A DNA stretch of 64,000 nucleotides, taken from Aromatoleum toluvorans. Lineage in GTDB: Bacteria; Pseudomonadota; Gammaproteobacteria; Burkholderiales; Rhodocyclaceae. The notes under the pieces were generated by a model. That model was not told the DNA's origin. It searched no databases and was given only the letters and a program-made list of their open reading frames with translations. The stretch is from assembly GCF_012910905.1 (NCBI RefSeq), contig NZ_WTVN01000001.1, positions 248,001 through 312,000 of the forward strand, in the 5' to 3' direction. The translations under genes and the position numbers were made by a program. Every line of letters begins with the position of its first letter. Position 1 is the first letter of the stretch. Of the stretch, positions 1-64,000 are shown in pieces.

Positions 1-2
1 TC

Positions 3-1019
3 CATGTGCTGAAGGACCTGCAGTTGCCCGATGCCGTGCTGCAGGGCCTGGCGACTGCTGTGCGCTACGAACGTAGTTTCTTCGAGAAGATCGTGGCCTC
101 GCTCGGACCGTTCCTCGAGAAGCTCACCACCGGCCCCGTCGGCAAGCTGATTTCGCCGGACTATTTCGATCCGGCCGACACCCGCCCGATCTTCGACTGG
201 ATGCAGATCATCCGCCAGGGCGGCATCGTGTATGTGGGCCTCGACGCCCTCTCCGATGCCACGGTCGCCGCCGCGGTGGGCAATTCCATGCTGGCCGATC
301 TCGTCAGCGTGGGTGGAAAGCTCTACAAGACGGGCCTTGATCCCCATCACCCCGAGGGCAAGATTGTCCTGCCCGAAGTGGCCTGCCACTTCGACGAGGT
401 CAACGAAATCGCGGGGCCGGAGTTCGTCCCGATGGTCAACAAGCTGGGCGGATCCGGTTTCAGCATCACCGCCTACACCCAGACCATTCCGGACATCGAG
501 GCCAAACTCGGCGACGCGGCGAAAGCCCGACAGGTGTTGGGCAACTTCAACAACATCATCATGCTACGCGTCAAGGACCCGGGCACGGCGGAGTTCTTCT
601 GCAGCCAGCTGCCCGAGGTCGACGTCCAGCATCTGATGGTCGTGACAGGTGTCAGCGACACCGACGGGTCCACGGCGACGGACTTCACTTCACGTAACGA
701 GGATCGCCTGTCCACTCAGCGAGTGCCGATGGTGTCGCCCTCCGACATCATGGCACTCCCGCAAGGGCAGGCCTTCGCCCTGCTCGAGGGCAACCGCCTC
801 TTCAAGCTTCGCTTCCCCCTGCCCGACCCCACAAACGATCGCTTTGTCCCCCCGTCCCTGCAGGACGTCGCGAACCAGATGCGGGCGAAGTACCGTACCT
901 CCGAACACTGGTCCGCCCAGACCGACTGGCTCAAGGACATGCCCATCGGGCTCGTCGCCCCGCTCGGTTTCACGGTCGGCGACTCAGCACAAAATGACGA
1001 TGCGGAGACTGCAGCATGA
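3..1019 (+). CDS. traD: Conjugative coupling protein TraD, C-terminal part (cut by window edge)
   Basis: The reading frame is open from the first bases, so the gene starts before the window; about 338 residues remain. The protein is the C-terminal half of a VirD4-class coupling ATPase, which docks the relaxase-DNA complex onto the secretion channel at the inner membrane. Visible features are the Walker B-like stretch CHFDEVNE (about residues 125-132 of the visible part) and the downstream TQT segment of the RecA-like fold; the Walker A loop would lie upstream. The stop overlaps the start of the next gene by four bases (ATGA), so the two are translationally coupled. The family is the TraD of TOL/PFGI-1-type ICEs; this is recognition by eye. 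Confidence 0.88.
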   Translation, partial: HVLKDLQLPDAVLQGLATAVRYERSFFEKIVASLGPFLEKLTTGPVGKLISPDYFDPADTRPIFDWMQIIRQGGIVYVGLDALSDATVAAAVGNSMLADLVSVGGKLYKTGLDPHHPEGKIVLPEVACHFDEVNEIAGPEFVPMVNKLGGSGFSITAYTQTIPDIEAKLGDAAKARQVLGNFNNIIMLRVKDPGTAEFFCSQLPEVDVQHLMVVTGVSDTDGSTATDFTSRNEDRLSTQRVPMVSPSDIMALPQGQAFALLEGNRLFKLRFPLPDPTNDRFVPPSLQDVANQMRAKYRTSEHWSAQTDWLKDMPIGLVAPLGFTVGDSAQNDDAETAA

Positions 1020-1792
1020 GTAGCGCTGCGTCATCGGCGTCCTCGTCACCTCGCTCGTCCACGGCGCCGGCCTCCTCCGCGCCGCGTGACGTGCGTTCGA
1101 GAGGACCACTCAGCAGTTTCGCGGACGTGGTTGTGGGTCTGCTCTTCGCAACCTTTACCTCCTGGGTGTTCGGCACCGCACTGACGATCGCCGGTGACTA
1201 TTCGTTCTGGAAAGGCGAAGGCATCAGCCAAGCGCGGAGAGCCGTCGCGGAAGACTTCGGCTACATCCACGGATTTCCGCGCTCTCTCATTGTCGCCGAC
1301 ACCGTGGTTTTCGCCCGCGATCTTGCCGAGCTCGTTACGCGGCCCTACGTGTGGCTTCACGCCCCGCTGTTCATTGCGCGTGCGAATGCGATCGATCCCA
1401 ACGCAGCAGCCAAGCCTCAAGCACGTACTGCCCGGCGCATCGTCAGGGAAGCCGGCCGCTGGGTCGAGATTTCACTCTATGTCGCGCAGGACACCGTGAT
1501 CCGCTTGGCGGTCGCCTTTTACGCGCTGCCGGCATTCGCGATGGCCATCCTTCTCGGCCTCATCGATGGCCTGGTGCGTCGCGATCTGCGCAAGTGGTCC
1601 GGCGGGCGCGAATCCTCCTTCGTCTATCACCACAGCAAGCGCTTCGCCTGGTGGTTCCTGACCGCCGGATTCACCGCCTACCTGGCGTGGCCATTCGGAG
1701 GGTTCAACCCGGCCTATCTCGTCCTGGCTTTCGCAATTCTTGTCGCCGCCTCCGTCTCCACCACCGCATCCACCTTCAAGAAGTACCTGTGA
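1016..1792 (+). CDS. ICE membrane protein, TIGR03747 family
   Basis: A 258-residue protein with a Ser/Ala-rich cytoplasmic N-terminus and about four hydrophobic spans (roughly residues 38-60, 162-188, 209-227 and 232-252). The family always sits just downstream of the coupling protein in ICEs with MPF_G transfer systems, and here it overlaps traD by four bases. It is therefore an inner-membrane partner of the coupling protein or channel; its biochemical role is unknown. The ATG of the overlap is the only sensible start. Confidence 0.85.
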   Translation: MSSAASSASSSPRSSTAPASSAPRDVRSRGPLSSFADVVVGLLFATFTSWVFGTALTIAGDYSFWKGEGISQARRAVAEDFGYIHGFPRSLIVADTVVFARDLAELVTRPYVWLHAPLFIARANAIDPNAAAKPQARTARRIVREAGRWVEISLYVAQDTVIRLAVAFYALPAFAMAILLGLIDGLVRRDLRKWSGGRESSFVYHHSKRFAWWFLTAGFTAYLAWPFGGFNPAYLVLAFAILVAASVSTTASTFKKYL

Positions 1793-1804
1793 AGGAGTCT
1801 CGTC

Positions 1805-2113
1805 ATGCGCCGATTGTTTCGCCAGTTGTTCCTCTCGTCGCTGTCCGCAGCCGCTGCGTTCGTCATGATGCCCGCGCAGGCCGACGAGGATTCCGAGCGC
1901 GAAAACCTCGCGCGCCTGGAGCATGAAATCGCGCTCCTTGGAGAGGAGGTGCGCGCCGCGAAGGCGCACGCCCCGACGCTCGCCCGGGTGCGATTCCAGT
2001 ACGACGATCTGGCCCGCGATCTGGACCTGATCCGTCTCGGGATCACTGAGCATCTCAACGCGCCTCGCCAGCCACGACCGATCGAACCACTCAAGGGCGA
2101 CTACCGCCGCTGA
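1805..2113 (+). CDS. RAQPRD-family ICE protein
   Basis: A 102-residue exported protein: signal peptide about residues 1-26 ending near AQA, then an acidic, helical body. The C-terminus RQPRPIEPLKGDYRR is the signature that names the ICE 'RAQPRD' family (TIGR01690). The ATG has a GAAGGAG Shine-Dalgarno just upstream. It lies 12 bases after the previous stop and 11 before the next start, inside the pilus gene run. It is presumed periplasmic and needed for transfer; the mechanism is unknown. Confidence 0.9.
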   Translation: MRRLFRQLFLSSLSAAAAFVMMPAQADEDSERENLARLEHEIALLGEEVRAAKAHAPTLARVRFQYDDLARDLDLIRLGITEHLNAPRQPRPIEPLKGDYRR

Positions 2114-2124
2114 CGGGAGCTGTC

Positions 2125-2355
2125 ATGACTTCGGACCAAGTCCAGGCGTTCTCGAATTCGGCGGGGGTTGCCCCGGCGGCCATCGCCATCGTCGTTGCGA
2201 TGATCGTTGCCGCCGTCGGCGTGCTTTGGGCGGCGGACATGGTTCGCCGGCTGGGTATTGAAGGGCTCCACGACCCGCGCCGTCTGCCAATGCTTTTCCT
2301 CTACAAGCTGCGGGTACTGATCATCGTCTTGCTGCTGATCTATCTACTGACCTAG
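2125..2355 (+). CDS. Small ICE membrane protein, TIGR03758 family
   Basis: A 76-residue protein with an N-terminal QAFSNSAG segment and two hydrophobic spans (about residues 17-40 and 52-74) separated by a basic loop. The size, layout and position between the RAQPRD gene and the TIGR03745 gene fit the TIGR03758 family, thought to be a pilin-like or channel membrane component. A related membrane module seems to be fused to the muramidase-like protein at 17485-18426. Confidence 0.82.
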   Translation: MTSDQVQAFSNSAGVAPAAIAIVVAMIVAAVGVLWAADMVRRLGIEGLHDPRRLPMLFLYKLRVLIIVLLLIYLLT

Positions 2356-2437
2356 ATCGCGGCCGGTCCGGCAGGCAAGGCCGCTGGCCTGCCGGTTCTT
2401 CCAAGGCGCGGCGCCTCTTCAATCACCGGAGGGAATC

Positions 2438-2872
2438 ATGAAACGTCTCATCCATCATTCAGGCGCACCGAGCGGAGCGATCCATCGCGCGACCAGCGGT
2501 TTGACACGCTGGTGGAGTTCGCCCACGACGATTCCTCGAGCCGCTCCGCTCATGGTTGCGATCCTCGCCGCGGCCTTCATCGTCGAACCGGCCTTGGCCG
2601 AGCTGCCGACCGCCGTGCAGGCAGGCAGCGCCGCCTCGGGCGACTACATCGAAATCGGCAAGCAGTACTTCAAGAACGGTCTCATTGTCCTCGGCCTGAT
2701 CATCGCAACGCTGGGCTTCATCGCGGTCGCGGCCGGGGGCATTGCGAAGTTCAACGAGTACCGCATCGGACGCGCGGAGCTCGGTGACCTTGGCGTTCTC
2801 GCCGTTGTGGGCGCCGTCGTGCTGGTTCTCATGGTGTACCTCCTCAACGAAGCAGCGACCATCATCGACTAG
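2438..2872 (+). CDS. ICE membrane protein, TIGR03745 family (pilin-like)
   Basis: A 144-residue protein with a long basic N-terminus, a hydrophobic export segment ending near residue 52 (ALAELPTA), then two hydrophobic segments (about 78-100 and 118-138) split by a short charged loop. This is the layout of TraA/VirB2-like pilin precursors, and TIGR03745 proteins occupy this position in MPF_G systems. A GGAGG ribosome site precedes the ATG. It follows an 82-base gap without a recognisable gene. The pilin role is inference. Confidence 0.82.
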   Translation: MKRLIHHSGAPSGAIHRATSGLTRWWSSPTTIPRAAPLMVAILAAAFIVEPALAELPTAVQAGSAASGDYIEIGKQYFKNGLIVLGLIIATLGFIAVAAGGIAKFNEYRIGRAELGDLGVLAVVGAVVLVLMVYLLNEAATIID

Positions 2873-2880
2873 GAACCGTC

Positions 2881-3312
2881 ATGGAATCCGCGAGCCCCAT
2901 GGCCCCTCAAGACCCGCCCCCAAGGCCGACCACTACGCCTCTGCCGGATCGAGTGAACGCAGAACCGCCAATCATCAAGGGGCTTTCGTCCACCGAATCC
3001 AAGTGGGCCATCGGGCTGGCCGGCCTTGTGTGGTTTCCCGTCGGTAGCCTGGTTGGGCTTGCCGTCCATCAGCTGCCGGTGGCCGTGCTCATCATCGCCA
3101 CCGGCCCGATCGCAACCGTCTGGCTCGCGGCGGGCCAGATGGCGAAGCTCAAACGCAATCGGCCGGATCACTACTACCTGCATCTGCTTCTGCACTGGGC
3201 GGCCTCGGTGCATCTCATCCGCTCCGGGTTCGTCACCCATTCGGGCGCCTGGGACATCGGCCGCACGCTCCTTCCGGCGCGCGCGCCGAGGTCACGCGCA
3301 CGCACTCGTTGA
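2881..3312 (+). CDS. Conjugal transfer membrane protein, TIGR03750 family
   Basis: A 143-residue protein with a proline-rich N-terminus (about residues 7-25), then two adjacent hydrophobic spans (about 41-60 and 63-82) and a charged C-terminus. This matches the TIGR03750 family, comparable in topology to TraL/VirB3. It starts 8 bases after the preceding stop and ends 13 bases before the next start, within the pilus operon. VirB3-like function is inferred from topology and position. Confidence 0.82.
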   Translation: MESASPMAPQDPPPRPTTTPLPDRVNAEPPIIKGLSSTESKWAIGLAGLVWFPVGSLVGLAVHQLPVAVLIIATGPIATVWLAAGQMAKLKRNRPDHYYLHLLLHWAASVHLIRSGFVTHSGAWDIGRTLLPARAPRSRARTR

Positions 3313-3325
3313 GACTGGAGAGCCC

Positions 3326-4093
3326 ATGTCGCCCTTCACGAACAACCTCGCAAACGCGCACGCAACCATACGCAGGCAATCCTGGTTCATCGCAGGACTG
3401 CTCGTCCTGTTGCTGATTGCCATGGTGAGCTGGCGCACGACGCAGACCCATTTCACCGCGCATATCCCACCCGACCTTTCCCGGGGCGGCGCGATCCAGC
3501 TGGGGCGCACCTCGGAGGTGCCGGCACCAAACGTCTACGCCTTTGGCTTCTACATTTGGCATCAGGTCAACCGATGGGCCAGGGACGGCTCAAAGGACTA
3601 TGGGGCCCAGATCTATGCGCTGCAGAATTACCTGACGCCGTCGTGTCGCGAACAACTGCTGCAGGACATGCGGGTCAAGGCGGGAGACGCCGAGCTGATC
3701 CAGCGCACCCGCGCGCTAATGGAGATTCCGGGCTACGGATACACCGCGAACCGCGTCTCCGAGCATGGAAACGGCGGCTGGACTGTTCTCATTGACGCGC
3801 AACTGGTGGAAACCTCGCGCGGCATGCCGGTCAAGGACACGTTCATCCGCTATCCGCTGCATGTCGTGCGTTACGACATCGACCGGGAGAAGAACCCCTG
3901 GGGGCTCGCATTGAACTGCTTTGCGGGGCGCCATCCGGAGCGGATCGATCCGCAAGCGCTGCAAACAGTCGTCAGTCCTACATCGCCCCCTACCGCGGCC
4001 CTGCCCAGGACCGTCGTCGCGCCAGAACAACCGTCCCAGCCCGCGGCCGTGGTCCTCCCACTGCCGGTGGCGCCCGCCCAAACTAAGGAGTAA
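3326..4093 (+). CDS. ICE channel protein, TIGR03746 family
   Basis: A 255-residue protein with one N-terminal membrane anchor (about residues 18-38) and a periplasmic domain with a proline-rich tail. This is the layout of TraE/VirB8-type scaffold proteins. The frame is open further upstream, but the ATG at 3326 is preceded by CTGGAG and starts right after the previous gene, so I chose it. TIGR03746 is the expected neighbour of TIGR03750 and TIGR03749. Confidence 0.85.
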   Translation: MSPFTNNLANAHATIRRQSWFIAGLLVLLLIAMVSWRTTQTHFTAHIPPDLSRGGAIQLGRTSEVPAPNVYAFGFYIWHQVNRWARDGSKDYGAQIYALQNYLTPSCREQLLQDMRVKAGDAELIQRTRALMEIPGYGYTANRVSEHGNGGWTVLIDAQLVETSRGMPVKDTFIRYPLHVVRYDIDREKNPWGLALNCFAGRHPERIDPQALQTVVSPTSPPTAALPRTVVAPEQPSQPAAVVLPLPVAPAQTKE

Positions 4094-4098
4094 GCGCC

Positions 4099-5142
4099 AT
4101 GCCGTCAGTACCACGCGCTTTTCTGGTTTCCGGCGTATGCGCGACTGCGATCCTGCCGGTATTCGCACAACAGGCGCCGACGGCGCCCGCCCTCTCTACA
4201 CCACTAATCCCGCCGGTAGCCCCCGTCGTGGGACCGCAGATGACCCTTGGCGGCGTGCCGCTTGACCTCGGTGCCTTACCCCACGCTGCGTCGCGTCCAG
4301 CAATGCCCCCGGCCGCCTCCGGTACGCGCACGACGGCTCCGGCCGAAACGAGCGATGACCAGCCGCCTACCGCAGCCAAACCCGCAAACCGCGTTGCCGC
4401 CCCGACGCCAATTGGCGGCCGTACCGAGCATGTCCTATTCGACCGTCTTCCCGTCCCGATCCTTCTTGCGCCGGGACGGGAGCGTCTGGTGCAGTTCCCA
4501 TTTGTGCCGCTGATCGACGTTCCACCATCCCTCCAGGGCCTCCTCGAGGTGCAGATCATCGAGGACACCGCTTACCTGACCGCCCATAGCCCAGTCCCGC
4601 GAACTCGACTGGTCGCCCATGCGATCGAAGGGGGCACCAAGCTACCCCTCGACGTCGAAGCGGTCGACGGCAAGGACGCAAGGCCGATTCTTCAGATCCA
4701 TCTGCCGAGCGAGGCCTCCGCCGACGATGACGATTCAGCGGCGGGCGCGGCGCGCGGCAACCCCGACCCCGCAGTGGGCATGATTCAGCTTACCCGCTAC
4801 GCGGCCCAAGTCCTCTACGCCCCAAGCCGTCTGATTCCCACATACGCCGGGGTGCGTCAGGAGCCGGTCGACCGCAAGCCCGTGGTGGGCCTGTACCGTG
4901 GCGGCGAGGTTGAGACCGCGCCCTTGGGCGCCTGGTCCAGCGGCGCCCTCCATGTGACCGCAATCCGCTTCACGAACCGCTCCACGCATCCGGTCGAACT
5001 GGACATGGAACGTCTGCGCGGTCGCTGGATCGCCGCCACCCCACAGCATTGGCGGCTGTTGCCCAAAGGGTCCGAGGCGGACACCACGGCGGTGTACCTC
5101 GTTTCCGACCGGCCGTACGCCACCGTTGCCCTGTGGCGATAG
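4099..5142 (+). CDS. ICE protein, TIGR03749 family (TraK/VirB9-like)
   Basis: A 347-residue secreted protein with a signal peptide about residues 1-24 (cleavage near FAQQ) and a long Pro/Ala-rich linker to about residue 110. A beta-rich domain follows, beginning where the sequence reads LLAPGRERLVQFP, as in TraK/VirB9-type outer-membrane complex proteins. AAGGAG lies 8 bases before the ATG. It is 9 bases from the next gene, the VirB10-like protein expected to be its partner in the envelope-spanning core complex. Confidence 0.85.
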   Translation: MPSVPRAFLVSGVCATAILPVFAQQAPTAPALSTPLIPPVAPVVGPQMTLGGVPLDLGALPHAASRPAMPPAASGTRTTAPAETSDDQPPTAAKPANRVAAPTPIGGRTEHVLFDRLPVPILLAPGRERLVQFPFVPLIDVPPSLQGLLEVQIIEDTAYLTAHSPVPRTRLVAHAIEGGTKLPLDVEAVDGKDARPILQIHLPSEASADDDDSAAGAARGNPDPAVGMIQLTRYAAQVLYAPSRLIPTYAGVRQEPVDRKPVVGLYRGGEVETAPLGAWSSGALHVTAIRFTNRSTHPVELDMERLRGRWIAATPQHWRLLPKGSEADTTAVYLVSDRPYATVALWR

Positions 5143-5151
5143 GACTCCGCC

Positions 5152-6624
5152 ATGCAGATCGCCCAGAACAAGCTCGTTCCCGTGCTGACCGCGGTTGCGC
5201 TCTCCGTGACGGGTTTCATCCTCTACAAGCAAAGCCAGGGTCCCGGGGTACCGGCCGGGCCGCCAATGGCCGCCGTGCCCGAGGCCCCACTGCCGCCCAC
5301 CCAAAAAGGGGCAGACGCCGACACGCCGCAGGAAACGTTGAACACGGTCGTGGCGGCGTACGGCAAGCTGAACGAGCAGACTCAAGCGCTCGTCGACGAG
5401 AACCGGCGACTCAGGGACGAGAACGCGCGCAAACAGCGAAGCGAGGACCGTATTCGTGAGCAGCTCCACCGGGAACTGCGCTCCGAACTCCTCACCGAAC
5501 TGGAAGGCATGAAAGCGCGCGAGCTATCTCGCAGCGAATCGCCCTCGTCAGGACTGCTCAATTCCCCGCTGCTTGGCAATCTTCCTGCCGGTTTCGGCTT
5601 CGAGCATGCCGGCTCTGGATCCGGCGCTAACCCCGCGAATGCTTCAAGCACCGCTATCGCGGCGGTTTCTCCGATGCGCGTCCTGCCCTTGGGCTATCAG
5701 ATGGGCAAGGGGGCTGACGGCAAGGTAGGCGTCGTGCGCGAGCTGCCTCTCGCTGGGCCCACAGCCGCGCGTACGCAAACCGCCCCGGAGAAGCCGAAGA
5801 AGGCCGTTCCGGTCGTCACGCCCTTCTACACCGTCCCCGAAAACGCCACGCTGACTGGGGTCATCAACATGACGGCCATCGTCGGTCGGGTTCCCGTCGA
5901 CGGCAAGGTCACCGACCCGATGCAGTTCAAGCTGCTGTTGGGCCCCGAAAACCTGGCTGCGAATGGGCACTACCTCCCACGCCACCTGAGTGGCGTCGTG
6001 GTATCCGGTATCGCGATCGGCGACATGACACTCTCGTGCGCCGAGGGGCTCATCCAGTCGCTGACCTTCGTCTTCAACGACGGCAACATTCAGACGGTGA
6101 GCCGGCGCAACAACGGCACGACGCCACTCTTCGGTGCGACCGGCGGCACGAGCGGCACCATGCCATCGCTGGCCGCCGCGCCCAAGCTGGGCTGGATATC
6201 GGACCGCTACGGCAATCCCTGCATTCCGGGCGAGTTCGTCACCAACGCTCCGGCGCACCTCACGGACGCAGTGGGGCTCAGAACCCTTTCGATCGCTGCC
6301 GCGGCTGCCGCAGCTGCCCAGACGACCCAGACGGATAACGTCTTCGGCACAACCACCAGCCGGGTAAGCGGCGATCGCGGCACCTACATTCTCGGTCGGT
6401 CCCTCAGCGGCGGCGTCGATGAAGTCACGAGCTGGATCATGCGCCGCCTCAACAACTCCTTCGACGCCGTCGTGGTGCCTGCCGGCGGCGAAGTCGTTGT
6501 GCACATCGACACCGAGATCCCCATCGACAAGTCGTCAGACGCCCGCAAGCTCGACTACGGCAGGATCGACGACGCCTCGACCACGCACGCCGACATGCGA
6601 GGTAAATACTATGGACTGGACTGA
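5152..6624 (+). CDS. ICE protein, TIGR03752 family (TraB/VirB10-like)
   Basis: A 490-residue protein with an N-terminal membrane span (about residues 8-24), a proline-rich stretch, a charged coiled coil (about 62-125, full of ENRRLRDENARK-type heptads) and a large C-terminal beta domain. This is the plan of TraB/VirB10 proteins that bridge inner and outer membrane. An alanine run lies near residues 383-389. The stop overlaps the lipoprotein gene by 14 bases. Confidence 0.87.
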   Translation: MQIAQNKLVPVLTAVALSVTGFILYKQSQGPGVPAGPPMAAVPEAPLPPTQKGADADTPQETLNTVVAAYGKLNEQTQALVDENRRLRDENARKQRSEDRIREQLHRELRSELLTELEGMKARELSRSESPSSGLLNSPLLGNLPAGFGFEHAGSGSGANPANASSTAIAAVSPMRVLPLGYQMGKGADGKVGVVRELPLAGPTAARTQTAPEKPKKAVPVVTPFYTVPENATLTGVINMTAIVGRVPVDGKVTDPMQFKLLLGPENLAANGHYLPRHLSGVVVSGIAIGDMTLSCAEGLIQSLTFVFNDGNIQTVSRRNNGTTPLFGATGGTSGTMPSLAAAPKLGWISDRYGNPCIPGEFVTNAPAHLTDAVGLRTLSIAAAAAAAAQTTQTDNVFGTTTSRVSGDRGTYILGRSLSGGVDEVTSWIMRRLNNSFDAVVVPAGGEVVVHIDTEIPIDKSSDARKLDYGRIDDASTTHADMRGKYYGLD

Positions 6625-7099
6625 TGCCGCGCGCGCGGCACGAATATTTCCCGCACCGTTTGCCGTCGTCGCGCTCCTCACCGCCTGCAGTATTGCCGGC
6701 CCGCGTAGTTCGCCCCTTCCGCAATCGGAACCGACGATGGAGCAGATCTACCGCGAGCGGGCCGGCGATGCAGAGCGCGATCGGGCGCGCGAAGCGCTTC
6801 CCTTGCGACCGTCGTCTGACGTGTCACCGGGGCCGGTGCGCGAAATGGCGATGCGTCAGATTGAGCGTCGCTTCGCCCGCCTCGCGAATCCCGATCTGTT
6901 GATGGTCGTGTTTCCCCACCTCGCCCAAGGCAAGTACCCCGTCCCCGGTTACGTGACCGCATTCCCGATGTACGAACGGGTCGAGTACCTCCTCCCCGGT
7001 GAAGCAGACGCACCGCTGCCGGAGTCACCACCGCTCCGGCCTGCCGCTGCGCCGACACATAGCGAGCCCGAAAGCGCCCAAGCGACCGCACACCCCTGA
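6611..7099 (+). CDS. Conjugal transfer lipoprotein, TIGR03751 family (TraV-like)
   Basis: A 162-residue lipoprotein. The lipobox LLTAC lies near residues 22-26, so the mature protein begins with a lipid-anchored Cys. The position directly behind the VirB10-like gene fits a TraV/VirB7-type outer-membrane partner. The frame is open upstream inside the previous gene, but the ATG at 6611 gives the correct signal peptide; the 14-base overlap suggests coupled translation. Confidence 0.87.
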   Translation: MDWTDAARAARIFPAPFAVVALLTACSIAGPRSSPLPQSEPTMEQIYRERAGDAERDRAREALPLRPSSDVSPGPVREMAMRQIERRFARLANPDLLMVVFPHLAQGKYPVPGYVTAFPMYERVEYLLPGEADAPLPESPPLRPAAAPTHSEPESAQATAHP

Positions 7100-7105
7100 A
7101 TACGG

Positions 7106-9979
7106 ATGGATCACATCATGTTGGGCTTGATTCGCATGCTCACGTTTCCCCCACCGGAGGAACAGTCAGCCAGCAAGCGGGACCTCCCGGAGGGCTCGTC
7201 CGGTGCCGACCCCGGGCTGCGCCGACGGCCCTTCCGCGTCCAAGATCGGCGCCGGCAGGCCGCCCGCCCACCGAGTTTCACCGACCAGTTGCCGTGGATG
7301 GACTTCGAGCCGGCAACGCAAACCTTTGTCCTGGAGGACGGAGTCTCGCGCGCACTCCTGTTCGAGCTCGACCCGCTGCCGAGCGAGGCCCGCGCCGACC
7401 ATTACCTGCAGGCGCGCTGTGCGGAAATCCAGTCCGCGCTTCAGGCCCTGCCCGAGTACGACGAGGCGCCGTGGGTGGTGCAGTTCTTCTGCAACGACGA
7501 CACCGATCTCTCATGGGAAATCGAACGCATGCGCGACTACATTCTCGCAGTGCATGCGAAAGCACCGGACCGCGGTCGGCAGATCCTCGAGAGCGACTTC
7601 ACGCGGCACTTCCTCGCCGAGATGGCTGAGCACCTGGCGACGGTTTCCAGACCAGAGGGCGCGTTTACGGATGAAGGGGTATCGGGAAATCGCTGGAGGG
7701 GCCAACTGCGCCGCGTCCGTTGCGCCATCTATCGGCGCCTCCCGCCCGGATTCGACTTCTCCCGGGAGATGCTCGATCCCGTCGAGACGCTGCAGCAAAC
7801 CGCCAGCGGGCTGATCTCCGGGCTGGCGCAGGCAGGGGTCAAAGGACGGCCAATGAACGCGGATGACTTCTACGCGTGGCTCCTGCCCTTCTTCAATCCA
7901 AAACCCGACCTCGCCGATACGGTCGGGGATCTGCTGCGCCTGTGCGCCTATCCGGGCGATGACAAGGCGGCCCACGGCATCGACTTGGGCGAGCTACTGT
8001 TGTTGTCGCCCCCGCGCTCCGATTCAAAGGCCGGCCTGTGGTTCTTCAACGACCGCCCGGTGCGCGCGTTGGCGCTGCAGTCGTTGCGCCAGCTTCCCGA
8101 GATCGGCCACTTCACGGCCGAGCGCCACCATGCCGACAAGCAGTTCGCCCGCTTCGACCGCCTTCCTGATGGAACGATGCTCTCGGCGACGGTGGTGATC
8201 ACCCCGCAGGACACGATGCGTCGCCGCGTCGAGGCGATCAAGAGCGCCTCCCGCGCCAACACCATTGATGCGATCCACACCTTCGAGGAAGCGACCCAAG
8301 TCCTGGACAACCTGCGCACCGACAAGCTTTACCCGTTCTATCTGACACTTTTCGTGCGGGGCGAGGACACGAATCAATTGGGGCGCTCGGTCGCCGAGAT
8401 CACTGCGGCGATGCATTCGTCCGGACTCAAGTTCATTCAGCCGATCGACGAACTTCAGGGCTGCGACGTCTTCCTGCGCGGGCTTCCGATGTGCTTTGAC
8501 CCCCACTTCGACGCGACGCACCTGCGACGTACCCGACTCACCTTCGCCTCCCAGATTGCTGCGCTCCTACCGCTTTATGGGCGGGCACGCGGATCCGGGA
8601 ATCCGGGATTCTGGCTGTGGAACCGCGGTGGCGAGCCGCTTCTTCTCGACCCCCTAAATCCGGCCGACCGAAACAAGAACGCCCATCTCTTGATCCTGGG
8701 CCCCACCGGCGCGGGGAAGTCGGCGAAGCTCAACTATCTCGCCATGCTCATGATGGCCATCTATCGGCCCCGATTGGTCATCGTCGAAGTCGGGAAGTCC
8801 TTCAGTTTGCTGGGCGAGCATATGCGCGCCCACGGGCTGAGCGTGCATCAGGTGGATCTAACGCCCGACGCCGACGTCAGCTTGCCGCCGTTTGCGATGG
8901 CGGCCCGCCTCGTCAGTCACGGGGAGCAAGCCATGGCGCAGGCCCTGCAGTCGCCAGATCTCGATCCGGAACTCGGCGCGGCGCCCGACGAGACCGAAAA
9001 CGTGCGGGACGACGAGGACGAGGACGGGGCCGACCCGAACAAGCGGGACATCCTCGGCGAAATGATCATCGCCGCGACCCTCATGATCACCGGAGGCGAG
9101 GAAGTCGAAATACACAAAATGAGTCGGGCGGACCGCTATCTGATTGCCCGCGCAATCCTTGCCGCAGCCCAATGTGCTCGCGACCAGCTGCAACACCATG
9201 CTCGGGCCGAAGACGTCGCCCGCGCCCTCATGGACATGCGCAATGACGAAAGTCTGGGGGGCGCCCGCCGTGATCGTGCTGAGGAAATGGGCCAGGCGAT
9301 GATGGTCTTCTGCGACGGACTGCGCGGGAAGCTCTTCAATCGCTACGGCACCACATGGCCCGATGCCGATGTCACGATCGTCGAGATGGGAACCCTGGCG
9401 CAGGAGGGGTACGAGGATGCGTTGGCCGTCGCCTACACCTCGCTCGTCAATCACGTTCAGGCGCTGGCCGAGGCGACCCAGAACGATCATCGCCCGATCA
9501 TCTTCCTCACCGACGAAGGACACATCGTCACCACGAACCCGCTGCTCAACCTCTACGTCGTCAAGATCACCAAGATGTGGCGCAAGCTCGGCGCCTGGTT
9601 CTGGCTCGCGACCCAGAACATGAAGGACTTCCCCGATACCGCCTCGCGCATGCTCAACATGTGCGAGCACTGGATCCTGCTGACCATGGATCGCGACGAG
9701 ATCGAGCAGGTCGCGCGCTTCCGGACGCTGACGCCGGAACAGCGCGGGCTGATGGAATCGGCGCGCAAGGAACCGCCGAAATACACCGAGGGGGTATTCC
9801 TCGGCACGAAGCTGCAGGCGCTCTTCCGCAATGTCCCACCGCCGCTGGCGATCGCCCTCGCGATGACCGAGAAGCACGAGAAAGCGTGGCGCCAGGACCT
9901 GATGTCGCAAACCGGCGGCACGGAACTCGACGCGGCCTATGCGATTGCCCGGGAGCTCGCCCGGCGGAGGACCGCCTGA
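7106..9979 (+). CDS. Conjugative transfer ATPase, TraC/VirB4 type (TIGR03744 family)
   Basis: A 957-residue cytoplasmic ATPase that powers pilus assembly and transfer. Walker A is GPTGAGKS near residues 532-539, and the Walker B region is IIFLTDEGH near 797-805, followed by the LATQN motif of VirB4/TraC proteins. An acidic insertion of Glu/Asp runs (about 629-645) lies between the two ATP-binding motifs. The N-terminal half is the variable domain that docks to membrane partners. The stop overlaps the next start by one base (TGATG). This is the key marker for assigning the island to the MPF_G group. Confidence 0.92.
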   Translation: MDHIMLGLIRMLTFPPPEEQSASKRDLPEGSSGADPGLRRRPFRVQDRRRQAARPPSFTDQLPWMDFEPATQTFVLEDGVSRALLFELDPLPSEARADHYLQARCAEIQSALQALPEYDEAPWVVQFFCNDDTDLSWEIERMRDYILAVHAKAPDRGRQILESDFTRHFLAEMAEHLATVSRPEGAFTDEGVSGNRWRGQLRRVRCAIYRRLPPGFDFSREMLDPVETLQQTASGLISGLAQAGVKGRPMNADDFYAWLLPFFNPKPDLADTVGDLLRLCAYPGDDKAAHGIDLGELLLLSPPRSDSKAGLWFFNDRPVRALALQSLRQLPEIGHFTAERHHADKQFARFDRLPDGTMLSATVVITPQDTMRRRVEAIKSASRANTIDAIHTFEEATQVLDNLRTDKLYPFYLTLFVRGEDTNQLGRSVAEITAAMHSSGLKFIQPIDELQGCDVFLRGLPMCFDPHFDATHLRRTRLTFASQIAALLPLYGRARGSGNPGFWLWNRGGEPLLLDPLNPADRNKNAHLLILGPTGAGKSAKLNYLAMLMMAIYRPRLVIVEVGKSFSLLGEHMRAHGLSVHQVDLTPDADVSLPPFAMAARLVSHGEQAMAQALQSPDLDPELGAAPDETENVRDDEDEDGADPNKRDILGEMIIAATLMITGGEEVEIHKMSRADRYLIARAILAAAQCARDQLQHHARAEDVARALMDMRNDESLGGARRDRAEEMGQAMMVFCDGLRGKLFNRYGTTWPDADVTIVEMGTLAQEGYEDALAVAYTSLVNHVQALAEATQNDHRPIIFLTDEGHIVTTNPLLNLYVVKITKMWRKLGAWFWLATQNMKDFPDTASRMLNMCEHWILLTMDRDEIEQVARFRTLTPEQRGLMESARKEPPKYTEGVFLGTKLQALFRNVPPPLAIALAMTEKHEKAWRQDLMSQTGGTELDAAYAIARELARRRTA

Positions 9980-10509
9980 TGGATTTGCGGAGCCTCGATG
10001 CCGGCGAGCTGACGCTCGCGGCGCAACTCGACCGCCTCGTCGCAGAGAGCCTGGACGCACGGCGCCACCGGCTCGTCTTCGTCGAGAAGGTCCCGGACGC
10101 GGCCTTCTCGCTGTGGGCACGGGCCAAGGCGACCCGTGAGCCCGACGATGTCGCCTATCTCGACCTCCAGGGCGACGGACAGAGCCTTGTGACCGGGTGC
10201 ATCGTCGGCCTCGATGTATCGGGCGACGACCTCGATGAGGCGCTCAACGTTGTCCTGAACGGGAGATCCGTGGTCCTCGTGAGTGGCCTCGACCGCTCCC
10301 GCGCGCGTCTCGGCGAGCGGCTTTTCCGCTGGCTCGACTGGAGCGCAACGCACCTGCCACTGACCGTCGCCACTACCCGCGAGGCGGCCGCATACGTCGT
10401 GCGCCTGCGTCACCACAACGTCGCCGTCGTTCAGATCCTCGACAGCCGCCTCTCCGCGGACGCCGCCGCCCTCGCCGGCCGCGCCATCCAATCGCGCCAG
10501 GACCCGTGA
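9979..10509 (+). CDS. Conserved ICE protein of unknown function
   Basis: A 176-residue soluble protein without signal peptide or membrane span. Its frame is open far upstream inside the ATPase gene, but the ATG at 9979 overlaps the ATPase stop (TGATG) and gives a plausible start. The sequence alternates hydrophobic strands (VAYLDLQG, SVVLVSGLD, LTVATT, VAVVQILD) with helices, which suggests an alpha/beta fold of P-loop or receiver type, but there is no Walker A motif. Its position between the ATPase and TIGR03755 genes suggests a cytoplasmic accessory to the ATPase. Confidence 0.7.
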   Translation: MDLRSLDAGELTLAAQLDRLVAESLDARRHRLVFVEKVPDAAFSLWARAKATREPDDVAYLDLQGDGQSLVTGCIVGLDVSGDDLDEALNVVLNGRSVVLVSGLDRSRARLGERLFRWLDWSATHLPLTVATTREAAAYVVRLRHHNVAVVQILDSRLSADAAALAGRAIQSRQDP

Positions 10510-10511
10510 CC

Positions 10512-11828
10512 ATGCGCAAGGCTTGTCTGACCCTGATCTTCGTCGTCGCCGGCGTCGCGCCCGTGTCCCACGCCGGCGACATTCCCAGCTCGAGGTCGAA
10601 CCTTTACTACCGCTTGGGCGGGGGCGATCCGGTCTCGCGCGCGCCGAACCCGGGCGGAGTGCCATACAAGCTGGGGCTGTCCGGCGTCGCCAAGCTGAAT
10701 TACTCCTGCGGCGCCTACGATTTCGAACTGTCGTTCCAGAAGCTCATGAACCAGTTCGCGCAGCTCGGCACCCAGATGACCCAGGCCGTTCAGGCCGGCA
10801 TCGCTGCGCTGCCGATGTACCTCTTCCAGCGCGCCTCCCCTGGCTTGTATGAGTTGTTCCAGACCTACGCGAAGAAGGCCGAGGTCGCGATCCAGATCGC
10901 CACCAAGAGCTGCGAAGAGATGGAGGCGCAGATCAAGCAAGGCGAGGACCCCTACGAGGATTTCATTCGCATGGCACGCGGCGAGGCGTGGAAGCAGGAG
11001 GCGATCACGAACCAAGATGTGGTACTTGCGAAGGAGAACGTCGGCGTCAAGAACGGGAACGATGGGGTTACTTGGGTCGGAGGCGAGAAGGCGGGAGGGA
11101 CGGGACAGAAGGCAATCAAGATCATCTTCGACACCGTCTACGCCGGTTTCAATGTCACCATGGGCCAACCGCCCGCCGTCACGGCCACCGCATACGCGCC
11201 AGTCAAGCTCACGGAGACTTTCCCGACGCCCGACAAGGCCGCCGTCTACGCGACGGACGTCCTCGGCGATCTGGAGATATACACGTGTCGTGGCGGTGGT
11301 TGCCCTACACCCCAATCTACGATGGGCCTTGGTCTCGTGCAGAAGTTCGAGCTCGAGATCCCCACGACGAAGACCCAGGTCGCGACCTTGTTCGAGACCA
11401 CCGTGCCGAAAGGCAGTGATCTCAAGATCGCGTCGGCCCCCGGGGTGCTGGTCACGCGCGAACTCGTCGACGCGATCCGCGAACTGCCGCCAGTCGAGCG
11501 GCGCATCGCGCAGGACCGGCTCGTGCAGGACGTCGCGCTGGCACGCACGGTCGACAAGGCCCTCATCGTCCGCAATCTCCTGCTCACGGGGCGGATGATT
11601 CCCGAGGTCTACAAGACCGCCAACACCCAGATCGAATCCAAGCTCGCCGAGCTGAACCGGCATATCGACGACGTACTGTACGAGTCGAATGTTCGGAAAC
11701 GCGTCATCTCCGAAACCGCCGCCACCCTCATCGACAGCTACCAGGCCACGCGCGCCGCGTCCGCCGCGAACTCGGTTCAACCGCCCGTCGATCGCAAGCC
11801 CGTGATCGACGGCAGGGTGAAGAAATGA
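10512..11828 (+). CDS. ICE protein, TIGR03755 family
   Basis: A 438-residue exported protein with a signal peptide about residues 1-22 (cleavage after SHAG) and the conserved YYRLGGGDP start of the mature part. The helical middle contains NYSCGAYD and KSCEEME cysteine motifs. It resembles TraH-type pilus assembly factors in size and location. I take the ATG at 10512; an in-frame GTG at 10506 would overlap the previous stop. The stop overlaps the next ATG by four bases. Confidence 0.85.
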   Translation: MRKACLTLIFVVAGVAPVSHAGDIPSSRSNLYYRLGGGDPVSRAPNPGGVPYKLGLSGVAKLNYSCGAYDFELSFQKLMNQFAQLGTQMTQAVQAGIAALPMYLFQRASPGLYELFQTYAKKAEVAIQIATKSCEEMEAQIKQGEDPYEDFIRMARGEAWKQEAITNQDVVLAKENVGVKNGNDGVTWVGGEKAGGTGQKAIKIIFDTVYAGFNVTMGQPPAVTATAYAPVKLTETFPTPDKAAVYATDVLGDLEIYTCRGGGCPTPQSTMGLGLVQKFELEIPTTKTQVATLFETTVPKGSDLKIASAPGVLVTRELVDAIRELPPVERRIAQDRLVQDVALARTVDKALIVRNLLLTGRMIPEVYKTANTQIESKLAELNRHIDDVLYESNVRKRVISETAATLIDSYQATRAASAANSVQPPVDRKPVIDGRVKK

Positions 11829-12175
11829 GCGTCCGTGAACTGCGTCCGCCGCGGCTCGCGCGCCGTCTCGCGCGCCCGGTCGCGGTCGGCGTCGCCTTGG
11901 TCGCCTTTGTGGTCCTGGCGCTCTTCGCGTTCGGCACATACGACGAGTGGGCCACGGTGCATCGCGGTGTCCGGCACCTGAAGCCGTATCTCGTCGCGCT
12001 CCAGTGCCTCGCCATCGCCGCCCTGTGGTTCGCGTGGCCATGGGTCGTCGGGCGGTTGACGCGTTGGCCGGACGACGCCCGTGCGGCCCTGCTCGCTGCA
12101 CGCCACCGGATCTGCGCGGGGCTCATCGTCATCGAGCTCGTCGTCGTCCTGGGCGTCCCGTTCAGCCTCTTCTAG
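11825..12175 (+). CDS. Small ICE membrane protein, unknown
   Basis: A 116-residue protein with a basic N-terminus (PPRLARRLARPV) and three hydrophobic spans at about residues 19-38, 56-76 and 97-115. It is coupled to the TIGR03755 gene by an ATGA overlap and precedes the TraG-N gene by 13 bases. A small membrane protein here is usual in this island type, so it is probably a mating-pair or entry component; no family name can be given from the sequence alone. Confidence 0.72.
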   Translation: MSVRELRPPRLARRLARPVAVGVALVAFVVLALFAFGTYDEWATVHRGVRHLKPYLVALQCLAIAALWFAWPWVVGRLTRWPDDARAALLAARHRICAGLIVIELVVVLGVPFSLF

Positions 12176-12188
12176 AAGGTGCACGGCC

Positions 12189-13766
12189 ATGAGCGTGGAT
12201 AGCTACCTCGAACTCTTCACCACAATGTACGGATGGGCGTTCGCCGGCGTGATCCGCGACGTGCTCGTCGACACCGGCCTCATCTTCCTGCCCTTCCTCT
12301 TCATCCTGATCGGTACCTGGCTGCATGCGCATCAGATGAACGGCGCCGAGGGCGCAGACGCGGCCTGGATGGTGCGCACGATGGAGGCCGAGTTCTGGAC
12401 CGCAGTGTTCGTGCTGGCCTTCTGCTTTACCCCGGTCGGCACCAGCCTGCAGAACGTGAATCTCCACCACACGCCTCCGGCGACGACCCTCAACGCCGCG
12501 CCGGTGACGGCCACCGGCGCGAGTTCCGACAGCACCTTCGATGATGCCTTCAACGGCGTGCCGCAGCAGCTCGCCCTGCCGCCATGGTGGTTCACCGTCA
12601 TGAGTCTGTCGGCGGGCTTCAACGATGCGGTGAAAGGTGGCATCTCGGGCGGCCTGAGTGGTTTCCGGCAAGTTGAGGAGCTCGCGCGAACCGCGGCCGT
12701 CGAAGACCCGACCATGCGCGCCGAAGTGCAGCGCTTCTACAACGAATGCTACCTGCCGGCGCGCTCCCGGTATCTCACGGATGAGGCGTCGCCGGAGGCG
12801 GCCGCCGCCCTCGCCAGCTACGGGGAGGCCGACCCTGACTGGATCGGCAGCCACGCGTTTCAGGCCGACCCGAACCTCTACGCTGCTCTGTACGCGAGAG
12901 CGGGGGTGCCGGGGTTCGCGCTCGACGTTGGCGACGCGGATGCCGACATGGACGCGAACACGGTGATGCCCGAGCATGGGAGGCCGACCTGCCTCGAATG
13001 GTGGTCCGACGCATCCAGCGGCTTGCGTACGCGCCTCGCCAACAAGATCGGCATCGTCGGCACCCCGTCCGAGACTCTGCCGCAGCGAATCGCGGTGCTC
13101 TTCAGCGCCGTCGCGGCCGACCAGCGCGAGGACGGCCTCGCGCGACTCGCGATGGGACGCTCGAATCCCAGCATGGCGCCGGAGACACTACTCCCCGAAG
13201 ACAATCGCGCCTGGTTCCAGGCCCTCAGCGGCGCCGCAGCCGATGTCGCCGGGATGGCCGGGATGGTGAACAAGGCGATCGACACCCAAGCCGCACGGTT
13301 TCCGATCATCCAGTTCGCGCTCTTCGCCCAGCCCCTGATTCTGATGGGGATCTACATGTTCCTGCCGCTGATCCTCGTCTTCGGGCGCTACAGCCTGAAC
13401 GTGATGTTCCTCGGCGCGCTGGCGATCTTCACGGTCAAGTCGTGGGCCTTGATGTGGTACATCGCGCTGTGGCTCGACGAGCACCTGTGGGTGGCGATGT
13501 ATCCCGGCGCGGAATCGATGCTCTTCAACGTCCTGCACCTGGAGTTCGACACCGCCCTCAAGCGGTCGACGCTCAACACCCTGCTCATCGGGCTGTATCT
13601 CGGCCTGCCCCTGATATGGAGCGGGATGATGGGGTGGGCAGGCTTGCACGTGGTTCAGACCATTGACGCCATGCAGCGGAGCGCCATCGGCCAAGGAATG
13701 ACCGCGGGGCAAACGGGCGTAGGCATGGTCGCCGGCCGCATTGGACGCGCGGTACGGCGGAGGTGA
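12189..13766 (+). CDS. traG: TraG N-terminal domain protein
   Basis: A 525-residue inner-membrane protein with hydrophobic segments near residues 17-45 and 68-88, a large periplasmic region, and a cluster of C-terminal spans (about 375-395, 400-430, 455-500). This matches the TraG-N family that acts in mating-pair stabilisation and pilus assembly. The frame is open upstream in the preceding gene; the ATG at 12189 follows AAGGTG and gives the expected start. The next gene on the + strand is 335 bases away, and a short opposite-strand gene lies between. Confidence 0.85.
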   Translation: MSVDSYLELFTTMYGWAFAGVIRDVLVDTGLIFLPFLFILIGTWLHAHQMNGAEGADAAWMVRTMEAEFWTAVFVLAFCFTPVGTSLQNVNLHHTPPATTLNAAPVTATGASSDSTFDDAFNGVPQQLALPPWWFTVMSLSAGFNDAVKGGISGGLSGFRQVEELARTAAVEDPTMRAEVQRFYNECYLPARSRYLTDEASPEAAAALASYGEADPDWIGSHAFQADPNLYAALYARAGVPGFALDVGDADADMDANTVMPEHGRPTCLEWWSDASSGLRTRLANKIGIVGTPSETLPQRIAVLFSAVAADQREDGLARLAMGRSNPSMAPETLLPEDNRAWFQALSGAAADVAGMAGMVNKAIDTQAARFPIIQFALFAQPLILMGIYMFLPLILVFGRYSLNVMFLGALAIFTVKSWALMWYIALWLDEHLWVAMYPGAESMLFNVLHLEFDTALKRSTLNTLLIGLYLGLPLIWSGMMGWAGLHVVQTIDAMQRSAIGQGMTAGQTGVGMVAGRIGRAVRRR

Positions 13767-13783
13767 GCAAGATGGAACCCGCC

Positions 13784-14074
13784 CTAGTAATGGATGATCG
13801 GTGCCCCGGAATAGACGCCTACTGGCTCGCCATTCCTACCCGCGCCAATCGGTTCGCGACCATACGCGGTAAAGGCGTCGCCCATCGTCTCCTCACCGGC
13901 AAACGCACCGCGAGTGGCACTCGAAGTGTCCGCAAATATGGGGTCGCGGTCGTCGTCCGAATCTCGACGTTCCGAACCTCCCGCCACAACAATTCCGATG
14001 ATTTCCAGCACCGCGCCCAGCAAGGCGAGCATCCACCCGGAATCCGTGCCGCTCGCGCGTGCATCTCTGTCCAT
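13784..14074 (-). CDS. Small membrane-anchored protein on the opposite strand, unknown
   Basis: A 96-residue product. The minus-strand ATG at 14074 is preceded by a very strong ribosome site (AGGGAGGGA, five bases away). The protein has one hydrophobic span (about residues 14-33, WMLALLGAVLEIIGIVVAG) followed by an acidic, hydrophilic tail ending APIIHY. It is the only minus-strand gene in this part of the ICE. Similar islands carry an opposite-strand gene after traG, but this product does not look like the usual DUF3742 protein. The coding call rests on the ribosome site and protein layout. Confidence 0.65.
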   Translation of the reverse strand: MDRDARASGTDSGWMLALLGAVLEIIGIVVAGGSERRDSDDDRDPIFADTSSATRGAFAGEETMGDAFTAYGREPIGAGRNGEPVGVYSGAPIIHY

Positions 14075-14101
14075 AGTCCCTCCCTTACGAAGAATGATCC
14101 T

Positions 14102-14926
14102 ATGCCAACGGCCCATCGTGAAACATACGCCGCGGTGCGTGGAACGTCGACCCCACGGATGTTCCATGTTGTAAGCGTCGCCTTCCTCTCTCTCGGCCTT
14201 TCGGCAGCGCCCGGTTTCGGCGCCGGGCCAGAGGGCGCAGCGCAGGACATCAAGGCCGCGATCGCCCGCCACACGAACGGCGAGGTGACGCCGGATTCCG
14301 TGGCTGCGACGCCCGTGCCGGGCATCTTTGAAGTGACGAACGGCATGGACGTCTTCTACGCCGACGCTTCGGGGCGCTATGCCTTCATCGATGGCCGCCT
14401 GATCGACACGCTCGAGAAGCGGGATTTGACGCAAGCGAAGCTCGCCGCGCTTGCTGCGATTCCGTTCGACGAATTGCCGCTCGATCTGGCGCTCAAGACC
14501 GTACGCGGCGACGGCTCGCGCAAGTTCGCCGTGTTCGAGGACCCGGCCTGCCCGGTGTGCCGCTCGATGCAGCCTGTACTCGCTCGCCTCGATAACGTGA
14601 CAATCTATGCCTTCACCTATCCGGTGATTTCGCCCGATTCGATCCCCGCCGCGGTCGCGATCTGGTGCAGCGCACAGGGTGCGCGCGAGTCGCGCTGGCA
14701 AGCCTACATGGACGGCGCGCCCATGCCGAAACAAATCGAGCCGCACTGCGAAGAGGCGATGCAGGTCGTCAAGCGCATCGTCGATTTCGGCCGCGCGCGC
14801 GGGATCCGCAACACGCCGACAATGGTGCTCGGCGATGGGCGCCGCGTGCTTGGCGCGATGCCCGCCGAGGAACTCGAAGAGGCCCTGGCGCGCGCCGGCG
14901 CGCGCACGGCTACCGGCAAGCCATGA
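14102..14926 (+). CDS. DsbC-family thiol:disulfide isomerase
   Basis: A 274-residue periplasmic protein with a hydrophobic signal segment (about residues 20-40), a DsbC-type N-terminal dimerisation domain (about 50-125), and a thioredoxin-fold domain with the active site CPVC (about 150-153) and a cis-proline in NTPTMV. CPVC replaces the CGYC of E. coli DsbC. The start is uncertain: an ATG at 14159 would leave a shorter signal peptide. The gene is coupled by ATGA to the TIGR03757 gene. Its probable clients are the cysteine-rich transfer proteins next door. Confidence 0.85.
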   Translation: MPTAHRETYAAVRGTSTPRMFHVVSVAFLSLGLSAAPGFGAGPEGAAQDIKAAIARHTNGEVTPDSVAATPVPGIFEVTNGMDVFYADASGRYAFIDGRLIDTLEKRDLTQAKLAALAAIPFDELPLDLALKTVRGDGSRKFAVFEDPACPVCRSMQPVLARLDNVTIYAFTYPVISPDSIPAAVAIWCSAQGARESRWQAYMDGAPMPKQIEPHCEEAMQVVKRIVDFGRARGIRNTPTMVLGDGRRVLGAMPAEELEEALARAGARTATGKP

Positions 14927-15345
14927 AGCGCGCGGACATCACCGCCACTCGCGTGTTCCTCCTCCTGGCCGCGCTCGCCGCGGGGCGCGGCCACGCCCAG
15001 GAGCACGTCGAGGTTTTTCAGCTATCCACGCAGCAGGTTCGCGGAGCCGACGGCGCAGCCGTTCATTACGTGGATGGCATCGAACGCGTGACGAAGGCGC
15101 TGTCGGTCGGGCTACCGCCCTCGACCCAGCAAGCGGCCACGCTTGCCAAAGAACGCTTCGCGGCGCTGTCCGGTGCAGACCGGAAAGGCATCGAAGCCGG
15201 CGCGCGGGCGCTGGATCTTGCCGCGCGTTACCGATTGACGAAGGTGCCGGCGATCGTCTTCGATCAACGCGCGGTAGTCTATGGCGTGCCCGACGTGGAT
15301 GCAGCACGAACGATTTATCGCGCCTGGCGTGCGCGCGGTCATTGA
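14923..15345 (+). CDS. ICE protein, TIGR03757 family (thioredoxin-fold, TrbC-like)
   Basis: A 140-residue exported protein with a signal peptide about residues 1-23 (cleavage after GHA). The mature part has the layout of the conjugation TrbC/TraW group: YRLTKVPAIVFDQRAVVYG resembles the cis-Pro half of a thioredoxin fold, but without a CxxC pair. The ATG overlaps the dsbC stop by four bases. It pairs with the downstream TraU-like TIGR03756 protein, as TrbC pairs with TraU in F-type systems. Confidence 0.85.
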   Translation: MKRADITATRVFLLLAALAAGRGHAQEHVEVFQLSTQQVRGADGAAVHYVDGIERVTKALSVGLPPSTQQAATLAKERFAALSGADRKGIEAGARALDLAARYRLTKVPAIVFDQRAVVYGVPDVDAARTIYRAWRARGH

Positions 15346-15363
15346 TTGGCAAGGCGCGTCGAG

Positions 15364-16371
15364 ATGGTTTCCCATCGGCAGACTCCAACCCGTACCTTCC
15401 GAGCCTTCTTGGGCACTGCGGCGCTTGCTCACGCGCCGCTCTCCGCCGCAATGGAGTTTACGACCACTGCGGCGCTATTCGCGCAGGCGATCGCCAGTTA
15501 CCCCTCGTGCGCGTTCTTGCACATCTCCGGCATCTGTTTCTGGCTCTTCTGCACGCCGTTCGGATGCGACATCAAGGCTTCGACCCGGTTCAGCCACTTC
15601 GCCCCCGATCTCGTGGTGAGTACCTACCACGATGTCGCGACCCATCCTTGGCCCGAGATCGGCATACCGCTTGCCGCGGCGACGACGAGCACCATCGGTG
15701 CGCTGCTCGGGAAGCCCCTGTCGGATAGCGCCGGGACTCGGTCGCGCGGAGACCGCACCGACAAGGCCCGGCGCTTTCGCGATGCCGATGCCATCGGCCA
15801 CCCGGCGACAAGCCTCGGCCCCTGCCCGACGGCAGTCAGCCCCTTCGTGCCCTACTTCATGTCCACGCTGGACGCGCTGGTGTGGCGCTCCTATCTCCCG
15901 GCGGAGTTGCTGTTCCCGGCCTCCTGGATCCCCGGCATGCGCGAGGTTGGCATGTGGCCGGCCAACACCTGGGGCAACGTGTATCCGCGGACCGGCGAAG
16001 TGGTGCAGCAGCACGAGGTGAAGGGTGCGGCGGTCCTGTCACAGCGCATCGCCGATTTCATCACTCGACCCGGACAGCCCCACATCTACACGTACGTGTC
16101 GTCCGCCGCGCTGGCAGTTCGTGGCAGCCAGCTCGTGTGGGATCCGCCGCCTGCAATGGAGATGAACCCGATGGGTGGCTTGTGGCAGATGAATGTCGCG
16201 GTGCCCACCAGTTGCCACGTGTTTGGCCTGAACGACACCGCAAGCCCGGTCTCATACGGCGAAGCGATGACGACGAACTCGGGGAGCTACGCCTATACGC
16301 TGTGGCGGCCCTATGCCTGCTGTCGAGTCAGGGGTGTCTTCATCGGCCACATCCAGTTCGGACTCTGGTGA
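15364..16371 (+). CDS. ICE protein, TIGR03756 family (TraU-like)
   Basis: A 335-residue exported protein. The mature N-terminus is rich in cysteines (YPSCAFLHISGICFWLFC and FGCD), as in TraU of F-type systems, which needs disulfide isomerisation; this fits the DsbC-like gene two positions upstream. I chose ATG 15364; a TTG directly after the previous stop (15346) is possible and adds six residues. TGGTGATGACATG separates it by four bases from the next gene. Confidence 0.85.
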   Translation: MVSHRQTPTRTFRAFLGTAALAHAPLSAAMEFTTTAALFAQAIASYPSCAFLHISGICFWLFCTPFGCDIKASTRFSHFAPDLVVSTYHDVATHPWPEIGIPLAAATTSTIGALLGKPLSDSAGTRSRGDRTDKARRFRDADAIGHPATSLGPCPTAVSPFVPYFMSTLDALVWRSYLPAELLFPASWIPGMREVGMWPANTWGNVYPRTGEVVQQHEVKGAAVLSQRIADFITRPGQPHIYTYVSSAALAVRGSQLVWDPPPAMEMNPMGGLWQMNVAVPTSCHVFGLNDTASPVSYGEAMTTNSGSYAYTLWRPYACCRVRGVFIGHIQFGLW

Positions 16372-16375
16372 TGAC

Positions 16376-16909
16376 ATGAAACGCACCCTGATCCTTTCTC
16401 TCGCCCTGCTGATCGCCGCCCCCGTCGGGTCCGCAGAGCCCCCCGTCATGCCGGCAATCGTCATCCATGACGGAGGCGGCGTATCACTGGCCCCCTATTT
16501 GACGAATGACGAGGGGGACGCCCGCGAGATGCCCCCATCAAAGCAGCCCGTCGCGCCGCGGCAATCGCCCTCCATACCAGCTTTCCCGGTCGCCTCGGCG
16601 AAGGCCGGCCCCGGGCGACTGTTGCCGAACCCGATGCCGGCACGGCTACCGGGCGGACCAGGCGCCCCGTTCTTCGTCGTCGGCGACGACGCGCCGTCCC
16701 ACGCGTGGCTGCAGCGCAACGCCGAGCGACTGCAGGCACTCGGCGCCCGCGGCATCGTCGCCGCCGTGGCAACCGAGGCCGACTTCACGCGCCTGCGCGC
16801 GCTCGCCGGCGTGCACATGGTGCCGATGTCCGCCGACGCGCTCCTGGAGGCCGCCGGCATCCGCGTCTGGCCGGTGCTGATCGGTGCCGACGGTTCCATT
16901 TCCCAGTGA
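16376..16909 (+). CDS. ICE protein, TIGR03765 family
   Basis: A 177-residue exported protein with a signal peptide about residues 1-20 (PVGSAEPP), a proline-rich middle, then a conserved domain beginning APFFVVGDD and ending VWPVLIGADG. These are hallmarks of the TIGR03765 family. From memory, in the reference islands this gene lies just upstream of traD; here it is at the far end of the module after TIGR03756, so the order has been rearranged. Function unknown. Confidence 0.82.
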   Translation: MKRTLILSLALLIAAPVGSAEPPVMPAIVIHDGGGVSLAPYLTNDEGDAREMPPSKQPVAPRQSPSIPAFPVASAKAGPGRLLPNPMPARLPGGPGAPFFVVGDDAPSHAWLQRNAERLQALGARGIVAAVATEADFTRLRALAGVHMVPMSADALLEAAGIRVWPVLIGADGSISQ

Positions 16910-16920
16910 GGAGACTCGGC

Positions 16921-17475
16921 ATGCTGCCACCGAAACGGCTCCCGTACGCATCTGCGTTCGTCGCGATCCTCTACGTCGGCTTGGTTCACGCCGACGAGAA
17001 GTCCGCGGCGCTTGCCGCCGCGCTCTTCGAGAACGTGCCGGCCTCGGCCTTGCCCGCGCCGGATCGCGTCGCGATCGCGCACCTGACACCGCTGGCGCTC
17101 AATGGTAGCCAGGTCGTCAGCACCCTCCCCGGCTGTGACCGCGAGCCCATGGATCCCGAAGCACACGTGGAGGATCTGAACGGCGACCGGAAGCCCGAAG
17201 TGTTCGTTGTGGCCGGCAACACCTGCACTTCAGGCATGACCGGCATCAGCGTTTGGCTTTACGCCAGACAGCGCGATGGAACATGGATTCAGCTGATGGA
17301 CGTGATCGCGCCGGCGTACCGCGTCCTGCGGTCCACAAGCCACGGCTGGCGCGATCTCGCACTCGCCAGCCGGACTTCGTCGTGCATGGGGGTGTGGCGG
17401 CTGGGTGGCGACGGCCACTATCGTTACGCCCGATCCGAAGCCGCCGATGGCGGCCCGTGTCCAGACCGTCAGTAG
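16921..17475 (+). CDS. Exported protein of unknown function
   Basis: A 184-residue protein with a signal peptide about residues 1-24 (LVHADEKS). The motif DLNGDRKPEVFV (about 75-86) resembles the calcium-binding loop of FG-GAP/VCBS-type repeats. Four cysteines (GCDRE, NTCTS, SSCMG, GPCPD) may form periplasmic disulfides. GAGGAG lies 7 bases before the ATG. The gene sits between TIGR03765 and the muramidase-like gene in the same direction, so it probably belongs to the transfer operon. I do not recognise a family. Confidence 0.68.
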   Translation: MLPPKRLPYASAFVAILYVGLVHADEKSAALAAALFENVPASALPAPDRVAIAHLTPLALNGSQVVSTLPGCDREPMDPEAHVEDLNGDRKPEVFVVAGNTCTSGMTGISVWLYARQRDGTWIQLMDVIAPAYRVLRSTSHGWRDLALASRTSSCMGVWRLGGDGHYRYARSEAADGGPCPDRQ

Positions 17476-17484
17476 GAAACCGCC

Positions 17485-18426
17485 ATGACGAGATTCCGTC
17501 TTCGCCCCGGTGCCCGCTCCCTGTACCTGCTGCTCCTCGTTGCCGGACTGGCATGGGCCGGCATCACCTACGTCGATTTCCTACGGGCGCTCGGCGAACG
17601 CGAGAGCAGCATGAGGCCGGACGTGATCATCGGTTCTGGCTACGCCGGGCTGTTCCAGTTCGGCGAATCCGCGCTGAAGGACGTGGGCCTCTACACCGGC
17701 GATGCCACCCCGAAGAAAAACGACTGGAACGGCAGCTTCAGCGGCAAGTACGGCGTGACGTCGCTTGCGGAGTTCCTTGCGAACCCCGATGCGCAGGTCC
17801 AGGCGGTCACCGCCTACCACGCCCAGGCTTGGCGCACCCTCGCCAGCACCTACGGCGCGGAGAGTTACCTCGGCACGACGATCAATGGAATCGAGATTAC
17901 ACAGTCCGGGCTCGTCGCCGCGGCCCATCTGCTCGGCGCCGGAACGGTCGGAGCATGGCTCAAGTCGGGCGGGACGACGAACCCCGCCGACGGCAACGGC
18001 ACGAAGCTCACCTCTTACCTTTCAAAGTTCGCCGGCTACACGCTGAGTGCCACCGCCCCGACATATGCCGCGCTGCGCGCCGCCGATCCTACCGGTGGCA
18101 CCACGGGCGAGAGCTACGTCTACACCGATCCGCCGCTGAGGTCGTCCGGCGGCGGATCCGGCGCCGTCGCGCTGCTCACCCCCCATAACAGCCACGGCTT
18201 TACCTCCGCGGCGCAGGGCTTCCATGCCGCCACCGGCTACCAGATGGGCAAGGTGCGGGATCTCCTGGTTGGCCTCGCCGCAACTGTAGTGCTGACGTGG
18301 ATGGCCTACGTCGTGATCAGCAAGTGGCACGCACTCAGCAGCGGCGGCGAAACAATTCGTGAAATGACGTACGACATTCTTCGGGCTATGGTAGTGACAT
18401 CAATCGTCCTGCTCCTGATGGTCTAG
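17485..18426 (+). CDS. Muramidase-like protein with C-terminal two-span membrane module
   Basis: A 313-residue protein: an N-terminal hydrophobic signal or anchor (about residues 10-27), then a lysozyme/transglycosylase-like region starting LGERESSM with YAGLFQFGESAL (catalytic-Glu-plus-substrate-loop pattern). A Gly/Ser linker lies near 215-225. The last 75 residues read FHAATGYQ, then two hydrophobic spans separated by a polar loop, the same layout as the stand-alone TIGR03758 protein. It probably opens peptidoglycan for the channel (VirB1 role) while anchored in the membrane. The catalytic Glu assignment is by eye. Confidence 0.68.
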   Translation: MTRFRLRPGARSLYLLLLVAGLAWAGITYVDFLRALGERESSMRPDVIIGSGYAGLFQFGESALKDVGLYTGDATPKKNDWNGSFSGKYGVTSLAEFLANPDAQVQAVTAYHAQAWRTLASTYGAESYLGTTINGIEITQSGLVAAAHLLGAGTVGAWLKSGGTTNPADGNGTKLTSYLSKFAGYTLSATAPTYAALRAADPTGGTTGESYVYTDPPLRSSGGGSGAVALLTPHNSHGFTSAAQGFHAATGYQMGKVRDLLVGLAATVVLTWMAYVVISKWHALSSGGETIREMTYDILRAMVVTSIVLLLMV

Positions 18427-18445
18427 GACAGCTGGAGGATCACCG

Positions 18446-19081
18446 ATGAAACCCGTAATTTGCCTCGTTGCCGCATTCGCGGCGTGGGTGTCGCCCGTTT
18501 CGGCGGACGTGCTCGATGGCGTGATCTTCGGCGTGAAGTGCATGAGGGCGGACGATCCGCAGGCATGCGAGGACCGCTCGAAGCGCGAGGCCAATGAGGC
18601 GCGCGAACGGATGCGGCAACAGTCCGGTGCAACGGGAGTACAGACTCAAGGGCGTACCGCCCCTGCCGGCGGGGACAGTTTTGGAAAAAAGGTCTACCGG
18701 AACTGGGTGGAGAATGTCGTTTGTAAGGCGTTCGCGAAGCGATCGTCACGCGACGTGGATACGACCTACGCGCGCGCCATGAGCCGCTATAGCTTCTTGA
18801 CGCCGAACGAGGTCGAACGCCGGTCATTGGCAGGCGAAGCGAGCCTGCATATCGCGGGCTATCTGCATGAATCCACTCCCGGCGCACTGTATCGCCTGGA
18901 ACAGGTGGTGCATTCACCTGACGTGGCCAATGGGCAGCGCCAGTACAAGCTGATTCTGGAGCTTGCACGCGACGGCTCCGGTACGCGCGTAACCGGGCAG
19001 TATTGCGTGACCACCGACGATCCCGCCGGCTGGCAGGACTTGCCGCCCAAGGTGCTCTCGAGTCTCAACTCCACCTTCTGA
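18446..19081 (+). CDS. Exported protein of unknown function
   Basis: A 211-residue protein with a signal peptide about residues 1-20 (VSPVSADV). The mature part has an early pair of cysteines (VKCMRADDPQACED), a charged helical stretch and a C-terminal half with alternating strands (YKLILELARDG, VTGQYCVTTDD). GGAGG precedes the ATG by 7 bases. It follows the muramidase-like gene by 19 bases and is probably the last gene of the long transfer transcript. No family recognised. Confidence 0.65.
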   Translation: MKPVICLVAAFAAWVSPVSADVLDGVIFGVKCMRADDPQACEDRSKREANEARERMRQQSGATGVQTQGRTAPAGGDSFGKKVYRNWVENVVCKAFAKRSSRDVDTTYARAMSRYSFLTPNEVERRSLAGEASLHIAGYLHESTPGALYRLEQVVHSPDVANGQRQYKLILELARDGSGTRVTGQYCVTTDDPAGWQDLPPKVLSSLNSTF

Positions 19082-19099
19082 CCGGAGGAGCGTCCCGCC

Positions 19100-19312
19100 A
19101 TGCATGACGACGAACGTTCTTGCCCCCACTGTCGCGGCGCTTGTGAGACCCGAGTTCTGACGGACCGCGCCTGCCACAGTTGCGGCGGAAGCGGCCGCGA
19201 CAGAGGTTCGTCCCACGAGTACTGCCGAGCCTGCAACGGGCGGGGAATCGAATCGAGCTGGGAGTTCCAGCCGTGCACCGCCTGCAACGGCCATGGCTAT
19301 GTCCGCGCGTAA
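19100..19312 (+). CDS. DnaJ-type zinc-finger miniprotein
   Basis: A 70-residue protein made almost entirely of CxxC units: CPHC, CHSCGGSG, CRACNGRG and CTACNGHG. The last three match the CxxCxGxG repeats of the DnaJ central zinc domain, which binds two Zn ions and holds unfolded protein. No J domain or substrate-binding domain is attached. GGAGGAG precedes the ATG. Stand-alone forms of this repeat act as small chaperone or redox adaptors in other systems; here the role is unknown. Confidence 0.7.
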   Translation: MHDDERSCPHCRGACETRVLTDRACHSCGGSGRDRGSSHEYCRACNGRGIESSWEFQPCTACNGHGYVRA

Positions 19313-19541
19313 TGGCCTCACCGTCCGCCGGCGACGCTCAATGATGAGGCGCGAGTGCAGGTGCCCGGCCGACAAGCGTATTCCCGACTTGTCCACAGCG
19401 CCATCCCCAGTTTCTGTGGGCAATCGGTTTCGTGCTGCGCCGGCCGTGCGGCCAAGCCACGAAGGCACTACAGCGCAGGCGTTTGAAATTGCTCGAGATG
19501 GCGAGCACAGCCCTGGGTAACGAACCGAAGGGAGGCTGATC

Positions 19542-19811
19542 GTGCGTAATGAATGGCCGTCGAGTTGGGGCGCGGAACGGACTGCATTGTTCAACTTCTT
19601 CTCGATCCATGCGGTCGCCGCGGGTGACACCGTCGAGATCTATAAGGGGATAGCGAAAATTGCGGTCATTCCCATCGACATTGACTTCACCGTGCTGCGA
19701 AAAGCCCTTCCACTATTGATCGACAGCTACGAATTGGGGGCGAAGGCCGGGCGCGAGAGCTTGGCGACAGACTTCCGGGCCCTTCTTGGCGTGATTGGTC
19801 GCCGTGATTGA
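19542..19811 (+). CDS. Hypothetical protein
   Basis: An 89-residue product starting at GTG with GGGAGG seven bases upstream, which decides the start. The middle is hydrophobic and beta-like (TVEIYKGIAKIAVIPIDIDFTVL), followed by a helical end. No signal peptide, no recognised family. It lies in the accessory stretch between the transfer genes and the integrase. Confidence 0.5.
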   Translation: MRNEWPSSWGAERTALFNFFSIHAVAAGDTVEIYKGIAKIAVIPIDIDFTVLRKALPLLIDSYELGAKAGRESLATDFRALLGVIGRRD

Positions 19812-20131
19812 CGCCACCCCGCGGACCGGGCGCGAGGCTGGATCGCAGCCAATGTGTTAATTCTGGATACCGAAACGTCCCATCCAGAAAGAATTATGGA
19901 TGCCAATTAGGACTGAACTGTCGGGACTGGGCTATCGGCATTGCAGGTGCGTCAGAACCCGACTACGATATGAAAGCAGTTCAGCCGAAAGGCTGCCAGC
20001 GTCCGGTCAGCCCCTGAAACCGGAATAGCCTTCGGGCTCGGGGTCACGTTCGTCGGTTCATGTCATTCCCATGGGGAGCTGCTCCCCATCAGGGACACGG
20101 CTCTTCCCATTCTTCTGAGGAGATGCCGGTG
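19812..20131. other. Intergenic stretch with inverted repeats
   Basis: About 320 bases without a convincing gene. Visible structure: an 8-base inverted repeat TTCTGGAT (19861-19868) / ATCCAGAA (19882-19889), and a hairpin CAGCC-GAAA-GGCTG (19982-19995). A second hairpin AGCC-TTCG-GGCT is at 20027-20038. The two tetraloop hairpins (GNRA and UUCG types) are typical of structured RNA. The local base composition is more AT-rich than the flanking ICE genes. No T-run follows either hairpin, so they are not ordinary terminators. Confidence 0.5.
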
Positions 20132-20719
20132 ATGCCCTTCTATTCTTCCCCTACTTCCCTTGCTGATGCCGCACTGCTTGAGCGCTTCTTCGGCCCGGAG
20201 GCCGAGGACGTCTGGGAGAGCTGCAGCGGATCGTGGACCCAGGTCGTTGGGCTTGCCCGCGAACCCCACACGCCCGCTTGGGATGCCTTGGCGTGTTCGC
20301 TCGAGATCCTGAAACGCAGCTTCGCCGAGGATCTGGCCACGCGCGATGTGCTCGACTCCCCGGCGGTCGTCAGACAGTTCCTCCGCACGTTTTTCGCAGG
20401 ACGCCCCTACGAGGTCTTCGTGGTCCTGTATCTCAATGCCCGCAATCATCTCATTCGCGCCGAGGAGGCGTTTCGCGGCACCTTGACGCAAACGAGTGTC
20501 TATCCGCGCGAGATTGTGCGGCGAGCGATCGAGCTCCATGCTGCAGCAGTGATCTTTTCGCACCAGCATCCGTCTGGAGCGTGCGAGCCCTCCACCGCCG
20601 ACGAGGCCCTCACACGGACCCTCAAGTCCGCACTGGCCTTGGTTGACGTGAGTGTGCTGGACCATTTTGTCGTCGCGGGTAACGCGACCGTTTCCTTTGC
20701 CGAGTCGGGCCGGCTGTAG
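20132..20719 (+). CDS. RadC-like JAB/JAMM domain protein
   Basis: A 195-residue protein. The zinc-hydrolase motif SHQHPSGACEPSTAD (near residues 142-156) gives the full HxHPSGx4SxxD JAMM signature of RadC-family proteins. Mobile-element RadC proteins are common beside conjugation modules; their role (DNA processing or anti-restriction) is unresolved. The start is chosen from GAGGAG at 20117-20122, nine bases before ATG 20132; an in-frame ATG at 20123 is too close to that site, and one at 20060 has no ribosome site. Confidence 0.85.
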   Translation: MPFYSSPTSLADAALLERFFGPEAEDVWESCSGSWTQVVGLAREPHTPAWDALACSLEILKRSFAEDLATRDVLDSPAVVRQFLRTFFAGRPYEVFVVLYLNARNHLIRAEEAFRGTLTQTSVYPREIVRRAIELHAAAVIFSHQHPSGACEPSTADEALTRTLKSALALVDVSVLDHFVVAGNATVSFAESGRL

Positions 20720-21134
20720 CACGTGGCGCTCGCCCATCGGCATTCGTATCAATCGGCCGGCGGCCGGCCTCCCTTCCGACCCACTGCGGCCCAGACGCCT
20801 CGTGCGTGTGGCCGCTTTTCTCAGGATCCTCAGGCCTTGAGAAAAGCGGCTACGCCGCCCACCCCCGGGGAACGTGTCTGCCCATTGCCGACGCTTGTCA
20901 GGCTGCCGTCAAAGCGATAAATTCAACGTGCCGGCCAAAGGGCACACTGCCGCATCCAAAGACGCGCGGATCCCTCGCTCGCTCCCCACTCGCTTTCGCA
21001 TCACTTCCTTGCTTGTCACGCTGCGCTACGCGCTGCGCCGACCTCTGTCCTGAATCCCCACGCGTCGCCAAGCCATGAGTACCTCATGGCCATCGGCAGG
21101 CCGAGCCCGGAAACACGAACGCAAGGAGAAGCAG
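20720..21134. other. Non-coding stretch with a 13-bp perfect hairpin
   Basis: About 415 bases between the RadC-like and HD-domain genes. Short frames exist, but none has a ribosome site or protein-like sequence. The stretch contains a GC-rich near-palindrome around 20754-20768 and the perfect inverted repeat listed at 20811-20850. Confidence 0.5.
20811..20850. repeat. Perfect 13-bp inverted repeat (hairpin)
   Basis: GCCGCTTTTCTCA at 20811-20823 is the exact reverse complement of TGAGAAAAGCGGC at 20838-20850, with a 14-base loop containing GGATCC and two TCAGG copies. No T-run follows on either strand, so it is not a classical terminator. It could be an RNA element, a binding site or a recombination relic. 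Confidence 0.7.
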
Positions 21135-21719
21135 ATGAAGCAGGATTTCCCCGAATCACAGGGAAGGCGCCGAGTTAAAGCACGCGCTGCGCACTCGTTC
21201 AGGTCAGACCCGTGTTCCGAGTGCACCGGATCAGCCTCCCACCTCGTACGAATCGAGGACATCGCGCACGCCCTGGCAAGCACCTGCTGCTTCGCCGGCC
21301 AAACGAAGATCTTCTATTCGATTGCGCAGCACGACTACCTCGTCAGCATGATCGTACCGCCGCAAGATGCGCTCGCGGCGTTGTTGCTCAACGCTGGGGA
21401 GGCACTCAAGCAGTCACTCCCGGAAAGCCTCGAGACCGAGGGCTATGTGCCCAATGACGTTCTGACGAGGCTCGGCGTACCTACCCACCTCGCGCCAACT
21501 GTCGAGCATGCCGATCTCGTTCTGCGGGCGACCGAATTCCGCGATCTCGGCCGGCCATACGATAACGCGCTGATTGACATTGATGAGGTCAGGCCGCTGG
21601 TGCTAAAGATCCAGCCGCTGCCACCGATTGTGGCGAAACATCTCTTCCTCGACCGCTACTATGAGCTCCGCCCAAAGGAGGATCCGAGGCGGCTCCCTAT
21701 CACGGAGGGAGCATCATGA
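21135..21719 (+). CDS. HD-domain phosphohydrolase-like protein lacking the HD pair
   Basis: A 194-residue protein resembling the YfbR-like/HD phosphohydrolases found on mobile elements: IEDIAHALA, GQTKIFYSIAQHDYLVS and the following helix align by eye with that family. Where active members read LLHDAAEAY, this one reads LLLNAGEAL (about residues 83-91), so His and Asp of the HD metal pair are replaced by Leu and Asn. Catalytic activity is therefore doubtful. AAGGAG six bases before ATG 21135 decides the start over an upstream in-frame ATG. The stop overlaps the next ATG by four bases. Confidence 0.72.
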   Translation: MKQDFPESQGRRRVKARAAHSFRSDPCSECTGSASHLVRIEDIAHALASTCCFAGQTKIFYSIAQHDYLVSMIVPPQDALAALLLNAGEALKQSLPESLETEGYVPNDVLTRLGVPTHLAPTVEHADLVLRATEFRDLGRPYDNALIDIDEVRPLVLKIQPLPPIVAKHLFLDRYYELRPKEDPRRLPITEGAS

Positions 21720-22037
21720 AACAGGATGCCTTCGCTGTCGCGCCGGACATTGTACGTCAGACGCGGCCCTTCCTGGCACCCTGCAGTATCGCGGGCGGCA
21801 CTAAGGACTCCACCGTGGCCGTCCCGCGCCAGCAGCCTACTCGGGAAGCAGGGCTCTGTCGGCGAAGCCGATGTCTGCGGATTTTCTCCTCGAGACTTCG
21901 ACCGCCCCATCAACACCACGGGTAGCCAGATCAACAGCGCTCCACTCCATACTCCGCCGCGGACGCTACCGAGCGGTAAGATCGTGCCGGAGAACGCGGC
22001 CGAGGCGAAGCTGCTGCCATCGCCGAAAGAGGCATGA
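21716..22037 (+). pseudogene. Small unknown gene, probably frameshifted
   Basis: ATG 21716 has an excellent ribosome site (GGAGGGAG) and overlaps the previous stop (ATGA). Its frame gives 69 residues beginning MKQDAFAVAPD, but the second half degrades into Arg/His-rich sequence and stops at 21925. The +1 frame then reads protein-like sequence (GEADVCGFSPRDFDRPINTTG, and further) up to a stop at 22037, one base before the next gene. A one-base change near 21841-21870, where there are GGG runs, would join the two. This is inference; the intact product would be about 106 residues of unknown function. Confidence 0.45.
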
Positions 22038-22038
22038 C

Positions 22039-22248
22039 ATGTTCCTGAGTAAGGACGAACTCCGCGACCTCACTGGCTACCAGAAGCCCTCGTTGCAAAA
22101 GCGTTGGCTCACGGATCGTGCCTGGCCGTACGAGGAAGACGCCGCTGGATACCCGAAAGTGCTGCGCTCGATCGTCGAGAAGCGCATGGGCGGCTCGACT
22201 GAAGCTGCCCGGCGCAGGCAAGGCCCCGATCTCGGAGCTATCCTGTGA
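22039..22248 (+). CDS. DUF4224 protein, putative excisionase
   Basis: A 69-residue protein with the DUF4224 pattern: FLSKDELRDLTGYQKPSLQ at the N-terminus and WLTDRAWPYEEDAAGYPKV after it. This looks like a small winged helix-turn-helix. DUF4224 genes typically sit immediately upstream of tyrosine integrases in phages and islands and are thought to serve as recombination directionality factors. The stop overlaps the integrase start (TGATG), so integrase and this protein are made together. ATG 22039 follows AGAGG. Confidence 0.8.
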   Translation: MFLSKDELRDLTGYQKPSLQKRWLTDRAWPYEEDAAGYPKVLRSIVEKRMGGSTEAARRRQGPDLGAIL

Positions 22249-23243
22249 TGATGGGACGTCCGCGAAAAAATTGCATGAACCTCCCGCCTCGCATGTACCT
22301 CAAGGGGCGGTCGTATTGGTATGCAGCGAACGGAGGATGGATCAATCTCGGGCGCGACCTCTCCATCGCTCGGACGAAATGGGCTGAGCTGGAGAACACG
22401 AACGCCCCTGCCGAGACGATGTCTGGCGTCATCGGCCGCTACCTGCGAGAGGTGGTACCCGAAAAAGCCGCGAGCACCCAGGCCGGCAACAAACTGGAAT
22501 CGGCGACGCTGACGAAGGTGTTCGGCCTAATGAAGCCGGCCGACATCACCGCGGCTGATGTGTGGAACTTCATGCAGGCCCGCGCGAAGACGTCGAAAGT
22601 CCGCGCCAACCGCGAGCGATCCCTGCTACAGGACATCATGCGCCACGCGATCATGTGGGGTCACTGCAAGGACAACCCGGTGCGCGAGGTGAAGCCGTTC
22701 AAGGAAACGCCTCGCACGCGCTACGTCACCGATGCCGAGTTCGATGCGGTGAAGAAGATCGCCCCTCCGCTCGTTGCCGCACTGATGGACCTTGCTCGCC
22801 TCACCGGTCAGCGCCGCGGTGATCTACTATCCCTGCGCCGCGATGCGATCACGGACGAAGGGCTGATGATCAGTCAGGGAAAGACGGCTCGCAGTCGGCT
22901 CGTACAGATCTGCATCGCGTGGACGCCCGCATTGCGCGAGGCGGTGAACGCGCTGAAAGAACTGAAGCGCCCGATTGCCAGCACGTCGCTGGTGACCAGA
23001 AGGGACGGATCACCGATGACGATGGAAGGCTGGAAAACTGCATGGCAACGCACGATGGATAAGGCGATCGCCGAAGGCGTGATCACCGCGCGATTCCACT
23101 TCCACGATTTGCGCGCGAAGACAATCACCGAAATGAAGGAAGGCGGCCGGGACGCCAGGGCGCTTTCAGGCCACGCGTCCGATGCAATGATCGAAAAGGT
23201 CTATGACCGGCGCAGGGTAAAGAAAGCGACTCCGCTGGAATAA
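22248..23243 (+). CDS. int: Tyrosine-family site-specific integrase
   Basis: A 331-residue recombinase. The catalytic set is complete: Arg in TGQRRGD (about residue 188), Lys in QGKTAR (about 212), HDLR (about 284-287), His in SGHAS (about 308) and the nucleophile Tyr in VYDRRR (about 318). The N-terminal part carries a core-binding SAM-like domain. It points toward the tRNA-His gene, ending 75 bases from its 3' end; this xis-int-att arrangement is common in phage-like modules. It integrates and excises the ICE. Start: ATG 22248 overlapping the previous stop; ATG 22251 is also possible. Confidence 0.92.
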   Translation: MMGRPRKNCMNLPPRMYLKGRSYWYAANGGWINLGRDLSIARTKWAELENTNAPAETMSGVIGRYLREVVPEKAASTQAGNKLESATLTKVFGLMKPADITAADVWNFMQARAKTSKVRANRERSLLQDIMRHAIMWGHCKDNPVREVKPFKETPRTRYVTDAEFDAVKKIAPPLVAALMDLARLTGQRRGDLLSLRRDAITDEGLMISQGKTARSRLVQICIAWTPALREAVNALKELKRPIASTSLVTRRDGSPMTMEGWKTAWQRTMDKAIAEGVITARFHFHDLRAKTITEMKEGGRDARALSGHASDAMIEKVYDRRRVKKATPLE

Positions 23244-23283
23244 ATCGGTGCGGAGTTTTGAAAAAAAGCCAGAGTATTGAAAA

Positions 23284-23303
23284 CGGCACCCCGAAGGGTG
23301 CCG
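23284..23303 (-). terminator. Hairpin downstream of the tRNA cluster
   Basis: CGGCACCC (23284-23291), loop CGAA, GGGTGCCG (23296-23303): an 8-bp perfect stem. On the minus strand it is followed by TTTTC, so it serves the tRNA transcript; on the + strand it may also end the integrase message. It lies between the integrase stop and the tRNA 3' end, inside the presumed element end. Confidence 0.7.
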
Positions 23304-23317
23304 TATCTCTTTGATTT

Positions 23318-23394
23318 TGGGGCGACATACCGGGATCGAACCGGTGACAACTGGAGCCACAATCCAGTGCTCTACCGACTGAGCTAATGCCGCC
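23318..23394 (-). tRNA. tRNA-His (anticodon GTG)
   Basis: The minus strand folds into a cloverleaf with an 8-bp acceptor stem that includes the extra G at -1 opposite C73, the hallmark of tRNA-His. The anticodon loop reads TTGTGGC and the CCA end is encoded. The 3' end faces the integrase gene and is the likely attachment site of the ICE. Confidence 0.95.
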
Positions 23395-23440
23395 ACTTCT
23401 CCAGCTGCAGAAAAATTCTACAGCCAAAAAACCTTTTCTC

Positions 23441-23517
23441 TGGCCTGCCCGACAGGAATCGAACCTGTAACCCCCGGCTTAGAAGGCCGGTGCTCTATCC
23501 AGTTGAGCTACGGGCAG
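23441..23517 (-). tRNA. tRNA-Arg (anticodon TCT)
   Basis: A 77-base cloverleaf on the minus strand: acceptor CTGCCCG pairs with CGGGCAG, anticodon loop CTTCTAA, T-loop TTCGATT, encoded CCA. It sits 46 bases upstream (in transcription) of tRNA-His, so the two are probably processed from one transcript. Confidence 0.95.
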
Positions 23518-23540
23518 ATCCCGCGGGCATCGGGGTTAGC

Positions 23541-23617
23541 TGGTCGGGGTGGAGGGATTCGAACCCCCGACATCTTGCTCCCAAAGCAAGCGCGCTACCG
23601 GACTGCGCTACACCCCG
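23541..23617 (-). tRNA. tRNA-Pro (anticodon TGG)
   Basis: A 77-base cloverleaf on the minus strand: acceptor CGGGGTG, anticodon stem CTTGC/GCAAG with loop TTTGGGA, encoded CCA. It is the first gene of the Pro-Arg-His cluster, comparable to the argX-hisR-leuT-proM cluster of enterobacteria. Confidence 0.95.
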
Positions 23618-23786
23618 AGAGCCGCGAATAATACACACTCATTCCCTGCACGTCAAACACGAATCGATTTTTTTGCATTCGCATGGCGGCACGCGACTAT
23701 CCCGAGAACGGCGTCTTTGCTTGCTCCGCCGGGCGGTTTCTGATATTAGTTCGGTTTCTTTCAATTACCAACCGGAAGTCGAAGTC

Positions 23787-24212
23787 ATGCCGGACGATAC
23801 ACTGCAGAAACAGTTCCCGCCGTACGTCGCCGAAAAGGGCGAGGAATACATGAGCGAGAAGCAGCTGGCCCACTTCCGCGAAATGCTGGAATCGGTGAAA
23901 CGGGAATTGGCGGGCGATATTGAGCGCACGGTTCATACGATGCAGGACGAGGCCACTGTCTTCGCCGATCCCAATGATCGTGCCAGCCAGGAGTCGGACA
24001 TTGCGCTCGAACTGCGCAACCGCGACCGTGAGCGCAAGCTGATCAAGAAGATCGACGAGGCCATTGCGCGCATCAATGCCGGCGAATACGGCTACTGCGA
24101 CAGCTGTGGCGTCGAGATCGGCCTCAAGCGCCTCGAAGCACGCCCCACGGCGACGCTCTGCATCGACTGCAAGACGCTCGAGGAAATGCGCGAGCGTCAG
24201 GTCGCCAAGTAA
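23787..24212 (+). CDS. dksA: RNA polymerase-binding transcription factor DksA
   Basis: A 141-residue protein that binds the secondary channel of RNA polymerase and, with ppGpp, controls rRNA and amino-acid promoters. The coiled-coil (about residues 30-95) carries the tip region with DPNDRASQESD. The zinc finger is CDSC-x17-CIDC (about residues 101-127), the canonical four-cysteine type. It is slightly shorter than E. coli DksA (151). ATG 23787 is the start; the frame is open further upstream through the tRNA-Pro region, which is not coding. A strong terminator follows. Confidence 0.95.
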   Translation: MPDDTLQKQFPPYVAEKGEEYMSEKQLAHFREMLESVKRELAGDIERTVHTMQDEATVFADPNDRASQESDIALELRNRDRERKLIKKIDEAIARINAGEYGYCDSCGVEIGLKRLEARPTATLCIDCKTLEEMRERQVAK

Positions 24213-24260
24213 GCAGACTGCTCGAACACCGCCGCGCTTCACGCACGGCAGCACAAACAA

Positions 24261-24290
24261 AAAAGGGACGCCGCGGCGTCCCTTTTTTTT
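24261..24290. terminator. Bidirectional terminator between dksA and pnp
   Basis: GGGACGCC (24265-24272), GC, GGCGTCCC (24275-24282) followed by eight T on the + strand and preceded by an A-run, so it works for both converging transcripts. Confidence 0.95.
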
Positions 24291-24303
24291 CGTGCGAGCC
24301 GGA

Positions 24304-26403
24304 TTACTCGGTAGCCTGATCCAGCAGCGCCTTCATGCTCAGACGGATCTTGCCTCGTTCGTCCGTCTCGAGAACCTTGACGCGCACCGCCTGGCCTTCC
24401 TTGACGTAGTCCGCCACGTTATTGACCCGTTCGTTCGCGATCTGCGAGACATGCAGCAGCCCGTCGCGGCCCGGCATGATGTTCACGATCGCGCCGAAGT
24501 CGAGCAGGCGCACGACCGTGCCGTTGTACACCTTGCCCACCTCGACCTCGGCCGTGATGGCCTCGATCTTCTGCTTGGCGAGCTGCGCGCCTTCCGCGCT
24601 TACCGAGGAGATGGTCACGCTGCCGTCATCCTGCAGCTCGATGATGGTGCCCGTCTCTTCCTGCAGCGCGCGGATGACCGCACCGCCCTTGCCGATCACG
24701 TCCCGGATCTTCTCGGGATTGATCTTCATCGTGAGCATGCGCGGCGCGAACTCCGAGACTTCACCGCGATGCGACGCCAGGGACTGCTTCATGATGCCGA
24801 GGATATGCATGCGCCCCTCGCCCGCCTGGGCCAGCGCGACCTGCATGATCTCCTTGGTGATGCCCTGGATCTTGATGTCCATCTGCAGCGCCGTGACGCC
24901 CTTCTCGGTGCCCGCGACCTTGAAGTCCATGTCGCCAAGGTGATCCTCGTCACCGAGGATGTCCGTCAGGACGGCGAAGCGGTTGCCTTCCTTGATCAGA
25001 CCCATCGCGATGCCCGCCACGTGGGCCTTCATCGGCACGCCGGCGTCCATGAGTGCGAGCGATCCGCCACACACCGATGCCATCGAGCTGGAGCCGTTGG
25101 ACTCGGTGATTTCCGAAACCACGCGAACCGTGTAGCTGAAGTCCTCCGGTGCCGGCAGGGCGGCGACAAGGGCACGCTTCGCCAAGCGGCCATGGCCGAC
25201 TTCGCGACGCTTGGTGACGCCCATGCGCCCGGTTTCACCGGTCGAGAACGGCGGGAAGTTGTAGTGCAGCATGAAGCTCTCGCGGTACTCGCCCGCGATC
25301 GCGTCGATGATCTGCTCGTCACGCCCCGTGCCCAGCGTCGCAATGACCAGCGCCTGGGTTTCGCCGCGCGTGAACAGCGCCGAACCGTGCGTACGCGGCA
25401 GCACGCCGACACGGATCTCGATCGGGCGGACAGTACGGGTATCGCGTCCATCGATACGGGGTTCGCCGGCAAGGATGCGGCTGCGCACGATACCCGCTTC
25501 GAGTTCGTGGAAGATGTCCTTGAGTTCGTTCGCCGACGGCGCGGCTTCCATTTCGGCGCCAATCGTCGCAATCGTGTTCTTGCGGATCTCGTTGACGCGC
25601 TCGGTACGGGCCTGCTTGCTGGTGATGCGGAACGCATCTTCGAGCTGGGCGCCCGCGAGCTCCTTCAGGCGGCTGATCAGCGCCTCGTTCTTCGCGGGCG
25701 GCTGCCAATCCCACTCGGGCTTTCCGGCGATCTCGACGAGTTCGTTGATGGCGCGGATCGCGACCTGCAACTGCTGGTGGCCGAATACCACAGAGCCCAG
25801 CATGACTTCTTCCGACAGTTCCTGCGCCTCGGACTCCACCATCAGGACCGCGACCTCGGTGCCCGCAACGACGAGGTTAAGCTCGCTGGTCTTGAGCTGC
25901 TCGACGGTCGGGTTGAGGATGTATTCGCCGTTGGCGTAACCGACACGGCACGCGCCGATCGGGCCGTTGAACGGGACGCCGGAGATCGCCAGCGCAGCCG
26001 AGGCGGCAATCATCGCGGGGATGTCGGAATCGATCTCGGGGTTCAACGACAGAACCGTGACGATGATCTGGACTTCGTTGTAGAAGCCGTCCGGGAAAAG
26101 CGGGCGGATCGGGCGATCGATCAGGCGGCAGGTCAGCGTTTCCTTCTCGGTCGGGCGCCCTTCACGCTTGAAGAAGCCACCGGGAATGCGACCTGCTGCG
26201 TAGAACTTCTCGACGTAATCGACGGTGAGCGGGAAGAAATCCTGGCCGGGCTTTGCTTCCTTGGCGGCAACGACGGTCGCCAGGACCATCGTGTCATCCA
26301 TGTTCACGATGACGGCACCACCTGCTTGGCGAGCAATCTCCCCGGTCTCGATGGTGACGGTGTGCGCGCCGTATGCAAATGTCTTTTTGATGGCGGTAGG
26401 CAA
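24304..26403 (-). CDS. pnp: Polyribonucleotide nucleotidyltransferase (PNPase)
   Basis: A 699-residue 3'-5' phosphorolytic exoribonuclease of the RNA degradosome. It has two RNase PH domains (about residues 12-145 and 310-460; [12 protein letters not shown] and [17 protein letters not shown] are conserved), a KH domain ([15 protein letters not shown], about 560) and an S1 domain ([15 protein letters not shown], about 625-690). Full length, with a short tail after S1. It lies downstream of rpsO on the minus strand, the classical rpsO-pnp arrangement, separated by a hairpin where processing and autoregulation are expected. Confidence 0.97.
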
Positions 26404-26477
26404 GTTGAATATCCTTTAGATGAATGGAAGCAGCAGACTACAACTGCAAGACAGCTTCGCTCGCGCATGACAGCCGA

Positions 26478-26520
26478 CAAAAACAAAGCCGGTGCGACCC
26501 CGCGGGATCCGCACCGGCTT
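26478..26520 (-). terminator. rpsO-pnp intergenic hairpin/terminator
   Basis: AAGCCGGTGCG (26486-26496) pairs with CGCACCGGCTT (26510-26520). On the minus strand the stem is followed by TTGTTTTTG. It probably terminates part of the rpsO transcripts and protects or provides a processing site before pnp. Confidence 0.85.
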
Positions 26521-26571
26521 GTTCGCTAGCTTGTCTTTTTCGACGCTGTCAGACGCGACACGTCCAGCGAA

Positions 26572-26841
26572 TTACTTGCGCAGACCCAGACGTTCGATGA
26601 GGGCGCGATAGCTGTCGGCGTTCGTGCGCTTCAGGTAGTCGAGAAGCTTGCGGCGCTGGCTGACCATCTTGAGCAGGCCGCGACGCGAGTGGTGGTCCTT
26701 CGCGTTGGCCTTGAAGTGACCAGTGAGTCCGTTGATGCGGGCGGTAAGCAGCGCAACCTGAACTTCCGGCGAGCCGGTGTCGCCTTGTGCACGCTGGAAG
26801 TCGGTGACGATCTGCGCCTTGGATGCGGTATCGAGAGCCAT
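26572..26841 (-). CDS. rpsO: 30S ribosomal protein S15
   Basis: An 89-residue primary 16S rRNA-binding protein. Family blocks are clear: [17 protein letters not shown], the [15 protein letters not shown] segment that contacts the central domain of 16S rRNA, and the C-terminal LIERLGLRK. Normal length. It sits between truB and pnp on the minus strand. Confidence 0.97.
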
Positions 26842-26921
26842 GTGGGTGTTTACTCTTTTCGTTTTCTGCCAATCAGAAGCGTGGGATTATACCCAACGCA
26901 CCATAAAAAACTCAATGTTTA

Positions 26922-27851
26922 TCAAGACTGTTGCGTAGTTGCGCCGGTTGCGACGAGGCGTTTGGGCGACAGGCGGCCATCATCGGCCAGCTCCCCCAGT
27001 CCCAGGAAGCGTCCGTCCCCGTAAACCCTCACGAGCCCCCGCTCCCCGCAATCGACCGCCAGCACCCGCCCTTGCAGCAAACCAGCGGCCTGCGCGGGCG
27101 AGAGAGCGATCGCCGGCAAATGAGCCACGAGCGCGTCGGCGGGCGCAAGCAGGTGTTCGCGCTCGTCCGCCGGAACGCCCTCGAGCGCCGCCAGCGTCAC
27201 CGTGCCCGACTCCACTGCAAAGGGGCCGATGCGCGTGCGCCGCAGCGCCGACAGGTGGGCCCCGCACCCGAGCAGGCGACCGAGGTCGATCGCGAGCGTG
27301 CGGATGTAGGTCCCCTTGCTGCACGCCACGCGGACCCGGAAACTCTCGTCTCCCGATTCCAGCAATTCGAGGGCATGAATGACCACGCGTCGCGGCGTCA
27401 ATTCGACCTCGATACCGGCGCGTGCATACTCGTACAAAGGCTTGCCGTCGCGCTTGAGCGCCGAATACATCGGCGGAATCTGCTCGATCTCTCCCGTCAG
27501 GCGTGCCAGTGCCGCACGGATCGCTTCTTCCGTCACCGCCACCGGCGCACTGGCGATCGGACGCCCCTCGGCGTCACCCGTGTCGGTTTCGATCCCGAGA
27601 CGGACGGTTGCCTCGTACTCCTTGTCCGCATCGAGCAACATCTGCGAGAACTTGGTCGCCTCCCCGAAGGTCAGCGGCAGCAAGCCCGTCGCCATGGGAT
27701 CGAGCGTGCCCGTGTGTCCCGCCTTGGCCGCGTTCAACAGCCGGCGCGCGGTCTGCAACGCAGCGTTCGAGGTCATGCCCTGCGGCTTGTCGAGCAGGAG
27801 AACGCCATCCAGCGCTCGCCGCTGGTGCCGGAACTGCTTCTGCGTCTTCAA
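26922..27851 (-). CDS. truB: tRNA pseudouridine-55 synthase
   Basis: A 309-residue enzyme that makes pseudouridine 55 in the T-loop of tRNAs. The catalytic Asp lies in AGHTGTLDPMATG (about residues 45-57), preceded by the DGVLLLDKPQGMTSN block. The C-terminal PUA-like part ends near LVATGATTQQS. It follows rbfA by six bases within the rimP-to-pnp block. Confidence 0.96.
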   Translation of the reverse strand: MKTQKQFRHQRRALDGVLLLDKPQGMTSNAALQTARRLLNAAKAGHTGTLDPMATGLLPLTFGEATKFSQMLLDADKEYEATVRLGIETDTGDAEGRPIASAPVAVTEEAIRAALARLTGEIEQIPPMYSALKRDGKPLYEYARAGIEVELTPRRVVIHALELLESGDESFRVRVACSKGTYIRTLAIDLGRLLGCGAHLSALRRTRIGPFAVESGTVTLAALEGVPADEREHLLAPADALVAHLPAIALSPAQAAGLLQGRVLAVDCGERGLVRVYGDGRFLGLGELADDGRLSPKRLVATGATTQQS

Positions 27852-27857
27852 GGCCGG

Positions 27858-28241
27858 TCAGTCTTCCGGCTCGCCCTTGTGCCGCGCGTCATCGTCGCGC
27901 ACCACCTGGTCGATCAACTGCGACATGCGACTGCCGCGCTCGACGGACGGGTCGTACTGGAAATGCAGCTCGGGCAGCGTGTGAATGCGCACGCGCTTGC
28001 CGAGTTCGCGGCGCAGGAAGCCGCTCGCACGGCGCAGGCCGACGAGGATTTCGTCCAGCCCTTCCTCCCCGCGCATCGAGGTGAAGAACACCTTTGCATG
28101 CGCGTAGTCGGGCGTGATCTCGACGTCGGTCAGCGTGATGAATCCCACCCGGGGATCCTTCACTTCGAGGCGGATCAGCTCGGCCAGCTCGCGGCGGACC
28201 TGCTCCGCCACGCGCTGGCTGCGGGAATACTCCTTGGGCAT
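27858..28241 (-). CDS. rbfA: Ribosome-binding factor A
   Basis: A 127-residue KH-like factor for late 16S rRNA maturation. Conserved blocks: RVAEQVRRELAELI, VKDPRVGFITLTDVE, YAHAKVFF and LHFQYDPSVERG. The acidic tail is typical. It starts three bases after infB ends, so translation is coupled. Confidence 0.96.
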   Translation of the reverse strand: MPKEYSRSQRVAEQVRRELAELIRLEVKDPRVGFITLTDVEITPDYAHAKVFFTSMRGEEGLDEILVGLRRASGFLRRELGKRVRIHTLPELHFQYDPSVERGSRMSQLIDQVVRDDDARHKGEPED

Positions 28242-28244
28242 CTC

Positions 28245-31076
28245 TTATAGCGTCCGGGCGATTTCCTGGATTTCGAACACTTCGAGCTGATCGCCTTCCT
28301 GCACGTCGTTGAAGTTCCTGATCGACAGACCGCACTCGAACCCGAACTTGACTTCCTTGACGTCGTCCTTGAAGCGCTTGAGCGACTCGAGCTCGCCGGT
28401 GTGGATGACCACGTTGTCGCGCAACACGCGGATCTGCGCGCCACGCCTGACAAGACCTTCGAGCACGTAGCAACCGGCCACGGCGCCGACCTTGGGCACG
28501 CGGAAGACCTGCCGGACTTCGACGAGGCCCAGCTGATTCTCGCGCTTTTCCGGCGACAGCAGGCCCGACAGGGCAGCTTTCACGTCATCCACGGCATCGT
28601 AGATGATGTTGTAGTAGCGGATGTCGATGCCGAAGGTCTCGGCCAGCTTGCGCGCACCCGCATCGGCACGGGTATTGAAGCCGATGATGACGGCACCCGA
28701 GGCCTGCGCCAGGTTGACGTCCGACTCGGAGATCGCGCCGACCGCCGAGTGGATCGCGTTGACGCGCACTTCGTCCGTGGAGAGCTTGTTGAGCGCCTGC
28801 ACGAGGGCTTCCTGCGAACCCTGCACGTCGGCCTTGATGATGAGGGGAAGCGACTTGACCTCGCCTTCGGCCATCTGCTCGAACATGCTCTCGAGCTTGG
28901 CGGCCTGCTGCTTGGCAAGCTTCACTTCGCGGAATTTGCCTTGGCGGAAGAGCGCAATTTCGCGCGCCTTCTTCTCGTCGGCCAGCACGATTGCCTCGTC
29001 ACCGGCGGCCGGAACATCCGACAGACCGAGGACTTCGACGGGAATGGACGGCCCCGCTTCGTCGATCGCCTTGCCGTTCTCGTCCAGCATCGCGCGGATG
29101 CGGCCGAAGGTGGCACCCACCAGCATGACATCGCCCTTGCGCAGGGTACCGGACTGGACCAGCAGCGACGCGACCGGACCGCGCCCCTTGTCGAGACGCG
29201 CTTCGATGATGAGGCCCTTGGCCGGCGTATCGACCGGGGCCGTCAGCTCTAGCACCTCGGCCTGCAGCAGTACCGATTCGAGCAGGCTGTCGATGCCCAC
29301 CCCGGTCTTGGCGGACACGTTGATGAACATGACCTCGCCACCGTACTCTTCCGGCACGACGCCTTCGGCGATGAGTTCCTGCTTCACGCGTTCCGGGTTG
29401 GCCTCGTGCTTGTCGATCTTGTTCACGGCGACGACGAGCGGCACGTTGGCAGCCTTCGCGTGATGGATCGCCTCGCGCGTCTGCGGCATCACGCCGTCAT
29501 CGGCGGCAACCACGAGGATGACGATGTCGGTCGCCTGGGCGCCGCGGGCACGCATGGCCGTGAAGGCCTCGTGACCCGGGGTATCCAGGAAGGTGAGCAT
29601 GCCGCGCGGCGTTTCGACGTGATACGCGCCGATATGCTGCGTGATGCCGCCGGCCTCGCCGGAGGCAACCTTTGCACGACGGATGTAGTCGAGCAGCGAG
29701 GTCTTGCCGTGGTCGACGTGACCCATCACGGTCACGACCGGCGCACGCGGCTCGACCGTGGCGTCGGCTTGCGCCTCGGCATCCTCGAGGAAGGCATCGG
29801 GGTCGTCGAGCTTGGCGGCGAACGCCTTGTGCCCCATTTCCTCGACCAGGATCATCGCGGTTTCCTGGTCCAGCACCTGGTTGATGGTGACCATCGATCC
29901 CATCTTCATCAGGGCCTTGATCACTTCGGCAGCCTTCACCGCCATCTTGTGGGCGAGGTCGGCGACGGTGATCGTTTCCGGCACGTGAATTTCGCGCACG
30001 ACGGGCTCGGTGGGCATCTGGAAGGCCTTGTGGTCATCCTGCTGCCGCCCCTGACGGCCACCGCCTCGGGCTCCGCGCCACGACCCGGTCGTCGCACCGA
30101 CTTCGCCACGCGTCTTGAGGCCGCGACGCTTGCTGTCGCCGGCACCGGCTCCGGCATCGGCGCCGCCACGCGCACCGCGCTTGGCATCCTTGCTTCCCGG
30201 CTTCTCGTCTCCCTTGGCGGGGCGGTGCAGGGTGCCGGTAGGCGCCTTCGCGCCTTCACGAGCCTCGGGTTTGGCTGCTTCCGCGCGCTTCTCGGCCTCA
30301 GCCTTGACGCGCGCCTCCTCTTCAGCACGGCGAGCCTCGGCGGCCGCGCGCGCAGCAGCTTCGCGCTCCTGCTTGGCCTTCAGATCCGCCATCTGGCGCG
30401 CACGCAGCTCCTGATGCCGACGAGCCTCGCGCTCGCGAGCAGCGCGCTCTTCATCGCTGAGGATCGAGACGCGCGGACGCGGCACGGACGCCGCAGGCGC
30501 CTCTTCAGCATCCTCGGCCTGCTCGGCAACCGCCGCCTGCACCGGCTCCTCGACCGGGGCCTCCTCGGCCGGTTCTTCCACGATGGGTTCCGGTGCGGGT
30601 GCGGGTGCGGGTGCGGGTGCGGGTTCAGGTTCGGGCGCCGCCTCGACGACCGGCTCGGGCTCGACGACGGGCACCTCCGGCACAACCTCCGCCACGGGCT
30701 CGAAGACACCCTCCTCCGCAGCAGCCATCACTTCCTCGACGGCCGCCGACTCGCCTGCAATGGCCTCGCCACCGAGCTCGTCGCGCTTGACGAACACGCG
30801 CTTCTTGCGCACCTCGACCTGGACCGTGCGGGCACGCCCGGTCGAATCAGTGGCGCGAATCTCCGACGTCTGCTTGCGCGTCAGCGTGATCTTGCCTTTC
30901 GGCTGGCTTGCGCCATGGGAGCGACGCAGATATTCGAGCAATCGCGCCTTGTCCTGCTCGGACAGCAACTGGTCGGGGCTGGTCTTCTCAACACCGGCTT
31001 TCTGCAACTGCTCGAGCAGTACCGCTGCCGGCATCCTGAGTTCGCCGGCGAACTGGTTTACGCTCATTTGTTCCAT
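28245..31076 (-). CDS. infB: Translation initiation factor IF-2
   Basis: A 943-residue GTPase that delivers initiator tRNA to the 30S subunit. It has an N-terminal IF2-N domain, then a long Glu/Pro/Ala-rich and Arg/Glu-rich linker (about residues 95-330). The G domain has [20 protein letters not shown] and SAKTG, followed by domains II, III and C. ATG 31076 is preferred; the TTG one codon upstream is unlikely. The linker contains a short hexanucleotide repeat. The nusA stop is 18 bases upstream. Confidence 0.97.
30592..30624. repeat. GGTGCG tandem repeat in infB linker
   Basis: Five and a half uninterrupted copies of GGTGCG (plus-strand reading), encoding alternating Pro-Ala in the IF-2 linker. 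Such runs can vary in copy number by slippage without changing frame, because the unit is six bases. Confidence 0.9.
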
Positions 31077-31093
31077 CAATCAGTGCCCTCCCC

Positions 31094-32569
31094 TCATTCT
31101 TCGAACCAGTGCGCGCGCGCGACGGAAATCAACGCGCTTGCACGTTCCTGTTCGATTCCGGCGATTTCGACAAGCTCGTCGACTGCGAGATCGGCCAGAT
31201 CATCGCGGGTGCGCACGCCGTGTTCGGCCAGCTTGGCAGCGAGCGGCTTGTCCATCCCTTCGAGGTTGATCAGATCGTCGGAAACATTTTCCAGCTGCTC
31301 CTCGGTCACGATGGCCTCGGTAAGCAGGACGTTGCGTGCGCGATTGCGCAATTCGTTGACCGTTTCGTCGTCGAAGGCCTCGATTTCGAGCATTTCGGCA
31401 AGCGGCACGTAAGCGATCTCCTCGAGCGACGAGAACCCCTCGTCGATGAGGATGTCGGCAAGCTCTTCGTCGACGTCCAGCTTGTCCATGAAGAGCTGGC
31501 GCAAGCCCTGGCGCTCCTGGCCGCTCTTCTGCGCAGACTCCTCTTCGCTCATCAGGTTGATCGTCCAGCCGGTGAGCTCAGACGCGAGCTTCACGTTCTG
31601 TCCGTTGCGGCCGATCGCGATCGCGAGGTTGTTGTCGTCGACCACCACATCCATGCTGTGGCTTTCCTCATCGACGACGATCGACACGACCTCGGCCGGC
31701 TGCAGCGCGGAAATCACGAACTGGGCAGGATCGGGCGACCACACAATGATGTCGATCTGCTCGCCGGCGATTTCGTTCCGCACGGCGGTCACGCGCGAGC
31801 CGCGCAGGCCGACGCAGGTACCGATCGGATCGATGCGGCTGTCGTTGGACTGCACGGCGATCTTGGCGCGCAGCCCGGGATCGCGCGCGCAGGCCTTGAT
31901 CTCCAGCAGCGCGTCCTCGATCTCGGGCACCTCGAGCTCGAACAGCTTGCCGAGGAATTCGGGCGCGGTGCGCGACAGGATCAGCTGCGGGCCGCGGGCG
32001 CCGCGGTCGATGCGCAGCAGGAAGGCCTTGACGCGGTCGCCGACGCGCAGGTTCTCGCGCGGGATCATCTGATCGCGCGGGATCACCGCCTCGAGACGGC
32101 CGACTTCGATGATCGCGTTGCCGCGCTCCATGCGCTTGATCGAGCCGGAGACGAGATGCTCCTTGCGATCGAGGAAGTCGTTCAGGACCTGTTCGCGCTC
32201 CGCGTCGCGGATGCGCTGCAGGATGACCTGCTTCGCCGCCTGGGCGCCGATACGGCCGAAGTCGATCGGCTCGAGCGGCTCCTCGATGTACTCGCCGAGC
32301 TGGATGCCGGGCTTGACCTCGCGGGCATCGATGATGCCCATCTCGGCCTCGTCGTTGACGACCTCCTCGTCCGGCAGCACGACCCAGCGGCGGAAGGACT
32401 CGTAGTCGCCGGTGTCACGATCGATCGTCACACGCACGTCGGCGTCGTCATGGATGCGCTTCTTCGTCGCCGAGGCGAGCGCAGTTTCCAGGGCACCGAA
32501 CACGATGTCCTTGGCTACGTTCTTCTCGCGCGCCAGCGCATCGACAAGCAGCAGAATTTCGCGGCTCAT
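31094..32569 (-). CDS. nusA: Transcription termination/antitermination protein NusA
   Basis: A 491-residue RNA polymerase-associated factor. It has an N-terminal polymerase-binding domain, an S1 domain (about residues 135-200), KH1 ([17 protein letters not shown]) and KH2 ([19 protein letters not shown]). Two C-terminal helical repeats follow ([17 protein letters not shown] and [16 protein letters not shown]), as in proteobacterial NusA with the AR domains. Full length; located between rimP and infB as expected. Confidence 0.97.
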
Positions 32570-32595
32570 TAATCAAAACCTCCACATACGAATAC

Positions 32596-33024
32596 TCAGA
32601 ACCTGGGCACCAGACGCGCTTTCTCGATCTCGTCGAAGGGGAAGGCGACCTCGCCCTTCTCGGTGCTGAGCCGCACCACGCCCTCGGAGAAGCCTGCGAG
32701 CACGCCGACGAAATTCCGCTGATTGCCGATGGGCATGCGCAGACGGACCTGGACGTCACTCCCGGCGAAGCGCTCGAAATCGGCGGCCTTCTTGAGCGGC
32801 CGATCGAGACCGGGCGACGAGATTTCGAGACGGTCGTAGTCGACGTTCTCGACTTCGAAAACCCGGGTCAGCTGATTGCTGACCGTCGCGCAGTCGTCCA
32901 CGTTGACGCCGCGATCGATATCGATGAACACGCGCATCAACCGCCCCTTCGGGGAAGTCTCGAAATCCACCAGCTCGAAACCGAGGCCGGTGACAACCTG
33001 CTCGACCAGACGTTCGACGTCCAT
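32596..33024 (-). CDS. rimP: Ribosome maturation factor RimP
   Basis: A 142-residue 30S maturation factor. Family blocks: LVEQVVTGLGFELVDFE, LMRVFIDIDRGVNVDDCATVS, LEISSPGLDRPL. The frame is open upstream, but ATG 33024 matches the family start (MDVERLVEQ). First gene of the nusA operon; a leader with hairpins lies in front of it. Confidence 0.95.
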   Translation of the reverse strand: MDVERLVEQVVTGLGFELVDFETSPKGRLMRVFIDIDRGVNVDDCATVSNQLTRVFEVENVDYDRLEISSPGLDRPLKKAADFERFAGSDVQVRLRMPIGNQRNFVGVLAGFSEGVVRLSTEKGEVAFPFDEIEKARLVPRF

Positions 33025-33035
33025 TTCATGCCCAC

Positions 33036-33061
33036 AAATAAAAAATGGGCGTAACGCCCAT
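33036..33061 (-). promoter_or_regulatory. Terminator-like hairpin in the rimP leader (candidate attenuator)
   Basis: ATGGGCG (33045-33051), TAA, CGCCCAT (33055-33061); on the minus strand the stem is followed by TTTTTATTTG. It ends only 20 bases before the rimP start, downstream of the predicted promoter, so it lies in the 5' leader. A second small hairpin (CCCGC/GCGGG, 33090-33105) lies upstream of it in the leader. Confidence 0.65.
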
Positions 33062-33120
33062 CTTTGTTGATTCCATCCACAAAACGATCCCCGCTCGAAC
33101 GCGGGTATCAAAGCTTTACA

Positions 33121-33149
33121 AGTATAACGGCTCCATTGAAAACAGGCAA
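33121..33149 (-). promoter_or_regulatory. Predicted sigma-70 promoter of the rimP-nusA-infB operon
   Basis: On the minus strand TTGCCT (33144-33149) and TATACT (33121-33126) are separated by 17 bases: four and five matches to the -35 and -10 consensus. It lies between the rluB end and rimP, about 95 bases before the rimP start. The -35 touches the rluB terminator stem. Confidence 0.55.
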
Positions 33150-33178
33150 TTGCGAGCCCGGCCAACCGGCTCGCAATT
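33148..33178 (-). terminator. Hairpin after rluB
   Basis: AATTGCGAGCC (33148-33158) and GGCTCGCAATT (33168-33178) form a perfect 11-bp stem with a 9-base loop. On the minus strand GCCTGTTTTC follows, a modest T-run four bases from the stem. Confidence 0.7.
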
Positions 33179-33186
33179 CGTCGCCG

Positions 33187-34158
33187 TCAGCGCGGAGTCG
33201 TCCGATGCACCCTTACCTGTCGCGCCTTTTCGGCCGTTCGCGCCGAAACCTGGCGCTGCGGGCGCGGCAGTCCCGCAAGCTCGCATACGTCTTCCTCCGG
33301 CATTTCCATCCACATGCCGCGCTTGAGCCGCGACGACAGCGTCACCGGGCCGTAGCGAACGCGCATCAGGCGGCTGACAGTGAGGCCCACGGCCTCGAAC
33401 ATGCGCCGCACCTCGCGGTTGCGTCCTTCGGAAAGCGTAACCTTGTACCAGTGGTTAATCCCTTCGCCGCCCTGGTCGGTGAGGGTCGTGAAGCGCGCCA
33501 GACCGTCCTCGAGCTGGATGCCGGTCTTGAGCGACTCGATCTGCTCTTCGGTCAGTTCACCGAGGAGACGGACCGCGTACTCGCGTTCCAGTTCGTAGCG
33601 CGGATGCATGAGACGGTTTGCCAGCGTGCCGTCGTTGGTGAAGAGCAACAGCCCCGAGGTGTTGAAGTCGAGCCGGCCGACGGCGATCCAGCGCCCCTTG
33701 CGCAGGAGCGGCAGACGCTCGAAGACGGTCGGACGCCCGTCGGGGTCCTCACGCGACACGATTTCGCCTTCCGGCTTGTGATAGATCAGCACGCGCGGCG
33801 TGCGCGTCGCGAACTTCAGCGGCACGAGCTTGCCATTCACCTTCACGCGATCGCCGGGACCGATCTTCTGCCCGAGCTCGGCCGGCTCGCCGTTCACCGA
33901 TATCCGGCCCGCGACGACCCATTCCTCGATCTCGCGGCGCGACCCGACGCCGAGCTGCGCGAGGACCTTCTGCAGGCGCTCCGGCTCGATCGTCTCGGCC
34001 GGCGCGCCGCGAGCGGGGGCGGCGGCCCGGACACGCACGGGCGAACGCTCGCCCCGCGACTCGGCGGACGCACCCGCGTCATCCGGCGCCCGCGGAGCCG
34101 ACGTACGCGGCCGAGCGGGTGCGAAGTCGGCACCGGCGGGTTCAGTTTTCTTCTTCAT
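33187..34158 (-). CDS. rluB: 23S rRNA pseudouridine synthase, RluB type
   Basis: A 323-residue protein. It has an S4 RNA-binding domain ([22 protein letters not shown]) near residues 58-105, then the RsuA/RluB catalytic domain with the Asp in [13 protein letters not shown] and the [18 protein letters not shown] block. The N-terminal 55 residues are Arg/Ala/Pro-rich and disordered. I chose ATG 34158, overlapping scpB by 17 bases; a TTG at 34200 with AAGGA upstream is an alternative. RluB modifies U2605 of 23S rRNA in E. coli; the exact target here is by homology. Confidence 0.9.
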
Positions 34159-34735
34159 TGGCGGCCGGAGCGGCCGCTTCGATTTCTTTGGTGTCGACAA
34201 GGTCCATGATCCTTTCGATTTCGGTTAGCGCGGGCAATTCGGTCAGGCTTCGCAGACCGAGGTCGTCGAGAAAACGCCGCGTGGTCGCGAACAATGCGGG
34301 ACGACCCGGGGTGTCGCGGTGGCCGACGATGTCGACCCAGCCTCGCGACTCGAGCGTCTTCAGCACATTCGGCGACACGGCGACGCCCCGGATGTCTTCG
34401 ATGTCGCCGCGCGTGACAGGCTGACGATAGGCGATGATGGCCAACGTTTCCAGCACCGCGCGCGAGTATTTCGGCGGCCGCTCTTCCTTGAGGCGGTCGA
34501 GGAATATCTGGTATTCGGGCCGCGTCTGGAAGCGCCAGCCGGACGCCAGCTGAACCAGCTCCACTCCCCGGCCGGCCCATTCGGCGCGCAGTTCGTCGAG
34601 CAGGCGGCGTACGAGGTCCGGACCGGGGTCCGGGTCGAAGAGGCGCCGCAGGTCGGAAACCTGCAAGGGGGCCGACGCGGCCAGCAGGGCAACCTCCATC
34701 ACGCGCTTGAAATCGTCAGGCGTCGTTGGCTGCAT
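34142..34735 (-). CDS. scpB: Segregation and condensation protein B
   Basis: A 197-residue winged-helix protein of the SMC-ScpAB condensin complex. The family core reads [21 protein letters not shown], followed by [28 protein letters not shown]. It overlaps the end of scpA by 20 bases and the start of rluB, consistent with one operon. ATG 34735 is preferred over a TTG two codons upstream. Confidence 0.94.
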
Positions 34736-35546
34736 CGGCAAGTTTCACGTAAATCGGCGCAAAGGGTTCGTTCTGGGCGACCTGCACGAGCTTTTCCTTG
34801 ACCAGTTCGAGCACGGCGAGAAAGCTCACGACGAGGCTTGCGGCCCCGCGTGCGGGTTCGAACAGGGTATCGAACACGACGAAGTCGCCATCGCCCAGTT
34901 TGCGCAGGATCGCCGTCATGTGCTCGCGCACCGACAGTTCCTCGCGCCGCACCTGATGATGTTGCGTGAGGCGCGCCTTCTTCATGATCTTGAGCCAGGC
35001 GAGTTGCAGGTCGTGCAGACTCACTTCCGGCTGCCGCTCCACGATCTTCTCGGCGACGAAGATGCTGACCCATTCGTGATCACGCTCGACGCGCGGCAGC
35101 GCATCGATCCGCGCGGCCGCCATCTTCATCTGTTCGTACTCGAGCAGGCGGCGCACGAGTTCGGCACGCGGGTCGAGCGATTCGTCCCCGCTCTCGCGGG
35201 GCGGACGCGGCAGCAGCATGCGCGACTTGATTTCCAGCAGCGTCGCGGCCATCAGCAGGTAGTCCGCAGCGAGCTCGAGATTGTGCCGGCGCATGGCCTC
35301 GACATACCCGAGGTACTGCGCGGTGAGCGGCGCCATCGGGATGTCGAGGACGTTCAGGTTCGCCTTGCGGATCAGGTAGAGCAGCAGGTCGAGCGGCCCC
35401 TCGAAGGCTTCCAGGAAGACTTCGAGCGCATCGGGCGGGATGTAGAGATCCTTGGGCAGCTCGAGCAGCGGCTCGCCGTAGAGACGAGCGACCGCTTCCA
35501 CCTGGGCAGACGTCTCGGCCGGAGCCAGATCGAGCGGCATGTTCAT
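34716..35546 (-). CDS. scpA: Segregation and condensation protein A
   Basis: A 276-residue kleisin that bridges the SMC dimer. The N-terminal domain has [23 protein letters not shown] (about residues 48-70) and [18 protein letters not shown]; the C-terminal winged helix contains [17 protein letters not shown]. It follows trpS by 36 bases on the minus strand. Confidence 0.94.
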
Positions 35547-35582
35547 CGCGCAAGCATCCCCGCCGCCCGTGGGCGACCTTCC

Positions 35583-36785
35583 TCAGCGATACGAAAGGCC
35601 CATCGCCTCGCGCACGTCGCGCATCGTCTCGCGCGCGAGCACTCTCGCCCGGTCGTCGCCTTCGGCGACGATGCGGCGCAACAGCGTCGGGTCTTCCTCG
35701 TAGGGCTTCGCGCGTTCGCACATGACGGCCTGCTCCGCCAGCACGCCGTCGATCACCGGCTGCTTGCACTCGAGGCATCCGATGCCCGCGCTGCGGCAGC
35801 CTTCCTGCACCCACTTGCGCGTGCTTTCGTCGGAGTAGATCTGATGGAACTGCCAAACCGGACATTTTTCCGGATCGCCCGGATCGCTGCGGCGCACGCG
35901 TGCCGGGTCGGTCTGCATCGTGCGGATCTTCTTCACGACGCTGTCCTTGTCCTCGCGCAGGAACACGGTGTTGCCGTAGCTCTTCGACATCTTCTGCCCG
36001 TCCAGTCCGGGCATGCGGGCCGCCTCGGTGAGGAGCGCGCCCGGCTCGACGAGGATCATCTTGCCGCTGCCTTCGAGGTAGCCGTGGAGACGCTCGAGAT
36101 CGACATGGCTGACGCTCTTTGCCTCGTTCAGCATCGTCCGCGCCTGCTCCAGCGCGGCACCGTCACCGTCCTGCTGGAAGCGCTTGCGCAGTTCCTCGAA
36201 CAGTTTGCCGTTCTTTCCGCCGAGCTTCTTCACGGCCTCCCGCGCCTTGTCCTCGAAGCCCGGTTCGCGCCCGAACATGTGGTTGAAGCGGCGCGCCGCT
36301 TCACGCGTGAATTCGACGTGCGGCACCTGGTCCTCGCCGACCGGCACCTTGTCGGCGCGATAGAGCAGGATGTCCGCCGACATCAGCAGCGGATAGCCGA
36401 GAAAGCCGTAGGTCGCGAGATCCTTGTGTGCGAGCTTGAGCTGCTGGTCCTTGTAGGTCGGCACCCGCTCGAGCCAGCCAACCGGCGTGATCATCGACAG
36501 CAGGAGGTGCAGCTCGGCATGCTCGGGCACCCGCGACTGGATGAAGATCGTGGCTTTCTCGGGATCGACCCCCGCCGCGAGCCAGTCGATGAGCATGTCC
36601 CAGACGCTGTCGGCAATGACTTCCGGGCTGTCGTAGGCCGTGGTGAGGGCGTGCCAGTCGGCCACGAAGAACAGGCAGGGATAGCTCTCCTGCAGCTTGA
36701 CCCAGTTCTTGAGCACGCCGTGGTAATGGCCGAGGTGGAGTCGCCCGGTCGGGCGCATGCCTGAGAGAACGCGTTCTGCGTACAT
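35583..36785 (-). CDS. trpS: Tryptophanyl-tRNA synthetase
   Basis: A 400-residue class I synthetase. The HIGH-type motif is RPTGRLHLGHYHG near residues 11-23 and KMSKS is intact in DGQKMSKSYGNT. It belongs to the longer TrpRS type of beta- and some gammaproteobacteria (E. coli has 334 residues). ATG 36785 lies three bases after the upstream site-2 protease stop, so the two are coupled. Confidence 0.96.
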   Translation of the reverse strand: MYAERVLSGMRPTGRLHLGHYHGVLKNWVKLQESYPCLFFVADWHALTTAYDSPEVIADSVWDMLIDWLAAGVDPEKATIFIQSRVPEHAELHLLLSMITPVGWLERVPTYKDQQLKLAHKDLATYGFLGYPLLMSADILLYRADKVPVGEDQVPHVEFTREAARRFNHMFGREPGFEDKAREAVKKLGGKNGKLFEELRKRFQQDGDGAALEQARTMLNEAKSVSHVDLERLHGYLEGSGKMILVEPGALLTEAARMPGLDGQKMSKSYGNTVFLREDKDSVVKKIRTMQTDPARVRRSDPGDPEKCPVWQFHQIYSDESTRKWVQEGCRSAGIGCLECKQPVIDGVLAEQAVMCERAKPYEEDPTLLRRIVAEGDDRARVLARETMRDVREAMGLSYR

Positions 36786-36787
36786 GA

Positions 36788-37447
36788 TTAGAACCCGAAA
36801 AGCATCGCGAGGAAGATCTGGAAGATAGCCATCAGGGGCCACAGGATGTAGCCGAGGATGCCGGTGAAAAGGAGCACGAGAAGAATCGGGAAGCCGTAGG
36901 GCTCGATGCGTGCGAATTTCCACGCCAGCCGATGCGGCAGCAGACTGACGACGATGCGGCCGCCGTCGAGCGGCGGGATGGGAAGCAGGTTGAGGAGCAT
37001 CAGCACGGAGTTGATCTGGATGCCCGCCATGCCCATCTCGCGCATCGGCACGGCGTACAGTCCGCCCGGACTGGACATCCCCAGCTTGAGGAGCAGTGCC
37101 CAGCCCAGCGCCATCAGGAAATTCATGAACGGCCCGGCGGCGGCCACCCACAGCATGTCCGCCTTCGGCCTGCGCAAGCGGCTGAAATTCACCGGAACGG
37201 GTTTCGCCCACCCGAACAGCACTCCGCCGCCGCCGAACAGCGAGCTGATGGCGAGAATGGCCCCGGGCACGAGAATGGTCCCCACCGGATCGATGTGCTT
37301 GAAGGGGTTGAGCGTGATGCGCCCCTCCTGCTCCGCGGTCGGGTCGCCGAAATGCCGCGCCACATAGCCGTGCGCCGCCTCGTGCAGCGTGATGGCCAGC
37401 AGCACCGGCAGGGCCCAGATAGCGAGGGTGGCGATCAGCGAATCCAT
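36788..37447 (-). CDS. Site-2 protease family (M50) membrane protein
   Basis: A 219-residue integral membrane protein. The zinc site HEAAH (residues 22-26) is in the first span and the second metal motif PPLDGGRI in a later span, the standard S2P layout. This compact family without PDZ or CBS domains is widely found beside trpS and a YrdC-type gene in betaproteobacteria; its substrate is not known. Confidence 0.9.
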   Translation of the reverse strand: MDSLIATLAIWALPVLLAITLHEAAHGYVARHFGDPTAEQEGRITLNPFKHIDPVGTILVPGAILAISSLFGGGGVLFGWAKPVPVNFSRLRRPKADMLWVAAAGPFMNFLMALGWALLLKLGMSSPGGLYAVPMREMGMAGIQINSVLMLLNLLPIPPLDGGRIVVSLLPHRLAWKFARIEPYGFPILLVLLFTGILGYILWPLMAIFQIFLAMLFGF

Positions 37448-37521
37448 GAACTTCGGCGGATAAAACGTAATATTCTAGCAGAGCCGGCAAGTCCCCTCCG
37501 GCCCGCGGCAAGCCTGCCGCG

Positions 37522-38154
37522 CTAGTCGTTCTCCAAGCCGAACGGCGCCAGGTCGCCCCGGCCGGCGCGCACCAGCACCGGCGCACCCGATGTCAGGTCT
37601 ATGACCGTCGTGGCCTCGGGGCCGCAATAGCCGGCCTCGATGACCAGTTCGACCTGCTTCTCGAGGCGCTCGCGGATCTCCTCCGGGTCGGTCAGGGGCA
37701 GGTCCTCGTCCGGAAGCAGGAGCGTGGACGTGAGGATGGGTTCATCGAGTTCCTGCAGCAGCGCAGCCACGACGGCATGCTCGGGAATGCGCAGGCCGAT
37801 GGTCTTGCGCTTCGGGTGCAACACCCGCCGGGGGAGTTCCTTCGTACCCTCCAGGATGAAGGTATAGGGTCCCGGCGTCACGGCCTTCAAGAGGCGGTAT
37901 TGCGCGTTATCGACACGCGCATAGGTGGCGATCTCGGAGAGGTCGCGGCACATCAGCGTGAAGTGGTGGCGCTCGTCGACTGCGCGAATCCGGCGGATGC
38001 GCTGCAGCAGATCTGAATCGCCGGTGACGCCGCCGAGGGCGTAGGCGGAATCGGTCGGGAACGCGACGAGCCCGCCGGCACGCATGATCTCCGCTGCCTG
38101 ACGGATGAGGCGCGGCTGCGGAAGCTCGGGGTGAAGCGAGAAGAACTGGGCCAT
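37522..38154 (-). CDS. YciO/Sua5-YrdC family protein
   Basis: A 210-residue protein of the L-threonylcarbamoyladenylate synthase superfamily: FPTDSAYALGG, the nucleotide-binding KRKTIGLRIPEH and TSTLLLPDEDLPLT. The TDSAYALG form and the short length point to the YciO subgroup rather than true TsaC/Sua5, so tRNA t6A synthesis is not assured. Start ATG 38154; the upstream PHP gene ends 20 bases before. Confidence 0.88.
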   Translation of the reverse strand: MAQFFSLHPELPQPRLIRQAAEIMRAGGLVAFPTDSAYALGGVTGDSDLLQRIRRIRAVDERHHFTLMCRDLSEIATYARVDNAQYRLLKAVTPGPYTFILEGTKELPRRVLHPKRKTIGLRIPEHAVVAALLQELDEPILTSTLLLPDEDLPLTDPEEIRERLEKQVELVIEAGYCGPEATTVIDLTSGAPVLVRAGRGDLAPFGLEND

Positions 38155-38173
38155 GAATGCCTTCTTGTCCTGG

Positions 38174-39040
38174 TCAGGGGTGCATGTCCGCGAGCGGCGC
38201 AGCTTCGGTGAGCCGCGACCACACGGGGACGAGATCGGGCGGCAACGGCTCGCAATGCCCCAGATCGACGGGGCTTTCGTCGCTGCCGTGAAAATCGGAC
38301 GCGCGCGAGGCGAGCAGCCCCCGGCGTCGCGCGATACTGGCGAAGCGCAGGACTTCAGGCGGCGCACGCGCGCCCGACACGACTTCAAGCGCCTCGCCGC
38401 CGCAGGCGACGAAACGGTCGAAAAGCGCATCCATGTCGTGCGCGGAGAGGCGGTAGCGGCCCGGATGGGCGATCACCGCGATACCCCCTGCCCCGCGGAT
38501 CCAGCTCACCGCATCCTCGAGCCGCGCCCAGGCATGAGGAACGAATCCGGGTTTGCCGCGGGCAAGATAGTAACGGAACACGGTCGCGACATCCGGCATC
38601 AGTCCGCTTGCGACGAGATGCCGGGCGAAATGCGCACGGCCGACGAGCGCGGGATTGTGCGCGAAACGACGCGCCCCTTCGAGCACGCCGTGGATGCCGA
38701 CCGCATCGAGTGCATCGCTCATCGCCTGCGCACGCTGCTCGCGTCCGCTGCGCACCTGCATCAGGCCCTGGCGCAACTGCGGATTGCGGTGATCGATCCC
38801 CAGCCCGACGATATGGATCGTCTCCTCGCGGAAGGTCACCGAGATCTCGACTCCCGGCACGAACCGCAGGCCGCACTCGGCTGCCGTCGCCGCGGCCTCG
38901 TCGAGGCCGCCGACTTCGTCGTGGTCGGTGAGCGCGAGGAGCTCCACCCCGTTGGCAGCCGCACGCCGCACCACCTCGGCAGGCGTCAGCCAGCCGTCGG
39001 AGACGGTCGAGTGGCAGTGAAGATCGGCGTTCAATGACAT
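38174..39040 (-). CDS. PHP-domain phosphoesterase (RNase AM/YciV type)
   Basis: A 288-residue metal-dependent phosphoesterase. All PHP motifs are seen: [11 protein letters not shown] (residues 6-16), LTDHDE, PGVEIS, IAHPGRY and ASDFHG. Close relatives act as 3',5'-nucleotide bisphosphate phosphatase and as a 5'-3' exoribonuclease that trims 5S/23S rRNA (YciV, RNase AM). It is first of the minus-strand group and divergent from the glycine riboswitch and gcvT. Confidence 0.9.
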
Positions 39041-39165
39041 TGTCGGGGGTGCCTGCAGCTGCGATCCCGCCAGGAACCGGGATCCATGTATTCTTCATTC
39101 ATGATAGCAAACGGCAAGCCCGGCCCGACCGTTGCCAGGCCCGCCCCTTGGTGCTATCGTCCGCC

Positions 39166-39360
39166 CGTCGCGCGGGAGAGCACTCTCCCGGAGAGTCGCC
39201 GAAGGCGCAACCCCCCGGAATCGCTCAGGCAAAAGGACCGCCGACGGAATACGAATCTGGAGAGCGATGCGGGCACGCAACCGATGGTGCGTCTGCCAGC
39301 GCATCCACCGAAGGGGCACCGGCTTCGGCCGAAAACTCTCAGGTACAAGGGACAGACGGG
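39166..39360 (+). promoter_or_regulatory. Tandem glycine riboswitch
   Basis: Two consecutive glycine aptamers. The first has CGGGAGAG, GCCGAAGGCGCAA and CTCAGGCAAAAGGACCG (to about 39242). The second has CTGGAGAG, CACCGAAGGGGCACCGG and CTCTCAGGTACAAGGGACAG (about 39257-39360). These are the conserved blocks of the gcvT RNA motif. It lies about 80 bases upstream of gcvT and should switch on the glycine cleavage operon when glycine is high, as is usual upstream of gcv genes. Confidence 0.93.
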
Positions 39361-39392
39361 GCAGGGCTCTGTGTTCGGGAGCCCGCCCCGTC
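39355..39392 (+). promoter_or_regulatory. Long hairpin after the second aptamer (possible expression platform)
   Basis: GACGGGGC (39355-39362), bulged A, GGGCTC (39364-39369), 9-base loop, GAGCCC (39379-39384), GCCCCGTC (39385-39392): a 14-bp stem with one bulge. Its base overlaps the 3' strand of the second aptamer's closing helix by about two bases. No T-run follows. Confidence 0.7.
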
Positions 39393-39442
39393 ACGCTTCT
39401 GCTGCATCGACAACCGATCGCGTATTCCTCCAGGAGCCGTCC

Positions 39443-40525
39443 GTGCCCAAGCAAACCCCTCTTCACGCAGCTCACGTCGCGGCAGGCGCCCGCATGGTCG
39501 ACTTTGCCGGCTGGGACATGCCGGTCAACTACGGTTCGCAGATCGAGGAACACCATGCCGTGCGCCACGACGCCGGCATGTTCGACGTCTCGCACATGCT
39601 TGCCCTCGACCTCGACGGCCCTGACGCAACGACCTGGCTGCGCGGACTGCTCGCGAACGATGTCGCCAAGCTGAAGGAGCCCGGCAAGGCGCTTTACAGC
39701 TGCATGCTCAACCCCGAAGGCGGCGTCATCGACGACCTGATCGTCTACTACTTCTCGCCGGCCTCCTTCCGCATCGTCGTCAACGCCGGTACCGCGGACA
39801 AGGACGTCGCGTGGATGCGCCAGCGCATCGCCGCCACCGGCGCGAATGTCACCCTGAACAGCCGCCGCGACCTTGCGATGATCGCGGTGCAAGGCCCCAA
39901 CGCGCGCGCGAAGACCTGGCAGGCGTTGCCGCAAACGCGTGCGGCGAGCGAAGGGCTGAAGATCTTCGCCGCTGCCGCGGTGGGTGATTTGCTGGTCGCG
40001 CGTACCGGCTACACCGGTGAAGACGGCTTCGAACTCACGCTGCCGGCCGCGCAGGCGGAAGCCGTGTGGAACGCCCTCGCGGCGGCCGGCGTGAAGCCCT
40101 GCGGCCTCGGCGCCCGCGACACGCTGCGACTCGAGGCCGGCATGAATCTGTATGACCAGGACATGGACGACGAGGTGTCGCCGCTCGACGCCGGACTCGC
40201 CTGGACCGTGGATCTGAGCGACACCGCGCGCGATTTCGTCGGCAAGGAAGCCCTGATCGCGAATCCCGCCACGCGCAGGGTCCTGGGCCTCATCCTCGAG
40301 GACAAGGGCGTACTGCGCTCGCACATGACCGTATTCACCGCTCACGGCGACGGCGAAACCACCAGCGGCAGTTTCTCGCCCTCGCTGGAGAAATCGATCG
40401 CCTTCGCGCGCCTGCCCCTCGCCGTCGCGGCGGGCGCGGCCGTCGAAGTCGATATCCGCGGACGCCGCCTGAAAGCCCGGACGGTCCCGCTGCCCTTCGT
40501 GCGCAATGGCAAGGTGCTCGTCTGA
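39443..40525 (+). CDS. gcvT: Glycine cleavage system aminomethyltransferase (T-protein)
   Basis: A 360-residue folate-dependent enzyme that releases ammonia from the aminomethyl group on H-protein and forms methylene-tetrahydrofolate. Conserved blocks: [31 protein letters not shown] and [13 protein letters not shown]. It starts at GTG 39443 with AGGAG six bases upstream; the frame is open through the riboswitch, but that part is RNA, not protein. First gene of the gcvT-gcvH-gcvP operon. Confidence 0.95.
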
Positions 40526-40563
40526 CACGGGCGCCGCGTTCCTTTTCCGATGCTGCACCGCTC

Positions 40564-40580
40564 CCGGGCCGTCGGCCCGG
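40564..40580 (+). other. Hairpin between gcvT and gcvH
   Basis: CCGGGCC, GTC, GGCCCGG forms a 7-bp perfect stem in the 85-base gap between gcvT and gcvH. There is no T-run, so it is probably an RNA-stabilising or processing hairpin rather than a terminator. Confidence 0.55.
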
Positions 40581-40610
40581 TATCCGAACCTCTCACCATT
40601 GGAGACTCCC

Positions 40611-40997
40611 ATGAGCAACATCCCCGCAGACCTCAAGTACACCCAGTCCCACGAGTGGGTCCGCATCGAAGCGGACGGCACGCTGACGCTCGGCGTGACC
40701 GATCACGCGCAGGAAGCGCTGGGCGACGTCGTCTTCCTCGAACTGCCCGAAGCGGGACGGAAGGTCGCCGCCGGCGAGGCCTGCGCGGTGATCGAGTCCG
40801 TGAAGGCGGCGTCCGACATCTATGCGCCGGTTGCGGGTGAAGTGATCGGCTCCAACGAGGCGGCCGTCGACGCCCCCGAATCGGTGAATACCGACGCCTA
40901 CGGGACTTGGCTGTTCAAGATCAAGCCCGACGCCGCAGCCGACCTCGGCAAGCTGCTCGACGCAGCCGGCTACGAAGCCGTCGTCGCCAACGCCTGA
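40611..40997 (+). CDS. gcvH: Glycine cleavage system H protein
   Basis: A 128-residue lipoyl carrier protein that shuttles the aminomethyl group between P-, T- and L-proteins. The lipoylated Lys lies in [14 protein letters not shown] (about residue 66). ATTGGAGA precedes ATG 40611. Full length, second gene of the operon. Confidence 0.96.
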
Positions 40998-41062
40998 TCC
41001 CGCCGCACGCATCTGCTCCCCGGGTCGCCGCGCGGCCCGGTTCTTTCGCCGAGTTTTCCGTC

Positions 41063-43969
<2,907 letters not shown>

Positions 43970-43993
43970 AATCCTGCCGCTTCTTTCCGACGG

Positions 43994-44020
43994 AAGCCAC
44001 GCCCCGGCGTGGCTTTTTTT
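43994..44020 (+). terminator. Terminator of the gcv operon
   Basis: AAGCCACGCC, CC, GGCGTGGCTT then five more T: a 10-bp stem ending in a T-run, 25 bases after the gcvP stop. Confidence 0.93.
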
Positions 44021-44052
44021 CGACCGCCGCCCGACGTCCAGACCACCGCGCC

Positions 44053-45735
44053 ATGTCTCCGCACACTCCAACCCGACCGCATGACCGCAACTGGCTCAGC
44101 CTCCTGCTGGTTGGCCTGGCCATCCTGCTGGTCCTGGGCATGGTGCTCGTGCAGCAGACCCGCCCGGTGCCCATGCACGACCTGAAGCTCGCGGACGGCG
44201 AGCGCCTGAAGTGCGTGTCCTATGCCCCCTACCGCCTGCCGGGCCAGACGCCCTTCGACGAGAAGCTGGTGATCACGCGCGAGCAGATCGCCGCGGACCT
44301 CGCTGCACTGTCGAAGATCACCGAATGCGTGCGCATCTACTCGGTCGACCAGGGCCTCGACCAGGTGCCCGCGGTCGCACGCGAAATCGGCCTCAAGGTC
44401 CTGCTCGGCGCCTGGGTCAATGCCGATCCCAAGCGCAACATGAAGCAGCTCGACCACGCGATCGGGCTCGCCAACGACTACGCGGACGTGGTTCGCGTCC
44501 TGATCGTCGGCAACGAGGTGCTGTTGCGCCGCGAGCGCACCGAGTCGGAAATGCGCGAGCTGATCGAATACGCCCGCGCGCGGGTAAAGGTCCCCGTGAC
44601 CTACGCCGACGTCTGGGAGTTCTGGCTCCAGCACCCGAAGCTCGCCGAGTCGGTCGATTGGGTGACCGTTCACATCCTGCCGTTCTGGGAGGACCACCCC
44701 GTCGCGATCGACCGCGCCGTCGCGCACGTCGCGGACGTGTTCGACGAGGTGCGCGGCCATTTCGACAAGCCGCTGATGATCGGCGAAACCGGCTGGCCCA
44801 GCGCCGGACGCCAGCGCCAGGGCTCGGAGCCCTCGCAGGTCAATCAGGCACGCTATATCCGCGAATTCGTGCATATCGCGCACGAAAAGGGCTGGAACTA
44901 CAACCTCATCGAAGCCATCGACCAGCCGTGGAAGCGCCGCCTCGAAGGCACCGTCGGCGGCTACTGGGGCATGCTCGGCACCGACCTGCAGCCGAAGTTC
45001 CCCCTTGCGGGGCCCGTCACCGAGCGCTCGGGGATGGCCTCGCTGCTCGTCGGCGCGGGTCTCGGCGCCCTGCTGTGCCTGCTGCTCTCGATGGGCACGC
45101 GCAACGGCCCGTTGCGTGCCGCGGCCCTGGGCACGACGGGCGCCGTCGCCGGAATGACTGCTGTCCTCGGCTGGGAACACGCGCAACTTGCCTGGCGCGA
45201 CCCCTTTGAATGGTGGCTGCTCGGCAGCATCGGCACCGTGGGCCTCATCACGGCCTTCGCCGCGTCGCGCTGGTCCGCCACGACGCCGCTCACGAGTGCG
45301 AGCGAAGCGTGGGCCACCCTCCGCGGGGGCCGGCTGCACACGCTCGATGCCGGACAGGCGCTCGGCCTGCTGCGCGGGCTGCTGCTGTTCGCCGCGGCCA
45401 TCGCAGCCCTGCTGCTGTTCGCGGATCCGCGCTACCGCGACTTCCCCGTGTTCCTGTATCTCGTTCCTGCGCTCGTGTTCGGGGTCACTGGATGGTGGGC
45501 GGTGAGCCGGCACGGCGTGGAGGAAAAGACATGCGGCCTCGTGATCGCGGTCTGCGTCATCGGCCGCTGGTTACCGGAGCCCCTCAACCCCCAGGCCATC
45601 GCGTGGCTCGCGACCGGACTCCTCCTTGCCGGTCCGTGCCTGCGCGCCGCCGTGCGCGAGCACCAGCAGCGAAAGCATGGCACCCACGGCGGCGTAGTCG
45701 AAGCTGTAGAGGACGAGACCTGCAATCCCGCATAG
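44053..45735 (+). CDS. GH17-like beta-glucan transferase with membrane tail (NdvC-like)
   Basis: A 560-residue protein with an N-terminal membrane anchor (about residues 15-37), then a glycoside-hydrolase-17-like domain (about 50-320). The acid/base Glu is in VGNEVLL (about 154) and the nucleophile Glu in IGETGWPS (about 244). After that come seven or so hydrophobic spans. Size and layout resemble NdvC of Bradyrhizobium (beta-1,3/1,6-glucan synthesis). Its role is probably transglycosylation or branching of the glucan made by the downstream GT2 protein. Its last 165 bases overlap the convergent minus-strand gene. Confidence 0.8.
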   Translation: MSPHTPTRPHDRNWLSLLLVGLAILLVLGMVLVQQTRPVPMHDLKLADGERLKCVSYAPYRLPGQTPFDEKLVITREQIAADLAALSKITECVRIYSVDQGLDQVPAVAREIGLKVLLGAWVNADPKRNMKQLDHAIGLANDYADVVRVLIVGNEVLLRRERTESEMRELIEYARARVKVPVTYADVWEFWLQHPKLAESVDWVTVHILPFWEDHPVAIDRAVAHVADVFDEVRGHFDKPLMIGETGWPSAGRQRQGSEPSQVNQARYIREFVHIAHEKGWNYNLIEAIDQPWKRRLEGTVGGYWGMLGTDLQPKFPLAGPVTERSGMASLLVGAGLGALLCLLLSMGTRNGPLRAAALGTTGAVAGMTAVLGWEHAQLAWRDPFEWWLLGSIGTVGLITAFAASRWSATTPLTSASEAWATLRGGRLHTLDAGQALGLLRGLLLFAAAIAALLLFADPRYRDFPVFLYLVPALVFGVTGWWAVSRHGVEEKTCGLVIAVCVIGRWLPEPLNPQAIAWLATGLLLAGPCLRAAVREHQQRKHGTHGGVVEAVEDETCNPA

Positions 45736-46002
45736 CCATCCGCCCCAGGCGAGCGGCTGCCGGCGCGACACGAACGCGACCACCCCCAGGATGAGGCTCA
45801 GCCACCCGAGGCGCTGCTGGATAAAAGCCTGCACGAGCGTCCATTTCACCAGGCACCAGCCCGTCAGCCCATCCGCGAGGTGCGGCGAACAGTCGGCCGG
45901 GAACACGCCCGCCTCGAGTACCGCATAGCGCAGCAAAAGGACCGCAACCAGCACGATCGAGCTCACCCCCGCCAGTCGCGCGACCACGCCGCGCCGCTGC
46001 AT
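45571..46002 (-). CDS. Small membrane protein in the beta-glucan locus
   Basis: A 143-residue protein with about four hydrophobic spans (residues 11-30, 52-76, 86-101, 104-118) and a conserved-looking Cys-containing loop FPADCSPHLADGLTGWCLVKW. It is convergent with and overlaps the NdvC-like gene by 165 bases, both C-termini being read from the same DNA. ATG 46002 is used; a GTG at 46020 with AAGGA six bases upstream may be the true start (149 residues). No function known; its position between the two glucan genes suggests a link. Confidence 0.62.
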   Translation of the reverse strand: MQRRGVVARLAGVSSIVLVAVLLLRYAVLEAGVFPADCSPHLADGLTGWCLVKWTLVQAFIQQRLGWLSLILGVVAFVSRRQPLAWGGWLCGIAGLVLYSFDYAAVGAMLSLLVLAHGGAQARTGKEESGREPRDGLGVEGLR

Positions 46003-46145
46003 TTCTTTTCCCGACAACACCTTAATTCCTTGCGATTCGCCAAGCCCGGAACGGGCCAGCACCGTGTTGCAAATTAAACCCACAATCCCTTTGCTAAGCA
46101 GCAGAAAAAGCGCATACACTCCGCGGCCATCGGCTGTACGGTCCC

Positions 46146-46167
46146 GTATGCGTGAATTCTGGCATAC
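46146..46167. promoter_or_regulatory. Dyad symmetry upstream of the GT2/GH17 gene
   Basis: GTATGC (46146-46151) and GCATAC (46162-46167), a perfect 6-base dyad with a 10-base AT-rich spacer, 96 bases before the start at 46263. It could be an operator for either divergent gene. Confidence 0.35.
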
Positions 46168-46262
46168 CTGAAGTATTCTATTGCACCGCAAGATCCGAAG
46201 CCTTGTCCGCCCGGGCCAGGCATTGCGGTGTTTGATACCGTCCTCGAGGGACACTGATCCTG

Positions 46263-48908
46263 ATGAAAAACGCGGCTTCGCTGATTTACCGAATTATCGT
46301 AGCGCTCATACTTGCCGGAATCGTCGCCGGCGCGCAGTACCTGATAGCAGAACGCTGGAACCGCGGCACCGAATTCGTCGGCGCCGCCAACAGCATCCAC
46401 GGATACGCATACAGCCCCTTCCAGCGGGACCAGAATCCCCTGCAGGGCACCTACCCGAGCGAGGCCGAGATCGGGACCGACCTCGACCTCCTCGCCCGGT
46501 CCGCCGAACACGTCCGCACCTACGGCAGCCTCGAGAACCCCTCCATCGTCCCGCTCGCGGCCGATCGCGATCTCACCGTGATGGCCGGCGCGTGGATCGG
46601 GCCCGACGCGGAGAAGAACGAGAAGGAAGTCGACGCGGTCATCGAAGCCGCCCGCAAGTATTCGCACGTAAACCGCGTGATCGTCGGCAACGAGGCGCTG
46701 CTGCGTGGCGACGTCACCGTAAAGGAGCTGGCCGTCTACCTCGACAAGGCGCGCAAGGCCCTCAGGCGCCTGAAGAAGCCGGTCTCGACGGCCGAACCCT
46801 GGCACGTCTGGCTGAAGAACCCCGAGCTGGCCGACAGCGTCGACTTCATCACCGTCCATCTCCTGCCCTACCACGAGGGCGTGCCGGTCGAGAACGCCGT
46901 CGACTACGCGCTCATGCGCTACGACGAACTCGTCAAGCGCTTTCCGAAAAAGAAGATCGTCATCGGCGAAATCGGCTGGCCCAGCCGCGGCCCGATGATG
47001 GACAGCCTGGGCGGCGGCGACACGAAGGGAGTCGCCTCGGCCGAGAACCAGGCGCGCTTCATCCGCGAGTTCCTCGCCAATCCGCGCTCGGCCTCGCTCG
47101 ACTACTACATCATGGAAGCGATCGACCAGCCGTGGAAGATCGAGATCGAAGGCTGGGCCGGTGCGTACTGGGGCATGTTCAATGCCGACCGCCATCCGAA
47201 GTTCGCGCTCGACGGCCTGGTCGTCAAGGACGTGCGCTGGCATGAAAAGGCGCGCACCGCGGCCCTGATCGCCTTCCTGCCGATGTTCCTGATCGCGTTC
47301 TTCCTGCGCGACTGGAGTGTGCTGGGCCGCCTGTGGCTCGCCGGACTCGTGCAGGCCTGTGCCGCGACGCTCGTGGTCGGCCTCAACGTCCCGGCCGACT
47401 ACTACCTCACGCAGCGCGACCTGATCGGGCTGGCGATGCTGATCGGCGCAACGCTGCTGACGATCGCGGTGCTGCTGTCGCACGGTTTCGAGTTCGGCGA
47501 AGTGCTGTTCAAGCGCCGCTGGAACCGCCGCTTCCTGCCCCTGCCGCCGCACGACGCGGACAAGGAGCCCTTCGTCTCGATCCACCTCGCGTGCTGCAAC
47601 GAGCCGCCGGAAATGGTCATCGCGACCATCGACAGCCTCGCCACGATGAAGTACCGGAACTTCGAAGTGCTCGTCCTCGACAACAACACCAAGGACGAGG
47701 CGCTGTGGAAGCCGCTGGAGAAGCGCTGCGCCGAACTGGGCCCGCGCTTCCGCTTCTACCACCTCGACAACTGGCCGGGCTTCAAGGCTGGCGCGCTGAA
47801 CTTCGGCCTGCGCCAGACCGATCCGCGTGCCGAAGTGGTCGGCGTCGTCGATGCCGACTACGTCGTGTCGCCGGACTGGCTGTCGTGCCTGATTCCGCAC
47901 TTCGACGACGGCGACGTTGCCGTCGTGCAGGCGCCGCAGGCACACCGCGACTGGGAAACCCAGCCCTTCCGCCGCATGTGCAACTGGGAATTCGATGGCT
48001 TCTTCCGCATCGGCATGCACCACCGCAACGAGCGCAACGCGCTGATCCAGCACGGCACGATGACGCTGGTGCGCCGTCTCGCGCTCGACGAGGTCGGCGG
48101 CTGGTCGGAATGGTGCATCTGCGAGGACACCGAACTGGGCCTGCGCCTGATCGAAAAGGGCTACGACACCCGCTACGTCGACCACATCCTCGGCCGCGGC
48201 CTGACCCCGGCCGACTTCCCCGCGATCAAGAGCCAGCGCTTCCGCTGGGCCTTCGGCGCGATGCAGATCCTCAAGCATCACCTGCCCGCGATGATCGGCC
48301 CGAGCCGGCTGAACCTCGCCCAGCGCTACCACTTCCTCACCGGCTGGTTCGCCTGGCTCGGCGACGCCCTGCAGCTCGTCTTCGCCTTCGCGAGCCTCGC
48401 GTGGACCGTCGGCATCCTGTTCTTCCCGAAGGCCTTCGGGCTGCCGGTCACTTCGCTGGCGCTGCCCATCCTCGCCTTCATGGCCTTCAAGGCCGGCCTC
48501 GGCCCCATCCTCTACCGTCGCACGATGGATGCGCCGTGGAAGGACATTCTCGGCGCATCGGTGCTTTCGGTCGGCCTGGCCCACGCGATCGCACGCGGCG
48601 TGTTCGCCGGTCTCGTCAAGCGACGCGGCGAATTCGTGCGCACCCCGAAAGGCTGGAAGGACAAGGGCACCCTCGCCTTCTTCTCGCCGCTGCGCGAGGA
48701 GATCGGGCTGCTCGTCGCCCTGATGCTCGGTGCGGCGGTACTGGTCTTCCAGCGCGGCTACGAGGATCTCGAGGTGCAACTGTGGGTGGGCATTCTCGGC
48801 CTGCAGTGCATTCCCTACATTGCCGCCATCGCGTGCCAGGTCGCGTCCTACATGCCGGAAGGCAAGCCCGAGATGCCGCTGCCCGCCGGCACAGGCCTGC
48901 AGACCTGA
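46263..48908 (+). CDS. ndvB: Beta-glucan synthase: GH17 domain fused to GT2 glycosyltransferase (NdvB-like)
   Basis: An 881-residue membrane protein. N-terminal span (about residues 8-25), then a GH17-like domain with Glu in VGNEALL (about 142) and IGEIGWPS (about 235). Three spans follow (about 325-410). The processive GT2 domain shows DNNT (about 473), DAD (about 530), EDTE (about 621) and QRFRW (about 657), then C-terminal spans. This is the NdvB plan for periplasmic or cyclic beta-1,3-glucan: polymerise in the cytoplasm, export, then trim or cyclise outside. NdvB glucans matter for osmoadaptation, symbiosis and biofilm tolerance in relatives. Confidence 0.85.
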   Translation: MKNAASLIYRIIVALILAGIVAGAQYLIAERWNRGTEFVGAANSIHGYAYSPFQRDQNPLQGTYPSEAEIGTDLDLLARSAEHVRTYGSLENPSIVPLAADRDLTVMAGAWIGPDAEKNEKEVDAVIEAARKYSHVNRVIVGNEALLRGDVTVKELAVYLDKARKALRRLKKPVSTAEPWHVWLKNPELADSVDFITVHLLPYHEGVPVENAVDYALMRYDELVKRFPKKKIVIGEIGWPSRGPMMDSLGGGDTKGVASAENQARFIREFLANPRSASLDYYIMEAIDQPWKIEIEGWAGAYWGMFNADRHPKFALDGLVVKDVRWHEKARTAALIAFLPMFLIAFFLRDWSVLGRLWLAGLVQACAATLVVGLNVPADYYLTQRDLIGLAMLIGATLLTIAVLLSHGFEFGEVLFKRRWNRRFLPLPPHDADKEPFVSIHLACCNEPPEMVIATIDSLATMKYRNFEVLVLDNNTKDEALWKPLEKRCAELGPRFRFYHLDNWPGFKAGALNFGLRQTDPRAEVVGVVDADYVVSPDWLSCLIPHFDDGDVAVVQAPQAHRDWETQPFRRMCNWEFDGFFRIGMHHRNERNALIQHGTMTLVRRLALDEVGGWSEWCICEDTELGLRLIEKGYDTRYVDHILGRGLTPADFPAIKSQRFRWAFGAMQILKHHLPAMIGPSRLNLAQRYHFLTGWFAWLGDALQLVFAFASLAWTVGILFFPKAFGLPVTSLALPILAFMAFKAGLGPILYRRTMDAPWKDILGASVLSVGLAHAIARGVFAGLVKRRGEFVRTPKGWKDKGTLAFFSPLREEIGLLVALMLGAAVLVFQRGYEDLEVQLWVGILGLQCIPYIAAIACQVASYMPEGKPEMPLPAGTGLQT

Positions 48909-48923
48909 TCCCGGGAACACCAA

Positions 48924-48945
48924 GGGCGCCGCGAGGCGCCCTTTT
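48924..48945 (+). terminator. Terminator after the glucan synthase gene
   Basis: GGGCGCC, GCGA, GGCGCCC, TTTT: a 7-bp stem with tetraloop and short T-run, 15 bases after the stop. Confidence 0.9.
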
Positions 48946-48981
48946 CACATCCTGCGGTGTTCGCCGTCGGCCGCGTGCCAC

Positions 48982-49908
48982 TCAGGGGATATACGTCAAC
49001 GGGATTTCGTCGCTGCGGCGGGCACCGGCCGTCACCTCGCGACACAACGCGATGAAGGCGCGCATGCCCGGCGTCGTGAATTTCTGCCGGTGCCAGAGAA
49101 AATGGAAGGAGCGTTGCAGGTCGAGTTCCGGCGTATCGACCGGCACCAGGCTGCCGCGCCGGAACGCTTCCCGCAACGCGAGGCGGGAAATGCAGCCGAT
49201 TCCCAGCCCCGATTCGACGGCACGCTTGATCGCTTCCGTATGTTCCAGCTCCAGGCGCACGTCGATGCGTGACGCCACATGGCGCATGGCCTGATCGAAG
49301 GTCTCGCGCGTCCCCGAGCCGATTTCGCGCAGGATCCACGAGTGCCGCACCAATTCGTCGAGGCTTGCGCGGCGAGCGCTCGCGAGCGGATGCGACGGCG
49401 CGCAGAACACGACCAGCTCGTCATCGAGCCACGGCACAGCCTCCAGGTCCGGATGGTGGCAGCTGCCTTCGATCATGCCCATGTCGAGCTCGAAGCCGGC
49501 GACCTGCTGGATGATGGTCGCCGTGTTATGCACGCTCAGCTGGATATGGCTTTCGGGGTGGCGCCGCAGGAAGGCCGCGACGATCAGCGTGCCGAGATAG
49601 TTGCCGATCGTGAGCGTTGCCCCGATCTTCATGCTCCCGAAACCCATGCCCCCCTGCAGCAGGTCCTCGATGTCCTCGGCGCGCGCGAGGAGTTCGACGG
49701 CACGCGGCAGCAGGCGCTGGCCCAGTTCGTTCAGGCGCAGGGACTTTCCGACCCGATCGAACAGGCGCACGTCGAACTGCCGCTCGAACTCCGTGAGGCT
49801 GCTGCTCGCCGCAGACTGCGACATCGCGAGCCGTTCGGCCGCGCGCGATACGGTTCCGGCGCGCGCCGTGGCGACAAAGACCTCGAGTTGCCTGAGCGTA
49901 TGCTTCAT
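48982..49908 (-). CDS. LysR-family regulator, FinR/YeiE-like
   Basis: A 308-residue regulator: helix-turn-helix at residues 4-62 (LRQLEVFVATARAGTVSRAAERLAMSQSAAS in two parts), then a periplasmic-binding-like effector domain beginning near 90. It is divergent from ferredoxin-NADP reductase with only 95 bases between. In Pseudomonas the LysR protein FinR is divergent from fprA and activates it under oxidative stress, so the same role is likely here. Full length. Confidence 0.87.
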   Translation of the reverse strand: MKHTLRQLEVFVATARAGTVSRAAERLAMSQSAASSSLTEFERQFDVRLFDRVGKSLRLNELGQRLLPRAVELLARAEDIEDLLQGGMGFGSMKIGATLTIGNYLGTLIVAAFLRRHPESHIQLSVHNTATIIQQVAGFELDMGMIEGSCHHPDLEAVPWLDDELVVFCAPSHPLASARRASLDELVRHSWILREIGSGTRETFDQAMRHVASRIDVRLELEHTEAIKRAVESGLGIGCISRLALREAFRRGSLVPVDTPELDLQRSFHFLWHRQKFTTPGMRAFIALCREVTAGARRSDEIPLTYIP

Positions 49909-49926
49909 ATCGGTTTTCTGGATATT

Positions 49927-49942
49927 GATTATCTGAATAATC
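49927..49942. promoter_or_regulatory. LysR-type operator candidate between the regulator and fpr
   Basis: GATTAT-CTGA-ATAATC is a perfect 6-base dyad in the short divergent gap, in keeping with the T-N11-A boxes of LysR regulators. A second dyad ATCGG-CTCAT-CCGAT lies at 49972-49986, next to a TACAAT -10-like site (49968-49973) that lacks a good -35, as expected for an activated promoter. Confidence 0.5.
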
Positions 49943-50003
49943 CACTCATCAGCTTAAAGCAACTCACTACAATCGGCTCATCCGATAATGGAGCAAAGAG
50001 CGA

Positions 50004-50780
50004 ATGAGCAACCTGGCGACCGAGCGCGTCCTGAGCGTGCACCACTGGAACGAGTCCCTGTTCAGTTTCCGTACCACCCGCGACCGCGCGCTGCGGTTCA
50101 CGAACGGCCAGTTCGTGATGATCGGGCTGGAAGTCGATGGCCGCCCGCTCACGCGCGCATACAGCATCGCGAGCCCGAACCACGAGGAACATCTGGAGTT
50201 CTTCAGCATCAAGGTGCCCAACGGCCCCCTGACTTCGCGCCTCCAGCACCTCAAGGAAGGCGACCCGATCGTCGTGAGCAAGAAGCCCACCGGCACCCTG
50301 GTATTGCACGACCTCAAGCCGGGCAAGAACCTCTACCTGCTCTCGACCGGCACGGGGCTGGCGCCGTTCATGAGCGTGATCCAGGATCCGGAAACCTACG
50401 AGCGCTTCGAGCGCGTCGTGCTGATCCACGGCGTGCGCACCGTGTCGGAACTGGCGTATCACAAGTTCATCACCGAGGAACTGCCCCAGCATGAGTTCTT
50501 CGGCGAGTTCGTGCGCGAAAAGCTCATCTACTATCCGACCGTCACGCGCGAGCCCTTCGTCAACCAGGGCCGGCTCACGGACCTGATCAACAGCGGCAAG
50601 CTGTTCCGCGACATCGGCCTGCCCGAGCTCGACCCCGAGGTCGACCGCGCGATGATCTGCGGCAGCCCGGCGATGCTCCAGGACTGCTGCGACCTGCTCG
50701 ATTCGCGCGGTTTCCAGATTTCGGCACATATCGGCCACCCCGGCGACTACGTGATCGAACGCGCATTCGTCGAAAAGTGA
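50004..50780 (+). CDS. fpr: Ferredoxin--NADP reductase
   Basis: A 258-residue flavoprotein transferring electrons between NADPH and ferredoxin or flavodoxin. FAD-binding RAYSIASP (about residues 49-56), NADP-binding STGTGLAPF (about 113-121) and MICGSPAML. It ends in AFVEK, the C-terminus typical of the bacterial subclass I FNRs (Azotobacter/Pseudomonas type) where the tail covers the flavin. Divergent from the LysR gene. Confidence 0.94.
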   Translation: MSNLATERVLSVHHWNESLFSFRTTRDRALRFTNGQFVMIGLEVDGRPLTRAYSIASPNHEEHLEFFSIKVPNGPLTSRLQHLKEGDPIVVSKKPTGTLVLHDLKPGKNLYLLSTGTGLAPFMSVIQDPETYERFERVVLIHGVRTVSELAYHKFITEELPQHEFFGEFVREKLIYYPTVTREPFVNQGRLTDLINSGKLFRDIGLPELDPEVDRAMICGSPAMLQDCCDLLDSRGFQISAHIGHPGDYVIERAFVEK

Positions 50781-50783
50781 GCC

Positions 50784-50805
50784 GGCGTCCGGCGGCAACG
50801 CCGGA
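50784..50805 (+). terminator. Hairpin after fpr
   Basis: CGTCCGGCG, GCAA, CGCCGGACG: a 9-bp perfect stem with a GNRA-type loop four bases after the fpr stop. There is no T-run, so it may act as an RNA 3' end stabiliser or Rho-associated end. Confidence 0.55.
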
Positions 50806-50895
50806 CGGCTGCAATTGCCCGGTACACAACTGCGGGTGCGGCACCGTCCCGGCAGGAGTACACTGCGTGTAACTCGCAGCAAGCCGGATAGAAGC

Positions 50896-51324
50896 ATGGA
50901 ATTCCCCCGCAGGATGGTGGCACTCCCTTGGCATGCCACCGCACGCTTGTCCCTCCCCCTGTTCGCGGCGCTGGTGGCACTGGCGCCCGAGGTGGCGCAG
51001 TCCGCACCGCCCCCCGGACACCCTTCGCCAGGCGCTGCAATGCAGCTCATCCGCCCGGGCGCCGAACATTCCTCGGCGCAACGCCGAACCGGCGTGGCGC
51101 TGGATTCGATCGACGCCAACGAGTACACCTACATCGAGGTGGACGAGGCCGGCAAGAGTTACTGGATCGCGACTGCCCGGATGAAGATCATGCGCGGCGA
51201 CATGGTGCAGTTCGAAGACGGCGTAACGATGGACCAGTTCTACAGCAAGCTGCTCAAACGGACCTTTCAGTCAGTGATGTTCGTCGATAACGTATCCACC
51301 ACACCGGCCGGCAAACAGCCATGA
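50896..51324 (+). CDS. NrfJ-like periplasmic protein
   Basis: A 142-residue exported protein with a hydrophobic signal (about residues 13-33, ending VAQSAP). Its C-terminal domain reads GVALDSIDANEYTYIEVDEAG, then GDMVQFEDGVTMDQFYSKLLKRTF. This pattern is shared with NrfJ-related small beta-barrel proteins found near cytochrome genes. The start is uncertain; ATG 50914 would give a shorter n-region. The stop overlaps the next ATG (ATGA), so it is made with the lipoyl-domain protein. Confidence 0.65.
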   Translation: MEFPRRMVALPWHATARLSLPLFAALVALAPEVAQSAPPPGHPSPGAAMQLIRPGAEHSSAQRRTGVALDSIDANEYTYIEVDEAGKSYWIATARMKIMRGDMVQFEDGVTMDQFYSKLLKRTFQSVMFVDNVSTTPAGKQP

Positions 51325-51593
51325 CGGGCCGGGTGGTCGAAATCCGCATGCCGAAGTTTCCGGAATGCTGGGACACCTGCGGGAACTGCCGGACCGAGGA
51401 CGTCTTCGTGCAGAGCGTGCTGGTGCGGTCGGGGGAGTCGATCGGCTTCGACGAACCGCTGATCGTGCTGGAAACGGGGAAGACCGCGATGGACATCCCC
51501 TCGCCGCACAAAGGGACCATTGTCGAGGTCAAGATCGATGAAGGCGATCTGATCGACGAGGGTGACCTGATCGCCCTCGTGGAAATCGGGTAG
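51321..51593 (+). CDS. Stand-alone biotin/lipoyl domain protein with extra cysteine motif
   Basis: A 90-residue single-domain protein. The hairpin with the modifiable Lys is ETGKTAMDIPSP (Lys 54), flanked by the usual DEPLIVLET and IDEGDLIDEGDLIALVE strands. Near the N-terminus, where family members have a plain loop, it has ECWDTCGNC: Cys 16, 20 and 23, a CxxxCxxC spacing. It is translated from an ATGA overlap with the NrfJ-like gene. Whether it carries lipoate or biotin, and which enzyme it serves, cannot be told. Confidence 0.75.
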   Translation: MTGRVVEIRMPKFPECWDTCGNCRTEDVFVQSVLVRSGESIGFDEPLIVLETGKTAMDIPSPHKGTIVEVKIDEGDLIDEGDLIALVEIG

Positions 51594-51608
51594 CACGCTC
51601 ACCCCTCC

Positions 51609-53555
51609 TCAACGGGCACGACACGCACGGTTGCGTCCGGCGAGCTTCGCGCAATACATGGCCTCGTCGGCCCGACCCATCAGTTCGTCCTCGTCCTTGC
51701 CATCTTCGGGATAGAGCGCGATGCCGATGCTCGACGAGATGCAGACCTCGCGCCCCTGGAGCACGAACGGCCGTTCGATGGCCGCACGGATCTTTTCCGC
51801 GACCGTCTCGGCGTCCTTTTCCGAGCCGATCTCCGGCAGCAACACGACGAATTCGTCCCCGCCCCGCCGTCCGAGGGTATCGGACGAGCGGATCGAGCCC
51901 TGCATGCGCCGGACCGCCTCGCACAGCAGGAGGTCGCCGGCGTGGTGTCCCCAGTCGTCGTTCACCCGCTTGAAATGGTCCAGGTCGACGAACAGGAGCG
52001 CGAATTGGTGTCCCGCGCGGCGGGCCTGGGCGAGCGAGTAGGCGAGGAGTTCGCCGAACATCAGGCGATTGACGGCTCCGGTCAGGATGTCGTGCGTCGC
52101 CATGTGCGCGATCCGCTGCTCGGCTTCCTTGCGCTCGCTGATGTCCGACAGGAGCGCGATCACGCCCTTCATCCGGCCCCATCCGTCATTGAGCGGTGCG
52201 AGGGAGGCCAGGACGGTCAACTGGCTGCCATCGTCACGCGTCAGCCTGACTTCGTAGCGCTTGCTCTCCCCCTTGCCGAGATGGGCCAGTATCCGTTCGC
52301 GGCTCTCTCCGCCGCCCTCGCTCCATAACTCGTCGAGCGCCCGCCCGAGCAGCTTCGCCTCGTCGAGGCCGACGAGCTGGACGAATCCCGGATTGACGAA
52401 AGTCAGCCTGAAATCCGCATCGGTGGCGGCAATGCCGTCGTGGGCCAGGTTCACGAGGGCACTGTACTTCGCCTCGCTGCGGCGCAGGAACTCGCTCGTC
52501 CGTGCCAGCTGCGTGGCCCGCTCGCGTGTGATCGAGAAAAACAGGGCCGTGACGACCAGCAGGATGCCAACCAGCACGACCGAGACGAATTCCGCCTGCC
52601 TGACGTCGGGGTCGGCCTCGAACGCCGGCAGGGCTTCGAGGCGAACGATCCATTCGACCCCGCCGAGGATCGCGCTCCCGGTGCTGACCAGTCCGGTACC
52701 GGTCGTCGTCACTCCCGGATGGCTGTCGTACAGGAGGGATTCGGGCGATTCGACGCGGTCGAACACCTGCATCCGGACCTGGTCAGGGTGTAGCTCCAGC
52801 ACGTGTTCCATCAGCCGGGCCATGCGGAAAGGCATATACACCCATCCTCTGAGCGCGATCCAGCGCTCGACCTCGGTCGCGGTCGGCATTCCGTCGCCGA
52901 ACACAGGCATGTAAAGCAGCACCCCCGCCTGCACATCCGTTTCGGTCTCCTGCACCAGGGTGGTCTTGCCGGTCAGGGCGGCGTCGCCGGAATGCACGGC
53001 CCGATCCATTGCCTCGCGCCTGACGGGTTCGGAGTACATGTCGAAGCCGACGGCGCGCGCATTGCGCCAGTCCGCCGGCTCGAGAACGACGATGCTGCTC
53101 ACGAACGGGCGCGGCCCTTCCGGCCAGACCCGATATTCTTCGTTGCCGAGTGCGCGCATCGCGCGGGTGTGCGCCTCGAGTTGTCCGGGAAGTATCCACA
53201 GGGTGAACCCGATGCCCTGCACGCCCGGATAGTCTTCCTGGAACGTCAGACGCTGCAGGTAGGTTCGCCACGCCGCAAGGTCGACCTCGTCACCGGAACG
53301 CAGAAATGCCTGGCCTCCCCGCAGCAGCATGCGGTAGGCGCGAAACCGCTCGTCCACCGTCAGGACCACTTCGGCAGTGTGGCTCGCGAGATGTGCGAAC
53401 GCCTGCTCGTGATGGCGCTTGGCGAGGTGATTCCACACGACAACCGCCGCACCGATCGCGCATGCAAGCGCAAAGACGATCAATGCGACGCCACCCGGCG
53501 AGCAGCGGCGGCGCACCGGCCCGGTATCGGCAACCCTGTCGTCGGCAACGTGCAT
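51609..53555 (-). CDS. CHASE-PAS-GGDEF diguanylate cyclase
   Basis: A 648-residue membrane signalling enzyme: N-terminal span (about residues 22-42) and a CHASE sensor domain in the periplasm (about 75-280; EPADWRNARAVGFDMYSEPVRR is typical). A second span lies near 327-350, then a PAS domain (about 365-485) and a GGDEF domain. RRGGDEF is intact and RSSD lies five residues before it, the product-inhibition I-site, so it should make cyclic di-GMP under feedback control. No EAL domain. Confidence 0.93.
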   Translation of the reverse strand: MHVADDRVADTGPVRRRCSPGGVALIVFALACAIGAAVVVWNHLAKRHHEQAFAHLASHTAEVVLTVDERFRAYRMLLRGGQAFLRSGDEVDLAAWRTYLQRLTFQEDYPGVQGIGFTLWILPGQLEAHTRAMRALGNEEYRVWPEGPRPFVSSIVVLEPADWRNARAVGFDMYSEPVRREAMDRAVHSGDAALTGKTTLVQETETDVQAGVLLYMPVFGDGMPTATEVERWIALRGWVYMPFRMARLMEHVLELHPDQVRMQVFDRVESPESLLYDSHPGVTTTGTGLVSTGSAILGGVEWIVRLEALPAFEADPDVRQAEFVSVVLVGILLVVTALFFSITRERATQLARTSEFLRRSEAKYSALVNLAHDGIAATDADFRLTFVNPGFVQLVGLDEAKLLGRALDELWSEGGGESRERILAHLGKGESKRYEVRLTRDDGSQLTVLASLAPLNDGWGRMKGVIALLSDISERKEAEQRIAHMATHDILTGAVNRLMFGELLAYSLAQARRAGHQFALLFVDLDHFKRVNDDWGHHAGDLLLCEAVRRMQGSIRSSDTLGRRGGDEFVVLLPEIGSEKDAETVAEKIRAAIERPFVLQGREVCISSSIGIALYPEDGKDEDELMGRADEAMYCAKLAGRNRACRAR

Positions 53556-53747
53556 GCGGCGGTTCCCCGAGGGCGGGCGGTGGAATCGATTGCCCTGGAC
53601 GCCTTAGATGTAACAAACAATAACAACGGAGTCCACGGGGAGCACGGGATTCTTTCTCACTCCCGCAACAGCGCAAGCACTCACGGGCTTGAGGTATCCT
53701 TTCCGCACTTCATCATATACGTTCCTCCGAAACGAAAAAGCGACGCA

Positions 53748-55412
53748 ATGGCCCAATATGTAATGAGTATGCTCCGCGTGAGCAAAGTCGTGCCGCCCAA
53801 GCGGCAGATCATCAAGGATATTTCCCTGTCCTTCTTCCCCGGCGCGAAGATCGGCTTGCTGGGCCTGAACGGTTCCGGAAAATCCACGGTGCTGCGCATC
53901 ATGGCCAACGCCGACAAGGAATACGAAGGCGAGGTGCAGCATCTGGCCGGCATCCGCATCGGCTACCTGCCGCAGGAACCGCAGCTCGACCCCGCGAAGA
54001 CCGTCAAGGAAGAGGTCGAGTCGGGTCTGGGCGAGATCGTGGAAGCCCGCAGCAGGCTGGAGGAGATCTACGCGGCGTACGCCGAACCCGACGCCGACTT
54101 CGACAAGCTCGCCGAAGAGCAGGCGAAATACGAGAACATCCTGGCGGCCGCGGGCTCCGACATCGAAACCCAGATGGAGATCGCTGCCGATGCGTTGCGC
54201 CTGCCCGCCTGGGACGCCGCGGTTGGCAACCTGTCCGGCGGCGAGAAGCGCCGCGTCGCGCTGTGCAAGCTGCTACTGTCGAAACCCGACATGCTGCTGC
54301 TGGACGAGCCGACGAACCACCTCGACGCGGAATCGGTCGAGTGGCTGGAGCAGTTCCTGACGCGCTTCCCCGGCACGGTGGTCGCCGTGACCCATGACCG
54401 CTACTTCCTCGACAACGCCGCCGAGTGGATCCTCGAACTCGACCGCGGCCACGGCATTCCGTGGAAGGGCAACTATTCCTCGTGGCTGGAGCAGAAGGAG
54501 GAGCGCCTCGAGCAGGAACAGAAGCAGATCGACGCCCACATGAAGGCGATGAAGACCGAGCTGGAATGGGCGCGCTCGAACCCGAAGGCCCGCCAGGCGA
54601 AGTCCAAGGCCCGCCTTGCGCGCTACGAAGAGATGACGACCGTCGAATACCAGAAGCGCAACGAGACGCAGGAGATCTTCATTCCGCCCGGCGAGCGGCT
54701 CGGCGACAAGGTCATCGAGTTCAACGGCGTGTCGAAGGCCTTCGGCGACAAGCTGCTGATGGACAACGTGAACTTCAACATCCCGGCGGGTGCCATCGTC
54801 GGCGTGATCGGCCCCAACGGTGCCGGCAAATCGACCCTGTTCAAGATGATCGAGGGGCGCGACAAGCCGGACTCGGGCGAAATCACGATCGGTTCGACGG
54901 TGAAGATCGCGGCCGTCGACCAGTCGCGCGAAGGTCTGGCGAACGACAAGACCGTGTTCGAAGCGATCTCGGACGGCGCCGATGTGCTGACGGTCGGCCG
55001 CTTCGAGATGCCCAGCCGCGCCTACATCGGCCGCTTCAACTTCAAGGGCGGCGACCAGCAGAAGATCGTCGGCAACCTGTCCGGCGGCGAGCGCGGCCGC
55101 CTGCACCTCGCGAAGACGCTGATCTCGGGCGGCAACGTGCTGCTGCTCGACGAACCGTCGAACGATCTCGACGTCGAGACGCTGCGTGCGCTCGAAGACG
55201 CGCTGCTCGAATTCGCCGGCTGCGCGCTGATCATCAGCCACGACCGCTGGTTCCTCGACCGCATCTGCACGCACATCCTCGCGGCGGAAGGCGACTCGCA
55301 GTGGACCTTCTTCGCGGGCAACTACCAGGAATACGAGGAAGACAAGCGCAAGCGGCTGGGCGAGGAAGGCGCCAAACCGAAGCGCATCCGCTACAAGCCG
55401 ATCAGCCGCTGA
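53748..55412 (+). CDS. ettA: Energy-dependent translational throttle protein EttA
   Basis: A 554-residue ABC-F protein that binds the ribosomal E site and gates the first peptide bond according to ATP level. It has two ABC domains: GLNGSGKST (about residues 40) with LSGGE and LLLDEPTNHLD, and GPNGAGKST (about 357) with LSGGERGR and LLLDEPSNDLD. The interdomain linker with a charged coiled coil lies at about 245-310. Length matches E. coli EttA (555). ATG 53748 starts at MAQYVMSMLRVSK. Confidence 0.96.
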   Translation: MAQYVMSMLRVSKVVPPKRQIIKDISLSFFPGAKIGLLGLNGSGKSTVLRIMANADKEYEGEVQHLAGIRIGYLPQEPQLDPAKTVKEEVESGLGEIVEARSRLEEIYAAYAEPDADFDKLAEEQAKYENILAAAGSDIETQMEIAADALRLPAWDAAVGNLSGGEKRRVALCKLLLSKPDMLLLDEPTNHLDAESVEWLEQFLTRFPGTVVAVTHDRYFLDNAAEWILELDRGHGIPWKGNYSSWLEQKEERLEQEQKQIDAHMKAMKTELEWARSNPKARQAKSKARLARYEEMTTVEYQKRNETQEIFIPPGERLGDKVIEFNGVSKAFGDKLLMDNVNFNIPAGAIVGVIGPNGAGKSTLFKMIEGRDKPDSGEITIGSTVKIAAVDQSREGLANDKTVFEAISDGADVLTVGRFEMPSRAYIGRFNFKGGDQQKIVGNLSGGERGRLHLAKTLISGGNVLLLDEPSNDLDVETLRALEDALLEFAGCALIISHDRWFLDRICTHILAAEGDSQWTFFAGNYQEYEEDKRKRLGEEGAKPKRIRYKPISR

Positions 55413-55425
55413 CGCACCGACCGCC

Positions 55426-55448
55426 GGGCGGCACGACTGCTGCCGCCC
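55426..55448 (+). terminator. Hairpin after ettA
   Basis: GGGCGGCA and TGCCGCCC form an 8-bp stem with a 7-base loop 14 bases after the stop. There is no T-run, so terminator function is uncertain. Confidence 0.5.
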
Positions 55449-55519
55449 GCCTCGCGATGGCAACGTTTTGGGCTATCCTTCATGACGTGATCATCGCCCC
55501 AATCGACAGGAGAATATGA

Positions 55520-56500
55520 ATGTACAAGAGCCTCCAGCGAATCCTCGCAGTGAGCGCCGCGCTGTTCGCGCTTGCGCCGGCCGCCCCGGCGCTGGCCGAG
55601 GCCCCGATGGCGAAGACGCAGGTCCCGGGCTTCTACCGGACCATGGTCGGCCAGTTCGAGGTCACCGCGCTGTATGACGGTGCGATCGAACTGGACACCA
55701 AGCTGCTCAAGAATGCCGATCCGGAAGACCTCAACCGCCTGCTCGCCCGCATGTTCGTCGGCAATCCGAAGATGCAGACGGCGGTCAATGCCTACCTGAT
55801 CAACACGGGGGGGAACCTGATCCTGGTTGACGCTGGCGCGGCCAAGCTCTTCGGGCCCGGTCTCGGCTTCGTCATCGACAACCTGAAGGCGGCCGGCTAC
55901 GACCCCGCGCAGGTCGATACGATCATCCTGACCCACATGCACCCGGACCACATCGGCGGCCTCGGCGACCCTGCGGCCCCGCCGGCCTTCCCCAACGCCA
56001 ACGTCTATGTGTCGGTGCTCGACAACGATTTCTGGCTGTCGCAGCAGGCCGCTGCCGCGGCCAAGCCGGAGATGCAGAATTTCTTCAAGATGGCGCGCGA
56101 GATTGCTGCGCCCTACCAGACGCGCGGCAAGTGGCGCACGTTCGCCGACGGCACCGAGATTGCCGGCGGCATTCGCGCGGCCAAGGCCTATGGGCACACG
56201 CCGGGCCACAGTGCGATCTCGGTCGAATCCGCGGGGCAGAAACTGCTGATCTGGGGTGACGTCGTGCACTCCCACGCGGTCCAGTTCCCGCTGCCGGGCG
56301 TTTCGATCGAATTCGACTTCGACCAGGCCCAGGCCGTCGCGACGCGGCGCAGCCTGATGTACTCGCTCGCGGCGAGCAAGACGCTCGTCGCCGGCATGCA
56401 TCTGCCCTTCCCCGGCATCGGCCACGTGCGTGCGGACGGCAAGGGCGTCTACGCCTGGGTCCCGATCGAATACGCGCCGCTGCCCAAGCCCGCACATTGA
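55520..56500 (+). CDS. Secreted metallo-beta-lactamase-fold hydrolase
   Basis: A 326-residue protein with a signal peptide about residues 1-26 (PALAEAPM). The metal motif is THMHPDHIGG (about 136-145), with a second His in GHTPGHS, Asp in WGDVVHSH and a late His in GMHLPFPG, so the di-zinc site is complete. Relatives include lactonases and other ester hydrolases; the substrate cannot be told. It follows ettA by 107 bases and has its own promoter space. Confidence 0.87.
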   Translation: MYKSLQRILAVSAALFALAPAAPALAEAPMAKTQVPGFYRTMVGQFEVTALYDGAIELDTKLLKNADPEDLNRLLARMFVGNPKMQTAVNAYLINTGGNLILVDAGAAKLFGPGLGFVIDNLKAAGYDPAQVDTIILTHMHPDHIGGLGDPAAPPAFPNANVYVSVLDNDFWLSQQAAAAAKPEMQNFFKMAREIAAPYQTRGKWRTFADGTEIAGGIRAAKAYGHTPGHSAISVESAGQKLLIWGDVVHSHAVQFPLPGVSIEFDFDQAQAVATRRSLMYSLAASKTLVAGMHLPFPGIGHVRADGKGVYAWVPIEYAPLPKPAH

Positions 56501-56552
56501 GAAGCCGGGGCGCTCCACTGGCGATACGGGCAAGCGCCGGCGGAACGCCCCC

Positions 56553-57848
56553 TCAACGCCCGGACCAGAATCGGTCCATCAGGGGCTTCACGCTGATGCC
56601 GTGGCACAGAATCGAGAGCGTGACGACGATCAGCGTCATGTGGATCAGCTCCAGCGCGAGCTTTTCCGGCAGGCCATGCTGGATCGCGTACATCAGGTAG
56701 TACAGCGAGCCGATCCCGCGCACGCCGAACCAGCCGGCAAGGGCGCGGGCGTTCCACGGCGCGCGCGTGCCCGCCAAGCCGATGAAGACACTGGCCGGCC
56801 GCGCCACGGCGAAAAGGAAGAAGGCGAGCGACACCGCGCGCCAGCTCCATGAATCGACGAACAGTGTTCCGCCGATCAGCAGGATGAGGACCACTTCGGA
56901 GAGGCGCTCGAGGTGCTCCTTGAAAACGAGCGAGCCCTCGCTGACCGACGCCGCGGTCATGTGCCCCGCATACCCCGCCTCCCCCACGGCGTTGCCATTG
57001 GCCTGCAGGCGCTCGGGTTCATCCGGGCTGGCGCCCGCGAGTCGGCGCTCGGTCTGTCGCAGCGCCACGGCCGCGAAGAACACGGCAAGGAAGCCCCAGG
57101 CGCTGATCACGAGGCTGATGCCGTAGACGACCGCAATCAGCCCCAGGCCCAGGAAATCGTCCATCAGGCCGTGCTCGGTCCGATGGTTGCGCAGCCTGTG
57201 CCCGACCTGGGCAAGACCAGCCCCCGCCACCACACCGAGCGCAATGCCGGCCAGGGTGGCCCACACCACATCCACGAGGATCCAGCGCGCGCCGAACTGG
57301 CCGAGTTCGTGCAGCCCCAGCAGCCCCAGCCCCAGCATCACGAACGGGAAGGCGCTGCCGTCATTCATGCCCGCTTCGCAGGTCAGCGTGAAGCGCAGGC
57401 GGTCGCGGTCGCGCGGGTGCCGGATCTGGACGTCCGTGGCGAGCACCGGGTCGGTCGGCGCAACGATCGCACCGAGCAGCACCGCAGCCCCGAGCGGGAG
57501 CCCCAGGGCATAGTGGCCGAACGCGGCGACCAGCCCGACCGTGACGGCCATCGACACGAAGGCGAGGAGGATGGGCGTGCGCCAGCGCGGCAGGCTCACC
57601 GGCACGGGCATCTTGACGCCAGCCGCATACAGCGAGATGAGCGCCGCCGCCTCGGTCAGCACCTCGAGCAGGGCCGACTGCTTGAGCGGATTGAAATGGA
57701 AGAGGTGCAGCACGGTCGGCCCGACCAGCATGCCGACGGCGAGGTAGATGATCGCGCTCGTGACGGGCAGGCGCTTGAGGATGGACGAGGTCAGCCCCAT
57801 GGCCAGCAACAGGCCGCCGACCAACAGGAACCACTGTGCGTTAGTCAT
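56553..57848 (-). CDS. Cation:proton antiporter (CPA1/CPA2 family)
   Basis: A 431-residue membrane protein with about 12 hydrophobic spans. VAPTDPVLATDVQ and CEAGMNDGSAFPFV are the Na+/H+ exchanger signatures, the latter holding the conserved ND pair in the ion site. A hydrophilic loop near residues 278-300 divides the two halves. It probably exchanges Na+ or K+ for protons. ATG 57848 starts right after the gap to tRNA-Leu. Confidence 0.9.
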   Translation of the reverse strand: MTNAQWFLLVGGLLLAMGLTSSILKRLPVTSAIIYLAVGMLVGPTVLHLFHFNPLKQSALLEVLTEAAALISLYAAGVKMPVPVSLPRWRTPILLAFVSMAVTVGLVAAFGHYALGLPLGAAVLLGAIVAPTDPVLATDVQIRHPRDRDRLRFTLTCEAGMNDGSAFPFVMLGLGLLGLHELGQFGARWILVDVVWATLAGIALGVVAGAGLAQVGHRLRNHRTEHGLMDDFLGLGLIAVVYGISLVISAWGFLAVFFAAVALRQTERRLAGASPDEPERLQANGNAVGEAGYAGHMTAASVSEGSLVFKEHLERLSEVVLILLIGGTLFVDSWSWRAVSLAFFLFAVARPASVFIGLAGTRAPWNARALAGWFGVRGIGSLYYLMYAIQHGLPEKLALELIHMTLIVVTLSILCHGISVKPLMDRFWSGR

Positions 57849-57887
57849 CAAGAATCCGTGATTGCAGGGACCGCGATTGCGCCCTGA

Positions 57888-57972
57888 TGGTGCCCAAGAA
57901 GGGACTCGAACCCCCACGCCTCGCGGCGCCAGAACCTAAATCTGGTGCGTCTACCAATTCCGCCACTTGGGC
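57888..57972 (-). tRNA. tRNA-Leu (anticodon TAG)
   Basis: An 85-base cloverleaf on the minus strand with a long variable arm (GCCGCGAGGCGT), acceptor GCCCAAG, anticodon loop TTTAGGT and encoded CCA. Confidence 0.95.
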
Positions 57973-58032
57973 CCCGCAATGCCCGCACTGCGGGCTGCCG
58001 CCATTGCAGCGGCGCGCGCATTATACACGGCC

Positions 58033-59115
58033 TCACATCCGCAGGCGTTCGGCGTATCCGGTCATTTCGAGATAGCCGCGGCCGATTTCGCGCCCCGCCT
58101 CAAACAGCCGCACGGCCCCTTCCCAATAGACGGCGCCGGTGGAGCGGCGGCTGTCCAGCTCCTGGTCGTCCATCAGGGGACGCAGCTGCAGCCGGCGACC
58201 GTCGATGTCGATAGCCCATTCGACCGCATATTCGGCCCCTGTCCGCGGCGAACGCCAGCGCCGCAGGGGCGTGAATGCCACCTGGTCGGCCCGCAGGGCG
58301 CGGGTTTCGCCCTGCGCGGTACGCAGCGTGCCGGCCGCCCACATCGCTCCGCCCTGCTCGTCGCGCATGCGGAAGGCCATCAGCGAGCCGCCGTCGTCGA
58401 GATTGATGCCGATCCAGTCCCAGCCGCGTGCGCCCTGGGGCATCAGTTCGCTGGACCACTCGTGGTCCAGCCACGCCCGCCCGGTGACCGGCACCGTGGC
58501 ACCGTCGACCCGCAGGGAGCCGGCGACCGCAAGCTGGGGCCGGCTGTAGTAGTAGCTGGCGTGTTTCGGGTCGCCGGCCTTCTGGCTGAAACCGCCTTCG
58601 CCATTGAGGACGGGCGCCGCGGCGGGGTCGAAGCGCAGGTCGAACGCGAAATCGTCGGCCTCCACGCGGCTGCGGTAATGATCCCCGCTCCATTCGAGCC
58701 GCCAGTCGCGTGCCCAGACCTGCGTCCGGCCCGTGGAGGCGCCCGCGAGGGGGTCGAGCGCGCGTTCGCTGCGTTCGGCATGCCGCAGGCGGCCCACGGA
58801 CGGATCGGCCAGTGCAGCATGGGCGAGCACGAGCTGGCGCGGGGCGAACCGGCTCGGGTTGTCTTCCGCGATGCCGGGACGGACGCGGAAGAAGGTGACC
58901 TGGAAGCCGCGCTCGACGCCCTGCCCGTCGGTGAGCCAGCCCGTCACGTACCACCATTCCGTGCGGAATTGCGGATGCGCGCCGCCATCGTCGGGAAAGT
59001 GCAGGACCTTGCCCGGCAGCACGGGCGGATAGCCGACCTCGGCCGTCGCGGCAGGCACCGCAAGCGCCACGTACAGGCCGAACAGCAGGGCATGCCAGGC
59101 CCACCGCAACGCCAT
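58033..59115 (-). CDS. CrtC/AttH-like lipocalin-domain exported protein
   Basis: A 360-residue protein with a signal peptide (about residues 1-25, PAATAEVG). The HPQFRTEWWYVTGWL start, DHEWSSE and WDWIGINLDDG blocks are those of the AttH/carotenoid 1,2-hydratase family (two lipocalin-like barrels). Attached to an ABC exporter as here, such genes form AttEFGH-type systems, where AttH is the secreted component. Its start overlaps the permease stop by one base, so it is part of the operon. Confidence 0.88.
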   Translation of the reverse strand: MALRWAWHALLFGLYVALAVPAATAEVGYPPVLPGKVLHFPDDGGAHPQFRTEWWYVTGWLTDGQGVERGFQVTFFRVRPGIAEDNPSRFAPRQLVLAHAALADPSVGRLRHAERSERALDPLAGASTGRTQVWARDWRLEWSGDHYRSRVEADDFAFDLRFDPAAAPVLNGEGGFSQKAGDPKHASYYYSRPQLAVAGSLRVDGATVPVTGRAWLDHEWSSELMPQGARGWDWIGINLDDGGSLMAFRMRDEQGGAMWAAGTLRTAQGETRALRADQVAFTPLRRWRSPRTGAEYAVEWAIDIDGRRLQLRPLMDDQELDSRRSTGAVYWEGAVRLFEAGREIGRGYLEMTGYAERLRM

Positions 59116-61622
59116 CACCAGTCCTCCCGCACGGCGAGTACGGCCGAATCGCGCATCGCCTGATACCCGGACACGCGCGCAGCGAACGCGGCGAGCGCGA
59201 TCACGATGAGGGCAAACGCGAGCAGGGCAACGCCCGGAAGGTGCAGATCCATGCTCCAGTGGAAGCTCTGACGATTCACGACTTCGATCAGCACGAGGGC
59301 CACGGCGGTTCCCGCGACAAGGCCGAGGGCGGTTCCGGCCACGGCCGTCAGCAATCCCTCGAGGGTGATCAGCCGCCCGATTTCCCGCCGTGTCAGCCCC
59401 AGGTGACGCAGCACGCCGAATTCCTTGCGCCGCGCAATCGCGAGCGCCGCGAAACTGGTGCTTACGCCGAACAATCCGATGAGCACGGCCACCGCTTCCA
59501 TCACGTAGGTGACGAGGAAGGTGCGATCGAAGATCGCGAGGCTCAGCGCGCGAATCTCACCCGGTGTGGCGATCCTCGCCGTACTTTCGCCAAGCAGTCT
59601 GCGCACGGCGGCGGCAAGCTCGTTGAAGGATGCACCCTCGGCGAGGAAGACGGCGACATCGTTGGCGACGAGGTCGCCGGTCGCGGCACGATAGTCATCG
59701 AGCTCGATCGCGACGGCACCCTGCTGCCGCGCGTAATCGCGCCAGACCCCCGCGACGCGGAAGGCAACCGGCTTGCCGGCGAGCGGCAGGACGAGGCGTT
59801 CGCCGGGCCTGACCGCGAAAAGGTCTACCACGGCTTCCGACACCCATGCGGGTTTCTCGTCGGTGGGCACCTGCGCCGTCGCGCCCACCAACGGGAGACG
59901 GCTTCCGCCGTCCAGCGGGCGCGCGATCAGGGTGACCGGCAGGTGGCGGTCGTCCAGGCGCAGCGTGTCGAAGCGCACGGGCATGGTTCGTGACACCCCC
60001 GGCAGCGCAGCGATCCGCTGCAGGGTTTCGGGTGCAAAGAACCCGCTCGTTCCCTGCGACGCGGCGCTGACATAGAGGTCCGCCGGCAGCACGGCAGTCA
60101 GCCAGCGGTCGACCGAATCGCGGAAGGAGGCGACCATGATGGCCATCGCGACCGCGAGCGCGACACTCGCGACGACGCCGGCTCCGGCGACGACGGCCTG
60201 CCCCGGCGCCGCCGCGAGACGCGCACGCGCGAGCTGCCACAGGACTGTGCGCGATCCGGCCCAGCGGTGTGCGGCGGCGCGCACGAGCATGGGCAGGACC
60301 AGCACGGCGCCGACGAGGATCAGCGCCACGGCAAGATATCCGAAGACCGGTATGCTGCCGACGGGGGGCAGCAGGCACAGCACGAAGGCCAGTCCGAGAC
60401 AGCCTGCGGCGATTCGCGGGCGGGCGCGGAAACGGAACATGTGCGCCTCGTCGCCGGACTTGAGCGCACGCGCAGGCAGCATGCGCTGCGCGTCGCGTGC
60501 CGGCAGCCATGCGCCCGCCAGCCCGGCGGCGACGCCCAGCAGCAGGTAGGCGCCGCTCGCCTGCGGATCGAAGCGCAGCGCGGGCGCCACTCCGCGGAAG
60601 TAGCCCGCGCCAAGGTCGCCTCCGACGACGTCGAACGCGAGAGCGGCAACCCCGTGTCCGACCGCGATCCCGAGCAGGCCGCCCGCCAGCCCGACCACCG
60701 CGCCTTCGACGAGCAGGCCGCGCATCAGCGCCCGGCGGTCGAGTCCCAGCGCACGCAGGAAGGCGAGTTCCTGCCGGCGGCGCGCGACCGACAGGAACTG
60801 TGTGGAGAAGACCAGGAACCCGCCGGTGACGAGCGCGATCGCCGCGAGCATCGTGAGATTCACGCGATAGGCACGCGACAGGCCCGCCGACTGGTCTTCC
60901 GTCGCCTGCGGCGTGAGCACTTCGACGCCGGCCGGCAATCCGGCGGCCAGCGCGCGACGGGCGGCCTCGATGTCGATGCCGGACTTCAGCCGCAGGTCGA
61001 TGCGCGTGATGCGGCCCAGCCGGCCGAAGAGCGCCTGGGCGGCCGCGATGTCCATCACCGCGAGCGCGCGCCCCTGCCCGGCACCGGGCACCGACCCGGC
61101 GATGCGCAACGATGCGACCTGCGCGCCGGCCTGCACGTCCAGCCGGCCCCCCGGGGCGACGCCCAGTTCCGCCTGCGCTGCCGGGCTCGCGAACAGTACG
61201 TCGGGCCGCAGCACCGTCAGGTCACGCTCGTCCCGTTGCGCTTCGGCCACCAGCGGCATCAGGGCCGGGTTCACATGCGCGACCCGCAGCGCGTCGATGC
61301 CGAAGATCCGCAGCGAACGGTCGCGTCCCGGCAGACGGACGTCGAGTTCGAGGACGGGGCTGGCATCGGCGACCTCGTCGCGGATCGCGAGCCGGCCATA
61401 CTCGGCATCGTCGAATCCCTCGCGCGGTCCGATCACCTGGAGATCCGCTTCGCCCGCCAGCAGGTGCATGCCGCGGCCGAATTCGTCGAGTGCCGCGCTG
61501 TGGATGATCTGCACCGCGAGCCCGAGGGCGACACCGAGCGCAATCGCGAACAGCGACAGCGCCGTTGCGAGGCGCCGGCGTGCGAGGCTCGCGAGGAAGA
61601 TGCGGCGCAGTACCGCACTCAC
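59115..61622 (-). CDS. ABC exporter permease, FtsX/MacB-type duplicated domain
   Basis: An 835-residue permease. One N-terminal span (about residues 20-42) and a periplasmic loop, then three spans (about 255-375), then a second copy of span, loop and three spans (about 475-500 and 700-820). This is the doubled FtsX-like arrangement of LolCE/AttFG-type exporters joined into one chain. GTG 61622 overlaps the ATPase stop (GTGA) and begins SAVLRRIFLASLARRR; the frame is open upstream only as an out-of-frame shadow of the ATPase gene. Confidence 0.88.
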   Translation of the reverse strand: MSAVLRRIFLASLARRRLATALSLFAIALGVALGLAVQIIHSAALDEFGRGMHLLAGEADLQVIGPREGFDDAEYGRLAIRDEVADASPVLELDVRLPGRDRSLRIFGIDALRVAHVNPALMPLVAEAQRDERDLTVLRPDVLFASPAAQAELGVAPGGRLDVQAGAQVASLRIAGSVPGAGQGRALAVMDIAAAQALFGRLGRITRIDLRLKSGIDIEAARRALAAGLPAGVEVLTPQATEDQSAGLSRAYRVNLTMLAAIALVTGGFLVFSTQFLSVARRRQELAFLRALGLDRRALMRGLLVEGAVVGLAGGLLGIAVGHGVAALAFDVVGGDLGAGYFRGVAPALRFDPQASGAYLLLGVAAGLAGAWLPARDAQRMLPARALKSGDEAHMFRFRARPRIAAGCLGLAFVLCLLPPVGSIPVFGYLAVALILVGAVLVLPMLVRAAAHRWAGSRTVLWQLARARLAAAPGQAVVAGAGVVASVALAVAMAIMVASFRDSVDRWLTAVLPADLYVSAASQGTSGFFAPETLQRIAALPGVSRTMPVRFDTLRLDDRHLPVTLIARPLDGGSRLPLVGATAQVPTDEKPAWVSEAVVDLFAVRPGERLVLPLAGKPVAFRVAGVWRDYARQQGAVAIELDDYRAATGDLVANDVAVFLAEGASFNELAAAVRRLLGESTARIATPGEIRALSLAIFDRTFLVTYVMEAVAVLIGLFGVSTSFAALAIARRKEFGVLRHLGLTRREIGRLITLEGLLTAVAGTALGLVAGTAVALVLIEVVNRQSFHWSMDLHLPGVALLAFALIVIALAAFAARVSGYQAMRDSAVLAVREDW

Positions 61623-62296
61623 GTGCGCGCCGCCTCCGGGTGCAGGCCGCCGGCGGACAGGCGCAGGACGCGATCGGCCCGGGATGCCGCGGTGCGCGAG
61701 TGCGTGACGAGGATGCCCATCGCACCGTCGCGGCGAATGCCCTCCAGGAGCAGATCGAGCACGCCCGCCGCGCGGTCGGGATCGAGATTGCCCGTCGGCT
61801 CGTCGGCGAGCACCAGCGCGGGCCGATGCACCAAGGCGCGCGCGATCGCGACACGCTGCAATTCGCCGCCGGAAAGCTCGCGCGGCCAGCCCGCGGCGCG
61901 ATCGGCGAGCCCCACCCGCTCCAGCATCGCCCGCGCGCGGCGATCGGCCTCGATGCCATGCTCGTCGAGCAGCCACATCGGAAGCGCAACGTTCTGCAAG
62001 ACGCTGAGATGCGGAAGGATGTGAAAGGCCTGGAACACGAATCCGTAGCTGCGCCGGCGCAGCCGGGCGAAGGCGTCATCGTCGAGTCCGACGAGTTCCG
62101 TGCCGTCCAGCCGGATGCTTCCGCCATCGGCCGGCTCCAGGCCCGCCATGCAGTTGAGCAGCGTGGACTTGCCGACCCCGGATTCGCCCATGATCGCGAC
62201 GCACTCACCGCGCCGCAGCTGCAGCGACACCCCCTCGAACAACGGGCGGGCAGCTTCGGTGCCGAACCGTTTCTTCAAGCCGTCGATCTCGAACAT
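61619..62296 (-). CDS. ABC exporter ATPase, LolD/MacB type
   Basis: A 225-residue ATPase: Walker A GESGVGKST (about residues 40), ABC signature LSGGELQRVAIARAL, Walker B LVLADEPTGNLD and the H-loop VTHS. This class energises FtsX-type exporters that move substrates from the membrane outward instead of importing. ATG 62296 matches the family start (MFEIDGLKKRF). It is first of a three-gene operon with the permease and AttH-like gene. Confidence 0.92.
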   Translation of the reverse strand: MFEIDGLKKRFGTEAARPLFEGVSLQLRRGECVAIMGESGVGKSTLLNCMAGLEPADGGSIRLDGTELVGLDDDAFARLRRRSYGFVFQAFHILPHLSVLQNVALPMWLLDEHGIEADRRARAMLERVGLADRAAGWPRELSGGELQRVAIARALVHRPALVLADEPTGNLDPDRAAGVLDLLLEGIRRDGAMGILVTHSRTAASRADRVLRLSAGGLHPEAART

Positions 62297-62706
62297 TCCG
62301 ATCACATCCTCATGTCGCGAATCGCGGGGTCCGGGACGAGCAGTCCGGGAGCGCCAGCGCCGTTGCAAAACTGCAACGCGGAACACCCCGAATCCGCCAC
62401 GTCCTTCCCGCCGCGAGTGCGTGAAATTCCCCACCGGTAAAGGATGACATGAAGCTCCACGATAAATTCATGCCGCTTATGATGGGCAAATCCGGGATTG
62501 ACTCGATCCGACTTAGATGGAAAGCTGACTCATTTCACAAGGTATATACCCGCGCGCAATGAGGATGACGACCAGCCTGGCCGGAATGCTCCCGCGCACA
62601 GCCTCCGCGACGAGGACAGGCACACCGACCCGAAGCGAATCCTCTTGCAAGCATACGCCCCGGATCCCATTTTTTTGCACGACCATCGTCGCATGCCGCA
62701 CGTGAC
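62297..62706. other. Divergent intergenic region between the ABC operon and the substrate-binding gene
   Basis: About 410 bases with no convincing gene. It contains the dyad at 62361-62378 near the ABC side and an AT-richer stretch around 62450-62545. It must carry the promoters for both divergent units; I could not fix -35/-10 pairs with confidence. Confidence 0.5.
62361..62378. promoter_or_regulatory. Dyad symmetry near the ABC operon
   Basis: CGTTGCA-AAAC-TGCAACG is a perfect 7-base dyad with a 4-base spacer, 65 bases upstream of the ATPase start on the minus strand. It is a plausible regulator-binding site. Confidence 0.4.
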
Positions 62707-63624
62707 ATGCTGAACCAGTCGTTGCGCCTCCTTTTCGCTCTGGCGATATTCGCGCTGCTGGCGCGGCCGGCGTTCGCGCTCGAAGCGGCAGTGGTGCTTT
62801 CCAAGCGCAGCCCGGTGCAGGAGGCATTTTCCGAGGCCCTTTTCCGCGCAGTGTCATCCTCGCCATCCGTGCGCCTGAGCAACGCGGGGAGCACGGAAGA
62901 ATCCATCGACGAAGCGGCCCTGAAGCGCGCCGACCTCGTGATTGCGGTCGGTGCGGAGGCCGCCGACGCCATCGCGGGGCGCAGTACGGCGCCCATACTG
63001 GTCGCGCTGATCTCGACCCCAAACCTGCGCACGCTCCAGTCCCGGTATCCGCGTGCCAGGTTGGGCGGGATCGTGCTCGACCAGCCGCTCGCCCGGCACA
63101 TGCGCCTGATCCGTGCGACCAATCCGAAGACCACACGAGTGGGTGTACTGCTCGGTCCGCAGTCGGCGCCGATGCGCGGTGCGCTCGCCGAAGCGGGAAG
63201 CCGCCAGGGCCTGAACATGAGCTTCGAGGCCATCGAGGACACCGACGGGTTGCTGCCCGCGCTCGAACGCCTGCTCGAAACCTCGGACGCGATCCTCGCG
63301 GTGCCCGATCCGGTCGCATACAGTTCCAGCACGGCACGCCCCATCCTGCTGACCACCTATCGCTATCGCAAGCCGCTGTTCGGCTATTCGCAGGCCTACG
63401 TGACGGCCGGCGCGATCGCATCGGTCTATACCGCCCCCGAAGACGCTGCGCGCCAGGTGGCAGAATGGCTGGCCTCGCACCCGACCCCGGCGCACGTCGA
63501 GCTGCCGGTGGCGCCGAAGTATTTCAGTGTCGGGGTCAACCGCCACGTTGCGCGCTCGCTCCTGTACCCGGTTCCCGATGAGACGGCCCTCGCCGATGCG
63601 ATCGAGAAAAGGAGGCCGCATTGA
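62707..63624 (+). CDS. Periplasmic ABC-type substrate-binding-like protein
   Basis: A 305-residue exported protein with a signal peptide about residues 1-25 (ARPAFALE). The fold is that of the COG2984/TrpX-type periplasmic-binding family (KRADLVIAVGAEAADAI, then TRVGVLLGP and SDAILAVPDPVAYS). No permease or ATPase for import follows; instead the stop overlaps a membrane sensor gene. It therefore probably serves as the ligand-binding input of that sensor rather than a transporter. Confidence 0.8.
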   Translation: MLNQSLRLLFALAIFALLARPAFALEAAVVLSKRSPVQEAFSEALFRAVSSSPSVRLSNAGSTEESIDEAALKRADLVIAVGAEAADAIAGRSTAPILVALISTPNLRTLQSRYPRARLGGIVLDQPLARHMRLIRATNPKTTRVGVLLGPQSAPMRGALAEAGSRQGLNMSFEAIEDTDGLLPALERLLETSDAILAVPDPVAYSSSTARPILLTTYRYRKPLFGYSQAYVTAGAIASVYTAPEDAARQVAEWLASHPTPAHVELPVAPKYFSVGVNRHVARSLLYPVPDETALADAIEKRRPH

Positions 63625-64000
63625 AGCCGAGCCGCCTCTCCCTGCATGACCGGCTGCTGCTCGTCGCACTGCTGCCGGCGGCGCTGCTCGCCACGCTCGT
63701 GACGGCGCTGGTCCTCTATCGCGGTGCCCAGACCGTGGACCGCGCAGTTCACGATCACGGCACGGCCATCGTCAGCTTTCTCGCCCCGGCGGCCGAATAC
63801 GGCGTGATCTCCGGCAATCGTGCCACGCTTCAATCCCTGCTGCAGGCCGCGATGGCGCAACGCGAAGTGATCGCCGCAGGGGTCTACAACGACCAGGGGG
63901 AGCTGCTCGCGAGCAAGGGACGCATCGGCGTGCTGGACCCCGAGGTTCTGCGCGCGGCCGACGGCACGGCCACGCACACGGCCCCCGACATCCTCACCGT
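63621..64000 (+). CDS. Membrane sensor protein, N-terminal part (cut by window end)
   Basis: It begins with TTG 63621, overlapping the previous stop (TTGA), with GGAGG five bases upstream, which decides the unusual start. The visible 126 residues show a first span (about residues 13-33, LLLVALLPAALLATLVTALV) and the start of an extracellular sensing domain (SFLAPAAEYGVISGNRATLQSLL, like CHASE8-type sensors). The output domain (histidine kinase or GGDEF) is beyond the window. Confidence 0.75.
   Translation, partial: MKPSRLSLHDRLLLVALLPAALLATLVTALVLYRGAQTVDRAVHDHGTAIVSFLAPAAEYGVISGNRATLQSLLQAAMAQREVIAAGVYNDQGELLASKGRIGVLDPEVLRAADGTATHTAPDILT

Follow-up and report, generated by a model that had tools for sequence, protein, structure and literature searches.

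An intact open reading frame in the window, the 64,000-nucleotide stretch of the Aromatoleum toluvorans genome that was analysed (contig NZ_WTVN01000001.1, positions 248,001 to 312,000), encodes a 313 aa protein in which an SLT/GH23 lysozyme-like domain is joined to a two-helix membrane module of the DUF3262/TIGR03758 family. The gene lies in a conjugation cluster. The preliminary description had proposed a fusion of this kind, and it is confirmed as real, with both Pfam domains found above their cut-offs. We consider it rather likely that the protein serves a GI-type (MPF_G) conjugation machine as an accessory lytic transglycosylase tethered to the inner membrane. The layout of the gene is as follows.

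17485 to 18426, forward strand: SLT-DUF3262 fusion protein, 313 aa, an intact ORF with two Pfam domains and an architecture found at 19 loci
17485 to 17559, forward strand: residues 1–25, signal peptide or signal anchor, a hydrophobic stretch and then A-W-A followed by G, the putative cleavage site lying between A and G
17557 to 18054, forward strand: residues 25–190, lysozyme-like (SLT/GH23) domain, with the predicted catalytic E40 in an R39-E40-S41 motif
18055 to 18192, forward strand: residues 191–236, linker, weakly conserved in the alignment and modelled with low confidence
18193 to 18423, forward strand: residues 237–313, DUF3262 module, a predicted helical hairpin of helices 254–285 and 291–312

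The SLT domain (PF01464) was matched at residues 32–113 with 25.9 bits against a cut-off of 21.3, and DUF3262 (PF11660) at residues 245–310 with 31.7 bits against a cut-off of 27. When the fusions of four relatives were scanned, SLT was above the cut-off in all four and DUF3262 in two, with the remaining two scoring 26.7 and 23.0 bits against the cut-off of 27. The hydropathy profile showed a signal-like stretch at the N-terminus, where the 19-residue windows starting at residues 9–16 exceeded 1.4, and two membrane segments at the C-terminus. The set of 20 fusion sequences represents 19 loci, one plasmid having been entered twice (L018 and L083). The N-terminus was hydrophobic in all 20. At the C-terminus, 19 had two hydrophobic segments and one had a third that overlapped. 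A full-length structure model was poor (pLDDT 53.8, falling below 50 over residues 198–255), and the helices at 254–285 and 291–312 were predicted in it. A VIA search with this poor model gave unspecific helix matches, and a comparison of the whole fusion protein with solved structures gave none. Among three close relatives, with few substitutions between them, dN/dS was 0.13–0.34 for the enzyme domain, 0.24–0.46 for the anchor and 0.41–0.76 for the linker. Both domains of the fusion appear to be maintained.

The C-terminal module was assigned to its family by several comparisons. Against TIGR03758, which the preliminary description had named, the match at residues 245–308 reached 20.3 bits and stayed below the strict curated cut-off of 42.7, so the assignment did not hold at that level. 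The last 75 residues scored 30.1 bits on a profile for which 22 stand-alone DUF3262 proteins were taken from other genomes, leaving out L034, L048 and L029 (the last with an internal stop). Of 1000 sequences shuffled inside blocks of 10 residues, so that the hydrophobic pattern was roughly preserved, the best scored 23.0 bits, and the best of full shuffles scored 9.3 bits. Chance hydrophobic similarity was therefore ruled out, as none of the 1000 segment shuffles scored as high. A divergent relative (L088) reached 42.9 bits on the same profile compared with 21.6 for its best shuffle, and the C-termini of all 20 fusion sequences (19 loci) scored between 20.8 and 45.6 bits. Conversely, when the profile was built from the fused modules, it found 21 of the 22 stand-alone proteins at E<0.001, missing only L031 (E=0.13; E-values for a nominal 1000 sequences). 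Aligning the profiles of the two kinds of module with each other gave a probability of 97.6%.

The 4.8-Mb genome contained only two DUF3262 matches above the cut-off, the fusion and a stand-alone protein encoded in the same window close to a DUF2976 gene.

2125 to 2355, forward strand: stand-alone DUF3262 protein, 76 aa, assigned by its PF11660 match and found to be diverged in the module tree
2438 to 2872, forward strand: TIGR03745/DUF2976 membrane protein, assigned by family match and distantly similar to DUF3262 in profile alignment

The protein at 2125 matched PF11660 with 33 bits, over residues 1–37 only, and TIGR03758 with 16.9 bits, below the cut-off of 42.7. The likeness of the fusion C-terminus to this protein, on which the preliminary description was built, stood at the level of the family, both proteins passing PF11660. 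It did not survive pairwise comparison, in which the two were not detectably similar (BLASTP, 21% over 38 aa, E=1.9). On a profile made from the fused modules, moreover, the DUF2976 protein of the window reached 15.0 bits and the 2125 protein no more than 8.8 bits, and the resemblance is thus limited to the family. In an unrooted tree of 52 modules and 77 columns, the ten stand-alone DUF3262 proteins from clusters that carry a fusion made up a separate branch (support 100/98). The fused modules grouped with the canonical stand-alone proteins, the fused group itself having a support of 74/79. By this placement, which is weak on 77 columns, the fused copy would be the more canonical of the two. 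That the anchor derives directly from the 2125 protein was rejected, given the separate branch and the lack of pairwise similarity. The stand-alone proteins of the fusion-bearing clusters, such as that at 2125–2355, are strongly diverged from the canonical ones.

Comparison of DUF3262 with DUF2976 by hhalign gave 96.3% for the stand-alone set, 90.0% for the fused set and 92.0% for a mixed set, while a TIGR03750 control gave a probability of less than 1% against the DUF3262 profiles. DUF2976 and DUF3262 may be distant paralogues. The likeness to DUF2976, whose position we take to be that of the pilin gene in F-type clusters, allows a hint of a pilin-like nature for the DUF3262 module. When the DUF2976 and DUF3262 profiles were compared with solved structures, no pilin and no trustworthy match was obtained, and no pilin function was found for either family.

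The N-terminal domain was modelled separately. The structure alignment (A5) contained 16 viral-contig relatives, two relatives from genomes and the window protein; the 16 were drawn from 33 viral loci, near-copies and some others being left out. The AlphaFold2 model of residues 25–190 was confident (pLDDT 91.0, pTM 0.86). Its best structural matches were lytic transglycosylases, which bears out the lysozyme-like fold that had been predicted for this part of the protein. In VIA-align, the best were MltE (Z 10.0, 3.3 Å over 123 residues), Cj0843 (9.9) and MltC (9.5), followed by Slt (9.1), a T7 core protein (8.9) and phiKZ gp144 (8.7). The tool cautions that Z values of 8–10 may reflect merely a common arrangement. 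All 50 matches listed were lytic transglycosylases, lysozymes, phage lysins or T7 core proteins, and the uniformity of this list makes the fold persuasive despite the Z range. Nearly all of the 50 matches listed by Foldseek were also lytic transglycosylases, at weak E-values (best 0.059, none at or below 0.001). A search of solved structures with a sequence profile of the domain found nothing.

R39, E40, S41, G55 and Q58 were invariant in all 20 fusion sequences (19 loci). The aligned ranges begin at model residue 4, which is MltE residue 52 and Slt residue 491, and E40 is model residue 16. If there is no intervening gap, E40 would correspond to MltE E64 and Slt E503, which according to the titles of the structure entries are the residues changed in the 'inactive mutant' structures. 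By sequence and model, this is a GH23-like domain with a conserved glutamate of the catalytic type.

By sequence, the fusion matched phrog_27932, a family of phage proteins described as 'baseplate hub subunit and tail lysozyme', with E=2.6e-10, and tblastn found nine phage records (Tenacibaculum, Pseudoalteromonas, Pantoea and Escherichia phages), none of which reached the C-terminal module. The enzyme domain is thus related to phage tail or virion lysozymes, with 36–37% identity to the fusion (tblastn) in pT24 of Tenacibaculum and pYD6-A of Pseudoalteromonas, where the pYD6-A match is a virion RNA polymerase. In phages the domain occurs in annotated virion proteins, whereas here it is part of a membrane protein of a conjugation cluster. 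Further relatives of the lysozyme domain were L068 and L069, annotated as M23-type peptidase or extensin, L070, a hypothetical protein, and L016, a 399-aa frame of another genome. The domain is, by its sequence relatives, widely reused across proteins.

The left part of the window is a conjugation cluster, with RAQPRD, TIGR03745, TIGR03755, TIGR03757, TIGR03756 and TIGR03765 all above their cut-offs. We take this RAQPRD/TIGR037xx gene set to be the mark of the GI-type or MPF_G class. TIGR03747, TIGR03749, TIGR03750, TIGR03752 and the VirB4-like ATPase were named by way of an annotated Nitrogeniibacter cluster and tblastn; one further cluster gene, without a match in Pfam, is presumably TIGR03759. 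The surroundings of the fusion and the integrase to its right are as follows.

15346 to 16371, forward strand: TIGR03756 conjugation protein of a divergent subtype
16376 to 16909, forward strand: TIGR03765/DUF2859 protein, which opens the block holding the fusion
16921 to 17475, forward strand: conserved protein of 184 aa adjoining the fusion on its upstream side, with an FG-GAP match below the cut-off (22.2 vs 26.9 bits)
18446 to 19081, forward strand: 211-aa protein downstream of the fusion, with no family above the cut-off
22245 to 23243, forward strand: phage-type integrase beside a tRNA-His gene (23318–23393)

The order TIGR03756, TIGR03765, the gene at 16921, the fusion and the gene at 18446 was found in all nine further genomes of the same genus (a count that leaves out G001 and G003) and in a plasmid of Nitrogeniibacter, whose annotation calls the fusion a 'transglycosylase SLT domain-containing protein'. 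From TIGR03756 through the fusion, the order was also kept at five of six other loci. In G888 the cluster was rearranged and TIGR03765 was not detected, with the fusion still flanked by the 184-aa and 211-aa genes. The 211-aa gene was not detected at three of the six loci (G962, G957 and G873 C174). The enzyme may have the 184-aa and 211-aa proteins as partners or be regulated by them. To the right, the integrase adjoins tRNA-His, tRNA-Arg and tRNA-Pro genes (22245–23617) and probably marks one edge of the element, its attachment edge. A RadC-like JAB domain protein (20060–20719, 137.4 bits) lies between the transfer genes and the integrase, and a radC gene is also annotated in the Nitrogeniibacter plasmid with the like transfer cluster.

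A search for further fusions, suggested in the preliminary description, was productive. A profile made from 13 fusions found this architecture at 19 loci, which lie in 18 of the 395 genomes of the family and in four of its 68 genera, and an isolated gene accident was therefore rejected. TIGR03756 gave 87 matches in the same 395 genomes, which were sorted by hand into 62 classic (at least 377 bits) and 20 divergent (252–345 bits) loci, five partial matches being excluded. The fusion was found beside 19 of the 20 divergent loci, always within about 7 kb, and beside none of the 62 classic loci. The sole divergent locus without it (G979) is on a contig of 8315 bases, and this absence is weak evidence because the contig is short. 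Over the 40 kb read, a classic element in G002 carried a canonical DUF3262 gene and lacked the fusion. The 40 kb surrounding a classic TIGR03756 match in G012 contained no VirB4-like, DUF3262 or fusion match, and this element may therefore be incomplete. G002 contains both a classic and a divergent conjugation cluster (L173–L174), and TIGR03756 matches of both kinds were also found in G005, G012, G013 and G001. As judged from sequence, the fusion marks a distinct sublineage of the GI-type conjugation systems that is recognisable by the fusion gene.

Beyond the family, PF11660 searches of 399 genomes of the order and 369 of the class gave no second fusion, and a search of 284 genomes of the phylum with the fusion profile returned only the fusion of the window. 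Partial matches in the phylum search covered the enzyme domain only (G105 and G1243) or the anchor only (G1219 and G1315). When viral contigs were scanned with this profile of fusions, 47 pattern matches were obtained and no fusion was confirmed. A scan of genome contigs with two peptide patterns confirmed six loci out of 23 stretches; being limited to these two patterns, it understates the spread of the fusion. Longer DUF3262 frames of 109–161 aa were found in the order and class genomes, but in these a start codon directly precedes the module and the extra length is upstream open frame. Two candidates were discarded: L034 (129 aa) is a DUF2976 protein, and L048 (a 558-aa frame) scored below the cut-off and was judged to be a false match.

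The cluster encodes another transglycosylase-like protein upstream of the fusion (L017:16041–16685), which was below the cut-offs for both SLT (17.3 vs 21.3 bits) and VirB1 (18.5 vs 212 bits). In the three sequences checked, one of which (G014) was mis-framed at the first codon, it had one N-terminal hydrophobic stretch and none at the C-terminus. With a hydrophobic stretch at the N-terminus only, this protein would seem to be soluble or exported. Both a stand-alone DUF3262 gene and a separate transglycosylase gene were present at all 13 fusion loci that reach far enough, namely those of the window, nine relatives of the same genus, Nitrogeniibacter, G873 C174 and G962. Since neither separate gene has been lost at these loci, the fusion is an addition rather than a replacement. 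An origin of the enzyme domain from the cluster's other transglycosylase was thought unlikely, as the latter is below the SLT and VirB1 cut-offs and the fused domain matches phage lysozymes.

On the reading that we favour, the fusion would be exported by Sec. Its enzyme domain (residues 25–190) would then be periplasmic, and the C-terminal hairpin would span the inner membrane, its two ends outside and a short loop facing the cytoplasm. DUF3262 is probably part of the inner-membrane portion of the machine, going by its place in the cluster. Because the anchor shares its family with a small membrane protein of the machine's own cluster, we infer, from family membership and genome position only, that it would dock in the inner-membrane complex, and that wall cutting would thereby be confined to the assembly site. 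The tethered enzyme would open peptidoglycan where the machine is built, supplementing the separate transglycosylase, and would in this way couple wall opening to channel assembly, as first suggested in the preliminary description. As the enzyme domain resembles phage tail or virion lysozymes, a phage-type lysozyme and an extra DUF3262 copy may have joined. That the cluster already encodes a transglycosylase weighs against the reading of the fusion as an accessory enzyme of the machine.

The hairpin might instead be a convenient two-helix anchor with no specific docking, making the protein a general inner-membrane muramidase that happens to be encoded with transfer genes. Two-helix membrane anchors are common, no interaction data were found for the hairpin, and the stand-alone DUF3262 gene is still in its usual position in the cluster. 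However, the anchor belongs to a recognisable family of conjugation clusters, its dN/dS is below 0.5, and the gene is limited to one T4SS sublineage within the family searched, and we regard this as unlikely. We give a similarly low probability to the fused copy having replaced the stand-alone one in the ordinary DUF3262 role, in which case the enzyme would be cargo and the stand-alone copy would have specialised. The grouping of the fused copies with canonical DUF3262 proteins and the well-supported separate branch of the stand-alone copies (100/98) are as expected under a takeover, but the tree is unrooted and built on 77 columns, the fused group is weakly supported (74/79) and the stand-alone copy retains the canonical gene position.

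The phage relationship of the enzyme domain allows a further explanation, in which the module would genuinely be a pilin-like subunit and the fusion protein would form part of the pilus or its tip, presenting a phage-type lysozyme to the recipient wall as phages do with their tail lysozymes. The matches of the N-terminal domain to phage tail or virion lysozymes and the T7 core protein fold fit this, as does the distant similarity of DUF3262 to DUF2976, which lies at the F-type pilin gene position. Against it, profile searches of solved structures with DUF2976 and DUF3262 found no pilin, and a 165-residue domain would be expected to impede pilin packing except at a tip; we consider it improbable. 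Slightly more speculative still is the proposal that a conjugation system captured a phage tail lysozyme on a pilin-like subunit, forming a wall-piercing tip or collar that would act on the recipient in the manner of a phage tail. Least probable, and in our view very much so, is an inactive enzyme domain serving as a wall-binding anchor or adhesin. An adhesin role has been proposed for inactive VirB1 homologues in some Gram-positive systems, according to passages of a 2025 review (PMC12857230), but E40, G55 and Q58 are kept in all 20 fusion sequences and the model matches known transglycosylases.

The tethered, accessory lytic transglycosylase that we favour bears on a general problem. T4SS machines need the donor wall to be opened without cell lysis, and what keeps the wall enzyme at the site of construction in Gram-negative T4SS is, to our knowledge, poorly understood. 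Here the confinement is seemingly encoded in one polypeptide, and the question becomes open to domain-swap testing. The fusion also gives a hint about the uncharacterised DUF3262, as it would be a natural case of this module being used to dock an enzyme of the periplasm. No published account of such a fusion was found in the openly licensed PMC literature, where DUF3262 was not found by name and TIGR03758 occurs by name in three papers. Compared with the DUF3262/TIGR03758 small membrane proteins of GI-type ICEs, the module of the fusion is a member of the same PF11660 family. It differs in standing behind an enzyme with a signal-like N-terminus and in scoring below the TIGR03758 cut-off.

The Gram-positive T4SS hydrolases PrgK (pCF10), TraG (pIP501) and Orf14 (Tn916) are not known to carry a DUF3262 module. 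Like the fusion, they are membrane-tethered wall hydrolases of conjugation systems, and they differ in their domains, given as CHAP, SLT, MUR and LytM in a figure legend of the same review (PMC12857230). The relevant passages of that review describe all known Gram-positive VirB1 enzymes as membrane-anchored and the Gram-negative ones as soluble and secreted to the periplasm. The fusion shares with VirB1 (GAMMA class, PMC12857230) an SLT-type enzyme encoded in a conjugation cluster and a signal-like N-terminus. It differs in having a C-terminal two-helix module, a phage-type domain and a second transglycosylase gene in the same cluster. At least two hydrophobic C-terminal segments were found in all 20 fusion sequences, and it is because this T4SS-associated enzyme has a membrane module that the fusion departs from the soluble periplasmic description. 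Despite this module, the fusion probably works like VirB1, and a membrane-tethered wall enzyme of a Gram-negative T4SS would be new relative to the description of VirB1 as soluble.
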